Assembly (NCBI RefSeq): GCF_001613125.1
Contig: NZ_BDBT01000007.1
Span: forward strand, 1 to 64,000
Direction of reading: 5' to 3'
Length of the DNA: 64,000 nt
Source: Nocardia shimofusensis NBRC 100134
GTDB lineage: Bacteria; Actinomycetota; Actinomycetes; Mycobacteriales; Mycobacteriaceae
Made by a program: the position numbers and the translations under genes. This document shows, piece by piece, positions 1 through 64,000 of the stretch (within the stretch, counting starts at the first letter, position 1; each line of letters starts with the position of its first letter). The notes below the pieces were generated by a model. That model worked only from the letters and a program-made list of their open reading frames with translations. It was not told the DNA's origin and did not search any database.

Positions 1-2672
1 CCGAGACCTGGGACGGGTACACGGTGTTCCAGGCCAAGCACAAGGACCGGTTGGAGGCCAAGCCGGCCGACAACGCTGCATGGCTGTGGACCCAGGTCCG
101 CAAGGAGTTGGATGCCTGGGGCAACCCCGGGTCCGATCGTGACCCGGTGCCGAACTATCTGGTGATCGTGACCAATGTGCCGTTGACTCCCACACCGGGG
201 TCCGGCGGGTTCGACACGGTGAACGCCTCCATCCAGACCTACCTGGACCTTCTGGCCGACGGCACCCGTGATGCCAATGATCGCGCTACCGCCGCCCGCA
301 AGCGCAGACAACGGCGGATGAGCCGGCTACGCGCATGGCGGATCTGGGACGGTAACCAGGTCGATGGGCTGATCACCAAGCATCAGAGTGTGCGGCGGGC
401 TTTCGGCGCGTTCCTGACAGTCCCCGACGTGTTCGCGCACCTGGCCGAGTTCACCGACAAACTCCCGCTCCACGAGCTGGAGGGCGGACTGCGTCGCCAC
501 GCTCGGGCGGCGTTGATCGGTGATCGGTCGATCTACTTCGACGAGGCCGGTTCCGGTGGCGGTGAGGGCACCCCCATCGACCAGGTCGCGATCGACCTGC
601 CGATCACGATCGGCCCAGGGGGTGAGCGCCGTACCGTCTTCGGGCACATCCTCGACCGCGCAGACCAGGTCCTCAAACCGCGCATGAGCTCGTGCGAGGG
701 CCCGAAGCATGTGGTGGTGGCCGGTAGCGCGGGCAACGGCAAGACCACGATGTCGCGGTTTCTGGTGCAGGCCTACCGGGCTGCGCTGCTCGACGGCGCC
801 ACCGACCTGGGTCCCGAGCACGAGAGGGTCATCACCGCGACAGAGCGCGCGCTGCGTGATCTGGGCCGCGACGGGCTGCCGAGGTTCCGGCGCTGGCCCA
901 TGCGGATCGATCTCGCCGAATACGCCGAGGAGAAAGGGCTCAGCGAGGACTCGACCCTGCTGCGATGGATCGCCCACAAGGTGTCCGAGCGCTCCAACGT
1001 CGGCACCGTCACCCCCAGTGCGCTGGATTCGTGGATGAAGCAGTGGCCGTGGTTGCTGGTGCTCGACGGTCTCGACGAGGTCACCGAGCCACGTATCCGC
1101 AAGCGCCTCATCCGGCAGATCACCGAATTCGTCAGCGAAGCCGAAGGCGACAACTGCGACCTGCTGGTGGTGGTCACCACACGCCCCACCGGTTATGTGG
1201 AGAACATCGCGCCCACACAGTTCGAACGCATCGACCTGGCCCGCCTCGACATCGACGAAGCCCTCCGGTACGGAATCCACACGACCAAGGTCCGTCTCAA
1301 GGACGATGACGAGAAGATCGAACGCATCGCCAAACAGTTGCGTCGCGCCGCCGACGACGAGTCGCTGCGCCATCTGATGCAGACCCCGCTGCAGGTGTTG
1401 ATCATGACGATCATCGTCGAGGGAGCCGGGCAGCTGGCACCGGACCGCTACAGCCTGTTCTGGGGCTACTACGACACCGTGTTCAAACGCGAACGGCTCA
1501 AGCAGACCACGCTCGCGCTGCTGCTGCAGGAGCATGCCTCCACCATTCTGACCCTGCACCAGCGTGTCGGGTTCGAGTTGCAGGTCCGCAGCGAGTCCGA
1601 CGGTTCGATGGCGTTGATGCGGCCCGAGGAACTCCGCGCTGTCGCCTGGCAGGTGCTCCACGACAGTGGCTTCCGCCCCTCCGATGTCGACGCCGATCTG
1701 CTGGAGCGGATCGTGACGGCCGCGACCGACCGGCTGGTGCTGCTCACGCCGATGTCGCGTGGGCAAGACGGTCTGGGCTTCGATGTGCGGTCGCTGCAGG
1801 AACTGATGGCGGCACGATTCCTGACCACCGGCCCCCTCGACCAGGTCATCGCCCGCCTCGAGGTGACCGCGGCCAACCCGCACTGGCGCAACACCTGGAT
1901 CTTCGCCGCGGGCCACCAATTCGCCGAGCCACAACCCCACCAGCACGAGGCGATCGTCGCACTGGTCGAACGGATCGATCGAGACGCCGCCTACCGGCTC
2001 GGCCGGATCTGCCCGATCGCTCCCGGCCTGGCGTTGGACCTCATCGACGACGGCATGGCCCGATCCCACCCCAAATTCCACAACCGGCTGCTGACCGTCG
2101 CGTTCGGTATCTTCGGCATACCGCGCCTGCCCGACCCGCTCGCCGTGGCCAGGGTCTTGGTCCGCGCAGCCGCCGCCAACGACGACGTACGCACCGTGAT
2201 CGCCGACGCGCTGCGCGACGGTCTCAGCGGCACATCACTCGTGCGTGAGACTACTCTGGCCGTACAGGACCAGATCGCAGCCGCCACCAAGGAATCGGCC
2301 TCCACCCACAACGTCCAAGGGTTGGCCGCCGTCCGCGGCCGGCCCGTCCGAAAATCACTGGAATCGACCCGCGATCAGGCCTGGCAGCAGTACCGCCAAA
2401 CGCTGGCCGACCTCGCCGACTCCCTGCCACACAACGATGTGGTCCAACGAGCCGACCTCGCGATCCGCACCATCGCACAGTCCGGCTCCAACGGCGTCGA
2501 CATCTCACCGGTGATCGAGGCGTTGTGCGATTCCGACACCGCCGAACTGCTCGAGATGGCCCTGGAGAACCTTCTCGGCCACGAACCGGAACTGATGGCG
2601 CTACTGGCGAACTTCGTGCTGCCGATGATCCATCGCGGGCCGGTCGCCGAACTCATCCGCCCCACATCCTGA
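1..2672 (+). CDS. NACHT-type STAND ATPase with nuclease-like N-terminus (5' end outside window)
   Basis: The reading frame is already open at base 3 (ETWDGYTVFQAKHK), so the GTG at 24 is probably internal and the gene starts upstream of the window. The visible N-terminus has the FQAK motif of Mrr/PD-(D/E)xK-type nuclease domains, followed by a strand NYLVIVTNVPLTP. A NACHT module follows: Walker A GSAGNGKTT (about 720-748) and Walker B LLVLDGLDE (about 1052-1078), with VVVTTRPTGY as the sensor region. The C-terminal part (about 1500-2672) is helical and may be the sensing region. Nuclease-NACHT proteins in bacteria include phage-defence (Avs/bNACHT-like) systems, so I infer sensor-triggered DNA cleavage in the cytoplasm. 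Its last 80 codons are duplicated at 6675-6914. Confidence 0.8.
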   Translation, partial: ETWDGYTVFQAKHKDRLEAKPADNAAWLWTQVRKELDAWGNPGSDRDPVPNYLVIVTNVPLTPTPGSGGFDTVNASIQTYLDLLADGTRDANDRATAARKRRQRRMSRLRAWRIWDGNQVDGLITKHQSVRRAFGAFLTVPDVFAHLAEFTDKLPLHELEGGLRRHARAALIGDRSIYFDEAGSGGGEGTPIDQVAIDLPITIGPGGERRTVFGHILDRADQVLKPRMSSCEGPKHVVVAGSAGNGKTTMSRFLVQAYRAALLDGATDLGPEHERVITATERALRDLGRDGLPRFRRWPMRIDLAEYAEEKGLSEDSTLLRWIAHKVSERSNVGTVTPSALDSWMKQWPWLLVLDGLDEVTEPRIRKRLIRQITEFVSEAEGDNCDLLVVVTTRPTGYVENIAPTQFERIDLARLDIDEALRYGIHTTKVRLKDDDEKIERIAKQLRRAADDESLRHLMQTPLQVLIMTIIVEGAGQLAPDRYSLFWGYYDTVFKRERLKQTTLALLLQEHASTILTLHQRVGFELQVRSESDGSMALMRPEELRAVAWQVLHDSGFRPSDVDADLLERIVTAATDRLVLLTPMSRGQDGLGFDVRSLQELMAARFLTTGPLDQVIARLEVTAANPHWRNTWIFAAGHQFAEPQPHQHEAIVALVERIDRDAAYRLGRICPIAPGLALDLIDDGMARSHPKFHNRLLTVAFGIFGIPRLPDPLAVARVLVRAAAANDDVRTVIADALRDGLSGTSLVRETTLAVQDQIAAATKESASTHNVQGLAAVRGRPVRKSLESTRDQAWQQYRQTLADLADSLPHNDVVQRADLAIRTIAQSGSNGVDISPVIEALCDSDTAELLEMALENLLGHEPELMALLANFVLPMIHRGPVAELIRPTS
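2433..2672 (+). repeat. Direct repeat copy A (3' end of the NACHT gene)
   Basis: This 240-bp segment matches 6675-6914 with only scattered substitutions and no frame change. Both copies end with the same codons and the shared string TCCTGAACAG around the stop, after which similarity fades. Confidence 0.85.
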
Positions 2673-3506
2673 ACAGCCCGCAACACGAACGTCAGCGCCG
2701 CGCGCAGGCGTGCGCGCTGCGCAACGCCCAGCCCGTCGACCCGGTAGAAGCGCGCCCACCGGGTGGGAATGGCCCGTGCCGTCGGATCAGCGGCGGCGCG
2801 GGCGTGTCTCGCGGATCGGTGTGCACTTGCGCCTGACCGTGCTGGTGTCGTATCGGCCGGTGGCCGCGATCACTGAATCGTGGAGGTGTAGCCCCAGCGC
2901 TCGGCAAGCCAGCTCGGCTCGACCCGTTCGAGTTCGGCCGACACCGCCGACAACGGCGACCACCCGTTGGGGCGAGCCGTCGCGGCCACCGACTCCCCCA
3001 GCGCCAGCATCAGCTTGCTCGGCGGCCACCAGCTCGGCGGCATTGCGGCGCCCCACCGTCTGGAACCTGCTCACCACCGGCGAGCACCGGCACGAAACCG
3101 GCGCCACACGCGAGCGGTGAATCCCTGCCCGGCGACATCGCGGAAGCAGATGCATTGCCGGGATGGTTTCGGGGAAGATGGGCGGTCGCATCCCGCGCGT
3201 CCGGGTCCCGGTCTGCCCGCGGCGGTACCCGCGGAAGATCGAAGCGGCGCACGGGCCCTTCGGTTCTGCGGGGTCTCAGTGAAGTCGCCGTGGCGGGCGG
3301 GCCTGCGGCGGTAGGCTTTTCGTGGAGTGTCAGGACGCGCACGCGCTCCACCTGTTCTCGCCCGAGTCACCTCGCCCACGCCGGATCGGTGACGCCGGAG
3401 GGCGCAAGGTCCTGCCCGGGGCCCGCGTTGGCTGGTTCGTGTCCGCATGCTTGCGTCACACGGCCCGGGTGGCGTGGGTGCCTGAGCCGGGAATTCAGGA
3501 CGAGAC
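2673..3506. other. Gene-poor stretch after the NACHT gene
   Basis: Apart from the OST-HTH-like fragment, no frame here reads like a protein. The frames open on both strands are arginine/proline-rich, as expected of random high-GC sequence. Confidence 0.5.
2870..3043 (-). pseudogene. Short OST-HTH/LOTUS-like fragment
   Basis: The minus strand encodes 57 codons from ATG 3043 to TGA 2870. The second half (NGWSPLSAVSAELERV, then ERWGY) follows the pattern of OST-HTH/LOTUS domains: Gly-Trp, a helix, LxxV.., then a Gly-Tyr turn. Those domains usually sit at the C-terminus of NYN-nuclease (LabA-like) proteins. No NYN domain is readable upstream and the domain stops early, so this looks like a decayed remnant, though a free-standing small protein is possible. 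It is embedded in an otherwise gene-free stretch. Confidence 0.35.
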
Positions 3507-4457
3507 ATGCCGAAGAACAGCAGCGCCCGGCGCCGCCGCCGCGCCCGCCACATCGCCACCACCGAAGGTGTGCCCTACCGCGAGGCGTTGCGGCGCGGCG
3601 AGCAACGCGCCACCCACGCGAGGGAAATCGCGCGCAGGAGTGCGGTGGTGCGGCCGGAGAAGATCACCGTCGACGGGATCGAGAAATATCCGCGCCCCGC
3701 CGACGCCGAACACCCCGACCCCACCGGCTTGGCCGACCCCACCGTGGTCGACGTCCTCGCCGCCGCCGAGGCAGTCCTGCCCGGCGTTCAGGTGCTGGCC
3801 TGTGCGGTGTTGACCCCGGCCACGGTCGTCGTGCCCGACTACGAAGCCACCCGCACCAGCCACGACGAGATCGCACAGCGGATCCGGGCCACTGTCGGGC
3901 AAGCGCTCGAGGACCTGCAGCGGGTGCGTGGTGACGCCGCGTCCTGCCGCATCGACTGGCGCACCGTCGCCGTCGCCTTCTACCACGTGGAGGTGAAACT
4001 CCGCGGCCTCGAACGCCTCACCGGCGGCCGTCTGCGCGAGCAACTGGACGAGGTGGTGGAAGCGGCGGCGGTGCTGTCGATGACCGCCGAAGCCGCCCAC
4101 ACCCGCGGATGCCGGCTCGGCGCCCACCGGTGCCGCCACCTCGCCACCGCCTACACCCCGTGTCAGGGGGAGGTGCGGGTGCGGCTGCGCATCTACGACG
4201 ACACCACCACCGTCACCGTGCCCGGCTGCGTGCGGCACGCGGCCGAACACCTCGTCGACCACGACTACGACATCGAGGAGGGCCTGGTCGAGATCGAGGC
4301 CATGGGCGGCACCACCCGCGACCTCGATGCCATCTACGACCTCACCGAACAGATCCGCCACGAACGCGCCCACCTCCACCACCAACGCGCCCGCAACGTC
4401 TCGGGAAGCTGGGACCTGCCTCAACCACCCTGGCATCACGGGCAAGACCCCGACTGA
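3507..4457 (+). CDS. Uncharacterised 316-aa accessory protein
   Basis: I do not recognise this family. ATG 3507 is preceded by AGGACGAG, an acceptable ribosome binding site. The N-terminus is strongly basic (RRRRRARHIATTEG, then PYREALRRGEQRA), resembling short helix-forming leaders common in proteins of actinobacterial mobile elements. The C-terminal half has a cluster of Cys and His (CRLGAHRCRHL, a later CQGE, then PGCVRHAAEHL) that could bind a metal. There is no signal peptide or membrane segment, so it should be cytoplasmic. It lies in the island between the two NACHT repeat copies. Confidence 0.65.
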   Translation: MPKNSSARRRRRARHIATTEGVPYREALRRGEQRATHAREIARRSAVVRPEKITVDGIEKYPRPADAEHPDPTGLADPTVVDVLAAAEAVLPGVQVLACAVLTPATVVVPDYEATRTSHDEIAQRIRATVGQALEDLQRVRGDAASCRIDWRTVAVAFYHVEVKLRGLERLTGGRLREQLDEVVEAAAVLSMTAEAAHTRGCRLGAHRCRHLATAYTPCQGEVRVRLRIYDDTTTVTVPGCVRHAAEHLVDHDYDIEEGLVEIEAMGGTTRDLDAIYDLTEQIRHERAHLHHQRARNVSGSWDLPQPPWHHGQDPD

Positions 4458-4567
4458 CACACCATCACTCAGCACACGCCCCGGCAGCTAACTCTCCGCT
4501 AAATGGGTCGTATGGTGTAGCCGCCCCGGCGTCGGTTCGTCGGGGCGCTCGATGTGAAGGAGTGTCC

Positions 4568-5278
4568 ATGTTGCGCATGCTCGGATCCGCCACGGCGCAT
4601 TCGGTGCCGCTGTCCGTGCTCACCGCGGCCGCCGCTGTCGTCCTGACCGGCTGCGGCGAGAGCGAGTCCACGGCGACCTCGCCCGGTAGCGGGGCGGCCG
4701 GAGACGGCAAGCCGTCGGTGGAGTTGGTGGCTTCCGGGTTCGGGCAGTCGGGCAACTACGCGCAGGGTGTCGTTGTGGTCACCACCGACAGCGAGGCATC
4801 CGTCGGCGAGCATGTCACCGCGTCGGTAAACTTCCTCGACTCCGCCGGGGCGATCATCAAGACCGAAAGCCAGGTCGAGTCCTTCTCCTGGATCGGTCAG
4901 CAACTGGTCCTGCCGGTGTGGTTGGACCTGTCGTCCACTCCGGGGGTGGGCGTGGCCGCGATCGAGCCGTCGGTGGCGATCAGCGAGTACGGCTTCCCCA
5001 AGGAGACTCGGCAGCCGTTGCCGTCGGTGGAATCGGAGTCGATCGGCCAAGTCCAATTCCAGGGCACCGTCGCATCCTTCACCTTCACCAACCCGACCAG
5101 CGAGGACTTGCCCTCACCGCGAGTCGGGGTCGCCTGCTACGACACTGCGGGCGCCATCATCGGCGGCGGATACGACTACCCCGACCTCGCCCCCGCCGGC
5201 AAAGCCATTCGGATCGACGCCAGCGTGAAGACCTCCGGCGATCCGGCCAGGTGCACGGCATTCCCGAACTACGGCTGA
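4568..5278 (+). CDS. Exported lipoprotein with FxLYD-like domains
   Basis: ATG 4568 follows AAGGAG (4557-4562); a GTG at 4562 overlaps that site and is unlikely to be used. Residues 1-29 form a lipoprotein signal ending in the lipobox LTGC with Cys29 as lipidation site, so the mature 208 residues should be anchored outside the membrane. The mature part has two stretches with the alternating pattern of FxLYD-type beta-sandwich domains (VTASVNFLDSAGAIIKTES and VGVACYDTAGAIIGGG). Partner and function are unknown. It is a single gene, 110 bp after the orphan gene. Confidence 0.7.
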   Translation: MLRMLGSATAHSVPLSVLTAAAAVVLTGCGESESTATSPGSGAAGDGKPSVELVASGFGQSGNYAQGVVVVTTDSEASVGEHVTASVNFLDSAGAIIKTESQVESFSWIGQQLVLPVWLDLSSTPGVGVAAIEPSVAISEYGFPKETRQPLPSVESESIGQVQFQGTVASFTFTNPTSEDLPSPRVGVACYDTAGAIIGGGYDYPDLAPAGKAIRIDASVKTSGDPARCTAFPNYG

Positions 5279-5859
5279 TCTCCCAGCCACAGCGTCCAGT
5301 CCCCGCTGCCACCCGGGCCTCGATCGGCGACGGTGGCCCACCCGGAATACAGGGCCCACAAAGATCGCCGGGGACCGGCGCGACGAGCTCACCGCGCATG
5401 CATCCGGGCGGCACCGAGAAAGGGTTCCGGTGCCGCCCCGAGCACCGGGTGCGGTCAGGGCCGCGAGCCACCGTGCGGCCGCAGACCGCGGGATGCCGAG
5501 GACGGTGTTGAGCAGGCCGCACGCCGATCGCAGTGACGCGGGCGGCCACCGCGAACGGTTGGTGGTCGGTCACCTCCAGGACGAAGGCGGCGACATTCAG
5601 TACCGCCGCCGCAGCGTCGAGAAGCCGCTGGCGTGGCGGGGTCGGCTGCGACGCATGAGCGTCGGCAGTGGCTGGGCGGCCAGCTTGTCCCGGTACTGCC
5701 GGTACTGCCGGTAGCTCAGGTTGAGCTGGCCGATGGTGGCGGCCAGTGGACACCCCACGCGGTTGTCTGGTCTCCGGTCTGGGCGCCTTACCGGAGGTCA
5801 CTCCTAGAGTGATGACACGACCCGAACCCCGGCGTATCGGCCGCTGAGGGCCACAGGTT
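5279..5859. other. Gene-free stretch with a transposase vestige
   Basis: Only the ISL3 vestige at about 5430-5590 is recognisable. Nothing convincing is seen in the rest. Confidence 0.5.
5430..5590 (-). pseudogene. ISL3-family transposase vestige 1
   Basis: The minus strand reads TDHQPFAVAARVTAIGVR, closely matching the [17 protein letters not shown] segment of the larger transposase relic near 11430-11560. The DNA is similar over roughly 160 bp (compare 11400-11560). No terminal repeat or other part of the element is visible. Confidence 0.6.
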
Positions 5860-6198
5860 TCAGGCGGTGCGGCGGGGTGGGATGGAGGCCAGGGCGCGCA
5901 TGGCGTCGGCGCGTGAGATGGGCTGGTCGTCGGACAGGGCGGCCAGTTCGATAGCAGCCCAGTCCCGTAGGAGTTCCGACCAGGTGACGCCGCGGGCTTC
6001 GGCTTCGGCGCGGATTCGTCGATCCAGTTCCAGCGGCATGCGCAGGGACCGGACCACCATCACCTCTTCAGCGTCGGTTTCGGTCAGCACGGGCGGTGCT
6101 TCGGCTGCGGGTACGTCTTCCCAGACCAGGTCCGGGTTGTCCATGAGGGCTTCGACCTGGTCGGGTGTCGGTACCGGGTAGTGCTGCTGTTCGGTCAT
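5860..6198 (-). CDS. Ribbon-helix-helix type antitoxin (BrnA-like)
   Basis: The 112-aa protein starts at ATG 6198; a longer in-frame start exists but this one overlaps the upstream toxin stop (ATGA). Residues about 55-95 (VVRSLRMPLELDRRIRAEAE, then GVTWSELLRDW) follow the ribbon-helix-helix pattern: a beta strand followed by two helices with the linker typical of Arc/CopG-type proteins. In BrnT/BrnA-type modules the second gene encodes the DNA-binding antitoxin, which matches this order. It should neutralise the toxin encoded just upstream and repress the shared promoter. Confidence 0.7.
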   Translation of the reverse strand: MTEQQHYPVPTPDQVEALMDNPDLVWEDVPAAEAPPVLTETDAEEVMVVRSLRMPLELDRRIRAEAEARGVTWSELLRDWAAIELAALSDDQPISRADAMRALASIPPRRTA

Positions 6199-6485
6199 CG
6201 GCGGGTCTCCTCCCACTGCTGAAACTCGGCCAACTCGACCGCGGTCATGTCCCGCGCCGAGGCGATATGCCACTGCCAGGCCGACACCTGGTAGACGCCC
6301 ACTTTCAACGCTCTACCGGAGTTCGTGCGGCCCCATATGGTCAGGATGGACGCGCCGGTGCTGTCACGGCCGCGGCGCGGCCAACGTGGACGTTTCCCGG
6401 TCAGCACCTGCATCACCTCCCACGGCTCGATGCCGCGCAGACGATCCAGAGCCCATTCCGGCCAGTCGTAACCCACACCACGCAT
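6195..6485 (-). CDS. BrnT-like RNase toxin
   Basis: This 96-aa protein resembles BrnT toxins of the RelE superfamily. It has an N-terminal helix (DWPEWALDRLRGIEPWEVMQVL), a central strand IWGRTNSGRALKVGVY, and the C-terminal pattern WHIASARDMTAVELAEF, equivalent to the SARxMtxxE motif of the family. The family cleaves RNA in the cytoplasm. Its stop overlaps the antitoxin start by 4 nt, so the two are translationally coupled. Toxin-first order is typical of BrnTA. There is no clear Shine-Dalgarno site before ATG 6485, so a leaderless transcript is possible. Confidence 0.65.
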   Translation of the reverse strand: MRGVGYDWPEWALDRLRGIEPWEVMQVLTGKRPRWPRRGRDSTGASILTIWGRTNSGRALKVGVYQVSAWQWHIASARDMTAVELAEFQQWEETRR

Positions 6486-6503
6486 AATACGCGCGTCATA
6501 CGC
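6482..6503 (-). promoter_or_regulatory. Imperfect palindrome over the toxin start (candidate TA operator)
   Basis: Two 11-nt arms, GCATAATACGC and GCGTCATACGC, are complementary at 8 of 11 positions and cover the toxin start codon. The position fits autoregulation by the antitoxin; this is inference. Confidence 0.3.
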
Positions 6504-6674
6504 ACTCGTCGTGCATGGGAGGCCACCTCACAGTCCGGGGCGCGGGCAGTGCCTACGGGCTAGAGGCCCGCGGCGCGGAGCTGGCGGCGGGCTTCAGGTG
6601 GAACCGGGGGCGCCCGCCACGGGTGGTGGCGAGCTGCTGGTCGGGTGTGGTCATCGGTTCGTGCTGATCCGCGC

Positions 6675-6914
6675 AACGGTGTGGTCGAACGAGCCGACCG
6701 GACGATCCGCACCATCGCACAATCCGGCTCCAACGGTGTCGACGTCTCACCGGTGATCGAGGCGTTGTGCGGTTCCGATACCGCCGAACTGCTCGAACTG
6801 GCCCTGGAGAACCTCATCGGCCACGAACCGGAACTGACGGCGCTACTGGCGAACTTCGTGCTGCCGGTGACCCAGCGCGGGCCGGTCGCCGAACTCATCC
6901 GCCCCGCGTCCTGA
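6675..6914 (+). pseudogene. Truncated second copy of the NACHT 3' end (repeat copy B)
   Basis: This segment encodes NGVVERADRTIRTIAQSG through PVAELIRPAS in an open frame ending at TGA 6914. It is nearly identical to the last 80 codons of the NACHT gene. No ATPase domain precedes it, so it is a remnant of a paralogous copy or of a duplication event. The frame is intact, which suggests the event is recent. Confidence 0.8.
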
Positions 6915-7042
6915 ACAGGCCAGCGACACGGCGTTGACACCGCTGCGTCGCCGCATGGAGGACATACGGCCGATCGCCGTGTAGGAACCACTCCCCTTTC
7001 GTGTCGCCGAGCGTGTGGCCGGCTGGATTGAGTGCTGAGCCT

Positions 7043-7062
7043 TGCAAACATTCTGGTTTGCA
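7043..7062. repeat. Perfect inverted repeat, 7-bp arms
   Basis: TGCAAAC and GTTTGCA flank the 6-nt spacer ATTCTG. It could be a regulator or recombinase site. It lies 270 bp before the membrane-protein gene, too far to be its core operator. Confidence 0.45.
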
Positions 7063-7329
7063 TACAGCAAGGGCGGGAGTTCGCGTAGTCGTCTGCCAAC
7101 TAATCATGCACGCCGTGCCCGGTCGTCGAGGGTGTGCCATCCGGCCCGACGAAATTGGTGGGTGGCCAGGCCTGCATGAGCACCCATACGAGGCGTGTCA
7201 TTGACCTATAGTGGGGAGGTCTCGACTTCTGCGCGCCAGCCCCTCGCTGAGTACGGCAATCGTGTGCATGCTTTACCCATACTGCCGGAAGATTCACGAC
7301 AGCTAATTGTGATGAGGTGAAGTTCTGCG

Positions 7330-7833
7330 ATGCAACATATCCTGTCTGCGGACGGATCATTGTTCACTGTCGAAGGAGCCTCCTTTGACAATATATGGAC
7401 GCCTGTTGCTTTCGGCGGCTTCGTGGCGGGAACAGTGATCGCCGTTATATTCGGTTACCTTGCCCACAAGCTATCAACTGAGGACAGGAAGACGATCGAC
7501 GTCTACCCTTTCATAGCTGGCGGGGCACTGCTGGGCGTCGCGACGGTATGCCTGTTTGCGACCATGCGGGCAGATATCCACTGGGACGATGTCGGAATAC
7601 ACAAAGCGGCGTACTGCGGATCGGTCGTCAATTCTGCAGAAGTGGGATATCAGAATCCTAAATCCTCCACAGACGTGATGGTAGGCGATGCTTTGAATAG
7701 TATCTGCCACGAAGCGAAGGATGAGAATAAGAAGAATGCAATGATAACCGGCATAGTAGGGGCCGTTCTCCTAGCGGTGACAGCATACCAGTACAGGAGA
7801 GTCGTCATCCGGGGCAACAATGAGTCGAACTGA
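7330..7833 (+). CDS. Low-GC three-helix membrane protein of unknown function
   Basis: The family is not recognised. ATG 7330 is preceded by GAGGTGA. Hydrophobic segments at about residues 27-46 (VAFGGFVAGTVIAVIFGYLA), 62-79 (FIAGGALLGVATVCLFAT) and 138-155 (MITGIVGAVLLAVTAY) predict three membrane spans. Between spans 2 and 3 lies a roughly 55-residue polar loop with two cysteines (one in YCGS, one in SICHE) that could form a disulphide if external. Codon use is visibly AT-richer than its neighbours, with many A/T third positions, suggesting transfer from a different source. Confidence 0.65.
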   Translation: MQHILSADGSLFTVEGASFDNIWTPVAFGGFVAGTVIAVIFGYLAHKLSTEDRKTIDVYPFIAGGALLGVATVCLFATMRADIHWDDVGIHKAAYCGSVVNSAEVGYQNPKSSTDVMVGDALNSICHEAKDENKKNAMITGIVGAVLLAVTAYQYRRVVIRGNNESN

Positions 7834-7961
7834 TGCTGTCATGTCGGCGCCGAAGCGTCTGCGCCTCAAGCGGCTGGACCGCCGCCGAACCGGTCTGGTC
7901 GGAGGTAAAGTCGTCGAGACCGCCCAGAGGGATGTCGGCGCGGTCTCGACGGCTCCGGCGA

Positions 7962-8132
7962 CTAGCCCTTCCCGTATCCAGCGGCCAGCACACGTTCGGC
8001 CGCGGCTTGGGAGCTCATCCGCCGCGTCGTGTACTCTCACCGCGACCCGATCGTGCGCTGATCCTCTTTCCGCGCGATCCACGCGTCGGGGTCGATCACC
8101 TGCGCTAACGCCAGTACATCGTCGTCACTCAT
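7962..8132 (-). pseudogene. Small protein gene interrupted by one in-frame stop
   Basis: ATG 8132 has a good AGGGAG site and opens MSDDDVLALAQVIDPDAWIA. After 31 codons a TGA (8037-8039) interrupts, and the same frame continues to AAAERVLAAGYGKG and a TAG at 7962. Both halves read as one 56-residue protein of a type I associate with actinobacterial mobile DNA, though I cannot name it. A single base change (for example CGA to TGA) explains the break. A sequencing error is the alternative. Confidence 0.5.
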
Positions 8133-8304
8133 GCTGTTTCTCCCTTGTCTCGTCCGACAGGCCGCGTGCCCGGAGCCGCCGTCCGATCCAGCGAAGAGAC
8201 CGCCGACTGATCCGGCGGCCGCGGACGAGTGCTCGCAACGTGTGAAGACACTGTAGGCGTTCAGTTTTCGGTGTAGGTGAGGACGCCGACCAGGCCGACG
8301 ACAT
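8125..8304 (-). CDS. Possible small basic protein, 59 aa
   Basis: ATG 8304 has GGAG upstream, and the frame ends 8 nt inside the start of the interrupted gene at 8132, giving a coupled arrangement. The product is rich in Arg (LRALVRGRRISRRSLRWIGR). I see no domain. High-GC DNA easily gives such frames, so the call rests mainly on the overlap and the start site. Confidence 0.25.
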   Translation of the reverse strand: MSSAWSASSPTPKTERLQCLHTLRALVRGRRISRRSLRWIGRRLRARGLSDETREKQHE

Positions 8305-8399
8305 ATCGCCTACTCCCCCACCGGCTCGGCACGGCCTCGAGCGGCACCGCCTCGGCGCCGGATTCGAGGCGTCGGCGGGAAACACGCGACGCTTCGGGG

Positions 8400-9647
8400 T
8401 CAGGGCATTCCGGTGCGGCCGGGTGGCGGCACCACAGGCATCGGTTCGGTGACCGTCCATTCCAGCAACCGTGCTGATTGCCGTTGGTAGTGAGCACGTT
8501 TCGCCGACTTCCGCCGCTCGTAGAGCTCCTGCCCGGGGAGACCCCAAACTTCGACATAGGTCGGTGGAGTTTCGTCGGTCAGGATGAAATCGGGGAACAC
8601 CGCCGAGGTCACCTCGTCGGTGACATCGGCGTCGTAGACCAGGGGTTTGACGAAGCTGCGTCCGGCGGCGATCAACGCATCCGCCATCCGAGCCTCATAG
8701 GACGAATCAGCCGGGATGTAGGTGGTGTTGGTCAGCATCACCGCCGCATCCACCGCCCGCGCGAACCCGCCCGGACTGCGCTCGACGTAGAACAGCATGA
8801 TCCGGCGCCCACCCGCACGGGCGGCGGCCTCCGACATCGCGTTGCGGTAGGAGCGACGCAGCCGCGCATCGAGCCTGTCACTGACGAACACCTGCCGTCC
8901 AGGGCTCTGCTGCGCCAGCTGATACCGCCACCCGGTCTTGCGGGCCTCGTGCACCGCTTTGAGCTCACCGAGGATGAACCCCCGCCGAATCCGATCCGGG
9001 TGGTCGGGGCGCAGCGAGTCCATGAATGCATCGAACGATGCCAGGTTCGCCTGCGCCCGGTCCGGCCGATACGGCGGCACCACATACACCACCGACCGCG
9101 CTGGTTGCCCGTTGATCGTGGTCCCCTCGAGCGCAGACGCCATCGCGGCCGTGACATGCCGCCAACCGCGGCTACGCGTGCTCGCAGTCCAGGACGCCAA
9201 ACCGGCTGTTTCCCAGCAGTAGTGGACCAGCCCCAGCAGCCCGAGGGAGCGGCGTCCCAGCCCCGGGTAGGTCGCCGCGTCCACCCGCTCCCCGTGCTCG
9301 CCCGGTTGGCTGACCAGTGGGGCCGCGAACCGGATCGACGTCCCGGTCTCGGTTTCGGTGATCGCCGACGCGCACCTGCCGCGTCCGCTCATCTGCGGGT
9401 CGATCCTGAAGAACGCGCACTCCGGATGGTGGGCGGGACCACCGCCTGGCCAGCAGGCAAGAAAATGGCGCCCCGCTTGCGTGGAGCGGGTCACCAACGC
9501 CAACCCCGGCTGCCGACACAAACACCGCGCCGATTTGTTCGCCCGGGCGTCGGCCAGCAACCGCACGTGCCCGTCTGGGTCGGCACGCACCTCGCTCAGC
9601 CGCACCGTCTTCCCGTCCAACCGCACCCAATCGACGTACTCGGCCAC
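8400..9647 (-). CDS. DUF1173-like protein of mobile elements
   Basis: GTG 9647 is chosen because GGAGAGG lies just upstream; it gives 415 aa. The frame remains open further upstream. The N-terminal part has a Cys/His set (CLCRQPG, then HHPEC) that could bind zinc, as in the DUF1173 family found on integrative and conjugative elements. The C-terminal part contains FPDFILTD, then TYVEVWGL, an arrangement (D, then E in a beta strand) like PD-(D/E)xK nucleases. Biochemical function is unproven. The gene heads a minus-strand group with the two small frames downstream. Confidence 0.6.
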   Translation of the reverse strand: MAEYVDWVRLDGKTVRLSEVRADPDGHVRLLADARANKSARCLCRQPGLALVTRSTQAGRHFLACWPGGGPAHHPECAFFRIDPQMSGRGRCASAITETETGTSIRFAAPLVSQPGEHGERVDAATYPGLGRRSLGLLGLVHYCWETAGLASWTASTRSRGWRHVTAAMASALEGTTINGQPARSVVYVVPPYRPDRAQANLASFDAFMDSLRPDHPDRIRRGFILGELKAVHEARKTGWRYQLAQQSPGRQVFVSDRLDARLRRSYRNAMSEAAARAGGRRIMLFYVERSPGGFARAVDAAVMLTNTTYIPADSSYEARMADALIAAGRSFVKPLVYDADVTDEVTSAVFPDFILTDETPPTYVEVWGLPGQELYERRKSAKRAHYQRQSARLLEWTVTEPMPVVPPPGRTGMP

Positions 9648-10035
9648 GACATCCTCTCCCCCCAGGCGGCCGCCGCGAACACGCACCGCCCTGCCTCCCA
9701 CGGTAGCGCCGGGCGGCGACATCTCACCCGAGATCCAGCGGCCTCGTCGGGTACGGGCGGTCGCGCACGCACCTCCGGTAGCCCACGGGTGGGTGCGCAT
9801 CCGTCGGGATGGCATCGAGAGTGGCTCTCGGCGCCGCCCCGAGAAGCGGACGCGGCTATTGGCCGCGGGTTCGACCATCAGCCGCTCGCCACGGCCGCTC
9901 GCGCCATCGCGGCGGGCTGCGGTTGCTCAGCGCCGTCGTCGCGAGCCCACCGCGAATACCCGGAAGGAACTGCCCCCACGCGACAGCGGGCCGGAAAGGG
10001 TGTCCCGGCCCGTCGTCGCGTGTCGCGCTGCTATG
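9648..10035. other. Intergenic stretch upstream of the DUF1173-like gene
   Basis: It holds the plus-strand ISL3 vestige at about 9877-9970. Apart from that and the putative start region of the DUF1173-like gene, nothing else is recognised. Confidence 0.45.
9877..9970 (+). pseudogene. ISL3-family transposase vestige 2 (opposite orientation)
   Basis: The plus strand encodes FDHQPLATAARAIAAGCG, and the DNA follows the [17 protein letters not shown] coding segment of the relic at about 11430-11560 base by base with few differences. Only this short piece survives. Confidence 0.5.
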
Positions 10036-10956
10036 TCACACGCCGACCGGCAGCTCGGACTCGGCGAGGTCGGTCAGGATGGCCGTGGCCGTGGCCATCT
10101 TCTCTTCGCGGCCCTCCACGCCGAAGTAGGTCATCACCTCGTTGTTGGACTTGACGTAGCCGGAAGCGGCCGCGACGAGGACAGCCGTCAAGGCCTGCGG
10201 CGTGATAGGGCGCACGTCGGTCGCGCCGCGGCTGGAGCCACTGGTAGGCAGCGGCCGGATCGACTCGATGTGTGGCTGATTGTGGACCGCAGCCGAGCAC
10301 AGCCGGTAAGCGAAGATGCCGTAGTCGGAGTTGTTGCTGCCGCCGAACAGAGTGTTGACCAGGTCGGTCTCGCTCGGCATCGCATCGCCGAAGTGGTGCG
10401 GCAGACGCGACCGGCTCCCGCCCTGCATCGTGACGGAGAACTCGTGCTGCTGTGCGGTGGTGTGCAAGTCCTGGATCCAGGTCTCCACCTTGGCGAGTTC
10501 GGTCGCGTCCGAGTCGATGCTCGGGGCCTGGATCAGCCGAAGCTGCGCGAGGTGGGAGACGAGCACGACGTTCATCACGCGACAGATCCGTTCGCGGACC
10601 TCGATGTCGGAGTTGAGCAGGTAATAGGTATAGCTGCTCGCCGACATGGTGATCCGGGCGAGGCTGAGCACGCTGTAGGCGATGCCGGGCGCGGAAATCG
10701 CGAGCGCGAGGGTGCGCAGATGATCGGTGGCGCGGTCCATGAAGCCCTGGACATGCATGTGCAGGGTGTCCACCGGCTGCTGGGTCCACGGCCCAACGAA
10801 GTGGTGCTGGGCGTGTCCGTCCTTGCGCGCCAGGCTGCCGGGCTTGTAAGGCTTGCGCAAGCCCAGCTCGCTCACGGTGAACATGTCCGCGAGCGAGTCC
10901 AGCTGCCCGACCATCCGCTGCAAGGCAGCGTCGTTGATGTCGTTCAAATTCGGCAT
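10036..10956 (-). CDS. Uncharacterised 306-aa protein
   Basis: The family is not recognised. The chosen start is ATG 10956 (MPNLNDINDAALQ), although no strong Shine-Dalgarno site precedes it. The frame extends upstream to 11103, but the extra sequence looks non-coding. The product is mostly helical, with a long amphipathic central part (VMNVVLVSHLAQLRLIQ), no signal peptide and no membrane segment. It may be a cytoplasmic island-encoded protein. A long hairpin lies 150-190 bp upstream of the start. Confidence 0.5.
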   Translation of the reverse strand: MPNLNDINDAALQRMVGQLDSLADMFTVSELGLRKPYKPGSLARKDGHAQHHFVGPWTQQPVDTLHMHVQGFMDRATDHLRTLALAISAPGIAYSVLSLARITMSASSYTYYLLNSDIEVRERICRVMNVVLVSHLAQLRLIQAPSIDSDATELAKVETWIQDLHTTAQQHEFSVTMQGGSRSRLPHHFGDAMPSETDLVNTLFGGSNNSDYGIFAYRLCSAAVHNQPHIESIRPLPTSGSSRGATDVRPITPQALTAVLVAAASGYVKSNNEVMTYFGVEGREEKMATATAILTDLAESELPVGV

Positions 10957-11343
10957 CTTTTGTGTCCCACGCCCGTCGGCTGCCCCGGTGGGCGACCAAC
11001 GTCTCGATCGCCGGACCGTGAACCACAGGACGTACCCGACACCAGGTTCGGCGCGCCACGTCCTACCGGGTGTCGTAGCATCAGGGTGTCCTACCACAGA
11101 CAAACCCGAGGCTCATGTCCTGGAGCGCACGCTCCGGCGTGAGCCTCGGCGTTCTTCCAGTGTGTGCGACCGCATCTGCTATCGCACTCGAAAATCATAG
11201 ATGTAGTGGCGGACAAGTCCTGGCAACACAATAAGTTGTGTAGCGCAGTGGTTCAGCCCCGCGCTCACCGAACGAGCTGGCGCTGAGGGCTGCTGAAGGA
11301 CCGATCCGATCACCTGCGGCTTGCGCAGACGGTCGCCCGATGC
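10957..11343. other. Intergenic stretch with a hairpin
   Basis: Only the hairpin at 11107-11148 stands out. From about 11200 the sequence becomes AT-richer for roughly 50 bp, but I see no gene. Confidence 0.4.
11107..11148. repeat. Long two-tier hairpin
   Basis: Outer arms CGAGGCTCA (11107-11115) and TGAGCCTCG (11140-11148) enclose inner arms GGAGCG/CGCTCC. No T-run follows on either strand, so it is a structural element or factor-assisted terminator rather than a classical one. Confidence 0.45.
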
Positions 11344-12325
11344 TCAGTCACGCAACCGCCAATCAGCGCCTGGCGAAATGATCATGCCACCCGCGCTTTC
11401 GGTGCCTCCCCGAGAAGCGAGTGCAGTCAGGGCCGCGGGCCGTCGTGCGGCGGGAGACCGCGGGTGTCGAGGACGGTGTTGAGCAGCCGCACACCGAGCG
11501 CGGTGGCGCGGGCGGCCACCGCGAGTGGCTGGTGGTCGGCCAGGTCCAGCGCCTGCCCAGCATCGACTGTGTGCGGCGACCACCTTCTCCGCCGAGCGGA
11601 CCAGTCCATGCCACAGATGCCAGCGGTCGCTGACCTGCATCGAGCTGGGCAGGGCCCGGCGGATGGCTTCGGCGTAGGTGGGGTGATCCATCGCGGACAA
11701 CGATCTCGATACCGGGCCGGTCACGCAACCACGCCTCGAGGGTCTCGGTCTTCCGGTCACCGAGGACGTCGATTCGCTCGTGGGTGACCGCATCGATCAG
11801 GACTGTGCCGTAGCGGTGGCTGCGACGCAGCGCGAAGTCGTCCACGCTCACCACACGAGGAACCGGTCGGACCGGAAGCGGGATTCGTAGCAGCATGCGC
11901 ACCGCAGTGTGGCGGGACATCGTCACGGGCAGTGCGGCCAGCAGCCGGACCGCAGCCCGCCCTGCCAACTCCCGGGTCACCGCCTGCACCTGGTTGGTCA
12001 GCCGGATGGTGCGTCGCTGGTAGCGTGCGAGCACACCGGGGACCTGCTCACGGAACGTCTTGCAGCACCATGGTGTGGCGCAGGTGAGCCGCCGGACCCG
12101 CACCCCGACGACGACCAGGCGGCCGTCGATCGGCAGGTCCGCAACCCTCCGATAGTGATAGCTGTGGACCCTCACCGACCCGGCCCCACACCGCGGGCAT
12201 CCGGCCGGGCCAGGAGCCGTCCGAGCCGACACCACAATCCGCCCGCCCTCATCTGCTACGCCTTCGACGACCAGCGGCGATAGCCCCGAAAACATGAGTC
12301 CAGCAGCATCATTCACCTCGACCAC
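11344..12325 (-). pseudogene. ISL3-family transposase, frameshifted and truncated
   Basis: The N-terminal 210 or so residues are intact from 12325. They include the zinc-finger region (CPRCGAGS, then CCKTFREQ) and the start of the DDE domain ([11 protein letters not shown], then [10 protein letters not shown]). Near 11680 the frame shifts and continues as [20 protein letters not shown], then shifts again near 11570 to [17 protein letters not shown]. The last third of a normal 400-plus-residue ISL3 transposase is missing, so the element is dead. A candidate terminal inverted repeat is at 12354-12380. Confidence 0.85.
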
Positions 12326-12353
12326 CGAGGTATCGTGCCGTCACCCCCGCATA

Positions 12354-12380
12354 CCCCACCACCGGAAGTGAGACAGAGCC
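12354..12380 (-). repeat. Candidate ISL3 terminal inverted repeat
   Basis: Read on the minus strand it begins GGCTCTGTCTCACTTCC, as in ends of actinobacterial ISL3 elements, and lies about 30 bp before the transposase start. I find no matching opposite end near 11340, consistent with loss of that side. Confidence 0.4.
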
Positions 12381-12559
12381 GTTAATTGGACACTCCCCGC
12401 CGTGCCGGCAGCATGACGGCATTCACCCGACACGTGTGCCGGAGTACTTGCCTCGTTCGCATTAATGCGACTAAAGTGCGATTTGCGCCCTCCTGCTTTG
12501 GGAGGTCTTCCCGGGTTGTGGGGTCATTGACCAATATCCGATCCGGATGAGGCGCTGTA

Positions 12560-13318
12560 GTGCTCGCTGAGTTCCCGTGGATTGGCATAGAGATGGCGTA
12601 CGCCGTCTGCTGCCTCTCAGGGGACGGAAGCGACTACGCCCATCCGGATATGCGTGGTCAGCTTCCTATGGACGCCCAGTCGGCGTCCACCGCCTACACG
12701 GCGGTGTATGCGGACTGGCCTGCGAGCAACGCCCACACGCGAAATGGAGTGACCACATTGGGTGTTGAGTACTCGGGTTCGCGCATCGAGATCGGTGCGG
12801 ACACGCAGTTTGAGAGCGGCGACGGCATCCCGTTCCACGACAGGGAGCCAAGAAGCTCAAGCGCGAGTGCGCTCTTCGGTGGCCTCTACAACCGCGCCAC
12901 CGCCAAACCTCCGGCTCGCCGCATACTGGCACCGATCTTCGACTTCCCTGTCGACCTTGACCTACCTGGCAGCGCCACCGAACTGCACTGCACGTCGAGC
13001 ACTGTCGACGAGCGCGGCCGAGTATCAGCGGGACGCCTTCTGCCACACCTCAATTGGGTCCCTGGCCAGCGCTGCGCATTCGCGATACACGAGCGCTCAG
13101 TGATCAAAGTCTCCACATCACACAAAGGTCGCTCCATCAAGGTCGGCGGACATATTCACCTCCCTCGCAGCATCCGAAACCACTGCCGAATTAGCTCCGG
13201 CGACCGTGTGCTGCTGGCTGCCTCATCGGCACACGCACACCTCGTCGTCTATCCGCCGCACACCCTGTCAGCGATCCTCACCAACCACCGCCCCGAACTC
13301 TGGAGCCTTACGCGATGA
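12560..13318 (+). CDS. Tandem AbrB/SpoVT-like protein coupled to the integrase
   Basis: The last 100 or so residues contain two copies of a swapped-hairpin AbrB-like pattern. The first runs ERGRVSAGRLLPHLNWVPG through CAFAIHE. The second runs KVGGHIHLPRSIRNHCRISSG through DRVLLAAS and LVVYPP. Such domains bind DNA as dimers. The stop overlaps the integrase start by 4 nt (ATGA). GTG 12560 is preceded by GAGG and is used here, but the N-terminal 100 residues are unrecognised and an internal start is possible. It probably acts as a regulator or recombination-directing partner of the integrase; that role is inferred. Confidence 0.55.
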   Translation: MLAEFPWIGIEMAYAVCCLSGDGSDYAHPDMRGQLPMDAQSASTAYTAVYADWPASNAHTRNGVTTLGVEYSGSRIEIGADTQFESGDGIPFHDREPRSSSASALFGGLYNRATAKPPARRILAPIFDFPVDLDLPGSATELHCTSSTVDERGRVSAGRLLPHLNWVPGQRCAFAIHERSVIKVSTSHKGRSIKVGGHIHLPRSIRNHCRISSGDRVLLAASSAHAHLVVYPPHTLSAILTNHRPELWSLTR

Positions 13319-14358
13319 CCAGCCCCGAAGCCGCCGAGGAACTCGCGCAGGCACTCTCCGCGGTCGGTCTCACGGTCATCCGCATGGGCTCGACACAAGC
13401 ACCGCCCGCCATACCGACCTTCAGCGAATACATCGCCAAAGCGTCAACCGCGGCAACGCCAGTCCAACGCGAGTCCTACCGCACGTACTGGAGAGTCACC
13501 GAACAGGCCTGGGCCGCTCGACGCCTCAACGAGGTGACCCCCATCGAGATCAGCGGCCTGATGAACGACCACAAACAACGAGCGGTCAGGCGGTCCAACT
13601 GGCGCGAGGGCTGCGGAGCCGCCAGAAACCTGCTCCACGCCATTCGATGCCTCTACAGCTACGCCGAACAGGATGGTCTCATCCGACCATCAGCCAACCC
13701 TGCACGCAAAGTCAAGATGCCGCGCCGACTCGAGAGTCCACGGCATGCGCTCACCCCTGAGCAGATCAGCGACCTCGGACGCGTTGCCTGCGAGACCGGC
13801 GACGACGTCGAGCTTGATGCGCTCATCGTACGTCTACACATCGAAACCGCATGCCGCCGTGGCGCAGTACTGCGATTGAGCATCAACGACCTGAGCACCG
13901 ACGACAGCACTGTCCGCCTCCACCACAAAGGAGACGTGATCACCTGGCATCCCATCACCCCCATGCTGATGCGTCGGCTTCACAAACACTTCGAGCACCG
14001 AGGCGGCACATCCGCCGAAGCCGGCGACCAGGTATTGCGCACTCGCAGGGGCAACCCGATCGGCGACCGACGCTACGACAATCTTCACGAACGTTTCCAC
14101 ACCTACCTCCCATGGGCGGCAGCCAAACAAGTGACATCCCACTGGCTGCGTCACACGACCTTGACCTTTGTGGAACGGGAGTTCGGAGAGGCGGTTGCGC
14201 GTCGCTACGCCGCCCACCGCGATCCAGGAACGACAGCGACCCCGACATACACGAAAGCATCACTTCCGGAGTGCGCCCTCGCCCTCGAGGCAGTCACGGG
14301 GCAACCGCATCCACTCGCCCGCAGGGATGTCTGGAATGCCGCCGGATCCCTGGAATGA
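13315..14358 (+). CDS. Tyrosine recombinase/integrase
   Basis: The 347-aa protein has the complete catalytic set of tyrosine recombinases: Arg181/182 in ETACRRGA, Lys205 in HHKGD, His276-x-x-Arg279 in SHWLRHTT, His301 in AAHRDPG, and the nucleophile Tyr312 in PTYTKAS. Residues about 30-125 form the helical core-binding domain. It should cut and rejoin DNA at a specific site, most simply mobilising this island. It is coupled to the AbrB-like gene upstream, and the next genes downstream are of a different character. No tRNA gene or obvious attachment core is visible beside it. Confidence 0.85.
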   Translation: MTSPEAAEELAQALSAVGLTVIRMGSTQAPPAIPTFSEYIAKASTAATPVQRESYRTYWRVTEQAWAARRLNEVTPIEISGLMNDHKQRAVRRSNWREGCGAARNLLHAIRCLYSYAEQDGLIRPSANPARKVKMPRRLESPRHALTPEQISDLGRVACETGDDVELDALIVRLHIETACRRGAVLRLSINDLSTDDSTVRLHHKGDVITWHPITPMLMRRLHKHFEHRGGTSAEAGDQVLRTRRGNPIGDRRYDNLHERFHTYLPWAAAKQVTSHWLRHTTLTFVEREFGEAVARRYAAHRDPGTTATPTYTKASLPECALALEAVTGQPHPLARRDVWNAAGSLE

Positions 14359-14689
14359 TGGCGACATGGAGAGGAGGGTATGGTGAGCGCATGCACACGA
14401 AAAATGTTGCAGTTCATGGTAATTCGGGTGTCCAAGTCCCCCTCCGGACACAAGAACTGCGCATATCCGCATCAGATCCGGTGTCCGGACGCTGTCCTGA
14501 CATCCATTTTTTTCTCCGGTCGTCGCGACCTGCGGTTTTTCCTCCGAAATCGGACTCGCCTGCCTGCCCCCCGGCAACAGGCTCGGTGGTGGCGACCGAT
14601 CCCTGCCCCGGATTCCCGGTGGCGCCATAGTCCTTACGCGGCATAAGATCTCGCCGTCTACGAACATCTCCGTACACCGGGGGAACCAG
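14359..14689. other. Island boundary stretch
   Basis: It contains the inverted repeat at 14443-14489 and a short hairpin GGTCG-TCG-CGACC (14518-14530) bounded by T-runs on both sides, which may act as a weak terminator. No gene is supported. Confidence 0.4.
14443..14489. repeat. Inverted repeat, 9-bp arms, downstream of the integrase
   Basis: TCCGGACAC (14443-14451) and GTGTCCGGA (14481-14489) are perfect inverses separated by 29 nt. Position 85 bp past the integrase stop makes an integrase arm site or terminator-like structure possible. Confidence 0.4.
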
Positions 14690-16042
14690 TTGGATTCGCA
14701 CATCGTCCGACGGATGCTCACGGCCCTGTGCGCCGCGGCCGTCCTGACCGCCTGTACCGGCACATCCGAGGACCCCGAGACCGGCCCGCCTCCGCTGCAG
14801 CCGGGCCAGGTGCCCGCACTCGTCCCGGTCGCCTATCCCGACGCACCCCGCGAACTCGACACGACCGAGAAGCTGATGATGTACGAGCCCGGCCCGTACG
14901 CGGGAGAGGCCTTCGACCAGGAGGCGGTCCTCGACCGGGTACGCGTCATGGCGCCCGAGAGTGCGAAGGAGTGGCAGCAGGCGATCCTGTCCCAGATCCA
15001 CGGCGACTACGCCGAGGCGGTGCGCGGGACCATCGAGTTCGACGCGAGCGTCGGCGAGATCGCGCCCGGCCCGGAGGACGAGGTGTCCGGCGAGCAGGAG
15101 GCGGTCGGCACCAACCACTTCGCCCTGGTCCTCGATGCCAGCGGGTCCATGGCCGAGACATCGGAGTCGGGAACCCGGCTCGACGAGGCGAAGCACGCCC
15201 TCGCGAACTTCGTCGACGACCTTCCCGACAACGCGACGGTGAGTCTGCGTGTCTACGGCCACCGCGGCGCCGACGACGAGGCGGGCAAGGCGGAATCGTG
15301 CGCGGCCACCGAGGTCGTCTACAGCGACAAGGCCGACTCCGCGCGATTCGCCGCCGCGCTGGCCCCGATCCAGCCTGTCGGCTGGACTCCGCTGGCCTCC
15401 TCGATCACCGCCGTGGCCACCGATATTCCGGCGAACGCCACCGACAGCATCGCCTACATCGTCACCGACGGCCTCGAGACCTGCGACGGCGACCCCGTGC
15501 GCGCCGCGGAGGAACTCGCCGTGACCGGGGTGCGGCCGATCGTGAACGTGATCGGCTTCCATGTCGGCGACGCCGATCGCACCGCACTCGAGGCCATCGC
15601 CCGGGCGGGCAACGGTACCTACACCGCGGCATCCGATGCCGGGGCACTCGACGATCATCTCGAGGCGGAGTACCGGCGGCTGATGGACGCCTGGTCCCGA
15701 TGGCAGCGCGCCGAACTGGACCGGATCAGCGCCGAGGGGCGGGAGAACATGGATGAGGCCACCGCGCTCGGCCGGACCATCATGGACACCGCCGTGCAGG
15801 AGCGCGGCCACGCCGCGACGGTGTTCGACGCCCTGCACGAGGCGGGCGACGTCGACCGCGAGACCAAGGACGCCCTGTGGTCGTTCTTCTACGACCGCGA
15901 ATCCACGCTCTGGAGTTACGGTTACACCACTCAGACGTTCAACTGGGGCAACGCCTACGCCGAGCAGACTACGAACTGGAGCGAGGTCTACGCGACCGGA
16001 ACCAGCCGGTGGTCGGAGTACTACTCCAAGAGCCTCAACTGA
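14690..16042 (+). CDS. VWA-domain lipoprotein
   Basis: TTG 14690 with GGGGGAA upstream gives a positively charged signal peptide ending in the lipobox LTAC, so the protein should be anchored outside the membrane. ATG 14714 would also leave a usable signal. A von Willebrand A domain occupies about residues 143-325. It has the MIDAS motif DASGSM, the conserved Thr in PVGWTPLASS and the Asp in VTDGLETCDG, so metal-dependent ligand binding is expected. The C-terminus has aromatic near-repeats (WSYGYTTQTFNWGNAY, TTNWSEVY, TSRWSEYY). Function is unknown. It is convergent with the DUF6603/LysM operon and separated from it by a shared hairpin. Confidence 0.8.
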   Translation: MDSHIVRRMLTALCAAAVLTACTGTSEDPETGPPPLQPGQVPALVPVAYPDAPRELDTTEKLMMYEPGPYAGEAFDQEAVLDRVRVMAPESAKEWQQAILSQIHGDYAEAVRGTIEFDASVGEIAPGPEDEVSGEQEAVGTNHFALVLDASGSMAETSESGTRLDEAKHALANFVDDLPDNATVSLRVYGHRGADDEAGKAESCAATEVVYSDKADSARFAAALAPIQPVGWTPLASSITAVATDIPANATDSIAYIVTDGLETCDGDPVRAAEELAVTGVRPIVNVIGFHVGDADRTALEAIARAGNGTYTAASDAGALDDHLEAEYRRLMDAWSRWQRAELDRISAEGRENMDEATALGRTIMDTAVQERGHAATVFDALHEAGDVDRETKDALWSFFYDRESTLWSYGYTTQTFNWGNAYAEQTTNWSEVYATGTSRWSEYYSKSLN

Positions 16043-16061
16043 GATCAGGCACGCCGGCGGG

Positions 16062-16084
16062 CCCCCGACCACGAAGATCGGGGG
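16062..16084. terminator. Hairpin between convergent genes
   Basis: CCCCCGA (16062-16068) pairs with TCGGGGG (16078-16084) around a 9-nt loop, 20 nt after the VWA gene stop. No T-run follows, as is common in actinobacteria. Confidence 0.55.
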
Positions 16085-16192
16085 TCCGCATCCGGCACGC
16101 CGCTCACGCCGCACCGTTCACCACGCGGCGCACACGCTCACGACATCACATCGCCGGGCTCTCGTGAGCAGAGAGGTATTGGTCTGCCGCGG

Positions 16193-16903
16193 TCACGGCG
16201 CGGCGACGGTGTAGTGCTCGACGAAGAATCCCTTCCAGGGCTCGGGCGACAGACCCGGGCAGTCGAGCACACAGGTCCGGGACTGGGGTGTCACTCGCAA
16301 GGTGCAGGTCTTCATGGGCTGCCGGCAGTCGTAGAGGAAGAAGTCGGTCGCCCCTGGGGCGGCGGCTGGTGCGTCGTCGAATCCGGTGGCGACGACGACG
16401 TGCGAGCTGAGGACCGAGGTGGCGTCGACCAGCCCGAACGCTGTCGGTCTGCCGGCTCGCAGTGCCGTGGTCGCCGCGGTGATCTGGTGCGTCAGTTCGG
16501 TGCTCGTCCAGAAGCTGTCGGGTTTGAGGAATTGCAGCGCGTTGTGTGTGTCGGCCGGGATGGGGAGCACCGCGACCGGGATCGGTAGTCCCAGGAGCGG
16601 GATGGCCAGCGGCGTGAACGGCGGGACCACGCGCAATCCGAGCGAGGCGATGTGCCGCTCGAGGATCTGCCGATACAGCGGTGTGCTCGTAGGCGGCAGG
16701 CCGCCCACGGCGGCGAAGTCGTCGGTCGGGATCGGTTTGCCGGCGTGGAAGTAGTCGAGCGCGGCCCACGACATCCCTCCGCACAGTCCGTTGAGCGTCG
16801 GCGGGTTGATGATGTTGCCGGGGATCGTGATCGGCGTGACGAAGCTGTTGGCGAATCGGAATCCGTTGTTGTCGGCGGTGAACGCGGTGAATTCGAGGGT
16901 CAT
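16193..16903 (-). CDS. Papain-like Cys-His-Asp protein, last gene of the five-gene operon
   Basis: This 236-aa protein has a catalytic-looking triad order of papain-fold/C39-type peptidases: Cys41 in GLCGGMSWAALDYF, His168 in SSHVVVATGF, and Asp192 in FFLYDCRQ. The N-terminus FRFANSFVTP resembles an uncharacterised bacterial family that carries the same CGGM(S/C)(W/F) motif. ATG 16903 has AAAGGAG upstream. No signal peptide is seen. It follows the 538-aa gene by 66 nt and is the only gene in the operon with a plausible enzymatic centre. It could process the large partners or be an effector; both are inference. Confidence 0.55.
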   Translation of the reverse strand: MTLEFTAFTADNNGFRFANSFVTPITIPGNIINPPTLNGLCGGMSWAALDYFHAGKPIPTDDFAAVGGLPPTSTPLYRQILERHIASLGLRVVPPFTPLAIPLLGLPIPVAVLPIPADTHNALQFLKPDSFWTSTELTHQITAATTALRAGRPTAFGLVDATSVLSSHVVVATGFDDAPAAAPGATDFFLYDCRQPMKTCTLRVTPQSRTCVLDCPGLSPEPWKGFFVEHYTVAAP

Positions 16904-16969
16904 GATCGTCTCCTTTCGAGTCGGCGCGGTGCGGCGTCAGAGGGGTGAGGTGAAGCTTGCCGGTGTCGT

Positions 16970-18586
16970 TCACGGCCAGGCTTCCGACGGGCGCACGATG
17001 TCGAAGGCCAGGCCGCTGGAGCTCTCGCCGCGGCCGGGATTCTTCTCGCGCCGGGTCCAGGTGTGCCAGGTGCCGTCGAACCAGCGCGCCAGCACGGGCC
17101 TGCGGACGACGACCGCGCCTTCGCGTGGCACCTCCTCCTCGTGCACCCAGGTCTCGGAGGTCAACAGCCGCCCCAGCGGCTTCGACGTCACGCCCGGCTG
17201 TGCGAGTTCGACGAGTGCGAACCGGATCGAGGCGGGCGAGAGTGCGTGCGGGACGAGCGGGAGCCAGTAGTCGGGGACGATGGTCTGCACGGCGTAGGAG
17301 CCCGTCGGGTTCGCTGGGGGCGGGGTGGGTTTGGTGCGTTCCCAGGATGCGCTGCGGTCGATCTGTTGGCCGCGGGCGCCGGTTACGGATCGTTCGATCG
17401 CCCACGCCGAGTTGGCGAGTTCGTCGCGGGCCAGCGACACCACTTCGGCGGGTTCGCCGACGGCGCCGCGTTCGGAGGGCATCATCAACAGGCCGTCGTC
17501 GGTTCCGTTGACGGTGAACAGGTTCCAGTGCTCGTCTGCTGATCCGGCACGCTCGACGACGTGCCTGCCACCGAAGGTGTCGGTGACGATGAGCGTGTCG
17601 AGGGTGGTCAGCGATCCGGTGGGCACCTCGACCGGCACCATGAACCAGTCGTTGCCGTAGACGGTACTGAACCCGATCAGCAGCAGACGCCCGGTGTCGA
17701 GGGTGCCGACCTCGGCCGAGCCGAAATCGATCTGCGCGTCTTCCATCTCCCAGAATCGGTCCGCCGGGATGCCGCCGAAGCGGACGGTCGAGGCCAGTGC
17801 CTCGTGGCGGAAGACGAACGGGTCCGCGGCGGCTGCCGGTTGGGCTGCGCTGTCACGATCGACGGTGAACCAGTCGAGGCCGTCGCCGAGGTACTCGTCG
17901 GCGTGGAAGACGTGCTCGCCGATCGAGAAGTCCGCGCGGTGCTCGAAGCGGTGCGGGTCGAAGGTGTCAGGGGCGTCCACCGGCAGGATCTCGTGCCACC
18001 ACGCCAGCCACGCCGCGCCGACCTCGTCCAGTCCGGCGACCCGGAGTCCGGCGCCGGACAGGTCGTCGGCGAGCCGGGCGGCGTCGGGGACTCTGCGCTC
18101 GAGCACGGTCACCACGTCGGTGATCGGATCCTGGTCGGCGGGGAATCCGTACTCGGCGAGCACGGTCGGCAGCCTCGCGGTGAGTCCGGCCTCGTCGAGT
18201 AGGCGCACGAAGTGCACGCCGCCTTCGACCCGTAGGCGACGGTCCGGTTCGGTGGCGTCCTCGGATTCGATCAACGCGTCGAGGGGTCCCGATGCGGAGG
18301 TGTAGGGCACCCAGTGCCCGTCGATGTCGAGTTCGTCGGCCGGGCCGGCCGGGCGCCACGCGCTGATCGGGACGCTGTGGCCGGCCAGTTCGACCAGCAC
18401 GGGTGAGGCGGCGTCCTGGGCCGCGAACTCGCCGAGTTGCCACTGGCGGGTCAACGACCATGCCGGATCGTGGATCCGGGCCGACAGGCCGGTCTGGACC
18501 TCGTTGGTCCGCGGCAGGGGTTCCACGCGGAAGGTGTCGTCGCCGCGGAAGAGGAAGTTGCCGAGAATATCGTGGGTTCGCCGCAT
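16970..18586 (-). CDS. Uncharacterised 538-aa operon protein
   Basis: I cannot name this protein. ATG 18586 lies 4 nt after the stop of the LysM gene. The N-terminus carries the motif ARIHDPAWSLTRQWQLGEF, followed by EFAAQDAASPV. I associate this pattern with large uncharacterised proteins that occur beside LysM/DUF6603 genes in other bacteria. The central region is acidic and aromatic-rich (DYWLPLVP, then RPVLARWFDGTWHTW). No signal peptide, membrane span or known catalytic motif is visible. Close spacing implies the same transcript and probably a stoichiometric partner. Confidence 0.6.
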   Translation of the reverse strand: MRRTHDILGNFLFRGDDTFRVEPLPRTNEVQTGLSARIHDPAWSLTRQWQLGEFAAQDAASPVLVELAGHSVPISAWRPAGPADELDIDGHWVPYTSASGPLDALIESEDATEPDRRLRVEGGVHFVRLLDEAGLTARLPTVLAEYGFPADQDPITDVVTVLERRVPDAARLADDLSGAGLRVAGLDEVGAAWLAWWHEILPVDAPDTFDPHRFEHRADFSIGEHVFHADEYLGDGLDWFTVDRDSAAQPAAAADPFVFRHEALASTVRFGGIPADRFWEMEDAQIDFGSAEVGTLDTGRLLLIGFSTVYGNDWFMVPVEVPTGSLTTLDTLIVTDTFGGRHVVERAGSADEHWNLFTVNGTDDGLLMMPSERGAVGEPAEVVSLARDELANSAWAIERSVTGARGQQIDRSASWERTKPTPPPANPTGSYAVQTIVPDYWLPLVPHALSPASIRFALVELAQPGVTSKPLGRLLTSETWVHEEEVPREGAVVVRRPVLARWFDGTWHTWTRREKNPGRGESSSGLAFDIVRPSEAWP

Positions 18587-18590
18587 GATC

Positions 18591-21500
18591 TCACTCCGCC
18601 AGTTCGAGCCAGAAGTCGCGCAATATCGAATGGGGTCCGGTGAACACCGGGGGCCGCACGACGGGCAGGATGTCGTCGAGCAGCGGTAGGTCGCCGAGGT
18701 CGACCGCGCGCAGTTTGGCCAGTTCCAGGGTGTCGCGCACCACCATGGCGAGTACGTCGGCAGTCCAGCCGCGTCCGGGGTCCGGCGGCACCGCGAGCAG
18801 TATCGCCTGGGGCGCCTTGGCGTCGGGCCGGTCGAAGTGGAACGACACACCGGTCAGCTCGGACTCCACGGGAACGGCGTCCGGGCCGGATTTGGTGGAC
18901 GACAGGCCGTAGGAGCCGGGGAGCACTTCGACCCACTCGTCGAACACGATCCCGGCGACGCGTCCGTTGTCGGGCACCGGGAACGGCCGATGGGCCACGA
19001 GATGTTCCCGCGCCGCGGGTCGTTCGGTGGGTGCGAAGGGCGCCCCGATCCACGGCCCACCGGTGGGGAATTGTGTGACCGACAGCGGGCACGGGCGCCC
19101 GGATCGGGCGCCGGCCAGCATGAGGGTCTCGTGCCAGGCGCAGGTGACCGGACGGATGGTGGCGAAGCGACGGGTCCAGTCCGCGATCGCGGATTCGCGG
19201 ACACCGGGTGGGCCGGGCGGGATCGTGGCGGCGTCGAGCAGGGTGGCGATAGGCAGGCCGGTGCCGAGGAAGTCGCCGAGCGCCAGGGTGACCGCACCGA
19301 GCCAGCCCGCATCGTCGGTTCGGGCGACGGCTCGGGCTAGCCGTTGCGGGTCGGCGTCGATGCCCAGTGCCATCCGGTTCTGCGCCGAGGTGACGGTAGC
19401 GACGAAGGCGCTCAGTCGTCCGCGCGCTTCGGCCATGTCCGGGGCGGGGTTGTCGGTGCTCTCCCCGGTCAGGTGCGCGAGTGTCAGCGCCCGAGCGCCG
19501 GCGAGCAACCGCTGCACGCGCCGGGTGATCTCGCGCAGTTCGAGCCAGTCGCCGTCGTAGTCGATCGTGTCGGCGTCGAACCCGGCGAGTTGCGCGACCC
19601 GGAGGTCGAGTCGGCGGTGGGTGTCGGTCGCAGCGTCCAGCGCGAAACCCAAAGCACTGAACTCCAGGTCGTCGGCGGTGAAGGTGAACGTCGTCGCACT
19701 ACCGGCCGGGCGGGCGGACAGCCGCCAGGTGGCTGCCGGTCCGAGGACTGCGGCGACCCAGGCGTCGACGCGTGGTTCGAGGTCGGCGAAGGCGTCGCGT
19801 GCCCAGCCCGCGGGCAGTGCCGGGTCGGCGGGCAGGATCGCCGCGGCCCGGTGGGTGATGGCGTTGCCCCGGTGCGGAGTGCGCAGGACGTCGAAGCGGT
19901 CCGGTACGTCGGTTCCGCGGCCGAGAGTGTCCGCGGCGATACCCGCGCGCATCGGGTTGCCGCCTACCAGTTGGTGCACGCTTTCAGCCAGCAGGAGATC
20001 GCCGACGGCGTCGAGTGCGTCGACGAGGTCGTCGAGCATGGGACGCGCCCGCTCGTCCGGGATCGCCAGGCCGGCTGCGGCGCGGGCGAGGGCCATGCCG
20101 TCGACGACGTTGGCCGGGGCGATCGCTTCGGCGCTGCGTCCCCACAGCTCGGAATTCTCCTGCCCGTCGGCGGGCTCGGGGACGACCGGCGTGGGGAAGG
20201 TCCGGCGGTAGAAGTCCTTCAGCGGGTCGAGGCCGGCGTCGCGGAGTGCGCGCTCGAAGCGGTAGCCCAGCAGCGCGCCCAGGTTCTGGCCGCGCCGGAC
20301 CCCGGCGAGCAGCCATCGCGCTGTGCGGGCCCGTCGTGAGGTCAGGTCGACGGCCAGTGCGCCGCCGCGATCGTGGGCCAGGAAGCCCGAGCGCAGCACC
20401 GCGGCGGTCGCGGCGTGGTGTTGTGAGGGGGCGTGGATGTAGCCGTCGCTGACGGTGTGTGTGGACGGGTTGCGGTGCAGGTTCTCGACCCACCCGTACC
20501 CGCCGATCCGGACGCCGGTCACGCCCGCCGCACGGGTGTCGGCGAGTCGTCTGGTGGCCAGCGAGGTCGCCCAGGCGTCCCAGCGGTGCGAGTAGACGTC
20601 GAGAATTTCCATCAACAGTGGCAGGTACCGGTCGGCGGGGAGTTGTTCCAGCGCCGCCAAGGCGGCCAGCACGGCGGGTGCACCGGCCCGTTTGCCGCGG
20701 GCATGGTCGCGTTTGGTGGCCAGGTCCTGCGGTGGCGTGTCGGGAAAGGACACCTTCTGGATGATGAGGTCGTCGATCAGTCCCGGGATGTCGAGCGCGT
20801 CGCGCAACGGTTCGCCGGCCTCGTCGAACAGGTCGGTGCGTGGATTGTCCTTCGAGGTCGTCGCGGGGATGAAGTCTTCCTCGCCGGAGGTGCCGAACAG
20901 GTCGGGTTCGCGCTGGTTCTGTTCACCGTGCAGGACCGGGATCGGCCAGTTCTGGTCGTAGGCGGTGAGGCGCTGCTCGAATTCGGCGTCGGTGATGCCT
21001 TCTTCGAGGACGGCGAGGGCGTCGGTGAGATGTCGACGGCTGCGACCGAAGAACTGCGGGTAGCTCGCGGCGTTGGGGGTCAGGCGTCGAGCGACTTCGG
21101 AGAAGTCGGCCGGGGTGCTGTCGGAGGTCCATGCCAGGTGGCTGATCAGTGGTGTCGGCATCGACCAGCGCAGGCCGGAGCGGAAGTCGATGCCGCCGAG
21201 GGAGAGCACCGGTCCCGGTGCGCGGCGGGTGAGCTCGAGTCCGTCGAGGGTCTCGGTCATCTTGTCGAATTTCTCCAGTGCTCCGGCGGGTGAGAGCACC
21301 CGGCGGATGACGAGGTTGTTCGACACGGGCAGTCGGGTCATGACGTCGACGGCGAGCCGGTCGGCGGGTCGGCCGTCGGTCACCCGCGGGATCCATCCCG
21401 AGATGAGCGCGGCCCGCCAGTGATCACGCAGCCGCAGCAGCCACGGCGCCAGCAGCGCGTCGGCGGTGTCGTGGCGGTGGGATCGCCATTCGTCGACGGT

Positions 21501-23858
21501 GGACACCGGCAGGATGCCGTACGGTTGGCGCCCGACCCGCAGGGTCGGCAGCGGTCCGCGGCTGCGCACGTGGTCGACCAGGTGATCGCGGATCCTGATC
21601 CAGGTCTGCCCGCTCGGTTGCGTGAATTCGGTGTCGAGGGTGCCGAGTGCGTCGGTGGCGGCACGAACGAATCCGAAGGCCAACGCGTCCCAGCTCAGCA
21701 GCGACAGTCCGGCGACCGCGCCGTCGGAGTCGGTGGTGCCGCCGTCGCAGTCGGCCAGGAATTCGGCGCCGTCGAGACCGAGGGAGGTGACCGTCCTGGC
21801 GGCGTCGGTGCCTTCCCGCAGCGACGTGACGTCGGCGCGGGGGGCGTGTGCGGAGGGTCGCGCCGACCACGAGGTCCGGGTCTCGGGGGTGTTGTTGGTG
21901 GGGGTGCCCGCGCTGAGGAATCCGAGTCCGGCGCCGAACGCATGGCCCCGCAGGGTGTTGCGCAGTCGTGTCGCCGCTTCTGCGGGTGCGTGTTCGCTGA
22001 CGCCTACGACGAACAGTTCGTCGAGATGGTCGATCCCCTCCGGCAGGGTCAGGGTGATGCCCATGCCGGCGACGACGGCGGCGGGGAAGTCGACGGCCCA
22101 GGCTGCGTGGTCGTGGTCGGCGGCGGCTTCGTCGGCCTCGAGCAGTCCCAACGGCAGCGGATCGGGGATGTCGGTGCCGGTGCTGTCCACGACGAGCGCG
22201 CCGTCGACGAATCCGAGGAACCGCCATCGGGACGGCATGGTCGTCACCTGGGGTGCCCGACGTTGCCGAGGATCACGCAAGTCCGGCTCCGGCATGCCGG
22301 GGCGGGTACGGCGGGTCGCCCAGGCGGCTCGCTGTGGGCTCAGAGTGGTCAGCAGGTCCTGCCATGCGCGGTCGCCGGGGTCGGCCCAGTAGGTGCGCGC
22401 CAGTTCGCGTTCGTCGGCAGTGAGTTCGGGGGCGAAGGCATCGATGTGGATGTCGTCGGGATAGACGCGTACCTGGATGGTCCGCTCGGCGATGCCGTTG
22501 GCGGCGGCGATCAATGCCGCGGCGGCGGGGTCACCGTAGGCGGCGGTGGCGATGGACTCGAGGGTGTCGCCGGGCGCGACGGTGTGTGTGCGGGTGATCG
22601 GGCGGGGGTGCGGCTCGCGCGCGGGGATCACCAGCACCTGCCCGATCTGGATGAGATGGGGGTTCACCAGGCCGTTGGCTCGGGCGATCAGCGGGAAGAG
22701 GGCGGCATCACCGTAGAACCGCAGGGCCAGCGCCGACAGTGTGTCTCCGGCGACGACGGTGTGATGCTGTACGGGTGTCTCGGGTTCGGGCAGCACGAGC
22801 ACTTGGCCGGTCCGGATGTCGTCGGGGAGGAATTTCGTTTCGATGCGGACCGGCAGCAGGGCGATCGGGTCGACGGCTGTGGGCGCGATCTCGGGGACGA
22901 CGAGCACTGTGCCGACGGGGATGCGGGTCGGGTCGTCGATCCGATTGGCGTCGGCGATCAGCGGCCACAGGTCGGCGTTGTCGTAGAAGCGCTGGGCGAG
23001 CTCGGACAAGGTCTCGTTCGGACGCATGGTGTGGGTGCGTGTCGGTGCCGCGGCTCGCGCCGGAATGGTGAGGACGTGTCCCACCTGGAGTGAGCGGGGG
23101 TCGACGACTCCGTTGGCTTGGGCGATCAGCGGCCACAGGTCGGCGTTGCCGTAGAAGCGCCGGGCGAGCTCGGACAAGGTCTCGTTCGGACGGACAGTGT
23201 GGGTGCGGGCTGGTGGCCGGCCGGCTTCGGGGATGACGATTTCCGTGCCGACGGGAATGCGGGTGGGGTCTTGGATCTGGTTGGCTCGGGCGATCAGCGG
23301 CCAGAGCTCGCCGTTGCCGTAGTAGTGCTGCGCGAGTTCGAACAACGTCTCGTCGGGGCGCATAGTGTGTCGCTGTCGTGGGAACAGAGGTGTGCCTGCG
23401 TCGAGCGAGGCCGCGAGTTCGGCGGTCGTGGCTTCGAGCTGGGTGCGCAGTTCCCGCGCCCGCACACGCCGTGCGGTTTGGGCAGCTTCGGCGTCGCGCA
23501 GGATGTCTTGTGCGCTGTTCCCGTGCGGGACGTTGGTCGGGTTCGAGGCCGCCCACTGCCGAGTCCGGTGCAGGGACGCTTCCTTGTCGTCGATTTCGGC
23601 CAGTACGGTGCCGTAGTGCAGCCGGATACGGTCGGCGCCGCGCCGCAAGGCGAACACCCGCGCCGGATCCGCGGTCGGTGGGTGCGGGGGCGGTACGAGG
23701 TCGGGGATGGTCAGCAGCTGGCCGACGACGATGAAGTCCGGGTCCGGGAGGCCGTTGGCTCGCGCGATGACCGGGAACAGGTCGGCGTCGCCGTAGAAGC
23801 GCAGGGCCAACGCCGACAGCGTGTCGTCGGGCTCGACCCGGTAGTGCGTGGGCATCAT
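18591..23858 (-). CDS. Giant 1755-aa multi-LysM protein
   Basis: ATG 23858 with AAGGAG upstream starts a protein whose first 456 residues hold LysM modules at about 5-52, 164-211, 219-267, 275-322 and 366-412, plus a shortened sixth at 424-456. Each shows the D/ETLxxLAxRFYGxAxLxPxIAxAN pattern. LysM modules usually bind peptidoglycan or chitin-like glycans. Residues 61-160 contain a predicted coiled coil. A conserved domain of unknown type then spans the rest. Its opening PVRIETKFL (336-344) seems separated from its continuation IQVRVYPDDIHIDAF (461-475) by LysM modules 5-6. There is no signal peptide, so any export must use another route. Proteins of this size and N-terminal arrangement suggest a scaffold or structural role. 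Confidence 0.7.
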   Translation of the reverse strand: MMPTHYRVEPDDTLSALALRFYGDADLFPVIARANGLPDPDFIVVGQLLTIPDLVPPPHPPTADPARVFALRRGADRIRLHYGTVLAEIDDKEASLHRTRQWAASNPTNVPHGNSAQDILRDAEAAQTARRVRARELRTQLEATTAELAASLDAGTPLFPRQRHTMRPDETLFELAQHYYGNGELWPLIARANQIQDPTRIPVGTEIVIPEAGRPPARTHTVRPNETLSELARRFYGNADLWPLIAQANGVVDPRSLQVGHVLTIPARAAAPTRTHTMRPNETLSELAQRFYDNADLWPLIADANRIDDPTRIPVGTVLVVPEIAPTAVDPIALLPVRIETKFLPDDIRTGQVLVLPEPETPVQHHTVVAGDTLSALALRFYGDAALFPLIARANGLVNPHLIQIGQVLVIPAREPHPRPITRTHTVAPGDTLESIATAAYGDPAAAALIAAANGIAERTIQVRVYPDDIHIDAFAPELTADERELARTYWADPGDRAWQDLLTTLSPQRAAWATRRTRPGMPEPDLRDPRQRRAPQVTTMPSRWRFLGFVDGALVVDSTGTDIPDPLPLGLLEADEAAADHDHAAWAVDFPAAVVAGMGITLTLPEGIDHLDELFVVGVSEHAPAEAATRLRNTLRGHAFGAGLGFLSAGTPTNNTPETRTSWSARPSAHAPRADVTSLREGTDAARTVTSLGLDGAEFLADCDGGTTDSDGAVAGLSLLSWDALAFGFVRAATDALGTLDTEFTQPSGQTWIRIRDHLVDHVRSRGPLPTLRVGRQPYGILPVSTVDEWRSHRHDTADALLAPWLLRLRDHWRAALISGWIPRVTDGRPADRLAVDVMTRLPVSNNLVIRRVLSPAGALEKFDKMTETLDGLELTRRAPGPVLSLGGIDFRSGLRWSMPTPLISHLAWTSDSTPADFSEVARRLTPNAASYPQFFGRSRRHLTDALAVLEEGITDAEFEQRLTAYDQNWPIPVLHGEQNQREPDLFGTSGEEDFIPATTSKDNPRTDLFDEAGEPLRDALDIPGLIDDLIIQKVSFPDTPPQDLATKRDHARGKRAGAPAVLAALAALEQLPADRYLPLLMEILDVYSHRWDAWATSLATRRLADTRAAGVTGVRIGGYGWVENLHRNPSTHTVSDGYIHAPSQHHAATAAVLRSGFLAHDRGGALAVDLTSRRARTARWLLAGVRRGQNLGALLGYRFERALRDAGLDPLKDFYRRTFPTPVVPEPADGQENSELWGRSAEAIAPANVVDGMALARAAAGLAIPDERARPMLDDLVDALDAVGDLLLAESVHQLVGGNPMRAGIAADTLGRGTDVPDRFDVLRTPHRGNAITHRAAAILPADPALPAGWARDAFADLEPRVDAWVAAVLGPAATWRLSARPAGSATTFTFTADDLEFSALGFALDAATDTHRRLDLRVAQLAGFDADTIDYDGDWLELREITRRVQRLLAGARALTLAHLTGESTDNPAPDMAEARGRLSAFVATVTSAQNRMALGIDADPQRLARAVARTDDAGWLGAVTLALGDFLGTGLPIATLLDAATIPPGPPGVRESAIADWTRRFATIRPVTCAWHETLMLAGARSGRPCPLSVTQFPTGGPWIGAPFAPTERPAAREHLVAHRPFPVPDNGRVAGIVFDEWVEVLPGSYGLSSTKSGPDAVPVESELTGVSFHFDRPDAKAPQAILLAVPPDPGRGWTADVLAMVVRDTLELAKLRAVDLGDLPLLDDILPVVRPPVFTGPHSILRDFWLELAE
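22491..23846 (-). repeat. LysM repeat block
   Basis: Six LysM modules lie within the giant gene. The third and fourth (about 22900-23205) remain strongly similar at DNA level, indicating recent duplication. The fifth resembles the first more closely. Confidence 0.75.
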
Positions 23859-23877
23859 CGGCTCCTTGCTGGTGCGG

Positions 23878-26754
23878 TCACTGGGGTGGGGTGCCGATCA
23901 TGCGCAGCGGTGAGAAGGCCAGCTGGAACGGCCGTTGGAAGGCGATGCGCGCCATGTCGGCGGCGTCGGATCCCCATTTCGCGAAGTGGGCCTCGTGCAG
24001 GGGCATCGGACGCGGCGGTTGCGGATTCGGCGACGGGGTGGGCGGCGCGGCGCCGCGCTGCTCGGGAACGACGAACCCCCGGCCGTCGGTGGGTACGTCG
24101 TCCCAGGTGAGGTCGGCCCATTCATCGAACGGCGGCGAGTCCGGTGTCTTCACATCGAAGCCGAACTGGGTGCCGCGCATCGGCTCGCGCAGCACGAACA
24201 GCCAGCGCTCTCGGATGGCGTCCTGGGCGTCGAGATCGAAGCAGTACAGGCTTGTTCGTTCGTCCACGGCCAGAGCGAAGTTGGGTTCTTTCCATTCACC
24301 ACCCGCATCGGGTACACGCCCGTCGAGCGTCGCTTTGACGGCGAGCACGCTCGTGCCGGGGTACCGCTGCAACACCTCGGCGCGGACCAGCAGCACCAGG
24401 CGGTCCTTGCCGCTGTTCGCGTCGTGGTCGCCCAGTTTCACCTCGGAAGCCCAGCGGGCGATCTCTCCGTACTCGGGCTGGGACAGATCTCGGCCCGGCC
24501 AGAACCGTGCGAACGGGGTGCCCGCTTCGTCGGTCGGGAATTCGCGCCAGCGCAGTTCGCGGTTGAATTCCTGGTTCAGTCCGACCAGCAGCGCCTCCAC
24601 GAACGCCGAATTCGTTTCCAGCAGTGTGGTGCTGTTCTGCGGGAACAGCGAGATACCTGGCAGGGTCCACTCCGGCCACCGCTGGAGCAGTTCGGCGCCG
24701 ATCGGGAAGAGGAACCGCGGGTGCTCCATGATCGGGCGGAACGGGCGACGATCGGCGGCGCTGCGGGCGGAGACCGCGGGCGAGCTGATCGCTGTCCGCA
24801 TCGCCTCCACCAACTGCCCGACCGGTTCGAGGCTTGTGCGCACGGTCGTGGCGAGCGACTCGAGCGTTCGGGCGCCGGTGAACGGGATCGGGGTGACGGC
24901 GCCGATGTCCTCGCCGTTGATCGAGCGACGCAGACCGCGCAACGCGACCGGTGCGGGAGCGAACACCAGCGCGCCGATCATCTCCTGGCCCATGTTCGTC
25001 GTCAGTGATTCGAACTGCTGGGCGACGCCGGCGCCGACGAAACCACTACGGTCGGCGAAGAGTGTGTGCTGTCCGGCGAGCAGCCCGGCCATCGTCTCCC
25101 CCGCGTAGCGTGCCGCGGGATCGTTGACGACCTGAGTAGCCCGTTCGTCGGCGCTCGCGCCTGCCAGGGTGGCTGTCGGTGGCTCGGCTTCGGTGCGCTC
25201 GAAGTACTCACGCAGCGCCGGCGTCGACGGCTGTCGAGCCGCCATCTCCCCCGCCGCGCGCGTGGCTCGCCGGGCCAGGGCGCCGCCGCCGCGGGTGAGC
25301 CGCGCGAACGCGGTGGAAGCAAGCCCGTCCGGCGCGGCGGATTGTGCGAGCACGGTGGCCAGCGAGGTGTCGGCGAACATCCGGTCGTTGTCGCGCAGCG
25401 GGTCGGCCAGTTGAGTGAGCGCGGCGTCGGTCAGGCGGTTCGTGTGCCGGTCCTGGGCCGTGGCGCCGGCAACGGCCGCCAGTTCGGTCGCTGCGAGCAG
25501 CGCGTTGGCGTCGTTGATCGCGCCGACCTGCTCCCAGGCCCGCGCCATCAGGAATTCCTGCTCGAGCTGGATGTATCGCGCGCCGAGCGCGGCCGGGATC
25601 CGGAACTGGACCTGCTGGTTCAACGCGGCCATCCAGCCGCTGGCCGGCACGGTCTGCATACCGGTGTGGTGGCTGCCGTAGAGCGGGGGTGCGACGGCCT
25701 TCTCGTCCCGGTCGGGCGCCTGGTTTCCACGGCGGGCGGCCGGTGCGTCGAGCTGTTCGACGAGCTCGGCGCGAAAGACCTCCCTGGCGTTCATGTCGGT
25801 CCACCGCTCGTCGTCGGTCTGGGTCCTCGGCAACCGCAACGCGCCCTGGATGTCGACGGTGACCACCTCGCCGGCGCCGGCGAGGACGTCCTGGTGCGGC
25901 CACGGGTTGCGCACGTCGATCCGGCGCGACCCGAAGCCCGGCAGCGAATTCCCCTGCACCGGCTCGATCTTGCGGGCGAGATCTTCGAAGGATCCTTTCG
26001 CGCCGGTGTGGAACCGCCAGGAGTAGTAGACCGGCAGGACAGCGCCTCGGCCCGCGCTCCAGGCGTCGCTCGCGGCGTCGGGTGCGTGCCCGTCGCCGCC
26101 GAGCCCGGCCGCGCGCCCCCCGATGGTCGCGGGCACCACACAGGCCAGCCAGCCCCGGTTCGGCGTGAGTTCGCGCGGGCAGATCAGCCGGGAGATCACG
26201 GCGTCGACGCCGGTGCGCAGGTCGGCTTCGATCACGGGCACCGGCGGCTGTGCGTCGTCGACGCGGGCCTCGATGTGCGCCCACGCCCAGGAATGTCGCA
26301 GATCCGGCAGTGCCGCGGCGGGTGCGTCGATCACGGGCAGGGGCCCGGTGCCGGGAACGAACCGGATCTCGTCCTCGCGCAGGACGATCAGCACCAGCCA
26401 GGGTCGTCGCTGTGGTCCTGCGGGCGTGGTGATCTCGGTGCCCGGCAGGCTGAACATCCACGGCAGGGCGCCGTCGGCGAATTCGATCGAGGCGAAATTG
26501 CCGGCGGTGCCGTGGGGGCAGCCGGCAGGCGGTTCGACTCGGGTGACCATGGCCTGGTCGAAGCCGAGGGTGTCGCCCGGGCCGAGCAGTTGCAGGTCCG
26601 GCCCGTCGAGTGTGCCCAGGTCTTCCTTGTCCTGGCCGGTGATGGCGCGAACGACCCGCACCCTCGGCGTGAATGCGGGCCTGCCGGACTGCGCGCGTCC
26701 GGCCGCGGCGGCCGCGCCGATCGCGACCGAGGAGACGAAGAATCGGCGGCTCAT
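23878..26754 (-). CDS. Tat-exported 958-aa operon protein
   Basis: ATG 26754 overlaps the stop of the DUF6603 gene (ATGA), giving coupled translation. The N-terminus MSRRFFVSSVAIGAAAAA fits a twin-arginine signal (SRRxF plus an Ala-rich hydrophobic stretch), so this member may be folded and then exported. After it come PGDTLGFDQAMV, LPWMFSLPG and RRPWLVLIVL, motifs I associate with the same uncharacterised set of large bacterial proteins. A helical central part and an aromatic C-terminal part (FDEWADLTWDDVP) follow. No enzyme motif is visible. A 19-nt gap separates it from the LysM gene. Confidence 0.65.
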   Translation of the reverse strand: MSRRFFVSSVAIGAAAAAGRAQSGRPAFTPRVRVVRAITGQDKEDLGTLDGPDLQLLGPGDTLGFDQAMVTRVEPPAGCPHGTAGNFASIEFADGALPWMFSLPGTEITTPAGPQRRPWLVLIVLREDEIRFVPGTGPLPVIDAPAAALPDLRHSWAWAHIEARVDDAQPPVPVIEADLRTGVDAVISRLICPRELTPNRGWLACVVPATIGGRAAGLGGDGHAPDAASDAWSAGRGAVLPVYYSWRFHTGAKGSFEDLARKIEPVQGNSLPGFGSRRIDVRNPWPHQDVLAGAGEVVTVDIQGALRLPRTQTDDERWTDMNAREVFRAELVEQLDAPAARRGNQAPDRDEKAVAPPLYGSHHTGMQTVPASGWMAALNQQVQFRIPAALGARYIQLEQEFLMARAWEQVGAINDANALLAATELAAVAGATAQDRHTNRLTDAALTQLADPLRDNDRMFADTSLATVLAQSAAPDGLASTAFARLTRGGGALARRATRAAGEMAARQPSTPALREYFERTEAEPPTATLAGASADERATQVVNDPAARYAGETMAGLLAGQHTLFADRSGFVGAGVAQQFESLTTNMGQEMIGALVFAPAPVALRGLRRSINGEDIGAVTPIPFTGARTLESLATTVRTSLEPVGQLVEAMRTAISSPAVSARSAADRRPFRPIMEHPRFLFPIGAELLQRWPEWTLPGISLFPQNSTTLLETNSAFVEALLVGLNQEFNRELRWREFPTDEAGTPFARFWPGRDLSQPEYGEIARWASEVKLGDHDANSGKDRLVLLVRAEVLQRYPGTSVLAVKATLDGRVPDAGGEWKEPNFALAVDERTSLYCFDLDAQDAIRERWLFVLREPMRGTQFGFDVKTPDSPPFDEWADLTWDDVPTDGRGFVVPEQRGAAPPTPSPNPQPPRPMPLHEAHFAKWGSDAADMARIAFQRPFQLAFSPLRMIGTPPQ

Positions 26755-29483
26755 CGGTTCACCACCATCGGCCGGGCGGTGTCGGCCTGGACAGCACGCC
26801 ATCGATCGAGCCGTTCGGCGGTGGTGACCGGGCGCGACCATGTCTCGAGTGCGAACCGGGCCTTGCCGATGAGCCGGATACGCTTGGGTCGGTTGTTCTG
26901 GGGGAACCAGTTCTCGTCGACCTCGTAGTCGGTCTCGTAGGTGTCGTCGGCCAGGCGGGGCGTGCCGATGTCGAGGTCGGTTTCGGTGAGCGCGTAGCCG
27001 CTCGGATGCCGCTCGAACGCAGGAGCGGTGAGTTGGTGTTCCTCGGTCATGGCGAAGAATTCGCCGGGGACGAACAGGTTCTCCGTCGGCCTGTTCAGGT
27101 CTGCTCGGTTGTTCGGCTCGAGCTCCACCTCGGTGAAGGTCCACTCCTGCTCGGGGATGGTGACCCGGTGGAACCGCGCGATCTTGCGCTGCAACGGCAC
27201 GACGGTCTGGTCGAGGGTCAGCGTCGAATCCGGTTGCGCCACTGTGCCCTCGGCGAGGGCGGTGGCGGCTTCGTCGGTGTAGCGGATCGAGGCCCGTTGC
27301 GCTGTGCGTTCGATCGTCCACGACTCTCGGCGGACGATGACCTGGCGCAGATTCTCGAGGATGTCGTCGGCGCGTGGTGTGAGGGCGGGCTTGTCGCCCC
27401 AGCGGACGTCGAAGTCCAGTGATACGTCCCAGAACAGCACCGAGATACTGCCGGTGCCGAAGGCGTGCCATTCACCGGGGCCTTCCAGCGTGAAGTCGAG
27501 TCCGACGCCGGCCAGTCGGCGTCCGAACGCCAGAACCGCGACCCCGGCATGGACGTGCACGGAGAAGAACAGCACGGGATCCCACACCAGCAGCGCGTCC
27601 AACCCCAGATTGCCTTCGACCCCGCAGCCGGCGATGGTGGCATCGAGTTGGAGTTTCGCTCCGAACTGCAACGAGTTGGAGGTCAACGCCAGATAGGACT
27701 CCGCCCGCAACCGCAGGAATCCGCCGCCCAGATTCATCCCGAGTCGCTGCAGCTGCGGGACGCCGGCCGGACGTTGGTAGCGGGGATGGAAACCGCCTGC
27801 CGACAGCACGAACACCGGGTCGCCGCCACCGCGGAAGAGCACGTAGATCTGGCCGGTGAGCGGATAGCCCACGATCCAGGAGCCGTTCAAGGAGACGAGG
27901 AAGTCCACCATCGGAACGCCGGGGTCGATCCGCCCGAAGACGCCGGCCTGCAACAGGATCAGGGGCGCGGCCGGATCGGGTACGGCTACGACGACGCGGC
28001 CGAGCACGACGGCGCGCGCGGACCCCGGCAGGTCGAGGACGACCGCGACGGCCAGCGTCACGATCCGCCCACCCCAGTTGATCCGCACCATCGGACCGAT
28101 GACGAACCTGCCGCGCGCCACCGGGAAACAGGAGTCCAGCGAACGGGTGATCTCATCGGCCCGCGCGACGACGTCGTTGCCCGGGAACAGCACGCGATCG
28201 GCGTTGCCTTCGGCGACCAGACCGCGCAACCGGTCGATGTCGATACGTCGATTGACGCCGACGATCCCGCCGACTCCGTCCAGGGCGAACCCGAAGCCGA
28301 GTTGGATGCCCGGATAGGGCAGTTGCAGACCGAGCAACACCACGAACGACAGCGGTTCGAAGGTCAGCACGCCGAGCGCCTTGACCCCGACGATGCCGAG
28401 GTCGATGTCGAGCACACCGCGATAACCATCGGCGTCGCCGAGCAGTGCGCCACCACCGGACACCGGGGGAAGTGCCAGCGATACGCCGATATCGGAGGGC
28501 ATCTTCGCTTCCAACTGCGGGCCTACGCCGATGCCGTCGACACCGATGTCGATCGGTATCGAGACGCCGAGGCCGCCCAGGAGCAAGGCGATCGGCATTC
28601 CCGGCGGCTGCGCGAGGACGGTGAGGCTGGGCAGCAGGGCGAGTCTGCCCTCGACCATCCCGATCCCGATCGCGACGCCGCGCGTCGACACCCCGGGAAG
28701 CTCCAACTGCAACGGCAGGTCGACCCGAATGCCGCCGTCGGCGAACCGAATTCCGTTCGATCGGTCGGCGCGCACGGTCAGCGGAGCGTTCGTCGGTCCC
28801 ATCGACGCGCCTTTCTTCGCACCGAGCAGCCCGGCGAGCACAGGCGGAAGCACGGCGGCGGTGAAGGCGTGCAGGGCGACCTCGACGGTGAACGGGCTGC
28901 CCGGGCCCACGCGGAGGCGGGTCTCGATACGTGCGGCCGACGCTCCCGGCCCCTCGGCGGCTCCCATCGTCACGCGCTGTTTGCGCAGCACATCGAGCGA
29001 GGCGGTGCCGCCGTTCGCCGGAGGTGCCGGATCGCCGCGGGGCACGGTGGCCGTCCACAGCGTTTGCGCGGCGACGGTGAGGGTCGCATCCCACTCCGCG
29101 GTGGAGGTCAGCGATACGGTCACGTCCGTCCCGGCCGTCACGACCACGTCGAGGGTCGGCCCCGGTGTGAACGCGAGCACCGCCCGGCCGCTGGGATGGG
29201 TCACGACCAGCGCGAGCCCGTGCGGGGCACCCTGCCCCTGCCGCCATCCGTGCACCCGCAATTCCGGTGGAAGGACCGGGACGATGTCGTGCAGCAGGTC
29301 GAGCAGCGCGCCACCCTGCGGCAGATCGGGCAGCTGCTCGAGCAGCTTGTCCTGCAACGCGGGCTCGGTCTCACCCGCGAGTGGCTGTAGCGCGCTCACC
29401 GCCGAAGCCACGGACGTGAGCTCGTCGTCGACCAGGTTCCACAGCATCGGGGCGACGGTGTCGAGCAGTTCACGCGGGTTCAT
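26751..29483 (-). CDS. DUF6603-type beta-rich protein, first gene of the operon
   Basis: This 910-aa protein is the operon head. ATG 29483 follows GGAGGTAGGG. Residues about 330-640 match my memory of the DUF6603 pattern: FGFALDGVGGIVGVNRRIDI, then VLFPGNDVVARADEI, then GRFVIGPMVRINWGG. The whole protein is dominated by short alternating hydrophobic strands with many Gly and Pro, suggesting a large beta structure. Residues 1-60 are helical. There is no signal peptide. DUF6603 has no established function. Coupling to the Tat protein suggests the two form a complex. Confidence 0.65.
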   Translation of the reverse strand: MNPRELLDTVAPMLWNLVDDELTSVASAVSALQPLAGETEPALQDKLLEQLPDLPQGGALLDLLHDIVPVLPPELRVHGWRQGQGAPHGLALVVTHPSGRAVLAFTPGPTLDVVVTAGTDVTVSLTSTAEWDATLTVAAQTLWTATVPRGDPAPPANGGTASLDVLRKQRVTMGAAEGPGASAARIETRLRVGPGSPFTVEVALHAFTAAVLPPVLAGLLGAKKGASMGPTNAPLTVRADRSNGIRFADGGIRVDLPLQLELPGVSTRGVAIGIGMVEGRLALLPSLTVLAQPPGMPIALLLGGLGVSIPIDIGVDGIGVGPQLEAKMPSDIGVSLALPPVSGGGALLGDADGYRGVLDIDLGIVGVKALGVLTFEPLSFVVLLGLQLPYPGIQLGFGFALDGVGGIVGVNRRIDIDRLRGLVAEGNADRVLFPGNDVVARADEITRSLDSCFPVARGRFVIGPMVRINWGGRIVTLAVAVVLDLPGSARAVVLGRVVVAVPDPAAPLILLQAGVFGRIDPGVPMVDFLVSLNGSWIVGYPLTGQIYVLFRGGGDPVFVLSAGGFHPRYQRPAGVPQLQRLGMNLGGGFLRLRAESYLALTSNSLQFGAKLQLDATIAGCGVEGNLGLDALLVWDPVLFFSVHVHAGVAVLAFGRRLAGVGLDFTLEGPGEWHAFGTGSISVLFWDVSLDFDVRWGDKPALTPRADDILENLRQVIVRRESWTIERTAQRASIRYTDEAATALAEGTVAQPDSTLTLDQTVVPLQRKIARFHRVTIPEQEWTFTEVELEPNNRADLNRPTENLFVPGEFFAMTEEHQLTAPAFERHPSGYALTETDLDIGTPRLADDTYETDYEVDENWFPQNNRPKRIRLIGKARFALETWSRPVTTAERLDRWRAVQADTARPMVVNR

Positions 29484-29542
29484 GCCCTACCTCCGATCAT
29501 CGATGGAATCGACGGTAGGGAGAGGTGCCCGGGTGGTCGCGA

Positions 29543-29554
29543 GTAGTCGACTAC
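29543..29554. promoter_or_regulatory. Perfect palindrome upstream of the five-gene operon
   Basis: GTAGTCGACTAC is self-complementary over 12 bp and lies 60 nt before the operon start codon, at a typical operator position. The regulator is unknown; none is encoded next to the operon. Confidence 0.45.
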
Positions 29555-29740
29555 CCGAAGGGACCGGCAACTACGCGCAACCTCATTCGGCAATGGACGC
29601 CCCGGCCGTCACAAAGTGGGCTCGACTTGTTTCGCCGGGCATCATGATCGAATCCCACCTGCCGGAGTCGGGCAGTACTCCACGATCCGCGGGAGACGGG
29701 TATCACGATCGCTTCGAAACACAGCGCCACGAGATCCCTC

Positions 29741-29767
29741 GGATCGGCCCGAATCCCGGGCCGATCC
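29741..29767 (-). terminator. Perfect 10-bp hairpin after the reductase gene
   Basis: GGATCGGCCC (29741-29750) pairs with GGGCCGATCC (29758-29767) around a 7-nt loop, just past the stop of the minus-strand reductase gene. Confidence 0.65.
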
Positions 29768-29779
29768 GAGGTCGGGTGC

Positions 29780-30343
29780 TCAGCGCTTGGTCTCGTACCT
29801 GGTCAGGACCACGCCGTCACCGAACGTCCGGGTCTCCACGAGGGTCAGGTTCACCCAGGTGTCCAGGGCCGCGAAGAACGGTGTGCCGCCACCCACCAGG
29901 ACTGGATGGGTGACGATGGCGTACTCGTCGATCAGCCCGGCCCGCATGGCCACCGCGGCGAGTGTGGCGCCGCCGATATCCATGGGGCCGCCGTCCTCGG
30001 CCTTCAGCCGGGCGATCTCGGTGACCGCGTCGCCGGTGACCAGGCGGTTATTCCAGTCGACCGTGCTGATAGTCGAGGAGAACACCACTTTCGGCATGTC
30101 CCGCCAGCGGTGGGCGTACTCGATCTGTGCCGGTGTGGCGCCGGGCTGCTGGTCGGCGGTCGGCCAGTGGGAGCTCATCGTCTCCCACAGTTTGCGCCCG
30201 TACAGCGCCGTGCCTGTCGCGCTCACCCGGTCCGACCACCACTGGAACAGCTCGTCGTTCGGTTCACTCCAGCCGAGGTCGTCGCCGGTCGCGGCGATGT
30301 AGCCGTCCACGCTCAGGTTCATGCCGAACGTCAGTTTCCGCAT
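29780..30343 (-). CDS. Dihydrofolate reductase-fold (RibD C-terminal type) protein
   Basis: ATG 30343 with GGAGG about 10 nt upstream gives 187 aa. The start MRKLTFGMNLSVDGYIAATG and the later LYGRKLWETM and DIGGATLAAVAM patterns are typical of stand-alone RibD_C/DHFR-fold proteins that bind NADPH and probably reduce a small metabolite. The family is common, with mostly unknown substrates, and acts in the cytoplasm. A fragment of a second member lies at 38205-38309. Confidence 0.8.
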   Translation of the reverse strand: MRKLTFGMNLSVDGYIAATGDDLGWSEPNDELFQWWSDRVSATGTALYGRKLWETMSSHWPTADQQPGATPAQIEYAHRWRDMPKVVFSSTISTVDWNNRLVTGDAVTEIARLKAEDGGPMDIGGATLAAVAMRAGLIDEYAIVTHPVLVGGGTPFFAALDTWVNLTLVETRTFGDGVVLTRYETKR

Positions 30344-30424
30344 AGTGCCAGCCTCCCGTGAGTCGGTACTCGATGTACAGACCAGCACGGCACGGAAAAA
30401 TCCTCGGTCAGGAGTTTCCGGAGG

Positions 30425-31570
30425 TCAGCGGCGGTCGAGCCCGGACAGCCGCCAGGCCAGCCGGTTCCGCACTGCCGGAACCTTGCCCGCCAGCGCCATG
30501 ACGGTGTTGCGCATCGGCCGGACGCGCGCTGACGCGGTGGCGAGGTCGGTGAGCCGGCCGGCGAGGGAGACCACGGCTTCGGCAGCGCGGCGCCGGGCGT
30601 CGGCATAGTCGTCGAGCAGGGTTTCCGGTTCGCCGGCCAGCACACGGGACAGGGTTGTCGCGGCCGTGACGGCGTCCTCGATGCCAAGGTTCATACCTTG
30701 ACCACCTGCCGGTGAGTGCACATGGCCGGCATCGCCGGCCAGCAGGACCCGGCCGTGACGGAAGACGTCGGCGATGCGGTGATGGACTCGGAAGCGCGAA
30801 CCCCACACCACTTCCTCGACCACAGCCGGGCGAGTTCGGGGGCCGCGTTCGTCCAGCAGCCGCTGCACGAACGCGATATCCGGGTTGTGCGGCGCTTCGT
30901 CGACGGTGGCCACGATCCGGTATCTGCCGTCGGGCAGCGGCGCGACCACGACGAGCCCAGCCGGTGAGAAATACAGGATGACCTCGTCGGTGGGCACGCC
31001 ACCGGTGAGGCGTACATCGGCGAGGGTGAACGATTCGGCGTAGCTGCCACCGGTGAACCGGATCCCGGACTGTTCGCGCGCCAGGCTGTGCATCCCGTCC
31101 GCGGCCAGCAGATAGCGAGCGCGGATCGGTTCGCCTTCGGACAGGGTGGCGGTCACCGTGTCCGGGTCCTGGGCTATCCCGGTGACCGTGGCCGGGCGGG
31201 TCACCTTCCCACCGAGCTCGGTGAGCCGATCCAGCAGGAATTTCTCGGTCTCGGCCTGGGAGATCATCAGCGTGTAGGGGTAGGCGGTGGGCAGTGCGCT
31301 GAACGGCACCGCCATCAGCAGCCGATCCCGGTCGCGGATCGTGAACGTCGGCGTGTGCACACCCCTGGCGACCAGAGCGGGAACCACGCCGTACGGCTCC
31401 AGTATTTCCAGGGTGCGCGGATGCACCACCGCCGCGCGAGAGGTGTTGGCTCCTTCTGCCTGCCGGTCCACGATCACCACCTCGTGACCGAGCTGTTCCA
31501 GCACGACCGCGGCGGTGAGCCCGACAGGGCCGGCTCCGACGATCAGCACATCTGCGATGGGGTTCTTCAC
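30425..31570 (-). CDS. FAD-dependent aromatic monooxygenase (PheA/TfdB type)
   Basis: The 381-aa protein has the FAD-binding Rossmann motif VLIVGAGPVGL at its N-terminus, the LLAADGMHS motif in the middle and GDAGHVHSPAGGQGMNLG near residue 285. This is the signature of class A flavoprotein hydroxylases that use NAD(P)H and oxygen to hydroxylate aromatic or polyketide substrates. The length is slightly shorter than many members because there is no C-terminal thioredoxin-like domain. No partner enzyme is adjacent, so the substrate is unknown. Confidence 0.8.
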   Translation of the reverse strand: MKNPIADVLIVGAGPVGLTAAVVLEQLGHEVVIVDRQAEGANTSRAAVVHPRTLEILEPYGVVPALVARGVHTPTFTIRDRDRLLMAVPFSALPTAYPYTLMISQAETEKFLLDRLTELGGKVTRPATVTGIAQDPDTVTATLSEGEPIRARYLLAADGMHSLAREQSGIRFTGGSYAESFTLADVRLTGGVPTDEVILYFSPAGLVVVAPLPDGRYRIVATVDEAPHNPDIAFVQRLLDERGPRTRPAVVEEVVWGSRFRVHHRIADVFRHGRVLLAGDAGHVHSPAGGQGMNLGIEDAVTAATTLSRVLAGEPETLLDDYADARRRAAEAVVSLAGRLTDLATASARVRPMRNTVMALAGKVPAVRNRLAWRLSGLDRR

Positions 31571-31782
31571 GACGATTCCTCCAGGTGAACGCTTGTTGTC
31601 ATTTCAGTCGGACGGCGGGCTGCCGATGTCAGCCCCTGTGGTCGGCACAACAGGTGAGTAGGTGCGGTGCCGTCGGCGAGCACACGCATCCTTACGGCGC
31701 AGTGGCTCGTTGATGCAGCACCGCAACGGATTTCGGGCGACCTGGCTCCGGCCTTCCAGTGGGCGGTGGCCCACCGGCACCG

Positions 31783-32685
31783 TCAGCCGCCGGTCTGGAC
31801 CCGGCGGAAAAAGGCGATCTGGTCGGCGACGACGGTGTCCCGGAAGGTCTGGTCGGTGTAGAAGGAGAAATGGGTGCCGGGGTACACCCGTAACTCGCCG
31901 TGCGGCGCGGCGTCGGCCAGTGCGCGACTCGTCTCCACCGGCGTCTCGTGATCCTCGGCGGCAGCACAGACAAGCAATGGACACGACAGTCGTGCGGCAG
32001 ATTCCGTGGGACGGTAGCGCATCATCGCCAGCAGAGCGCGGGGAGCGACGACGTTGCGCCACAGCGTTTTCTCTCCCCCGGTGAGCGTCTGAATGTGACG
32101 CTCCGCTTCCGGCGTCGCGGTCACGGCGACCTCCCCTGGCCGACCGACCATCGGAATGTAGTACGGGCGCATGCCCACCGCGCCACGCAGCCGGTCCCAG
32201 AGGATCGCGCCGAGCACCTTCACGGTGTCCCAGGCCGTCCTTCCTTCAACCCGCTTCGGGAAGCCGTTGAACGGGATCTGCGCCACCACGGCACCTATGC
32301 GCGGGTCGTCGGCCGCGACGACCACAACGTGGGCTCCACCGAACGAGTTACCCCACAACAGGATTCGATCGGCGTCGATGCGTGAATGATCGCGGGCGAA
32401 TGCGACAGCGGCGCGAATATCGGCGAGCTGACCGGCGATCCCGGGCACCTGCCGCGGTTCGCCGGCGCTCTCGCCGAAGCTACGGTAATCGAACACCAAT
32501 GCCGCGAAGCCCGCGGCGGCGAAGCGCTCGGCATAGTCGAACAGCCGGTCCATCGTTCCACTGAAACCATGGCAGAGCACCACACACGGCACCCGACCGG
32601 AGCCGGCGGGCAGAAAGAGGCGTCCGGAGCATCGGACGCCGGCGACGTCGAACGAGATTTCGGTACGCATAATTTCGGTACGCAT
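31783..32685 (-). CDS. Alpha/beta hydrolase (dienelactone hydrolase/peptidase-like)
   Basis: Starting at ATG 32685 gives 300 aa; ATG 32694 is in frame but too close to its own AGGG site. HGFSGTMDR supplies the oxyanion loop, WGNSFGGAH the nucleophile Ser, CAAAEDHETPV the acid region and GTHFSFY the catalytic His. It is a cytoplasmic serine hydrolase of unknown substrate. The first codons (MRTEI twice) come from a 15-bp tandem duplication. It is divergent from a TetR-type regulator 76 bp away, which probably controls it. Confidence 0.75.
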   Translation of the reverse strand: MRTEIMRTEISFDVAGVRCSGRLFLPAGSGRVPCVVLCHGFSGTMDRLFDYAERFAAAGFAALVFDYRSFGESAGEPRQVPGIAGQLADIRAAVAFARDHSRIDADRILLWGNSFGGAHVVVVAADDPRIGAVVAQIPFNGFPKRVEGRTAWDTVKVLGAILWDRLRGAVGMRPYYIPMVGRPGEVAVTATPEAERHIQTLTGGEKTLWRNVVAPRALLAMMRYRPTESAARLSCPLLVCAAAEDHETPVETSRALADAAPHGELRVYPGTHFSFYTDQTFRDTVVADQIAFFRRVQTGG

Positions 32686-32711
32686 AGAAGCCATCCCTGC
32701 GGCATAGACTG

Positions 32712-32752
32712 ACTGTCGGTAAGTACAGTAGCGGACTTTTCTACCGTAGGTA
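32712..32752. promoter_or_regulatory. Operator-like repeats between divergent genes
   Basis: ACTGT (32712-32716) and ACAGT (32725-32729) form one inverted repeat. TACC-GTA-GGTA (32742-32752) forms another. The word GGTAAGT occurs in both segments. Position between the hydrolase and the TetR-type gene suits autoregulation. Confidence 0.45.
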
Positions 32753-32761
32753 AGTGATTGA

Positions 32762-33463
32762 ATGACACCTGAGCGCATACTGGCGGCCGCGCGCGTCCTG
32801 TTCGCCACCCGCGGCTATCGAGCCACCTCCATGCAGGCCATCGCCGACGCGGTGGGCGTCACCAAAGCCGCCCTCTACTACCACTTCGATTCCAAGGACG
32901 CGATCCTGCACCAGCTCACGCTGCCGCTGCTGGACGAACTGGATGCGGTGCTGGCCGAGGCGGAGTCCGCACCGAGCGTCGAGGAGGTCCGGTGGCGGGC
33001 GATCGAAGGCTATGTCGACGTGCACCTGCGCCACCGGCACACCCTGACCATGCTGGTCAGAGATATGACCCTGCTCGTCCAAGCGCCGGTGGCCGACCGT
33101 TTCCGCGCCGCGATCGCCTTGGCGAACGAGCTGGTGGCGGGCCCTGGGAGCGGGATCGAGCAGCGGGTGCGGGCCTCCCAGGTGGTCGCGGGCCTGGCCG
33201 ACCCCGTTGTCCTGTTCCGCGACGAACCGGTCGATCGGCTGCGGCAAATGATCCTGGACGGAGCTCGGGCACTACTGGGTGAACCCATCGTGCCCAGGTC
33301 GACCGGCCGCCCCAGGGGCCGCAAGGGAGGACGCCCCGCGAAACTCACCGTCGAGCAGATCCAGCAGGCGCGCTCGATGCACGCCGACGGCGACGACGCC
33401 GAGGACATCGCTGCCCGATTCGGTGTCTCGCGGGCGACCGTCTATCGACTTCTCAAAAACTAA
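32762..33463 (+). CDS. TetR-family regulator fused to a resolvase-type HTH
   Basis: Residues 1-50 are a normal TetR DNA-binding domain (ILAAARVLFATRGYRATSMQ, then VTKAALYYHFDSKD). The ligand domain follows to about residue 180. Unusually, a basic linker (RPRGRKGGRPAK) leads to a second helix-turn-helix, TVEQIQQARSMHADGDDAE then ARFGVSRATVYRLLKN, which is the C-terminal HTH of serine resolvases. The protein could contact two DNA sites per subunit. It is divergent from the hydrolase it probably represses. Confidence 0.8.
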   Translation: MTPERILAAARVLFATRGYRATSMQAIADAVGVTKAALYYHFDSKDAILHQLTLPLLDELDAVLAEAESAPSVEEVRWRAIEGYVDVHLRHRHTLTMLVRDMTLLVQAPVADRFRAAIALANELVAGPGSGIEQRVRASQVVAGLADPVVLFRDEPVDRLRQMILDGARALLGEPIVPRSTGRPRGRKGGRPAKLTVEQIQQARSMHADGDDAEDIAARFGVSRATVYRLLKN

Positions 33464-33464
33464 T

Positions 33465-33489
33465 GATTATGAGATTTGATTATGAGATT
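33465..33489. repeat. Two 12-bp direct repeats
   Basis: GATTATGAGATT occurs at 33465-33476 and again at 33478-33489, in AT-rich sequence right after the TetR-fusion gene. Confidence 0.7.
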
Positions 33490-33571
33490 CCCCCTCGAGA
33501 GACCACGGTGTCGACCTCGGACGGAGCCGAGCGGTATCGCGAGCCGCCCGCCTGCTGCTGATCATCAGGAC

Positions 33572-34504
33572 TCAGCGAAGGAATGCGGCCATCGGGGGGA
33601 TGGCTTGCGCGGGGCAGTCCTCATGGACGGTGTGGCCGCAGTTCGGTAGGACGGTGGCCGTGGCGTTCGGGATGCGCGCCGCCAAGCCGTCGGCTTGCGA
33701 TGCGGGCAACCAGGTGTCCGCGCCACCCCACAGGACGAGTGTGGGGGCGGTGACCCGGCCCAGTCCCGCGTCGGTGAGTCGATAGTCCAGGTTCCGCCAC
33801 AGCGACAGGAAACCCGCGCGATTGGCCGGCCGGGAGAACGGCTCGTAGAACTCGTCGATCACCTCTTCGGTGACCAGATGTTTGTTGTGGAAGGTGCTGC
33901 GGATGTTGTCGGCGTAGAAGGAGCGGGTGGTCAGGGCGGTCGCCAGCTCACCCAGCGCCGGTGTGGTGAACAACGGTGTGGCAGGGGCCTTTTCGGCGTC
34001 GAGCCCGGGTGAGTCGAGTAGGACCAGACGCTCGACGCGGTCGGGGTGCTGTTCAGCGAAGAACAGGCTCCAAGCACCACCCCACGAGTGGCCGACAAGG
34101 GCGGTGCGCTGTATGCCGACGGCGTCGAGGAAGGTGGCGATGGCCTGCGACATCGCGGGCAGGTCGTAGGCGAAATCGCCGCGGTGCAGTTCGGTGAATC
34201 CCTGACTGGGCAGATCGACGGCATAGACGGTGTGTTCGGCAGCCAATGCCGGGATCACGTCTCGCCAGGAGAAGCCCCACAGCCCGCCGCCGGCGACCAG
34301 CACGACCGGTGATCCGTTCCCGGTTCGGGTGTAGTGGAAACGGGCGAGGTCGGTGTCGACGTATCGCGCCTCCACTCGGGACAAGTACCGCGACTGATCG
34401 GTCGGTGGTTGCCCGTGCGCCACGGGGGCGAGGAGGGCGGCCATTGCGGCGACCAGTGCAGAGGCGGTAGCGGCGAGCCGCCCGAGCGCCGATTTCGAGG
34501 TCAT
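33572..34504 (-). CDS. Secreted alpha/beta hydrolase
   Basis: The 310-aa protein begins with a signal peptide (LAATASALVAAMAALLAPVA followed by HGQ). The hydrolase core has VLVAGGGLWGFSW for the oxyanion loop, GHSWGGAW with the nucleophile Ser, LWGGADTWLPA for the acid and NCGHTVHEDCP with the His. It is probably an extracytoplasmic esterase or haloalkane-dehalogenase-like enzyme; the substrate is not deducible. It is a single gene, divergent from the LysM esterase. Confidence 0.75.
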   Translation of the reverse strand: MTSKSALGRLAATASALVAAMAALLAPVAHGQPPTDQSRYLSRVEARYVDTDLARFHYTRTGNGSPVVLVAGGGLWGFSWRDVIPALAAEHTVYAVDLPSQGFTELHRGDFAYDLPAMSQAIATFLDAVGIQRTALVGHSWGGAWSLFFAEQHPDRVERLVLLDSPGLDAEKAPATPLFTTPALGELATALTTRSFYADNIRSTFHNKHLVTEEVIDEFYEPFSRPANRAGFLSLWRNLDYRLTDAGLGRVTAPTLVLWGGADTWLPASQADGLAARIPNATATVLPNCGHTVHEDCPAQAIPPMAAFLR

Positions 34505-34793
34505 GACAGAACTTTCTGGTCGGTGGAGACTGTGCCTCTGAGACGCCCCGGCGCCGACCGTTGTGACGTGATGTGGGGTAGGTCACAACGATGCCGTGTG
34601 ACGATTGCCCTCCATGGCACCTGAAACGCTCTACTTCACAGCACCGACCAGTCGGATCGAATCGCATCGTCGGTACTGCATCACGTTATGCCGCAGCGGT
34701 TTTGATTCCATCGAGCGGATTCCGCAAATCCGTGGACACCACACCCTGTCACCCCCGACACTAGAGCCAACTGCTATCAAAGGGGTGACTCAC

Positions 34794-36131
34794 GTGGTCG
34801 GAACACACACGGTGATGGCCGGGGAAACGCTGCCTATGTTGGCATTACGCTTCCTCGGAGACGCCGAGCTATACCGGCTCATAGCTACTGCCGGCGGGAT
34901 CACCGAACCCGACGATGTCGGCGCGGGACAACGGCTCATCATCCCCGGCTACAGGAAGTACGAGGTCGTCGCAGGAGAGACGTTGTCGGAGCTGGCGACG
35001 CGCTACTACGGAGACGCCTCCTTCGCCCGGTTCATCGCCGCCGCCAGCGGCATCACCGAACCCGACACCGTCGCCGCGGGGCAGCAGCTCATCGTTCCCG
35101 ATCTCATGCGGTACGAGACTCTCGCGGGAGACACGTTGTCGGGGCTGGCGACCCGCTACTACGGAGACGCCTCCCTCGCTCCGCTCATCGCCGACGCCAA
35201 CCGCATCGTCGAACCCGCAGCAGGTCGGATCCTGGCGATATTCCTCGGACGAAGCGACGGGTTCGGTCTGTCGATCGTGGATCGCAACGAGGACGACCCG
35301 CGCATGTGGTACTACCGATTCCGGACCGATGCAATCGGCTGGAATCCCGGTGTCAACGTCCTGCTACCCGATGATTATCACACCAGCGGACACACCTATC
35401 CCGTCCTCTATCTGTTCCACGGCGGCGGTGACCAGGATTTCCGCACCTTCGACTCTCTGGGCATCCGCGAATGGACCGCCGGAAAGCCGATCATCGTCGT
35501 CATGCCCGATGGCGGCCGAGCGGGCTGGTATTCCAACCCGACCGGCTCCTTCGTGGGTCCGCGCAATTGGGAGACATTCCATATCGCCCAGCTTCTCCCG
35601 TGGATCGAAGCGAACTTCCGAGCCTATGCCGAGTACGACGGTCGCGCGGTCGCCGGGTTCTCGATGGGCGGCTTCGGCGCGCTGAAGTACACGGCCAAGT
35701 TTCACGGTCAATTCGCCTCGGTCAGCAGCCATTCCGGCCCGGCGAGTCTGCGTCGCGACTTCGGCCTCGTCGTGCATTGGGCGAATCTGACCTCGGCGGC
35801 GCTGGAGCTGGGCGGCGCCACGGTCTATGGGGCACCGTTCTGGAACCAGGCCAGGGTCAGCGCGGACAACCCGATCGAACGGATCGACAGCTACCACGAC
35901 AAGCGGATATTCCTCGTCGCCGGCACCAGCCCGGATCCGATCTACTGGTTCGACAGTGCGAACGAAACCCAGGTGCTGGCCGGCCAGCGGGAATTTCGTC
36001 GACGCCTCACCGATGCCGGTATCCCGCACGAGGCGCACGAGGTGCCCGGTGGTCACGTATTCCGGCCCGAACTCTTCGCTGTCGACCTGGAAGGAATCAT
36101 CGCCCGCCTGCGAGCCGCGGCACCCGTGTGA
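34794..36131 (+). CDS. LysM-esterase fusion (antigen-85/esterase D-like)
   Basis: GTG 34794 is chosen because AAAGGGG lies 8 nt upstream, giving 445 aa. Three LysM modules come first (about residues 4-50, 54-100 and 104-145, the third running into a linker). An esterase family (PF00756-like) domain follows, with LYLFHGGGD, the nucleophile in AGFSMGGFGALKY and the His in VPGGHVF. No signal peptide is visible at this start, which is odd for a glycan-binding enzyme. The LysM modules are of the same RYYGDA...LIADAN type as in the giant operon protein 12 kb away. It probably acts on envelope esters if exported. Confidence 0.75.
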   Translation: MVGTHTVMAGETLPMLALRFLGDAELYRLIATAGGITEPDDVGAGQRLIIPGYRKYEVVAGETLSELATRYYGDASFARFIAAASGITEPDTVAAGQQLIVPDLMRYETLAGDTLSGLATRYYGDASLAPLIADANRIVEPAAGRILAIFLGRSDGFGLSIVDRNEDDPRMWYYRFRTDAIGWNPGVNVLLPDDYHTSGHTYPVLYLFHGGGDQDFRTFDSLGIREWTAGKPIIVVMPDGGRAGWYSNPTGSFVGPRNWETFHIAQLLPWIEANFRAYAEYDGRAVAGFSMGGFGALKYTAKFHGQFASVSSHSGPASLRRDFGLVVHWANLTSAALELGGATVYGAPFWNQARVSADNPIERIDSYHDKRIFLVAGTSPDPIYWFDSANETQVLAGQREFRRRLTDAGIPHEAHEVPGGHVFRPELFAVDLEGIIARLRAAAPV

Positions 36132-36144
36132 CGCCCGCGCGGAA

Positions 36145-36498
36145 CTACCTGGCCAGCGGACTGTAGAACACCAAGCCGTTGCCCTTGTTGTCGAAGACCA
36201 CGGCACGGCGTTCGTGCGCGTCGTCGTAGGGGCCCTTGACGATGCCGCCACCGGCGGCTTCGATCGCCTTCGCCGCGGCGTCGACGTCGGCGGTCTTGAT
36301 ACCGACGACAACCTGGCCGGGGATGGGATGGTCGACCGCGGTCGCGAGGGCAAGGGTGATCGGACCGCCGTCGAGAGCGGCGAAGTGGGCGCCGTCGCGG
36401 AACTTCAGCGGCATTCCCAGGGTTTCACTGTAGAACCGGATCGATTCATCCAGGTCGTCGGTCGACAGGATGATCATCTTGACTTCGTGCTCGCTCAT
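36145..36498 (-). CDS. VOC/glyoxalase-fold protein
   Basis: ATG 36498 with AGGAGG upstream gives 117 aa. The single vicinal-oxygen-chelate module shows the usual features: MIILSTDDLDESIRFYSE at the start, LGMPLKFRD in the middle and VVFDNKGNGLVFYSP at the end. Members are metal-dependent lyases, dioxygenases or binding proteins; the substrate is unknown. It is convergent with the LysM esterase, with 13 bp between stops. Confidence 0.75.
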   Translation of the reverse strand: MSEHEVKMIILSTDDLDESIRFYSETLGMPLKFRDGAHFAALDGGPITLALATAVDHPIPGQVVVGIKTADVDAAAKAIEAAGGGIVKGPYDDAHERRAVVFDNKGNGLVFYSPLAR

Positions 36499-36789
36499 GG
36501 AACCTCCTGTAGTCGAAGCATCGACAGATCGGATTTGCATCGCGCTCTCGGGCGATCGTAGCGACGACCGTTCGCCGCCGGAATACTCGAGCCGCACGCC
36601 GGGCGCCGTCGACACGATTCGATAGCTGAGACCCGGCCGGATAGGACTCAAGTCCTCGATTCGAATGACTCAGGTCCCTGCAGTGACTATCGGATTGCTC
36701 TGGATTCGATTGAATAGTCCTTGTTCTGAACAAAATTCGCGGTCGCTGCGGTAAGCGTCACCCGCCGCCGCGACGGCCCCCTGTCATCG

Positions 36790-38190
36790 TTGCCCTACGA
36801 TTGCCATGTGCTTACCTATGCAAAGAATGTCGCGGATCAACAGGGTGCGCCGATCGATGCCGGCGGCCCGACCTTGGGGCCGACCGAACTGTTCTTCTCC
36901 ACCACCGACCGACGTGGTGTGATCGGCCTGGGGAACTCCGTCTTCACTCGTGTATCGGGTTATGCGCTCGAGGAACTGACCGGACAGCCGCACAACATCG
37001 TCCGCCACCGCGATATGCCTGCCGGAATGTTCCGGCTGATGTGGGATCGGCTTGCCGAGGGCAGGCCGGTCGGGGCGTTCGTCAGGAACCAGGCCAGAAA
37101 CGGAGCGGCGTATTGGGTATTCGCGGCGATGAGCCCCGTACCCGGCGGCTACGTCTCGGTTCGTCTCGCACCGTGCAGCCAGTACTTCGGTCTCGCCGAG
37201 AAGATCTACGCGCAGGCGCGAATCGCGGAGCAGGAATCGAGTGGGGCCGGGAGCGATCGCCGCGGTGTTGCCGCGAGTGGCGCACGCGGACTGGAGGAAG
37301 CGCTACACCGGTACGGATTTCCATCGTACGACGAGTTCATGTACGAAACGCTGCCGGCGGAGATCACTGCCCGTGGCAACCTGGTTTCGGCCACGTCGCT
37401 GCGGCCGTATGCCTCGGGCCCCATCGCTGCCGTGCTCGCGGGCACCGCGCTGGTGGATGAGCGGCTCGAGCAGATGGTCGGGCGATTGGGCGAATACCAG
37501 GAGTTGTGCGACCGGCTCATGACCGCCGCGGCGCAGGTCACCGACATCACCCGCCGCATCGATCGGTCCGTTGCCGCGGCCAGGGACGCCTCCGCGGGGG
37601 TCGCCGACGAACACCCGGGATTGCTCAATATCGCCCAGGTGATGGGCGAACCCATGCGCGAAGCGGCCGCCACGTTACACACATTGCGATCCGAACTGGA
37701 CCGACTGCGTGCGGCGGTGACGCAGCTGCGGTTCCGAATCTCGCTGGCCTCCTTGTACAACAGTATGGTGGCGGCCTTCGCAGCCGAAGTAGTCGACAGC
37801 ACGGCCCCCGCGCACACGCTGAAGGCCGTGCCTCTGTTGTGCGACACAACCGCCGGCGGGCTGTCCGGCATGGCCGACCAGATGCACGAGGTGAATGCGC
37901 AACTGTCGACGGTCGCGCGACTGTCCGAGCGGGCGAGTACGGCGCTGGACCGCTTCCGGCGCTTCCTCGGTCAGTGGCGTCTGCGCGTCCTGCGGCACAA
38001 GGCCGGACCGGTGATCGGTGCGAAACTCGCTCCGATCGACGAGGAGATCGCCGTGAGCTGGGAATGGAAGGAACTCCTCAACAGCCTCGGAGGGGAATTC
38101 CTCGCCAGCACGATAACGTTCGATTTCGTGGCACTCGATGCGCAGCTCGCGGCAATCGCATCGGCCGCTGCCCAGTGCGTTCCGGACTGA
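36790..38190 (+). CDS. Aer-type PAS sensor protein without membrane segment
   Basis: TTG 36790 or GTG 36808 could be the start; neither has a good Shine-Dalgarno site. Residues about 30-130 form a PAS domain very like the FAD-binding PAS of Aer redox sensors (GQPHNIVRHRDMPAGMFRLM, then NGAAYWVFAAMSPV). The remainder is long helices (LHTLRSELDRLRAAVTQLRF) without an MCP signalling tip, HAMP or transmembrane segment. It may be a soluble redox sensor acting through protein contacts; no chemotaxis genes are nearby. Confidence 0.65.
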   Translation: MPYDCHVLTYAKNVADQQGAPIDAGGPTLGPTELFFSTTDRRGVIGLGNSVFTRVSGYALEELTGQPHNIVRHRDMPAGMFRLMWDRLAEGRPVGAFVRNQARNGAAYWVFAAMSPVPGGYVSVRLAPCSQYFGLAEKIYAQARIAEQESSGAGSDRRGVAASGARGLEEALHRYGFPSYDEFMYETLPAEITARGNLVSATSLRPYASGPIAAVLAGTALVDERLEQMVGRLGEYQELCDRLMTAAAQVTDITRRIDRSVAAARDASAGVADEHPGLLNIAQVMGEPMREAAATLHTLRSELDRLRAAVTQLRFRISLASLYNSMVAAFAAEVVDSTAPAHTLKAVPLLCDTTAGGLSGMADQMHEVNAQLSTVARLSERASTALDRFRRFLGQWRLRVLRHKAGPVIGAKLAPIDEEIAVSWEWKELLNSLGGEFLASTITFDFVALDAQLAAIASAAAQCVPD

Positions 38191-38204
38191 CCGACCGCGT
38201 CCAT

Positions 38205-38309
38205 CCGGCCCGTCGTCGCCCTGGGCCGTTGGTCCAGTCGATGCCGCCGTCGCGGTCGTTGACGTAGCCGTCCAGGGACACGGTGAACCCCGTAGATCAG
38301 TTTCCTCAT
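38205..38309 (-). pseudogene. Fragment of a RibD/DHFR-fold gene
   Basis: The minus strand starts MRKLIYG at 38309, then a one-base shift leads to VSLDGYVNDRDGGIDWTNGP, matching the N-terminus of the protein at 29780-30343. Everything beyond about 35 codons is missing, cut at the end of the PAS gene. Confidence 0.65.
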
Positions 38310-38362
38310 AACCGGGTAGACCTGCTACCCGCTCGAAACTCATGGCTGCTCAGCGGACCTCG

Positions 38363-39565
38363 TCAGCAGGTGGCAGGCGCGGGCTCGCCGCGAACCCGGC
38401 CCTCGAGCCACGTCAGCATCGCGGGAGCGCCGACCACCGCCGCGGACAAATGGTCGAACGAGGGGACCAGCTCCGTCTGCAATCGCACCCCGGCCGCGCA
38501 CCACCGGCGGTTGGTGTTGTCGATGGCGTTGATCGGAATCAGCGGGTCGGTCGGCGAATGCCATTCGAATATCGGGATTTCCGGAGCGCCGCCGTAGAGT
38601 TCCACGCTGTTCTCCGCCGCCACGGCCCAGGCATCGGGCTGCTCGAAGACACCGGGCCCCGTGGCGAGCGCGTGTGCGTTGCCACCGGCGCCGATGGCGA
38701 TGATGTCGTTGGTGCAGCTGTTGGCCATCGCGTCACGCATCGCGAGACCACGCTGATTGAGGTTCGCACTGACCCGCATCCGGTCCGGGTATTCCCGCTC
38801 GAGGCCGATGACCGTCGCCATTGCCAGCCCGAAAGCCGGGTGGGGATTGTCGCCCAGCCCCTTCGCCATCGACACCAAGTTGAGCGGGGCTCCGCCGATG
38901 GCCGCGCCCGCGAGCCGCAACTCAGGTGCGTAGGACGGCTGCAGTGCGGCCGCCCACGCCGTCGGGAGGCCGCCACCGGAGTATCCGGCCAGTACCGTCG
39001 GGCTGTCCGCGACGGCGAGTTCGGGCAGCTGCTTCATCGCCCGGACGCCGTCCAACGTGATCTGGCCACCCAAACGCCCTGCTCCGAGGGCGAACTGCGG
39101 TCCGAGGTGATCCGGCAGCGCCACACTCCATCCGCGCTGCAGCATCATGCCCAACGCCGGCAGGATGATCGATAGATTCATGTCGGCGCTGTAGAGCTGC
39201 GGTGTGATCGCGCAGCCGGTGCCGAGCGAATTCATGAAATGCTGATACGACAGCAGCGGCGCGCCGGGGCGATGGCCCGCGGGAGTGGCGACAGTGGTGG
39301 TCGCCGCGATCGGCGCGCCATGGGAATTGGTGGAACGGAACTTGACCAGCCGGACCGTGGCGCCGGGGAAGAAGACCGATGGTGGCAGGACCCGCACGTC
39401 GAGCACGTCACCCGGTCGGTGCGCCGCCAGATCGGCAGGGGCGGCGTAGAACGGGTCGGGACTCGGGAGCGGATAAATCGGTTCGGTGGTAGCCGGTGTC
39501 GCCATTAGCAGAGTGCATGCCATACCGCCGAGTGCACCCATAAAACGACGAAAGGGACGAGTCAC
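38363..39565 (-). CDS. Secretory lipase-family protein (PF03583-like)
   Basis: GTG 39565 has GGAGG upstream and gives 400 aa with a signal peptide (MGALGGMACTLLMATPATTE region). The lipase domain has the nucleophile in LAGYSGGGLPTAWAA, then HSPTDPLIPI (acid) and FDHLSAAV (His). Secretory lipases of this type are exported by mycolic-acid actinobacteria and act on host or environmental lipids. It is a monocistronic gene, convergent with the PAS gene. Confidence 0.8.
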   Translation of the reverse strand: MTRPFRRFMGALGGMACTLLMATPATTEPIYPLPSPDPFYAAPADLAAHRPGDVLDVRVLPPSVFFPGATVRLVKFRSTNSHGAPIAATTTVATPAGHRPGAPLLSYQHFMNSLGTGCAITPQLYSADMNLSIILPALGMMLQRGWSVALPDHLGPQFALGAGRLGGQITLDGVRAMKQLPELAVADSPTVLAGYSGGGLPTAWAAALQPSYAPELRLAGAAIGGAPLNLVSMAKGLGDNPHPAFGLAMATVIGLEREYPDRMRVSANLNQRGLAMRDAMANSCTNDIIAIGAGGNAHALATGPGVFEQPDAWAVAAENSVELYGGAPEIPIFEWHSPTDPLIPINAIDNTNRRWCAAGVRLQTELVPSFDHLSAAVVGAPAMLTWLEGRVRGEPAPATC

Positions 39566-40094
39566 GATCTCGACCTCCAGGAGGGGTAGTTCGCCGCATT
39601 GCCGATTCACAGCCGGAACAGATCGCTTCGGAGAGCAAAGCTAGCACGTCGGGCAAGGTGGACCGCATCGAACAAAAGGCGCGTTTACGTGGAAAGGCGG
39701 GAGATCCCGAGCGCGACACCCCGCCGCCTGCGGTGTGCTGATGCAGCCGAACTCGGGCCCGAGCGTCGCGTCCACGCCATTCCCACCCCGCGCCGGCCGA
39801 CAGCGCCCGGCGCTTATCTCGAAACCGAATTGTTACGTTGCCCGGCCGGTCCCCCGAACGTCGCGCCACCGATTCCTGTGATGTAGATCGCTGTCGGCGT
39901 CTCCTGACAACGCCGGACCCGGCGGCGTAGGCTCACCACAGCTCAGATAACGAACTACATTGCCACACAGCGCTATTCACGTACTTCACGCATTCCGTGG
40001 ATAGAACTGTCGCACGCCTTGGGTGGTGCACACCGCAACAATCACGTGCGCGAGAGCTGCCGGCAATTCGAGTCACCCCGCAAGGAGTTCTCCG
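39566..40094. other. Intergenic region between divergent exported enzymes
   Basis: It holds the divergent promoter regions of the lipase and the carbonic anhydrase. The part from about 39940 to 40010 is AT-richer, as expected of a promoter. No gene or clear motif is seen. Confidence 0.45.
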
Positions 40095-40889
40095 GTGCCG
40101 ACCCCTCCGTCCTCCCGCGCGGTGATCGGCCGCCGCGGACTGCTCACCGCGGCGGCGCTGCTCGCCCTGTCCGGCTGCGGGTCATCGGACAACCGATCCG
40201 ACGCCGCGAACCCACCGCACTGGGACTACGACGCGGAGGGCCCCGACCACTGGGCCGAGATCGACGGCCGCTACGCCGTGTGCGGACGCGGCACCGAACA
40301 GTCTCCGATCGACCTCGCCGATCACACCCCGGTCGACACGACCGAGCACGTCGACATCACCTACGGTCCCGTCCCCGCGCTCGAACTCGTCAATACCGGA
40401 CACACCGTGCAGGCGAACCTGCCTGCGGGCAGCGGGCATCGAATCGCCATCGGCGGGCGCGAGTTCGCCCTGTCCCAGTTCCATTTCCATGCGCCGAGCG
40501 AACACACCGTCGACGGCGTCGGCGCGGATATGGAACTGCACATGGTCCACGGTGACGCCACGGGCGGGCTCGCCGTTCTCGCCGTGCTGCTGGTCGTGGG
40601 GCAGCGCTCGCCGTTCACCTCGGTACTGGCCGATCTGCCGCTCACGGGCGACAAACGCACCCTCGACACGGTGGATCTGCGCACCTTTCTGCCCGGTGAT
40701 CTCACTCAGTTCCGGTACACGGGCTCACTCACCACTCCCCCGTGCACCGAAGGCGTCGCTTGGACGGTGCTGCGCGACCCGGTCACGGTCGGCGCCGACG
40801 AAGTCGACCGGTTTCGAGCGCTTTTTCCGCACAACAACCGCCCCGCCCAGCCACGGAACGGACGCCCGGTCGCCCTGGCGGGTGGCTGA
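40095..40889 (+). CDS. Alpha-type carbonic anhydrase, exported lipoprotein
   Basis: GTG 40095 with AAGGAG 7 nt upstream gives 264 aa. The N-terminus RRGLLTAAALLALSGC has a double Arg and a lipobox, so a lipid-anchored extracytoplasmic enzyme is expected. Alpha carbonic anhydrase motifs are complete: QSPIDL, the zinc-binding FHFH of SQFHFHAPSEHTVDG, the third His in ELHMVH, and the LTTPPCTEGVAW signature. It hydrates CO2 to bicarbonate at the cell surface. Confidence 0.9.
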   Translation: MPTPPSSRAVIGRRGLLTAAALLALSGCGSSDNRSDAANPPHWDYDAEGPDHWAEIDGRYAVCGRGTEQSPIDLADHTPVDTTEHVDITYGPVPALELVNTGHTVQANLPAGSGHRIAIGGREFALSQFHFHAPSEHTVDGVGADMELHMVHGDATGGLAVLAVLLVVGQRSPFTSVLADLPLTGDKRTLDTVDLRTFLPGDLTQFRYTGSLTTPPCTEGVAWTVLRDPVTVGADEVDRFRALFPHNNRPAQPRNGRPVALAGG

Positions 40890-40997
40890 GCGGTCACCGC
40901 CGCTGCGTCACGGCCGAGGCATCCGGCTCACGGCCTGAACCGCCCCCGCTACGAGCTAGAGCGGCCCGAGTCCTGACGTCGCGCAGGCTCCCGCGCG

Positions 40998-42044
40998 TCA
41001 GTGCGCTGCTTTCCCGGTGAGGATCTCACGTGCCATGTCGGCCAGCTGCGACGGGCGCTGAGCGAGGTCGTCGATGTCGGCCTCCTGGTCGCCCATGGCT
41101 CCCGCGCGGAACCGTGCCGCGATCCCCTCGGCGATCGCGGCGAGCTTCCACAGCGCGAACGCGTGGTGGTAGACCAGATCATCGAGATCTCGGCCGGTGT
41201 GGTCGGCGTAGCGGGTGAGCACGGTGTCGGCGTCGAGGAATCCGTCGGCCGGATCGGGCGCCCAGCCGAACGCCTCGGCCGAAGTCCAGGCGGCGGCCAG
41301 CCATCCGACGTCGGCCATGACGTCGCCGACGGTCCACAGCTCCCAGTCGAGGACGGCTCGCACCTGCCCGTCGGCATCGATCAGCAGGTTGCCCGGACGG
41401 AAGTCGCCGTGCACCAGGCCTGTCCAGCGCTCGGCGGGAACTCGCCGGGAGAGGAGTTCGTGGACTTCCCACACCGGTCCGGTGGTGATGCCGCCGGCGG
41501 TGAGCTGGCGGTTCCATCGCTTCAATTGCCGCTCGAGGTAGCTGCCCGGTCTACGCAGGGCGGCCAGGGCTCCGCCGGTCGTGTCGACGGCGTGAATCGC
41601 GACGAGGGTGTCCACGATCCGCTCGGACGCCGGGGCTCGATTCGGACGCGCGACCATCGCCACGGTCTCCGCGCTGTCGAGGACGTGGCCGTCGACGTGG
41701 GTCATGACGTAGAAGTCGGCGCCGGTCACCGTGTGGTCGGTGCAGCAGCCGACGACCGGCGGCACCGGCACCGCGCTGTCGGCGAGGATATCGAGGATCC
41801 GCCATTCCCGTACGACATCGTGTGCCGACGCGAGCAGGTGCCCTGTCGGCGGGCGGCGCAGCACCCAGCGGCTGCCCGCCGCGTCCCGCACCCGGTACGT
41901 CAGGTTGGATCGTCCGCCGGTGACCAGATCGAATCGCAACGGCGGCAACACATCCGGAATGTTCTCGGTGAACCAACGGGTCAGAGCCCGCTCGTCGATA
42001 CCGGCAGGCCCTACCGGCGACCGGTCGTCCGAACCGGTCTTCAT
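40998..42044 (-). CDS. APH-family kinase-like protein paired with an acyl-CoA dehydrogenase
   Basis: ATG 42044 overlaps the acyl-CoA dehydrogenase stop by 4 nt. The 348-aa protein has the APH/choline kinase fold motifs: GGRSNLTYRV (nucleotide-binding loop), LVHGDFRPGNLLID (catalytic loop Asp) and VLDWELWTVGD (metal-binding Asp). Fusion of such domains with acyl-CoA dehydrogenases in animal ACAD10/11 indicates hydroxyacyl phosphorylation during fatty-acid breakdown. A similar joint role is likely here rather than antibiotic resistance. Confidence 0.8.
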   Translation of the reverse strand: MKTGSDDRSPVGPAGIDERALTRWFTENIPDVLPPLRFDLVTGGRSNLTYRVRDAAGSRWVLRRPPTGHLLASAHDVVREWRILDILADSAVPVPPVVGCCTDHTVTGADFYVMTHVDGHVLDSAETVAMVARPNRAPASERIVDTLVAIHAVDTTGGALAALRRPGSYLERQLKRWNRQLTAGGITTGPVWEVHELLSRRVPAERWTGLVHGDFRPGNLLIDADGQVRAVLDWELWTVGDVMADVGWLAAAWTSAEAFGWAPDPADGFLDADTVLTRYADHTGRDLDDLVYHHAFALWKLAAIAEGIAARFRAGAMGDQEADIDDLAQRPSQLADMAREILTGKAAH

Positions 42045-43252
42045 CGCTTCAATTCCGCGCGCGCGATCGAGCGCAGGTGGACCTCGTCGGGTCCGTCGGC
42101 GATGCGCAGGGTGCGCGCCCCCGCCCAGAGCATCGGCAGCGGCGTGTCCGGCCCCACCCCGGCCCCACCGTGCACCTGGATCGCGGTGTCGAGTATCGCG
42201 CACACCGCGCGCGGCACGGCGACCTTGATCGCCGCGATCTTCGTGCGAGCGGCCCGGGCACCGTGGTTGTCGATCAGCCACGCGGTCTCGAGCACCAGCA
42301 GCCGTGCCTGCTCCACGGAGATCCGGGATTCGGCCAGCCACTGCTGAACCACGCCTCGGCTCGACAGCGGCGCGCCGAACGCGACTCGCTCCTTGGCGCG
42401 GGTGCGCATCAACGCGATCGCCCGTTCGGCCATCCCGATCGCGCGCATGCAGTGATGGATGCGCCCGGGCCCGAGCCTGGCCTGCGCCATCGCGAAGCCC
42501 GCGCCTTCCTCGCCGAGCAGATTGCTCACCGGCACGCGGACGTCCCGGAACACGATCTCGCCGTGGCCCTGCCGCTCCGCGTAGCCGAAGACAGTCAGAT
42601 CGCGCACCACTTCCACGCCGGGGGTGCCGATGGGAACCAGCACGAACGACTGCCTGCGGCTCGGCGCCGCTTCCGGGTTCGTCACGCCCATCACGATCAG
42701 CACTTCGCAGCGCGGGTCCAGTGCTCCGGTGGTCCACCACTTGCGTCCGTTGATCACATAGTGCTCGCCGTCGCGGACGATCGACGTGGCGATATTGGTG
42801 GCGTCGCTGCTGGCCACGTCTGGCTCCGTCATCGCGAAGGCGCTGCGGATCTGTCCGGCCAGCAACGGGTTCAGCCACCGTGTGCGCTGGTCGGGGGTGG
42901 CGAACAGGTGCAGCAGCTCCATATTGCCGGTGTCGGGGGCGCTGCAGTTGAGCGCCTCGGGCAGCAGGTCCGGATACCACCCGCTGCGTTCGGCCAGCGG
43001 CGCGTAGTCGAGCAACGACAACCCGTGGGCGGGTTCGGTGGAGGCGGGCAGGAACAGATTCCACAGCCCTCGCTCGCGCGCGGCTTCCTTGAGCTCTTCC
43101 ACGATCGGCGGCACACCGTGCGGATCGCCCTGTTCGGCGAGTGCGCGCCGCTGCTCGAGATAGACCGGTTCGGCGGGGCCGACGCGCTCGTCGACGAAGC
43201 GGTTCAGGAGGTCGAGATAGTGCTGAGCCTGGTCGGACGGTGCGAAGTCCAT
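42041..43252 (-). CDS. Acyl-CoA dehydrogenase (ACAD10/11-like)
   Basis: The 403-aa flavoprotein has the FAD/substrate motif FAMTEPDVASSDATN, the WWTTGA region, RVPVSNLLGEEGAGFAMAQ, and the C-terminal VHGGAGVGPDTPLPMLWAGAR typical of the family. It oxidises acyl-CoA at the alpha-beta bond. It is translationally coupled to the APH-type gene downstream and divergent from the MpaB-type oxygenase. A 7-bp inverted repeat at 43379-43405 lies between them. Confidence 0.85.
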   Translation of the reverse strand: MDFAPSDQAQHYLDLLNRFVDERVGPAEPVYLEQRRALAEQGDPHGVPPIVEELKEAARERGLWNLFLPASTEPAHGLSLLDYAPLAERSGWYPDLLPEALNCSAPDTGNMELLHLFATPDQRTRWLNPLLAGQIRSAFAMTEPDVASSDATNIATSIVRDGEHYVINGRKWWTTGALDPRCEVLIVMGVTNPEAAPSRRQSFVLVPIGTPGVEVVRDLTVFGYAERQGHGEIVFRDVRVPVSNLLGEEGAGFAMAQARLGPGRIHHCMRAIGMAERAIALMRTRAKERVAFGAPLSSRGVVQQWLAESRISVEQARLLVLETAWLIDNHGARAARTKIAAIKVAVPRAVCAILDTAIQVHGGAGVGPDTPLPMLWAGARTLRIADGPDEVHLRSIARAELKR

Positions 43253-43378
43253 GGCAACCCCTCATCGCGGGTAGTGGTGTGCGACATGAATCGAACTCGA
43301 TTTCCCATTCGTATCAGACCGCGGCGTGCGAGGAGGATCGCCCGGCGCGCGGAGGGGCCCAGCCCTTGCGCAAGCTAC

Positions 43379-43405
43379 TGAGAGAAGTAGACTGACAATC
43401 TCTCA
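43379..43405. promoter_or_regulatory. Inverted repeat in a divergent promoter
   Basis: TGAGAGA (43379-43385) and TCTCTCA (43399-43405) are perfect inverses with a 13-nt spacer, 18 nt before the oxygenase start. It is a likely TetR-type operator serving one or both directions; no regulator gene is adjacent. Confidence 0.5.
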
Positions 43406-43422
43406 TCAACTCAGGAGGAGCT

Positions 43423-44265
43423 GTGGCGCAGCAAGGGGCAGCCGAACCGATCGGCGCGACTCCCCGTCGGGAGTTCTTGGCCGGCCCGGGCGCCCTGCTG
43501 GGCGGGCCCGCGAACGTGATCATGCAGCTGAGCAATGCCGCTGTGGGGCGCGGGGTGGTGGAGAGCACCGTGGAAAGCGGGCGGTTCGACCGGCACCCGC
43601 GGAAACGCGGCCGCACCACGCTGACCTACCTGGCGGTGGCCATGTGGGGAACCGACGACGAACGTGAGGCCTACCGCGAGGCGACCAACCGCTCGCACCG
43701 GCACGTTCGGTCGGGCCCCGACAGCCCGGTGAAGTACAACGCTTTCGATCCGAAGCTGCAATTGTGGGTCGCCGCTTGCATTTACCGCGGGACCGTCGAT
43801 TCGCTGACTTATCTCTACGGTCCCCTCGAGCCCGCTCTCGCCGACGAGTTGTACCGCGAGTCCGCCAGATTCGGCACGACGTTGCAGATGCCCCCGCAGT
43901 TGTGGCCTGCCGGCCGGGCCGCGTTCGCCGACTACTGGGAGTCGGCGGTGTCGGAGATCTCGATCGACAGCGAAGTCAAGGCCTACCTACTCGATCAGGT
44001 GGTCGACCTCGGCCCCTACAGCCGAGCGCAACAGTTGGCCTTCCGGCGGATCAACCGCTTCTTCACCGCCGGTTTCCTGCCGCAGCGCTTTCGCGACCAA
44101 CTGGGGCTCGACTGGGGGCCGCGCAGGCAGCGCGCTTTCGAAGCGGTCATGCGCGCTATCGGCACGGTGGTGCGAGCCGGACCCGAGCGGTGGCGTCGCT
44201 ACCCGCTGGACAAACACCTGGCGGATATGCGGAGGCGGCGCGCGCTGGGCAAGCCGCTGGTCTGA
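43423..44265 (+). CDS. MpaB/latex-clearing-type oxygenase (DUF2236)
   Basis: GTG 43423 has AGGAGG upstream. The 280-aa protein has family features: PANVIMQLSNAAVGRGVVE near the N-terminus, a conserved His-rich segment TNRSHRHVRSGPDS, and YNAFDPKLQLWVAACIY. The family binds haem b and includes rubber oxygenase Lcp and MpaB. A soluble redox enzyme acting on lipids or terpenoids is likely. It is divergent from the acyl-CoA dehydrogenase pair. Confidence 0.75.
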   Translation: MAQQGAAEPIGATPRREFLAGPGALLGGPANVIMQLSNAAVGRGVVESTVESGRFDRHPRKRGRTTLTYLAVAMWGTDDEREAYREATNRSHRHVRSGPDSPVKYNAFDPKLQLWVAACIYRGTVDSLTYLYGPLEPALADELYRESARFGTTLQMPPQLWPAGRAAFADYWESAVSEISIDSEVKAYLLDQVVDLGPYSRAQQLAFRRINRFFTAGFLPQRFRDQLGLDWGPRRQRAFEAVMRAIGTVVRAGPERWRRYPLDKHLADMRRRRALGKPLV

Positions 44266-44287
44266 ACCCGATACTGCGATTCCTTCT

Positions 44288-44321
44288 CCGAGGCTCGCGC
44301 TGTCCTCCCCGGCTGCCTCGG
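44288..44321 (+). terminator. Weak hairpin after the oxygenase gene
   Basis: CCGAGGC (44288-44294) pairs with GCCTCGG (44315-44321) across a 20-nt loop, 20 nt past the stop. Confidence 0.35.
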
Positions 44322-44386
44322 GGTCGGAAGTGCTGACGTCTTCCAAGTGGCAGGAATACGGCGGAAAACAGCCGTAGAAATTTAGC

Positions 44387-44416
44387 TTGACACCCGTGTA
44401 AGGCTGGGGCTAGCTT
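44387..44416 (+). promoter_or_regulatory. Promoter of the ABC importer operon
   Basis: TTGACA (44387-44392) and TAGCTT (44411-44416) are 18 nt apart, a good sigma-70-type match, about 130 nt before the start codon. An imperfect palindrome (GGCCTTGATC to GATCAGGCC, 44422-44447) follows in the leader and may be an operator. Confidence 0.55.
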
Positions 44417-44547
44417 CAAGTGGCCTTGATCACAACCAAGATCAGGCCGCCGGAATCGCTCGAGCTGTGATGCGGCGTCGAATAGGTAGATCGACGTGGG
44501 GTCCGGTGTTCACGCCCGGACTCGACCGGCCTGGAAAGGCATTCGGA

Positions 44548-45804
44548 ATGGGTATCAGAACCGGTCGAATCGCCGCTGCGGCATTGGCTGCGGCTTGCGT
44601 GCTTTCCGTTGTTTCGTGTAGTGACGACAGCAGTTCCGAGGGCGGGGAATCGTCCATCGCGCCGGGGGTCGTGGCGAGCGGCGAACCGATCAAGGTGGGG
44701 TTGTTCAATCCGTCGAAGGGCCCGGCTACTCAGGCGGGTGTGACCACGGGCAAGAACGCCGCGATCGAGTACATCAACAACCAGATCGGCGGCATCGGCG
44801 GCCGCCCGATCGACGTCGTCGACTGCGGGATCGACAACACCTCACCGGAATCGACCATTTCCTGCGCCAACCAGTTCGTGCAGGCAGGGGTGGTCGCGGC
44901 CATCGACGGCTACAATGCCGAATCCTCGGCCGCCATGCCGATTCTGACCTCGGCGGGAATCCCGCTGATCGGCCAGATCCCGTTCAACACCGCCACCGGC
45001 GCGGTCACCGAGAACCGGGTGTTCTTCGGCCCGCCGCCCGCGGCTTTCCTGGTCGGATTCCTGCAGTCGCTCAAGCAGGCCGGTAAGAATTCGCTGACCC
45101 TGGTCAATTCCGACCTGCCCCAGGCCCATCAGGTGTTCGACCAGCTTCTCGCCCCGTTGGGGCAGCAGCTCGGCATCGACGTCAAGAGTGCCTACTACCC
45201 GCCGGCCTCCCCGAACTTCACCGCGCTGGCCTCCACCATCGCCGACGGCAATCCCGCCGCGGGTGGTCTGATGACCTCGCCCAACGACAACACCTGCAAC
45301 AAGCTCGCCCAGGCATTGAAGTCGGTGAAGTACACGGGCACGATCTTCCTCGCCGCCTGCACCGAATTCGTCGACGTGCTCGGTCCGCAAGCCGTCGGTT
45401 CGCAGGCCTATTCGTCGGTGTGGCTGCCGTCCGCGGTCGACGCCGCTCCCGAGCCCGCGAAATCCAATCTGACGATCGCCGAGCAATTCATCGACAATGC
45501 CGGCGGGACCGCGGGCTTCTACGCCTACGGAACCTTCGCGACCTTCGTCGATTTCGCGCAGTCACTCACCGCGAACCCGCCTGCCGAATTCACCGGACCC
45601 GCGATCCTGGCCACGCTCAAAGGACTCACCGACTACCAGAGTTTCCTCGGTCCGAAGCTGAGCTGCGGTAAGGCGACCAGCCCGAACTGCACCACGGACA
45701 TGTTGCTGTTCGAGGTCACCGCGGACAAGAAACAGGCGCCGGTGACCGGTGGTTTCATCACGCCGAGCCCCGAAGTCCTGAAACTCATCCCGGGCGCGGC
45801 GTAG
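44548..45804 (+). CDS. Substrate-binding lipoprotein of a branched-chain amino acid/urea-type ABC importer
   Basis: ATG 44548 with GGAAAGG upstream gives 418 aa and a proper lipoprotein signal ending LSVVSC; the longer frame to 44467 would bury it. The mature protein has the Leu/Ile/Val-binding (periplasmic-binding type I) fold features IKVGLFNPSKG, AIEYINNQIGGIGGRPIDVV and AAIDGYNAESSAAMPILTSAG. It captures substrate outside the membrane for the permease encoded next. The ligand could be a branched-chain amino acid, amide or aromatic acid. Confidence 0.85.
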   Translation: MGIRTGRIAAAALAAACVLSVVSCSDDSSSEGGESSIAPGVVASGEPIKVGLFNPSKGPATQAGVTTGKNAAIEYINNQIGGIGGRPIDVVDCGIDNTSPESTISCANQFVQAGVVAAIDGYNAESSAAMPILTSAGIPLIGQIPFNTATGAVTENRVFFGPPPAAFLVGFLQSLKQAGKNSLTLVNSDLPQAHQVFDQLLAPLGQQLGIDVKSAYYPPASPNFTALASTIADGNPAAGGLMTSPNDNTCNKLAQALKSVKYTGTIFLAACTEFVDVLGPQAVGSQAYSSVWLPSAVDAAPEPAKSNLTIAEQFIDNAGGTAGFYAYGTFATFVDFAQSLTANPPAEFTGPAILATLKGLTDYQSFLGPKLSCGKATSPNCTTDMLLFEVTADKKQAPVTGGFITPSPEVLKLIPGAA

Positions 45805-45823
45805 CCGACTCGAGTCACCGTGG

Positions 45824-45855
45824 GGGCGGGCCGTTCGGACTCGAGCGGCCCGCCC
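45824..45855 (+). terminator. Intra-operon hairpin (attenuator-like)
   Basis: GGGCGGGCCG (45824-45833) pairs perfectly with CGGCCCGCCC (45846-45855) around a 12-nt loop. It is placed between the binding-protein gene and the permease gene, where partial termination or 3' mRNA stabilisation would raise binding-protein levels. Confidence 0.7.
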
Positions 45856-45893
45856 TTCACGACCTCGGTCCATTTCAGAGAAATCGGGATCAC

Positions 45894-47903
45894 ATGGCCC
45901 AGTTCTTGCAGTTCGTCTTCCTAGGTCTGTCGACCGGCGCGGTATACGCGGTTTTGGCCTCCTCGCTGGTCGGCGTGCACGCCGCGACGGGAATCATCAA
46001 TTTCGCACAGGGCGCTTTCGCGCTGTGGGCGGTCTATGTCGTGGCCGCGCTGCGCACCGACGGCACCTTCGTCCTGCCCATCGGCAGTGTCTCCTTCGGC
46101 AGTGCGGACCTGCCGACACCGATGGTGGCGGCCGCGGCGCTCGGTGTCGCCTCGGCGGCGGCTTGGGCGCTGCTCGCGCATCTGCTGGTGTTCCGGCCGT
46201 TGCGTCACGCGCCGGTGCTGGCCCAAGTGGTGGCCTCGGTCGGGCTCATGCTCTTCATCCAGGCCCTGGTCGGGTTGCGGTTCGACACCGAAAACCTCTT
46301 CGCCGCACCGATTCTGCCGGAGAGCACCGTCACCGTTGCGGGTGCGATGGTCAATGTCTCGGATCTGATCCTGGCAGGCGTCGCGATCGCGGTCGCGCTC
46401 GGACTGCGCGCCTACTTCACCCTCACCACCGCCGGGATCGCGACCCGCGCGGGGTCCGAGGACGAACTCGCCGCACGGCTGACCGGCTACTCCCCCGACC
46501 GTCTCGCCGCGATCGTGTGGGTGATGACCGGCGCCGCCAGCGGGCTCATCGGCGTCCTCGCCGCCTACACCATCGGCCTCAACGAGACGAGCTACACCTT
46601 CTACGTGATCCCCGCGCTGGCCGCGGCACTGGTCGGGCGACTCGCTTCGTTCGGAGTGGCCTGCGCCGCCGGGCTGGTGCTCGGATCGTTCCAGGCGGTC
46701 ATCCTGTGGGCCGACACCAAGGACTTCTGGCCGAACTGGGCCCAGGCCGGGCTCGGCGACGCGGTGCCCTTCGTGATCGTGATCATCGCGTTGTTCCTGC
46801 TCGGCGGCCGGATTCCGGCGCGCGGCTCGCTCGGATCGGTGAAGATGCCCGCCGTCACGATCCCCCGGGTCCGGGTGGTGCCGACGGTGGCGGGCGTCGC
46901 GATCGCTGTCGCGGCCATCGTCGCGACCACGGGCACCTGGCGGTTCGGCGTCGTCACCTCGATCATCCTGTCGCTGATCGCGCTGTCGCTGGTGCTGCTC
47001 ACCGGCTACCTCGGTCAGATCTCCCTGGCCAGTATGGCTTTCGCGGGCACCGCCGGATTCGCGCTGTCGAAGCTGGCCGACAACTGGCACGTGCCGTTCC
47101 CGCTCGGCATGATCGCGGCGGCGTTGGTCGCCACCGCGCTCGGCATCATGGTCGGCGTGCCCGCGCTGCGCATCCGCGGCGCGCAACTGGCGGTGGTGAC
47201 CTTGGCGGCCGCCCTGGCCATCCAGAGTTTCGTGTTCAACAATCCGTCGCTGACCCCGGCGCAGGGCAATCTCATCGCAGACCCCACTCTCTTCGGGGTA
47301 GACCTCGGCGTCCGCGAAGGCACCGACCTGGTCACCCTGCGTTTCGCGCTGATGGTGCTGGTGGTGGTCGCGATCTGCACGCTCGCGGTGATGCGGATCA
47401 TGGGTGGCGCCACCGGGCGGGCGATGCTGGCGGTGCGTTCCAACGAGCGGGCCGCGGCGTCGGTCGGCATCGACGTCGCGGCGACGAAACTGCTCGGCTT
47501 CGCCCTCTCGGCCTTCCTCGCCGGCATCGGCGGCTGCCTCATCGGCTACAGCCGCGGGCAGCTCTCCGCGGGGTCGTTCACGGTGATGATCGGCCTGACG
47601 GTGCTGGCGATGACCTACGTCGGCGGCATCACCTCCGTCTCGGGCGCGTTCATCGCGGGCACCGCGGGCCCGCTCGGCGTCGGCTACGTATTCCTCAACC
47701 AGACACTCGAACTCGGCGAGTACTACGAGCTCATCGCCGCGGGCGTGCTGCTGCTGATGGCCGTGCTCAACCCGGTCGGCGTGGCAGGCGCGATGACCGA
47801 GGCGAAACACCACCTGAAGGCGGCGCTGGCCCGCCGCTCAGGCCGAAAGCCCATCGCCGAACCGGTGCCGGGCGCGAAGGAGAAGGCAGCGGCGCATGTC
47901 TGA
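45894..47903 (+). CDS. Fused LivH-LivM permease
   Basis: The 669-aa membrane protein joins the two permeases that are usually separate. Residues about 1-300 are LivH-like (GLSTGAVYAVLASSLVGVHA, then INFAQGAF). Residues about 330-640 are LivM-like (LLTGYLGQISLASMAFAGTA, then GIMVGVPALRIRGAQLAVVT). At least 15 hydrophobic segments are visible. It forms the membrane channel of the importer. The stop overlaps the first ATPase gene by 8 nt. Confidence 0.85.
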   Translation: MAQFLQFVFLGLSTGAVYAVLASSLVGVHAATGIINFAQGAFALWAVYVVAALRTDGTFVLPIGSVSFGSADLPTPMVAAAALGVASAAAWALLAHLLVFRPLRHAPVLAQVVASVGLMLFIQALVGLRFDTENLFAAPILPESTVTVAGAMVNVSDLILAGVAIAVALGLRAYFTLTTAGIATRAGSEDELAARLTGYSPDRLAAIVWVMTGAASGLIGVLAAYTIGLNETSYTFYVIPALAAALVGRLASFGVACAAGLVLGSFQAVILWADTKDFWPNWAQAGLGDAVPFVIVIIALFLLGGRIPARGSLGSVKMPAVTIPRVRVVPTVAGVAIAVAAIVATTGTWRFGVVTSIILSLIALSLVLLTGYLGQISLASMAFAGTAGFALSKLADNWHVPFPLGMIAAALVATALGIMVGVPALRIRGAQLAVVTLAAALAIQSFVFNNPSLTPAQGNLIADPTLFGVDLGVREGTDLVTLRFALMVLVVVAICTLAVMRIMGGATGRAMLAVRSNERAAASVGIDVAATKLLGFALSAFLAGIGGCLIGYSRGQLSAGSFTVMIGLTVLAMTYVGGITSVSGAFIAGTAGPLGVGYVFLNQTLELGEYYELIAAGVLLLMAVLNPVGVAGAMTEAKHHLKAALARRSGRKPIAEPVPGAKEKAAAHV

Positions 47904-48735
47904 GCCCACGACCCTGTTGCGGACCGAGCGGCTGTCGGTGCACTACGGAGGCGTCCGCGCGAACTCCGACATCGACATCACCGTCGGCGCCGGTGAGATC
48001 GTCGGCCTGATCGGGCCGAACGGCGCGGGCAAGACCACCTTCGTCGACGCGGTCACCGGCTTCACCGCTTCGACCGGGCAAGTCACCCTCGAAGGCCGCG
48101 CGCTCGACCGGCTCGGACCGCATCGCCGCCGCCGCGCCGGACTGGCCAGAACGTGGCAGGCCGGAGAACTGTTCGGCGACCTGACGGTGGAGCAGAACCT
48201 CGCCGTCGCCCTGCAACCCACCGGTGTGCGCTCGCTGCTGACCGATATCCTCGGACGGTCGAGGCCACCGCGCGAGACCATCGACGCCGCATTGGAGCTG
48301 GCGGGCGTGCCCGGTGTCGGCGACCGCCGCCCCGGCGAACTCACGCTCGGCCAGCAGAAACTCGTCGGCGTCGCCCGCGCCCTCGTCGGCGGCTCCCGCG
48401 TGGTGCTGCTCGACGAACCCGCCGCGGGGCTCGACACCCACGAAAGTGTCGAGTTCGGGCAGCATCTGCGCCGGGTCGCGGCCTCGGGCATCGGCGTACT
48501 GCTCATCGACCACGACATGCAACTGGTGCTCGACATCTGTGCCCGCCTGTATGTCCTGGATTTCGGCGTCGTCATCGCCGGCGGCGAACCGGCTCTGATC
48601 CGGGAGGATGCCCGCGTGATCGCCGCCTACCTCGGCACAGCCACACACAGCACCGCCACACACAGCACCGCCGCCCACGGCGATGACGCGCAACCACTGG
48701 CGACGGCCGCCCGACCGGCAGGAGACAACGAGTGA
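47896..48735 (+). CDS. livG: ABC importer ATPase, LivG type
   Basis: The 279-aa ATPase has Walker A GLIGPNGAGKTTF, signature ELTLGQQKLVGVARAL and Walker B VVLLDEPAAGLD, as in LivG. It hydrolyses ATP on the cytoplasmic face of the fused permease. Near the C-terminus a 15-bp unit (48641-48655 and 48656-48670) is duplicated exactly, giving ATHST twice. The start overlaps the permease by 8 nt, and the stop overlaps the next ATPase by 4 nt. Confidence 0.85.
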   Translation: MSEPTTLLRTERLSVHYGGVRANSDIDITVGAGEIVGLIGPNGAGKTTFVDAVTGFTASTGQVTLEGRALDRLGPHRRRRAGLARTWQAGELFGDLTVEQNLAVALQPTGVRSLLTDILGRSRPPRETIDAALELAGVPGVGDRRPGELTLGQQKLVGVARALVGGSRVVLLDEPAAGLDTHESVEFGQHLRRVAASGIGVLLIDHDMQLVLDICARLYVLDFGVVIAGGEPALIREDARVIAAYLGTATHSTATHSTAAHGDDAQPLATAARPAGDNE

Positions 48736-49502
48736 GCACCACCGCCGAGACCCGCCCGGCACCGTCGCAGGCGGCGCCCGCCCTGGGCATCGACGGTCTT
48801 ACCGTCGGCTACGGCGGCGTACCCGCCGTGCGCGATCTGCACGCTCGAGTCCGGCCGGGCGAGATCCTGGCACTGCTGGGCCCGAACGGCGCGGGAAAAA
48901 CCACCACCCTGCTGGCGTCCGTCGGTGCGCTGCCGATCATTTCCGGCACCGTCACCGCTCTCGGCGAACCCCTGGACCGGCGGGTGGAACGCAACGCGCG
49001 CCGCGGCGTGATCCTGGTGCCCGACAGCCGCGGGGTGTTCCACCGTCTCTCGGTCGAGGACAACTTGCGCCTGGCCCGCCGCAAGAACAGCCCCACCATG
49101 GACGATGTGCTCGACTACTTCCCGAAGCTGCGCACACTGCGCGCCCGCCGCTGCGGCACGCTCTCCGGCGGCGAACAACAGATGCTCGCCCTGGCGAAAG
49201 CTCTGTTGTGCGCGCCGAAGATCCTGCTGATCGACGAACTCAGCCTCGGCCTGTCCCCCATCGCGGTGGAGGAGCTGCTACCTCGGTTGCGCGAGATCGC
49301 CGACGACCAGCACATGGCCGTGGTGCTGGTCGAACAGCACATCGAACTGGCACTGTCGATCGCCGATTCGGCAATGGTTCTCCACCACGGTCGGGCCGCG
49401 CTGACCGGTTCCGCGGCCGAGCTGCGGCAGCGCCGGGACAAGGTGGAGGCGGCGTACTTCGGTAACCTCGAGGGCACCGCGGGAGGTCCGTCCGAGAACT
49501 GA
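48732..49502 (+). CDS. livF: ABC importer ATPase, LivF type
   Basis: GTG 48732 overlaps the previous stop (GTGA). The 256-aa protein has Walker A LLGPNGAGKTTTL, the LivF-type VPDSRGVFHRLSVEDNL, signature TLSGGEQQMLALAKAL and Walker B ILLIDELSLGLSP. It pairs with LivG to power import. The N-terminal 15 residues (TAETRPAPSQ) are a disordered extension. Confidence 0.85.
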   Translation: MSTTAETRPAPSQAAPALGIDGLTVGYGGVPAVRDLHARVRPGEILALLGPNGAGKTTTLLASVGALPIISGTVTALGEPLDRRVERNARRGVILVPDSRGVFHRLSVEDNLRLARRKNSPTMDDVLDYFPKLRTLRARRCGTLSGGEQQMLALAKALLCAPKILLIDELSLGLSPIAVEELLPRLREIADDQHMAVVLVEQHIELALSIADSAMVLHHGRAALTGSAAELRQRRDKVEAAYFGNLEGTAGGPSEN

Positions 49503-49585
49503 CACTCGAGATCCCACCTTCGAGGCCACCCATGGGTGGCACCACGCCGAGGCTGGACCATGCCGACGCAACGAAGGGGAGGAAC

Positions 49586-50260
49586 ATGACCGGAACCGGG
49601 CAGCGGGATCGGCGCAAGGCCGCGTCCACGCGCAGAAGTACACGCAACCGCCCGACCGATAACCAACTGCTCGACGCGGCATGTGCGGTGATGGCGGAGA
49701 TGGGCGTCGACCGCGCCACCATGGACATCATCGCCCGCCGGGCCGACACCTCACGAGTGACGCTCTACGCCCATTTCGGCTCCCGCGACGCGCTCGTCCA
49801 CGCCGTGATCGAACGCGAACTCGACAAACTCACGACCTGGATGTTCGAGATCTACGATCAGGGCGAGACGATGCACTACGGGCAGCGCGCCCGGTACTCG
49901 ATCGAGTCGTTGTTCGACTACGCGCGCCGCCACCCCCGCGGATTCCGCGTCCTGCTCGACAACCGCTACGCCGACACCCATCCCGGACGACGGCTGTCGG
50001 CTGCCCTCGAACCCCGCATCGCCGAAGAACTGCGCGCCAACTACGCCGAACGCGGAACTCCCATCGGCAGCGGCGCCGACACTCTCGCCACCATGCTGCT
50101 GGGCATCAGCCTCGATGTCGCCTACCGGGCGGTCATCGTCGACGGCTCGGACATCGACGCGGCGTGCGATCTCGCCGTCACCGCCTCGCTGGCGGTCCTA
50201 CGCGCGGTCGCCCCCGACCAGTTGCGCGCCCTCGACAGCACCCACACGCGGAATCTGTGA
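49586..50260 (+). CDS. TetR-family regulator downstream of the importer
   Basis: ATG 49586 follows GGGGAGG; the frame extends further upstream without a start site. The 224-aa protein has a basic tail and then a TetR HTH (NQLLDAACAVMAEMGVDRAT, then TSRVTLYAHFGSRDALVHAV). It follows the importer by 83 nt on the same strand and may control it in response to the substrate or a catabolite. Confidence 0.8.
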   Translation: MTGTGQRDRRKAASTRRSTRNRPTDNQLLDAACAVMAEMGVDRATMDIIARRADTSRVTLYAHFGSRDALVHAVIERELDKLTTWMFEIYDQGETMHYGQRARYSIESLFDYARRHPRGFRVLLDNRYADTHPGRRLSAALEPRIAEELRANYAERGTPIGSGADTLATMLLGISLDVAYRAVIVDGSDIDAACDLAVTASLAVLRAVAPDQLRALDSTHTRNL

Positions 50261-50403
50261 AACCCGTTGTCCGGGAGTCGGTGAACCGCGCCATCCCCGG
50301 CCCATACGCGAGCCGCAGTGCGTTCACGGGGTGGTAGACCGCCTGCCAGGCCGCGCAATTCGAGAGTGGGAGGCGGCCCGCAACGAGTTCGGCGCGCGAA
50401 CTC

Positions 50404-51354
50404 TCAGTGCACCGACGCGCTGTCCTTCTTCCTCGGAATCCAGTGCATGATCAGGACGACGACCGCGCCGAGGGCGAGACCGACCAGTGCGGAGGCCACC
50501 GTCCCCGACGTCCACGACAGCAGGCCGCCGACGCCACCGTGCGCCAGGTCGCCGAACCAGTGCTCGAGATCGTGCAGGCGGTCGACCGGCCAATGGAACC
50601 CGGCCTCGCCGACATTGATGATCAAGATGTGGCCGCCCACCCACAGCATCGCGGCGATTCCCACCGTGGTGAGCACCGACATCACCTTGGGCATGGCCGC
50701 CACGAGTCCACGACCGACGCGCCTGCTGATCGATGCCTGACGCCGAGCCAGCGACAGGCCCACGTCGTCCATCTTCACGATCAGGGCGACGACGCCGTAG
50801 ACCAGCGCGGTGATCAGGAGGGCGACGACGATCAGCACTCCCAGACGGGTGAGGAAGGGCTCGTCCTCGACCGAGGACAGGGAGATCACCATGATCTCCG
50901 CCGAGAGGATCAGATCGGTGCGGATCGCGCCGGAGATCATGGACTTCTCGAATTCGGGACCGGCCTGTGCGGCGGGGACTTCCTCGTCGTGATGGCCGCC
51001 TGCCAGCGCTTCGTAGACCTTCTCGGCGCCTTCGTAGCAGAGGAACAGGCCACCGGCGATGAGCAGGTACGGCAACGCCTGAGGGAGGAACTGACTCAGG
51101 ATCATCGCGACGGGCAGGATGATCAGCAGCTTGTTGCGGATCGAACCGACCGCGATCTTGCGGATGATCGGCAGTTCCCGATCCGGGGTGAAGCCATGGA
51201 CGTAGCGGGGGGTGACAGCGGTGTCGTCGACCACCACACCCGCTGCCTTGACGCTGGCCTTGCCCGCTGCCGCGCCGATGTCGTCGATCGACGCCGCGGC
51301 TGCTTTCGCGAGTACCGCGACGTCGTCCAACAGGGCGACGAGACCACCAGCCAC
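50404..51354 (-). CDS. DUF808/YedI-family membrane protein
   Basis: GTG 51354 with GGAGG upstream gives MAGGLVALLDDVAVLAK, matching the usual start of the family; the frame extends a little further upstream. The 316-aa protein shows the family core: ASIDDIGAAAGKASVKAAGVVVDD, PIIRKIAVGSIRNKLLIILP and MISGAIRTDLILSAEIMVIS, with about 6-7 membrane spans. It is an inner-membrane protein of unknown transport or scaffolding role. Confidence 0.85.
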   Translation of the reverse strand: MAGGLVALLDDVAVLAKAAAASIDDIGAAAGKASVKAAGVVVDDTAVTPRYVHGFTPDRELPIIRKIAVGSIRNKLLIILPVAMILSQFLPQALPYLLIAGGLFLCYEGAEKVYEALAGGHHDEEVPAAQAGPEFEKSMISGAIRTDLILSAEIMVISLSSVEDEPFLTRLGVLIVVALLITALVYGVVALIVKMDDVGLSLARRQASISRRVGRGLVAAMPKVMSVLTTVGIAAMLWVGGHILIINVGEAGFHWPVDRLHDLEHWFGDLAHGGVGGLLSWTSGTVASALVGLALGAVVVLIMHWIPRKKDSASVH

Positions 51355-51578
51355 CAGAACCTCCAACAATCCGAATGTGCGGGAGCCGCCCCAGCGTGTG
51401 GGGTCGGCACCCGAACGGTACCGAATCGTCGGCGTGCTGCGGCGGTACCCGTCCTGGTCGACCGGGACGAGGGTCGCGGCCTGAACAACTCGTCGGCCTA
51501 CGCCGGCCTGGCGCCGACGCTACCCGGGCGTCGCGCACACGACGTCGGGGTGCGTCGGAGGTGTGTCAGGAAGGTGTG

Positions 51579-51785
51579 TCAGGGAAGGCGCGTCAGCTGC
51601 CGGGCAAAGCCGAACAGACGGCTGCCGAGCTTGATGACGGGAAGACCGAGCGGAATCAGGAGAATCGTCGCGCACAACACCCCGCCGAGGATCCACACAA
51701 CGGCCGCGAGCAATCCGACTACCGCTCCGAGCACAGCCGTCACAATTCCCACCACGAAATTGAGCAAACCCTGTATCGCTCGCAT
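51579..51785 (-). CDS. Small hydrophobic membrane protein, 68 aa
   Basis: Two membrane segments (FVVGIVTAVLGAVVGLLAAV and WILGGVLCATILLIPLGLPV) fill most of the protein, followed by a basic tail. AAGGG precedes the ATG at 51785. Function is unknown; proteins of this type are common and often stress-linked. Confidence 0.65.
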   Translation of the reverse strand: MRAIQGLLNFVVGIVTAVLGAVVGLLAAVVWILGGVLCATILLIPLGLPVIKLGSRLFGFARQLTRLP

Positions 51786-51930
51786 GACAACCCTTTCCGT
51801 CTGCCATTATGCGCTCTTTCCATCCGATGCGCCTCAGCATCGACGCGGCAACCGAAGTACTGTGGGACATACGGGGTCATCGCCTGTCCCCCGGATCGGA
51901 ATCGCCCAATTCGCAGACGACAGGAGAGTC

Positions 51931-52146
51931 ATGTCCGAATTCAAGTACTCGGTGGATGGTCTGCACTGTCAGGGTTGCGCAGGGACGGTCGAGAAAGCGA
52001 TATCGGCTCTCCCTGATGTCGGTCACGTGACCATCGACCTCGATATCAAGGGCCTGTCCACGGTGACGATCGACGCCGGTCACGATCCCGGGGCCGGCGA
52101 GATCCAGCGTGCGCTGCACGACGCGGGCAACTTCACCCTGGTGTGA
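51931..52146 (+). CDS. Heavy-metal-associated (CopZ-type) metallochaperone
   Basis: The 71-aa protein is a single HMA domain with the metal-binding CxxC in DGLHCQGCAGTVEKAI and the usual beta-alpha-beta-beta-alpha-beta order. AGGAGA precedes ATG 51931. It would bind Cu(I) or a similar ion in the cytoplasm. No P-type ATPase is nearby, so its partner is elsewhere. Confidence 0.85.
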   Translation: MSEFKYSVDGLHCQGCAGTVEKAISALPDVGHVTIDLDIKGLSTVTIDAGHDPGAGEIQRALHDAGNFTLV

Positions 52147-52295
52147 GCTGACCGGTCCCCTCCCGGCACGCACTTTCCAATGATCGCCCGTCATAACGCC
52201 CGGCGGGCGGTTCGGTCGTGATGCGGCGTGGCAGAGTTCGCACTTTGCGAGGACACTGAGGGCACATATCCAATCCGTCCCCAGGAGTACACGCG

Positions 52296-52688
52296 ATGGC
52301 AACCAACGGGCCTTTCGGCATCGATCCGGAGGATTTCGAACGCGCATTGCGTGAGGCGGGAACCGAGTTGCGCGACCTGATCGGAAAAGCCGGTGGCTAC
52401 CTGGATCGGGTGGACAACGCGAGCGTGGGTTCGCTGGCCTCGCTGCTCGGGCAGTTCGTCCAGCCGGAACGGCCACGTCCGCCGAAACCCGAGGGCGAGA
52501 CCGCCGGTGAGACCGGCAGCGGGGTATGGGCGATCTACAGTATCGACGACACCGGTGAGGCCAGGGTCGACCAGGTCTTTCCGAGTGAGCTGGAAGCCTT
52601 GCGCGCGCATCGCGACAACACCGATGCCCGCCGCCGAGTGCGTTTCCTGCCGTACGGGGTTCCGGCGAGCGTGTTGGACGCGCCCTGA
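52296..52688 (+). CDS. Uncharacterised 130-aa protein
   Basis: The family is not named. The N-terminal half is helical (FGIDPEDFERALREAGTELR). A Pro-rich linker (PERPRPPKPEGE) leads to a small C-terminal domain, GVWAIYSIDDTGEARVDQVF then ELEALRAHRD and RRRVRFLPYG, which looks like a compact beta-alpha unit found widely in actinobacteria. There is no signal peptide or membrane span. Confidence 0.55.
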   Translation: MATNGPFGIDPEDFERALREAGTELRDLIGKAGGYLDRVDNASVGSLASLLGQFVQPERPRPPKPEGETAGETGSGVWAIYSIDDTGEARVDQVFPSELEALRAHRDNTDARRRVRFLPYGVPASVLDAP

Positions 52689-52868
52689 GGGCGGTAACTC
52701 GCACCCGAGGCCGTGGCGGGCGAAATGCTCGCCACCCCATGAGCGCCGTAGTCCCGCCCGGATCTGGGCGTGCATGAGACGGACGCGGATCGTGCACCCC
52801 GAGGCGAGACCGGTCATTTCGATCCGAACCGGCGCGGTGGACCGGCGCGGGGCGGGTAACCAGCGGGC

Positions 52869-54008
52869 ATGGACATGCCGACCGTCGGAGTCGAAGAAGA
52901 GTTCCTGCTCGTCGATCCGAACACCGGCGCTCCCGTCGCGGGAAACGAGGCGGTGGCGCGGACCGCGCGGGAGAGGGGGTTGGACCTGCAGTTGGAGCTC
53001 ACCCGATGTCAGGTGGAGACCAGCACCGACGTGCATTCGAGCATCGTCGACCTGCTCGGGCAGTTGCGCGCGCGGCGATGGCTGGTCTCGCAGTGCGCGG
53101 AGGCGAACAATGCTCGATTGCTGGCGGTGGCGGTGCCCCCGACCGTGCCCGAGGACTTCCCGGTGACCGACACCCCGCGCTATCAGTCCATCGCCGAGAA
53201 CTTCGGCATGATCGCGCACGAACAGGGCCTGTGCGGCTGCCATGTCCATGTCTCGGTACCGGACCGGGAGACGGCGGTGCGGGTGAGCGACCACCTGCGC
53301 CCCTGGCTGCCGACCTTCCTGGCACTGACCGCCAACTCCGCGATCTACCGCGCAGCCGACACCGGATACTCCAGCTGGCGCAGCATCCTGTGGCGGCGCT
53401 GGCCCAGCGCGGGCCCGCCGCCGCGATACGGCTCAGCCGACGCCTACGACGCCATGGTGCGGATGATGCTCAGCAGCGGCATCGCCCTCGACGAGAAGAT
53501 GGTCTATTGGGACGTGCGGCCCTCCATCACCTATCCGACGGTGGAGGTCCGGGTCAGTGATGTGCCCGCCATGGTCGAGGAGACCGCGCTGCTCGCGGCG
53601 CTGGTGCGGGCGCTCGTGCACACCGCCCGCCGCGCTCTCGCCGACGGCCGGACAGCGCCGGACGTACCGGCGGAGGTACTGCGCGCGGCGTACTGGAAGG
53701 CAGCGCGCAGCGGGATGGACGGCGACGCGGTCGCACCGGCGGACGGCCGGGTGCTGCCCGCACGTGACCTGCTCGGCGAACTGCTCGACACGGTCGACCC
53801 GGCGCTCACCGAACTGGGCGACCGGGAGTTCGTCGCCGAGGCGCTGGATTCGCTGCTGCCCCGCGGCAACGGAGCAGCGCGGCAGCGGCGGGTCTTCGAA
53901 CCCGAGCACGATGTGGCGGCCGTGATCACCGAACTCGCGGCGGCCACCACCGACAGTTGCGCTCCCCCGCCGGAATCCGTCGGTGCCGCGGGCGAAGGAA
54001 CGCGCTGA
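52869..54008 (+). CDS. Carboxylate-amine ligase (YbdK/GCS2 family)
   Basis: The 379-aa protein starts TVGVEEEFLLVD, the glutamate-cysteine ligase family 2 opening with the catalytic acidic triplet. It continues with ELTRCQVETSTDVHSSI, GCHVHVSVPD (metal-binding His region) and WDVRPSITYPTVEVRVSD. Members form gamma-glutamyl-type amide bonds using ATP; the true substrate of YbdK-type proteins is not settled. It is a separate gene just before the hydrogenase operon. Confidence 0.8.
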   Translation: MDMPTVGVEEEFLLVDPNTGAPVAGNEAVARTARERGLDLQLELTRCQVETSTDVHSSIVDLLGQLRARRWLVSQCAEANNARLLAVAVPPTVPEDFPVTDTPRYQSIAENFGMIAHEQGLCGCHVHVSVPDRETAVRVSDHLRPWLPTFLALTANSAIYRAADTGYSSWRSILWRRWPSAGPPPRYGSADAYDAMVRMMLSSGIALDEKMVYWDVRPSITYPTVEVRVSDVPAMVEETALLAALVRALVHTARRALADGRTAPDVPAEVLRAAYWKAARSGMDGDAVAPADGRVLPARDLLGELLDTVDPALTELGDREFVAEALDSLLPRGNGAARQRRVFEPEHDVAAVITELAAATTDSCAPPPESVGAAGEGTR

Positions 54009-54064
54009 CGACCGGCTATGGAATTCGCCGACGTGCTGGACAGCGGCTCTCGGACTCCGGTCTG

Positions 54065-54078
54065 AGGACTTTCGCCCC
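54065..54078 (+). promoter_or_regulatory. DosR-like hypoxia box upstream of the hydrogenase operon
   Basis: AGGACTTTCGCCCC matches the core of the mycobacterial DosR consensus (GGGACTWWAGTCCC) at 11 of 14 positions, 72 nt before the operon start codon. Group 3b hydrogenase genes of Mycobacterium smegmatis are known to be DosR-controlled, so hypoxic induction is likely here. Confidence 0.6.
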
Positions 54079-54149
54079 TGCCGGTGCTCCCGGCGGGCTC
54101 GCCAGACTGGTGGCGGATCGATAGCTCCCTCCGACGAACCGAGGACAGC

Positions 54150-55343
54150 ATGATTCCTGGCGACAGCGAGATCATCGACCGCACCGGCTTGAACCGGCTG
54201 GTGGAGGTGCTCGCTGAGCTGGGATACCGGGTCATCGGGCCGCAACTCCGGGACGGGGCGATCGTCTTGGACGAGCTGGCCTCGGGTGCGCAACTGCCCG
54301 ACGGATGGGGCGTGGAGGCCGAACCCGGCCGGTATCGGGTGCGCCGTCGTGACGACCGAGCGGTCTTCGCGCATTCGGCCGGGCCGGGTTCCTGGAAGAC
54401 CTTCCTGCACCCGCCGCGCCGTAAGATCGCCGGCCTCACCGCCGACCTGGTCGACGAGCACGCGGCCGGTCCGGCCTACGAGCGAACAGCCGATCCGGCC
54501 TACGAGCGAACAACCGATCCGGCCGACGAGGCGCCGAAACCCTATGCGTTCCTGGGAGTGCGCGGATGCGATCTCACCGCGATCTCGGTCCTCGGCCGGG
54601 TACTCGACGGGGCGGCTCTCCCGGCCGCTCCCCCCGCCCGCCGCCGCGGCCTGTTCGTCGTCGCGGTGAACTGCACCGAGCCCGGCGGCGTGTGCTTCTG
54701 CGCGTCCATGGGCACCGGGCCGTCGGTGTCACCGGGCTACGACCTCGCCCTGACCGAGCAGGTGGACGAGGACGGGCACCGGTTCGTCGTCGATGTGGGC
54801 AGCGACGACGGCGCCCGCGTTCTCACCGAGGTCGCGCCGCGGGCCCCGGCGACTGCCGCGCAAGTCGACGCGGCACGCACGCAGGTCTCGGCGGCCGCGG
54901 ACCGCATGGGCCGCGCCATGCCCGAGATCGACCTGCGCGCGCTGCTGCGCGATTCCCGCGAGTCACCCCACTGGCAGGAGGTGGCGAGCCGCTGCCTGAC
55001 CTGCGGCAACTGCACGATGGTGTGTCCGACCTGCTTCTGCACCTCGGTCACCGACGTCACCGACGTGACCGGCGAGCACGCCGAACGCTGGGAACACTGG
55101 GCGTCGTGTTTCGAACTGGACTTCTCCTACCTGCACGGCGGCAGCGTGCGGCAGTCGGGCGAAAGCCGGTATCGGCAATGGATCACCCACAAGCTGAGCA
55201 CCTGGTACGACCAGTTCGGCACCTCGGGGTGCGTGGGATGCGGGCGGTGCATCGCGTGGTGCCCGGCCGCGATCGATCTGACCGAGGAAGTCGCCAGCCT
55301 CGCGGCACTGTCCGGCGAAGTCACCGACGATGCCCTCCGTTGA
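54150..55343 (+). CDS. hydB: Group 3b hydrogenase beta subunit (4Fe-4S electron-transfer)
   Basis: ATG 54150 with GAGGAC upstream gives 397 aa. Two Fe-S cluster motifs lie in the C-terminal third: CLTCGNCTMVCPTCFC and CVGCGRCIAWCP. PYAFLGVRGCDLTAI and CTEPGGVCFCASMGTGP are typical of the HydB-type subunit that relays electrons between the NAD(P)-binding and NiFe subunits. A 24-bp in-frame tandem duplication (54474-54497, 54498-54521) adds AYERTADP/AYERTTDP in a linker. Its stop overlaps the next gene by 14 nt. Confidence 0.85.
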   Translation: MIPGDSEIIDRTGLNRLVEVLAELGYRVIGPQLRDGAIVLDELASGAQLPDGWGVEAEPGRYRVRRRDDRAVFAHSAGPGSWKTFLHPPRRKIAGLTADLVDEHAAGPAYERTADPAYERTTDPADEAPKPYAFLGVRGCDLTAISVLGRVLDGAALPAAPPARRRGLFVVAVNCTEPGGVCFCASMGTGPSVSPGYDLALTEQVDEDGHRFVVDVGSDDGARVLTEVAPRAPATAAQVDAARTQVSAAADRMGRAMPEIDLRALLRDSRESPHWQEVASRCLTCGNCTMVCPTCFCTSVTDVTDVTGEHAERWEHWASCFELDFSYLHGGSVRQSGESRYRQWITHKLSTWYDQFGTSGCVGCGRCIAWCPAAIDLTEEVASLAALSGEVTDDALR

Positions 55344-55845
55344 CGAGCTGGCCGCCTTCCCCCGGCTGGCGTCGCTGAGCCGGGCGAACCTGGCGGTACT
55401 CGCCGCGATCGGGAGAGAGGTGTCCTTCCCGGCCGGGCAGCGAGTTCTCGTGGAGGGACAACCGGCCGACAGGTGCTGGCTGATCCGCACCGGACGGATA
55501 CTGCTGGACGCGCGGGTGCCCGGCCGGGGCGATGTGGTGATCCAATCCCTCGGTAGCGGCGACCTGCTGGGCTGGTCCTGGCTGGTGCCGCCGCAACAGT
55601 GGCATTTCGGCGCGCGGGCGGCCGAACGTGTCGAGGCCGTCGAATTCGACGCCGCCCGGCTGCTCGACGCCGCGCGCACGGACCCCGAATTCGGATTCGC
55701 CCTGACCTCGATGCTCTTCGCGGCGCTGCTGGATCGGCTGCAGGCCACGCGTGCCCGGCTGCTCGATCTCTACCGCAATCCCGGCGAGGACGACTTCTCC
55801 CCCGAGCACAGCCACCGAACCGGCCGGGAAGGAACCCGATCGTGA
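55330..55845 (+). CDS. cNMP-binding domain protein in the hydrogenase operon
   Basis: The 171-aa protein is one cyclic-nucleotide-binding beta-roll (VSFPAGQRVLVEGQPADRCW, then LGSGDLLGWSWLVPP) with a C-terminal helix but no HTH. It therefore does not bind DNA like Crp. It overlaps the genes on both sides (14 and 4 nt), so it is made with the enzyme. It may tune assembly or activity in response to a nucleotide. The phosphate-binding cassette looks incomplete, so cNMP binding is uncertain. Confidence 0.75.
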   Translation: MPSVDELAAFPRLASLSRANLAVLAAIGREVSFPAGQRVLVEGQPADRCWLIRTGRILLDARVPGRGDVVIQSLGSGDLLGWSWLVPPQQWHFGARAAERVEAVEFDAARLLDAARTDPEFGFALTSMLFAALLDRLQATRARLLDLYRNPGEDDFSPEHSHRTGREGTRS

Positions 55846-56666
55846 GCGCCGAGACCATGCTCAGGTACCGGGTCACCGGCCGCGCGCCGCAGACAGCCGA
55901 CACCACCACACTGGTGCTCGAGCCCCTCGAGCGCGCCGCGCCGCGATTCCGAGCCGGCCAGTTCATGATGCTCTACAGCTTCGGGGTGGGCGAAGTCGCG
56001 ATCTCGATCAGCGGAAACCCCGCCGTCGATGGCACGATTCTGGAACACACCATTCGCGCTGTCGGTGCGGTGAGCCGTGCCCTGGCCGATACGCCGATCG
56101 GCGGTGTGATCGGTGTGCGCGGCCCCTTCGGCATCGGGTGGGATGTGGAATCGGCGACGGGTCGCGATCTGGTGATCATCGGCGGCGGAGTCGGCCTTGC
56201 TCCGTTGCGCTCGGTGGTGCTCGCTGTGCTCGCGGCCCGCGACGCCTATCGCCGCGTCATCGTGCTCACCGGCGCCAGGACCCCGGCCGACATCCTCTTC
56301 CGGCGCGACCAGGACCGTTGGGAATTCGCCGAACACATCGAATTGCACCGCACCGTCGACCATCCCACCTCGGACTGGACCGGGTCGGTGGGGTTCGTCA
56401 CCGACCCGATCGACCAGCTGGAACTGGATCCGGGCAACAGCACGGCGTTCCTGTGCGGGCCGGAGCCGATGATGCGCTTCTGCGCACAGGCGTTGCTGCG
56501 CCGGGGAGTCGCCGCGACCGACATCCGGGTCTCCGTGGAGCGTAACATGCAGTGCGGTATCGGTCGTTGTGGTCACTGCCAGCTCGGCCCTCTGCTGCTC
56601 TGCCGAGACGGCCCGGTCGTCGACTACGGCGTGGCCGGTCCCCTGCTGGCCGCACGGGAGCTGTGA
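55842..56666 (+). CDS. hydG: Group 3b hydrogenase gamma subunit (FAD/NAD(P)-binding)
   Basis: GTG 55842 overlaps the previous stop (GTGA) and has GGGAAGGAAC upstream. The 274-aa protein is a ferredoxin-NADP reductase-like module: [20 protein letters not shown] for [19 protein letters not shown] for NAD(P), and a C-terminal 2Fe-2S set CGIGRCGHC plus a later LLLCRDG. It exchanges electrons with NAD(P)H in the cytoplasm. Confidence 0.85.
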
Positions 56667-57439
56667 TGTCCACCCCGACACTGGCGGTGTGGAAGTTCAC
56701 CTCCTGCGACGGCTGCCAGCTGACTCTCCTCGACTGTGAGGACGAGTTGCTGGCCCTGGCCGGCCGGATCCGGATCGCCCATTTTCTGGAGGCCTCCAGT
56801 GCGGTGGAGCCCGGACCCTACGACGTGTCGCTGGTGGAAGGCTCGGTCACCACACCGAAGGAGCGGCATCGGATCGTGGAGATCCGCAGGCAGTCCCGGC
56901 GACTGGTCGCGATCGGGGCGTGCGCCACGCACGGGGGGATACAGGCATTGCGCAACTTCGCCGACATCACCGAATTCACTTCCGTGGTCTACGCCGACCC
57001 GCAATACATCTCCACGCTCGCCACCTCCACCGCAATCTCCGAGCACGTCCCGGTGGACTTCGAGCTGCGCGGCTGCCCGATCGACCGTCGTCAGCTGCTG
57101 GACACCCTGACCGCCCTGCTCGCCGGTCGCGAGCCCGACATCCCGAACACCAGCGTGTGCACCGAATGCAAACGACGCGGAACCACCTGCATCATGGTCG
57201 CCGACGGAATTCCCTGTCTCGGCCCCGTCACCCAGGCCGGATGCGGCGCCCTGTGCCCGGCCTACCACCGCGGCTGCTACGGCTGCTTCGGGCCGATGGC
57301 GAAGCCGAACGTGCGCGCCCTGCTGCCCATTCTGCGCGTCAACGGCATGACGCCGGGCGAGATCGACCGGGTATTCACCACTTTCGCGGCTGCCGAGCCG
57401 GACTTCGCGGAAAGGGACCACGATGAGCCACCGGAGTAG
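56666..57439 (+). CDS. hydD: Group 3b hydrogenase small (delta) subunit
   Basis: ATG 56666 overlaps the previous stop by 1 nt (TGATG). The 257-aa protein has the proximal-cluster motif [14 protein letters not shown] (Cys14, Cys17), [18 protein letters not shown], and C-terminal cysteines (GYCG-type CYGCFGPM) for further Fe-S clusters. There is no Tat leader, consistent with a cytoplasmic group 3b enzyme. It is equivalent to mycobacterial HyhS. Confidence 0.88.
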
Positions 57440-58715
57440 GCAGCTGAAGGTCAGCTCGCTGGCGCGAGTGGAAGGCGAAGGCGCCCTTCGGATCACCGTC
57501 GACGGCACGACGGTCGAGCGCGCCGAACTGAACATCTACGAGCCGCCGCGCTTCTTCGAGGCCTTCCTGCGAGGTCGCGCCTACACCGAGCCACCGGACA
57601 TCACCTCACGCATCTGCGGCATCTGCCCGGTGGCGTACCAGGTCAGCGCTTGCAACGCCATCGAGCAGGCGTGCGGGATCACACTGGATCCACCGCTGGC
57701 CGACCTGCGCAGGCTGCTGTACTGCGGCGAGTGGATATCGAGCCATTCACTGCACATCCATCTGCTGCACATCCCGGACTTCTACGGCTATCCCGACGCG
57801 ATCGCTCTCGCCGCGCGGCATCGCGACCTCGTCGAGCAGGGCCTGGCGGTGAAGAAGGCGGGCAACAGCCTGATGGAACTCCTCGGCGGCCGGGCGATCC
57901 ATCCCATCAACGTGCGGGTCGGCGGGTTCTATGCCGTTCCGGCGCGCGCCGAGCTGACCTCGCTCGCCGAACAGTTACGCCGCGCGCTCGACGACGCGAT
58001 CGATACCGCACGCCGAGTCGCCGGCTTCGAATTCCCCGACGTGGAACTCGATCACCCGATGCTCGCCGCCGCCGAACCGCACCGATACGCCATCGAATCC
58101 GGGGACGTGCGCACCAGCACCGGACTCCGGTTCCCGGCAACGGAATTCCCGGCACATGTGGTCGAACGGCAGGTGCCGCATTCCACCGCGCTGCACGCGC
58201 TGCTCGACGGTGCGCCCTACCTCACCGGCCCGTTGGCCCGCTACACGCTGAACTCCCGGCAGCTCTCACCACTGGCCCGACAGATCGCCGCCGACATCGG
58301 TCTCGGTGACGAGTGCCGGAACCCGTTCCGCAGCATCCTGGTTCGCGCTGTCGAAGTCGTCTACGCCCTCGACGAGGCCCTGCGATTGATCGCGGGCTAC
58401 GTCGTCCCGCCGCGTCCGGCGGTGCCCGCACCGCCGCGCGCCGGGGTCGGCCACGGCGTCAGTGAAGCGCCGCGGGGTCTGCTCTACCACCGTTACGGGA
58501 TCGGCCCCGACGGCATCGTCGGCTCCGCGACGATCATTCCGCCGACATCGCAGAACCAGGCCGTGATCGAAGACGACTTGCGCAGGGCCGTCGCGGCCGG
58601 CCTGGACCTCGACGACGCCGCGCTCACCGCCCTGTGCGAACGCACGATCCGCAACTACGACCCCTGCATCTCCTGCTCGGCGCACTTCCTCGAGCTACAG
58701 ATGACGCGCCGATGA
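57423..58715 (+). CDS. hydA: Group 3b NiFe hydrogenase large (alpha) subunit
   Basis: The 430-aa catalytic subunit has both NiFe-ligating motifs: [12 protein letters not shown] (Cys65, Cys68) and DPCISCSAH (Cys415, Cys418). Residues after His421 (FLELQMTRR) form the C-terminal peptide normally removed by the maturation protease encoded next. ATG 57423 overlaps the small-subunit gene by 17 nt. With the small subunit it interconverts H2 and protons plus electrons. It is equivalent to mycobacterial HyhL. No hypA-F accessory genes are in the window. Confidence 0.9.
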
Positions 58716-59182
58716 TCCGGCAACGCGCCGCCGTCGTCGCCGTGGGCAACGAGTACCGCAGCGACGACGGCATCGGCCCGAACGTGGCGCGCGAGATAGC
58801 CGAACTCGATCTGCCCGGTGTCGTGGTGTCGGTGTGCGACGGTGAACCCGCCGGTCTGCTGGACGCCTGGACCGACGCCGATCTCGCCGTCGTCATCGAC
58901 GCGGTGCTGTGCGAGCCCTCCACGCCGGGCCGGATCTGGCGCACCACCGTCGACGCGCTGCCCGAGGGCACCTATCCCACGAGCTCGCACGCACTGGGCA
59001 TCCCGGACGCGCTGCTGCTGGGACGCGCCCTCGACCGTGTGCCGCGCGAACTCGTCGTCCTCGCCGTCGAAGCGGCATCCCTGGACCTGGGCGTCGGGCT
59101 GTCCGCCCCGGTCGCCGCCGCTGTCCCGCAGGCGGTTCGGATGGTGCTCACCGAATTGCGTCGCCTCGACCGACCGGCATGA
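58712..59182 (+). CDS. NiFe hydrogenase maturation protease
   Basis: ATG 58712 overlaps the large-subunit stop (ATGA). The 156-aa protein has the HyaD/HycI-family opening VVAVGNEYRSDDGIGPNVA with its nickel-sensing acidic residue, VVIDAV, and SSHALGIPDALLLG with the conserved His. It removes the C-terminal peptide of the large subunit after nickel insertion. It is the last gene of the operon. Confidence 0.85.
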   Translation: MIRQRAAVVAVGNEYRSDDGIGPNVAREIAELDLPGVVVSVCDGEPAGLLDAWTDADLAVVIDAVLCEPSTPGRIWRTTVDALPEGTYPTSSHALGIPDALLLGRALDRVPRELVVLAVEAASLDLGVGLSAPVAAAVPQAVRMVLTELRRLDRPA

Positions 59183-59201
59183 GCGAATCGGCGATGTCGG
59201 A

Positions 59202-59255
59202 CCCTGTGAGGCCCGCGCCGACCACGATGACATCGGGTGCGAATGTACCGGTCAG
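59202..59255 (-). pseudogene. Truncated start of an FAD-dependent oxidoreductase
   Basis: Directly after the TetR stop the minus strand reads LTGTFAPDVIVVGAGLTG, a textbook FAD-binding N-terminus (KSDD/fumarate-reductase style). It then runs into antisense of the hydrogenase protease gene. Only about 18 codons remain, marking a rearrangement junction near 59200. Confidence 0.5.
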
Positions 59256-59875
59256 GAACGGATCTCCCTGGTGTGGTGCTCGACGAGCAGGACGAACAAG
59301 TCGGCCCGACGGGCTCGCGCGGCGTCGGTGTCGGAGTCGATGAGGCATTGCACGCTCGTGCCGTCGTGCACGGCGACCAATGCGGGACCGAACCGCGCGG
59401 CGTCGATGACTTCGCGCCCCAATTGAGCGACAAGCTGCTCGAGCAGGGGCATCAGCGTCGCGAGGATGGCCTCCTCGCGCGCGGCGACCACCCGCTTGAG
59501 CGCCGGGTTGCGCAGGGAATGGGCGGTGAATTCGGCCGTGAGGCGGTACCACTTGTCGTCGACGGGAATCGTCTCGAGCACCTGTTCGACGATGTCGCGG
59601 ATCGAATCGACCCGCGAGTGCACGCGACCGGCCAGCAGTGCTTCGACGTCGGCGAGCATCTGCGCCGAGCGCTGTTCCCACACCGCCAGGAACAGCTCGT
59701 CCAACGCCGCGAAGTTGGAGTAGAAGGCCCCCTTGGTGAACCCGGCTCGTTCGCACACCTGATCCACCGTGCTGCTGCCGAAGCCGCGCTCGGCGAAGAC
59801 CTCGAGCGCGGCGTCGATCAGTCGCCGACGGGTCTCTCGGCGGCGGCGACTGATCGGTGGGGTCATCTCGGCCAT
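59252..59875 (-). CDS. TetR-family regulator
   Basis: The 207-aa protein has a TetR HTH (LIDAALEVFAERGFGSSTVD, then AGFTKGAFYSNFAALDELF). It is divergent from nothing obvious and ends against the truncated FAD enzyme start, its likely original partner. An AT-rich promoter with the palindromic words AATACTCTAGGTATTC lies at 59878-59893. Confidence 0.8.
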   Translation of the reverse strand: MAEMTPPISRRRRETRRRLIDAALEVFAERGFGSSTVDQVCERAGFTKGAFYSNFAALDELFLAVWEQRSAQMLADVEALLAGRVHSRVDSIRDIVEQVLETIPVDDKWYRLTAEFTAHSLRNPALKRVVAAREEAILATLMPLLEQLVAQLGREVIDAARFGPALVAVHDGTSVQCLIDSDTDAARARRADLFVLLVEHHTREIRS

Positions 59876-59960
59876 GGGAATACTCTAGGTATTCGGTACT
59901 TTCGAATATCACATGGTTCCCCGCTCCCACCGGCGGGCTACCGGCCGCTGCGGGCCCGTG

Positions 59961-62006
59961 TCACCAGCGTGGATTTCCGCCGACCGGAATGTTGACGTAG
60001 CTCGGCGCCTGCGGGTCGAGCTGGAGGTGTTGAGGCGCGAGCTCGCTGTCGACCAGAGTCGGCCCGGACGGAACAGCACGGGGGAAGTTGCTCGCGAACA
60101 CGTCGATGCGCAACCGGTGCCCCGGCTTCAGAATCGCATCGGTGGCACGCATGCTGATGTCGAGCGCGGTCGGCTGACCGGGCACGACCGGGAGGCGGTC
60201 TTCGATCGCGAGCGTCGGGTACGGGTCGGTGTAATCGCCGTTGGCGGATCGGGTCGACTTGCCTTCATCGATCATGCGTATCGAGGAGACGAGCTGACCT
60301 GAGGTGATCGCCGTCGACGTGCCGTCAGGGGCGACATCGTTCACCGTGGCGGTCCAGAATCCGTCGGTCGTGTCGTGAACCGTGTTCAGATGCAGCGCGA
60401 TCGGACCCGAGATCGTCGTCGGCGCATCGACCGGCGGACTGGTGAAAGTCAGCGCGCTGGTTTCGGCCACCCTGCTGTCTTTGGCACAGATATCGAACAC
60501 CGAGGTGATGCCGGCAGTGATCTGCGCCGAGTCCCGCGAGCACACCGTGGCAAGCCCCGGGGTGACGGTGAGTCGCCTGCTCTCCGTGGGCGGCTCGGCG
60601 GTCAAGCTGCCGTCGTGGGCGACGGGGAAGCTGGTCGTACCGCTCGGCGCTGCGGAAAGGTAGAGGCGCCGATGGACGGCATCGGGTCGAGGGAAGGTGT
60701 CGACACTGGTCCAGCCTCCGCCTTGCTGGAACAAGGTGATGGGGTCGTATCGGTCGATACCGTTGTCGATGCCCTTGAGCCACCTGTCGAACCACGCGCG
60801 TTGCAGGACATCGAGGCGGGGTGGTGTACCGGGCTCGCCGTGACGTCCGAGCGGAGTGATGTGGTAGCCGTTGCCCATCATCAACTTCTTCTTGTCCGAG
60901 GACAGCGGAATCTGCTCGAACGCCTTGATCTCGGAGTAGGCGAACAGATCGAACCAGCTGCCCACCATGAAGGTCGGCACCTCGACGTTGTCGACGCCGC
61001 TGCCCAGCCAGGCTTTGTGTCTGTCGCTGCTCGACTGCCAGACGTTCTGCGTGGACGCAGGCATCAATTCCCATGTGGCACTGAAGAAGTAGCCGATCAG
61101 GGCATCCGCCATGGTGAAGGGGCTGCTCACGCGATCCTCGAGCCATTTCCAGTCGAACGACCCGGTCAGCATCGATACGATGTCGGGCAACGCCTTCGTC
61201 GTATTGACGAAGGTGATCCAGGGGACGAGGAAGCCCACGCCGAACCCGCCACCGGTGTTGATGATGTCATGGGACAGATCATTGCCCGCGTCGACCGGGA
61301 AGATCGCTTTCAGCGCCTTCGCCCCTTTCTGGGCGGCGTGCAGCTGGTTGATCGCACAGTACGACGCGCCGGTCATGCCGACATCGCCGGTCGACCACGG
61401 CTGACTTCCCGCCCAGTCGACGATCTCGGCGGCATCGAGTTGCTCACGTTCGCCGAGCACATCCCACACCCCCTGGGAGAACCCTGTACCCCGCGCGTCC
61501 ACCACCGCGACCGAGTAGCCGCTCTGGATCAGCTTGCGGTCGACGCCGGCGAAGATGCGCCCGACACCTGCGGGGATGTTCTGGGCCATATCCGACAGCC
61601 CGCCCATCCCGACCGCCGAGAAGTCGGCCAGCTTCAGCAACCGGTTGAGAGCGTCGTAGAGGGCCGGCGTCGCGATCGCGGAGTCGATCAGCATCTGAAA
61701 CAGCTTGGTGTAAGGCGTGATGTTGACGATCGTGGGCGTCTTCTCGGCGATCGGCCCACGCGCATCCGCAGGGTGGTAGACGTTCGCCTTCAACACGGTG
61801 CCGTCACTCATGGTGAGCGGTACATCCCACTCGATGTGCACATCGGGGTACTTCGGTGGTGCTTCGTAGTCGGACAGCCAGCGGGCGCCGTCGGCGCCGC
61901 CGTCCGGGGCCGCGGCGGCCGGCATCCATGTCGGCGCGACGACCATCGTCGCAAACAGCGTGACGATCGATACCGCCAACGACCGACGCCGAAGGGTCCT
62001 CTTCAT
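59961..62006 (-). CDS. Secreted CocE/NonD-type hydrolase (peptidase S15 family)
   Basis: The 681-aa protein has a signal peptide (LAVSIVTLFATMVV, then PAAAA). The alpha/beta core contains VAVVDARGTGFSQG and the nucleophile in VGMTGASYCAINQ. A helical cap follows, then HITPLGRHGEPGT with the His, and a C-terminal jelly-roll (about residues 470-681) as in X-Pro dipeptidyl-peptidase and cocaine-esterase enzymes. It is likely an extracellular esterase or peptidase. Confidence 0.8.
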   Translation of the reverse strand: MKRTLRRRSLAVSIVTLFATMVVAPTWMPAAAAPDGGADGARWLSDYEAPPKYPDVHIEWDVPLTMSDGTVLKANVYHPADARGPIAEKTPTIVNITPYTKLFQMLIDSAIATPALYDALNRLLKLADFSAVGMGGLSDMAQNIPAGVGRIFAGVDRKLIQSGYSVAVVDARGTGFSQGVWDVLGEREQLDAAEIVDWAGSQPWSTGDVGMTGASYCAINQLHAAQKGAKALKAIFPVDAGNDLSHDIINTGGGFGVGFLVPWITFVNTTKALPDIVSMLTGSFDWKWLEDRVSSPFTMADALIGYFFSATWELMPASTQNVWQSSSDRHKAWLGSGVDNVEVPTFMVGSWFDLFAYSEIKAFEQIPLSSDKKKLMMGNGYHITPLGRHGEPGTPPRLDVLQRAWFDRWLKGIDNGIDRYDPITLFQQGGGWTSVDTFPRPDAVHRRLYLSAAPSGTTSFPVAHDGSLTAEPPTESRRLTVTPGLATVCSRDSAQITAGITSVFDICAKDSRVAETSALTFTSPPVDAPTTISGPIALHLNTVHDTTDGFWTATVNDVAPDGTSTAITSGQLVSSIRMIDEGKSTRSANGDYTDPYPTLAIEDRLPVVPGQPTALDISMRATDAILKPGHRLRIDVFASNFPRAVPSGPTLVDSELAPQHLQLDPQAPSYVNIPVGGNPRW

Positions 62007-62160
62007 TCATCTCCCCGATCGGGTATCGCACATTCGTCAGCGAATGCGACCTCGGCCACCATACCCAACGGATACGATTTGGTATCCAAATGGGGGCAGG
62101 ATCAACGGCGAACTGCCCCGAGGGCCGGTGCCCGTTTCCGATAGCTGTCAGGATGCTTCC

Positions 62161-63273
62161 GTGTCAGAGTTCTCGCACAGTCCGTGCCCCCTCACCCGGC
62201 GCCCCCTCACCCGGCGCACACTTCTCGGCGCCGCGATCGGCGCCGGTCTCGTCGCAACAGCGGGGAGGTCCGTCGCAGATCCGGACGAGCGCATGATCGC
62301 CGCGCGCACCCGCTTCTTCGGCGCGGCCAACGTCGACCCGGTGACCGGCGCGGTGCGCAGCGATCGGGCGATCCTGTCCTGGTTCGGATGCACGAGTTTC
62401 GCCGCGGCGCTGGGTGGGACCGTTGTCCTGCTCGATGCCTGGGTTCCCCGGGGCGCCCACAGTGGATACGTCCCGACCACCGTGGCACAGGTAGGCGAGC
62501 TGCGCCCCGAAGCGATCTTCATCGGGCACGGGCACTTCGACCACGCAGCTGACGCGGGCGCTCTGGCACAGGCCTCCGGCGCGGTGCTGTTCGGCACGGC
62601 CGAGCACTGTTCCCAGGCGCAGCGCCAGGTCGAGGCGTCGACCTTGCGCACTGTGACCTTCGGTGACGCGCGGTCGGCACTCGGCGAGACCTATCGCCAT
62701 ACGGTCGGATCGGTCGAGGTGACGGCCGTCCGGCATGTGCACTCGGGACCGAAACCCCCGGACCGCAGCGCCGACGGTTCCGCGCCGTTCTTCCCTGTGC
62801 CGGACATTCGTGACTCGATCGCGAACCCGCCGCAGCTGTGTGATCTCATCGCACTCGGGTCCGCGCTGTCCGACCAGGAAGGCGGCAGCCTGCTCTATCA
62901 ATTCCGGGTGGGTGGATTCACCCTCACCTGGAACGACTCCGCCGGACCACTCGCGGAAGCCGGACCGCAGGTGTATGACGTGCTGAGGGCGCTGCCCGCC
63001 AGCGATGTGCACCTCGGTGCCATCCAGGGTTTCAACCAGCCGCTCAACGGTCTGCGCGACATCCGCCAGTACATCGAGGCGATCAGGCCCGCGGTGTTCG
63101 TGCCCAGCCATCACGACAACTGGCTTCCGGGCTTCACCGCGCGTGGTGACACCTATCAGGCCACATTGCACGGCGAACTGGAACGCATCCCCGCCGAGCG
63201 GCGCCCGACATTGCGTTTCCTCTCCGATCCCGGTGACTACATCCGACCGGATGCCCTGACGTTCACTCTCTGA
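62161..63273 (+). CDS. Tat-exported MBL-fold hydrolase
   Basis: GTG 62161 with AGGATG upstream gives 370 aa. The N-terminus LTRRTLLGAAIGAGLVATAG fits a Tat signal. The metallo-beta-lactamase fold motif FIGHGHFDHAAD supplies the metal ligands, with later VTAVRHVHSG and VPSHHDNWLPG. It is a probable extracytoplasmic hydrolase. A 15-bp exact duplication (62186-62200, 62201-62215) doubles PLTRR next to the Tat motif. Confidence 0.8.
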   Translation: MSEFSHSPCPLTRRPLTRRTLLGAAIGAGLVATAGRSVADPDERMIAARTRFFGAANVDPVTGAVRSDRAILSWFGCTSFAAALGGTVVLLDAWVPRGAHSGYVPTTVAQVGELRPEAIFIGHGHFDHAADAGALAQASGAVLFGTAEHCSQAQRQVEASTLRTVTFGDARSALGETYRHTVGSVEVTAVRHVHSGPKPPDRSADGSAPFFPVPDIRDSIANPPQLCDLIALGSALSDQEGGSLLYQFRVGGFTLTWNDSAGPLAEAGPQVYDVLRALPASDVHLGAIQGFNQPLNGLRDIRQYIEAIRPAVFVPSHHDNWLPGFTARGDTYQATLHGELERIPAERRPTLRFLSDPGDYIRPDALTFTL

Positions 63274-63405
63274 GCGACAGGCCCGGCTTCAGGTCGGGGG
63301 CGACGAAACGTGGTGGCGTGGAGCCCGGCCGGAGTAGCCTTCTGTCCAGGTGCGCCGGGAAGTCTGGTCGGCAATGCGTATTCGTCGACTTGGAAAGGCT
63401 TTCCG

Positions 63406-64000
63406 ATGTCAGTCACTGCGGCGTTGTCCGCGCGCGCCATCGATTCCGGCGCGCCTGTCTCGCTCGAGGGTTTGAGCAAGCGGTTCGGTCGTACCGTCGC
63501 CGTCGACGACCTCACGTTGAGCGTCGATCGCGGCGAGGTGTTCGGCTTCCTCGGCCCCAACGGTGCGGGCAAATCGACCACCATCCGGTTGCTTCTGGGG
63601 TTGATCCGGCCCACGTCGGGTGTGGCGAGGGTGTTCGGGGAGAAAGCGGCGGATGTCCGCGCCGCGCATCGGCACTTGGCCTATGTGCCTGCCGATGTGG
63701 CGCTGTGGCCGTCGTTGACCGGTGCGGAGATCCTCGAGTTGCTGGCCCGGGTGGGCCCCGGTGTCGATGAGGCTTATCGTGCCGAGCTGGTGGAGCGGTT
63801 CGCGCTGGATCCGGACAAGCCGGGCCGGACCTATTCCACCGGCAACCGGCAGAAGGTCGCGTTGGTCGCCGCCTTCGCCACTCGCGCCCCGCTGCTGGTA
63901 TTGGACGAGCCGACCAGTGGTCTGGATCCGCTGATGGAACAGCAGTTCCGTCGGTGTGTCACCGAGGCGCGGGAACGCGGGCAGACGGTCTTCTTGAGCT
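63406..64000 (+). CDS. ABC-2-type exporter ATPase (3' end outside window)
   Basis: ATG 63406 with GGAAAGG upstream opens a frame with no stop before the window end. It has Walker A FGFLGPNGAGKSTTI, a signature in the variant form YSTGNRQKVALVAAF and Walker B LLVLDEPTSGLDP. This is the DrrA/CcmA-type ATPase of drug or lipid exporters. The permease should follow downstream, outside the window. Confidence 0.85.
   Translation, partial: MSVTAALSARAIDSGAPVSLEGLSKRFGRTVAVDDLTLSVDRGEVFGFLGPNGAGKSTTIRLLLGLIRPTSGVARVFGEKAADVRAAHRHLAYVPADVALWPSLTGAEILELLARVGPGVDEAYRAELVERFALDPDKPGRTYSTGNRQKVALVAAFATRAPLLVLDEPTSGLDPLMEQQFRRCVTEARERGQTVFLS

What the first reader, a model, noticed from the sequence alone, without database searches (positions are those of the whole stretch)
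1..2672. Nuclease-NACHT protein as likely phage-defence gene
A Mrr-like FQAK motif precedes a NACHT module (GSAGNGKTT and LLVLDGLDE) and a long helical C-terminus, inside a mobile island. This architecture is used by NLR-like antiphage proteins. The C-terminal sensor region is unlike repeats I recognise.
Basis: partly seen in the sequence, partly recalled or inferred. Interest (0 to 1): 0.6.

Follow-up and report, generated by a model that had tools for sequence, protein, structure and literature searches.

The report
Nuclease-NACHT immune receptor, probable phage defence
This is a bacterial relative of animal NLR immune receptors with a predicted DNA-cutting domain at the front, most likely an anti-phage suicide protein; the general design is already known, and this particular family seems untested.

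Summary
[quoted passage not shown] Homologues supply the missing ~58 N-terminal residues. The AlphaFold model of a 942-aa homologue shows a PD-(D/E)xK-type nuclease (best match Avs4's nuclease, Z 8.7), a full NACHT module (NLRC4/NLRP3/NOD2, Z 17-18), and a short, fast-evolving helical C-terminus. Nuclease and NTPase motifs are near-invariant in 80 rows. No neighbour gene recurs in more than 5 of 88 loci. Relatives are patchy, on plasmids and chromosomes of several phyla. Distant enterobacterial members sit between gpA and gpQ of P2-like prophages, a locus others showed to carry anti-phage genes. PADLOC gives only weak partial hits, and Pfam's NCH1 domain, which marks the known nuclease-NACHT proteins bNACHT25/32, was not detected. 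Best reading: a nuclease-armed bacterial NLR that oligomerises on infection and cuts DNA; a new member of a known kind. The 5' end is absent from the assembly and a broken second copy lies 4 kb away, so whether this copy is intact is open.

The parts
3..2672 (+). nuclease-NACHT gene, 889 codons present, 5' end (about 58 codons by homology) beyond the contig edge
   Evidence: homologues begin about 58 residues earlier
3..422 (+). C-terminal part of the PD-(D/E)xK-type nuclease domain (approximate boundary, by alignment to homologues)
27..38 (+). FQAK: QxK catalytic-type motif (Q 79 of 80, K 80 of 80 rows)
570..1187 (+). NACHT nucleotide-binding domain (approximate)
723..749 (+). Walker A, GSAGNGKTT
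1053..1079 (+). Walker B, LLVLDGLDE
1188..1787 (+). HD1 and winged-helix parts of the NACHT module (approximate; holds the conserved TPLQ and RLV motifs)
1788..2303 (+). HD2-like helical part (approximate)
   Evidence: most NLRP3, NOD2 and NLRC4 matches extend to residues 780-846 of the 942-aa homologue
2304..2669 (+). short C-terminal helical region, fastest-evolving part, proposed sensor (approximate)
   Evidence: residues 761-889 are 55, 36, 40% identical against 76-78% for residues 211-400, three closest homologues
6657..6911 (+). relic of the 3' end of a second copy (79% aa; 91% nt over 257 bp at 6674-6930)
11363..12325 (-). ISL3-type transposase, apparently broken (mobile surroundings)
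13315..14358 (+). phage-type integrase (mobile surroundings)
   Evidence: Pfam Phage_integrase E 8e-12

Best explanation
A single-gene, NLR-type immune receptor. In uninfected cells the NACHT module (NBD-HD1-WHD-HD2) holds the protein inactive and ADP-bound, with the nuclease idle. A cue of infection is sensed by the fast-evolving C-terminal helical region together with HD2. ADP-ATP exchange then opens the module and the protein oligomerises as animal NLRs do. This brings the N-terminal PD-(D/E)xK (Mrr/Avs4-type) nucleases together, and they cut DNA (phage, host or both), stopping phage production at the cost of the cell. Shown here by computation: domain order, folds, conservation of the motifs, lack of a widely recurring partner gene, mobile and prophage-hotspot distribution of relatives. 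Inferred: nucleotide switching, oligomerisation, DNA as substrate, the sensor's place, abortive outcome. Not shown: that this copy is intact or active.
For: AlphaFold of the 942-aa homologue, pLDDT 85.4, pTM 0.80; residues 211-821 match NLRC4, NLRP3 and NOD2, Z 17-18, about 420-500 residues aligned, Foldseek E 3.5e-9. N-terminal domain alone pLDDT 93.5; best match Avs4 nuclease Z 8.7, then AspBHI 7.6, MspJI 7.2, AF1548 7.1, FokI 6.1, LmuA 5.9. In the 80-row alignment Q68 79/80, K70 80/80, acidic residue 41 79/79, Walker A lysine 80/80, first Walker B Asp 79/79, its Glu 79/80, L023 numbering (rows were picked by a pattern fixing positions 13-14 and 37-41, so those are partly by construction, Q68 and K70 are not). 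P2-like prophages: E. coli 3 of 3 hits (two distinct proteins) beside gpA, 2 of these also beside gpQ (one gpQ incomplete), the third cut by the record end; IMG/VR 3 of 9 loci flanked by both, 1 more by gpA with the contig starting inside the gene. That locus is an anti-phage hotspot with tested systems (PMC9122126 passages). Within 7 kb on plasmids: Abi family protein, type I RM methylase subunit, type ISP RM, Lit-family exclusion protein in 4 of 6 loci fetched (searches show none so labelled; the six are the five best hits and the Klebsiella one). PADLOC families at E<=1e-10: 116 among 123 neighbour proteins against 31 among 123 control proteins. bNACHT25/32 need their PD-(D/E)XK active site for defence and degrade DNA on infection (PMC12169576 passages).
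Against: No experiment on any member was found. PADLOC models match only weakly and in part (best E 3e-6 among 46 members, P-loop or N-terminal stretch). The one PADLOC scan of window genes (10 proteins at 7.3-29.5 kb) found none, so this copy is not in a classical defence island. For the nuclease, Foldseek gave nothing below E 0.02, no PDB sequence matches its profile, Pfam Mrr_cat stays below cut-off, and the aligner's own note says Z under 8 may be a common arrangement; only the Avs4 entry stands above that. The gene's own 5' end is missing from the assembly, and decayed copies occur next to it and in G130. The neighbour count compares model families, not proteins (one protein can match many); the control was fixed stretches of one genus and itself rang for mad3, PD-T4-6 and others.
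Confidence: 0.74

Rival explanations
1. Same machine, but the target is plasmids or other mobile elements rather than phages: a weapon in competition between mobile elements.
For: 28 plasmid records match (4 over at least 80% of the query), no phage record matches the window protein; the two closest plasmid copies are on linear plasmids.
Against: The closest functional precedents act on phage (bNACHT25/32; Avs4, recalled), and distant members sit in the P2-like anti-phage hotspot. Plasmid carriage is common for anti-phage genes too (recalled).
Confidence: 0.12
2. A modification-dependent (type IV-like) restriction enzyme: the nuclease recognises modified DNA directly, and the NTPase only regulates it.
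For: Second and third structural matches of the nuclease are AspBHI (titled modification-dependent) and MspJI; Mrr-like motif.
Against: No SRA or PUA domain listed in Pfam scans, and helicase-named hits are weak and confined to the P-loop; the NTPase module has an NLR-type fold.
Confidence: 0.06
3. In this genome the gene is a dead remnant: 5' truncated at a mobile-element junction, like the neighbouring 3' relic.
For: N-terminal piece absent from an assembly rated 100% complete; a 3' relic beside it (26 of 32 changed bases in residue-changing codons over 255 bases, the first codons of which look unrelated); G130 copy split over three frames.
Against: 889 codons without a stop, normal codon pattern; contig ends often fall in repeats (recalled), so the 5' end may simply be unassembled.
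Confidence: 0.25
4. A non-immune STAND regulator (for example of development) that uses the nuclease fold for DNA binding only.
For: Many STAND proteins of actinomycetes are regulators (recalled).
Against: Catalytic-type residues are near-invariant; patchy distribution, 9 of 150 genomes of the genus including this one and some weak matches; plasmid and prophage locations.
Confidence: 0.05

Closest known systems
bNACHT25 / bNACHT32 (bacterial NLR-related proteins, clade 6)
   Same: N-terminal PD-(D/E)XK DNase and central NACHT module with a C-terminal region (PMC12169576 passages)
   Different: They carry an NCH1 C-terminal domain; Pfam NCH1 (PF22728) was not detected in this family (name). Direct sequence comparison not made: no bNACHT25 sequence was obtained.
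Avs4 (AVAST type 4)
   Same: Its N-terminal nuclease is the closest solved structure (8dgf, Z 8.7, 135 residues); effector-STAND-sensor order (recalled)
   Different: Avs4 chain is 1534 residues with a large repeat sensor (recalled); here about 950 residues, NTPase best matched by animal NLRs, no repeat family detected
Animal NLRs (NLRC4, NLRP3, NOD2)
   Same: NBD-HD1-WHD-HD2 fold, Z 17-18
   Different: Nuclease instead of CARD or PYD, no leucine-rich repeats; 10-14% identity
Mrr-NACHT fusion noted in 2007 (gi:68548712)
   Same: Mrr-type nuclease fused to a NACHT ATPase (PMC1913061 passages)
   Different: Only mentioned as a fusion in the passage seen; that sequence was not obtained, so whether it belongs to this family is unknown
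bNACHT01-type protein of Vibrio phage 10N.286.49.B11_PE003 (labelled so in the record)
   Same: NACHT core, 22% identity over 416 alignment columns, E 1e-5
   Different: 596 residues, no nuclease domain aligned

Membership tests
Bacterial NLR-related (NACHT) proteins | Central NACHT STAND NTPase with Walker A and B | tested here: met
   Pfam NPHP3_N in 36 and NACHT in 30 of 46 members at E<=0.01 (several of those seen singly lie below the curated cut-off); motifs; fold Z 17-18
Bacterial NLR-related (NACHT) proteins | N-terminal effector domain | tested here: met
   Homologues. The window copy shows only the C-terminal part of it
Bacterial NLR-related (NACHT) proteins | C-terminal sensing domain | tested here: inconclusive
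   Helical, fastest-evolving region present; sensing not testable
Bacterial NLR-related (NACHT) proteins | Protects against phage | not testable with these tools
   Needs plaque assays
bNACHT clade 6 (bNACHT25/32) | PD-(D/E)XK effector | tested here: met
   Fold and motif level:
bNACHT clade 6 (bNACHT25/32) | NCH1 C-terminal domain (PF22728) | tested here: not met
   Absent from the complete list of 18 Pfam families matched by 46 members at E<=0.01, from the window protein at E<=1, from 7 other homologues at E<=1 and from 7 proteins at E<=5, 5 of them not in the 46. PF22728 is named NCH1. Similarity below HMMER's filters is not excluded
AVAST Avs4 | Mrr-type N-terminal nuclease | tested here: met
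   Z 8.7, rmsd 3.3, 135 residues; fold level only, no sequence match
AVAST Avs4 | Long C-terminal repeat sensor (recalled) | tested here: not met
   No repeat family in the Pfam scans; about 120 residues follow HD2 in the 942-aa model
PD-(D/E)xK nuclease superfamily | alpha-beta-beta-beta-alpha-beta core with acidic residue and QxK at the strands | tested here: met
   but Pfam Mrr_cat is only a weak hit (best E 0.0056, 1 of 46)
PD-(D/E)xK nuclease superfamily | DNA cleavage | not testable with these tools
   Needs assay
Type IV (modification-dependent) restriction enzymes | Separate modified-base recognition domain | tested here: inconclusive
   None listed by Pfam

The most novel reading that the evidence does not exclude
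A separate, cross-phylum clade of nuclease-NLRs, outside the described bNACHT25/32 and AVAST groups. It joins an Avs4-type nuclease to an animal-like NACHT-HD2 scaffold and senses infection through HD2 plus a small C-terminal bundle, without repeats. It is shared between actinomycete plasmids and the defence hotspot of P2-like phages. It would be a minimal bacterial NLR in which to find the trigger and the structural path from sensing to DNA cutting.
Probability: 0.35. Interest if true: 0.6.

Novelty: new member of a known kind. Interest (0 to 1): 0.42.

Why it matters
If true, bacterial NLR defence would include a large family, spread over Actinomycetota, Pseudomonadota, Bacillota, Chloroflexota and others, that the PADLOC library (2023) hits only weakly and so would miss. 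Its compact C-terminus makes it a good case for asking how a NACHT receptor without repeats senses phage. The E. coli prophage members offer a laboratory host in which to test it.

Tried and rejected
Sequence look-ups with the window protein alone gave no PDB match, no phage record and only weak PADLOC and NCBIfam partial hits at the P-loop (NCBIfam was tried with the window protein only). With the Klebsiella member as query two Vibrio phages matched, over 35% of it. A whole-family profile against PDB sequences gave mostly generic P-loop hits and a weak NLRC4 hit at E 0.04 (60 of 169 shown). The N-terminal profile gave none.

I looked for a conserved partner gene with frames of 70 or more residues within 3.5 kb of 88 loci: 57 clusters lie in 3 or more loci, the largest in 5 (25 clusters printed). 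Most of the printed ones join the same Nocardioides-type set or P2 core genes, and some are shadow frames; a general partner was rejected. I looked for other defence genes in the window (10 proteins, 7.3-29.5 kb) and found none.

I tried to obtain a bNACHT25-type reference through its Pfam domain. PF22722 is NA-iREase1, PF22727 NCH2, PF22728 NCH1; none rang in this genome, and none rang in the controls either. So the comparison with clade 6 rests on the NCH1 result only. The primary bNACHT paper (PMC10294775) is not held. The maximum-likelihood tree did not finish; FastTree was used.

In the N-terminal VIA list unrelated folds such as acetyl-CoA carboxylase appear at Z 4-5, so only the top rows were used. 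Rows dropped: of 88 loci parsed, 7 had no N-terminal motif by my pattern: L070 (upstream stop, though it shows DGGRE and QAK), L054, L085, L100 and L107 (no N-terminus in the frame), L109 and L110 (short or broken frames). L106 (no nuclease match) and L037 (324 aa) were also left out. From the 49 rows of 840-1010 aa, L031, L049, L064 and L092 were left out of A2. Of 167 neighbour proteins 123 were scanned, and of 201 control proteins 123; controls are fixed stretches of 17 genomes of the genus (20 asked, 3 not available). Searches show only the first 25 of 116 and of 31 families.
Full report
What is there. Window 3-2672 (+) is an open frame of 889 codons without an internal stop and with a coding-type GC pattern. 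Base 1 of the window is base 1 of contig C7 of the assembly (263,435 bases), so the gene is cut by a contig end. The organism is a Nocardia by inference: a genome of the same genus, G022, has a 703,850-base contig with a family hit, as has Nocardia aurantia RB56.

The missing N-terminus. Homologues of 65-70% identity in genome G036 and on two linear Rhodococcus plasmids are complete and start about 58 residues before the window's first codon. Those residues carry the GxDGGRD/E motif. A homologous N-terminal query finds the window's own piece and otherwise only hits at E 0.17 or worse; a 46-row N-terminal profile finds only window 3-461. The 5' end is therefore either unassembled or lost.

Anatomy. 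The AlphaFold model of the 942-residue Jiangella homologue (L023), built with 46 family members including the window protein, has mean pLDDT 85.4 and pTM 0.80. Residues 211-821 match NLRC4, NLRP3 and NOD2 (Foldseek E down to 3.5e-9; VIA-align Z 17-18 over about 420-500 residues, 10-14% identity): a complete NBD-HD1-WHD-HD2 module. The first 202 residues predicted alone reach pLDDT 93.5, with helix 5-25, strands 30-34, 40-50 and 59-70, helix 79-98 and strand 110-115, the PD-(D/E)xK core. The best structural match is the N-terminal nuclease of Avs4 (8dgf, Z 8.7, rmsd 3.3, 135 residues), then AspBHI, MspJI, AF1548, FokI and LmuA (Z 7.6 to 5.9). Foldseek alone gave no match below E 0.02, and the aligner warns that Z under 8 can be a common arrangement, so the nuclease assignment rests on topology, the Avs4 match and the motifs. 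About 120 residues of helices follow HD2.

Conservation. In an alignment of 80 rows (79 loci and the window) Q68 is kept in 79 of 80, K70 in 80 of 80, an acidic residue at 41 in 79 of 79 (51 Glu, 28 Asp), Walker A lysine in 80 of 80, the first Walker B Asp in 79 of 79 and its Glu in 79 of 80 (L023 numbering). Rows had been chosen with a pattern that fixes positions 13-14 and 37-41, so their conservation is partly by construction; Q68 and K70 were not used. Against the three closest homologues residues 211-400 are 76-78% identical and residues 761-889 55, 36 and 40%, as expected if the C-terminus meets a changing partner.

Spread. In 150 genomes of the genus, 9 (including this one) have any match, some weak. 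Of 72,556 plasmid records 28 match, 4 of them over at least 80% of the query and some over the NTPase only. In GTDB species genomes 79 loci were kept of 232 confirmed stretches: mostly Actinomycetota, also Pseudomonadota, Bacillota, Chloroflexota, Planctomycetota and Acidobacteriota. Outside the actinomycetes complete members are about 1,300 residues, with a longer C-terminus; five actinomycete members are long too. No phage record matches the window protein. FastTree groups the window with G036 and then with the two Rhodococcus plasmid copies, local support 99 for both forks. Among frames within 3.5 kb of 88 loci, no neighbour recurs in more than 5, so it most likely acts alone.

Defence setting. 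The enterobacterial branch (24% identity to the window over 661 columns, E 1e-40; DGGRD and QSK present) is found in 3 of 5,426 complete E. coli genomes, as two distinct protein accessions. In all three the gene stands next to the P2-type replication endonuclease (gpA). In two the portal gene (gpQ) is on the other side, incomplete in one of them, and in the third the record ends there. Of nine IMG/VR loci, three have gpQ and gpA on the two sides and one more has gpA with the contig starting inside the gene; five show neither. The E. coli gene is 36% GC in a 47% GC stretch. Rousset and colleagues describe this gpA-gpQ interval as a hotspot of anti-phage systems and tested cargo systems from it with success (PMC9122126, passages read). 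On plasmids, annotated neighbours within 7 kb include an Abi family protein, a type I restriction methylase subunit, a type ISP restriction enzyme and a Lit-family exclusion protein, while two of the six plasmid loci fetched show none so labelled. Among 123 of 167 neighbour proteins PADLOC models of 116 families match at E<=1e-10 (Jet, AbiE, PD-Lambda-1, pAgo-associated, cyclase and methylases among the first 25), against 31 families among 123 of 201 proteins from fixed stretches of genomes of the genus (mad3, PD-T4-6 and others). One protein can match many models, and the control covers one genus, so this is supporting, not decisive.

Local setting. The window copy has no PADLOC match at E<=0.001 among ten window proteins scanned. 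A 257-base stretch at 6674-6930 is 91% identical to the gene's 3' end, the relic of a second copy. An ISL3-type transposase in overlapping frames and a phage-type integrase follow. In G130 the gene is split over three frames. So copies do decay, and the state of this one is open.

Comparison with the known. A nuclease fused to a NACHT ATPase was noted in 2007 (PMC1913061, passages). bNACHT25 and bNACHT32 have a PD-(D/E)XK DNase, a NACHT module and an NCH1 domain; an active-site mutation abolishes defence, and infection with MS2 leads to DNA degradation (PMC12169576, passages). Mrr-type nucleases also replace TIR in STAND proteins of the P4 hotspot (PMC9122126, passage). This family shares the plan. 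It lacks a detectable NCH1 domain (46 members at E<=0.01; further proteins at E<=1 to 5) and any detected repeat domain. PADLOC gives only weak partial hits, and NCBIfam none of note for the window protein. A phage gene labelled bNACHT01-type aligns only over the NACHT core at 22%. A 2026 paper reports 31 additional validated systems, 13 with PD-(D/E)XK and 7 with P-loop NTPase domains (PMC13092281, passages); whether one of them is a relative could not be seen. Literature searches for NACHT with nuclease, Mrr, restriction endonuclease, Streptomyces or related terms, and for bNACHT, listed no paper whose title, abstract start or read passages describe this family; most of those papers were seen as listings only, and supplements could not be read.

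Verdict. A real, near-complete gene for a nuclease-armed bacterial NLR, most likely anti-phage by DNA cleavage. A new member of a known kind; the wide spread, the weak fit to the defence models checked, and the P2-hotspot members make it worth testing.

Noticed in passing
window 6657-6911: 3' relic of a second copy of the gene, 91% nt identical over 257 bp; genome G019 also holds a C-terminal-like match alone (44% over 73 residues).
   Followed up: partly
window 5860-6485 (-): Two small overlapping genes that resemble a toxin-antitoxin pair (recalled, BrnTA-like); the 137-aa one had no Pfam hit, the 96-aa one was not scanned.
   Followed up: no
window 8400-9878 (-): DUF1173 protein (E 9e-42), a family of unknown function near the relic.
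   Followed up: no
window 18591-23858 (-) and 34605-36131 (+): Very long protein (1755 aa) with five LysM stretches and Phage_tail_X similarity, and a second protein with LysM-like repeats by eye.
   Followed up: no
L064 (contig of 'Vibrio cholerae strain 35D'): 63.8% GC and groups with Pseudarthrobacter; looks like a foreign contig in that assembly.
   Followed up: partly
L141 7722-9512 (Vibrio phage 10N.286.49.B11_PE003): A 15-kb phage with a PM2-type capsid note carries a gene noted as NLR_like_bNACHT01 in its record.
   Followed up: partly
L013 6827-9691 and 16230-16658: Rhodococcus plasmid pUSK13_2 carries what looks like two copies of the gene in inverted orientation, about 6.5 kb between them, with identical small genes inverted between them.
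   Followed up: no
L004, L011, L012 (G130): Homologue split over three reading frames, a decayed copy in a one-contig genome.
   Followed up: partly
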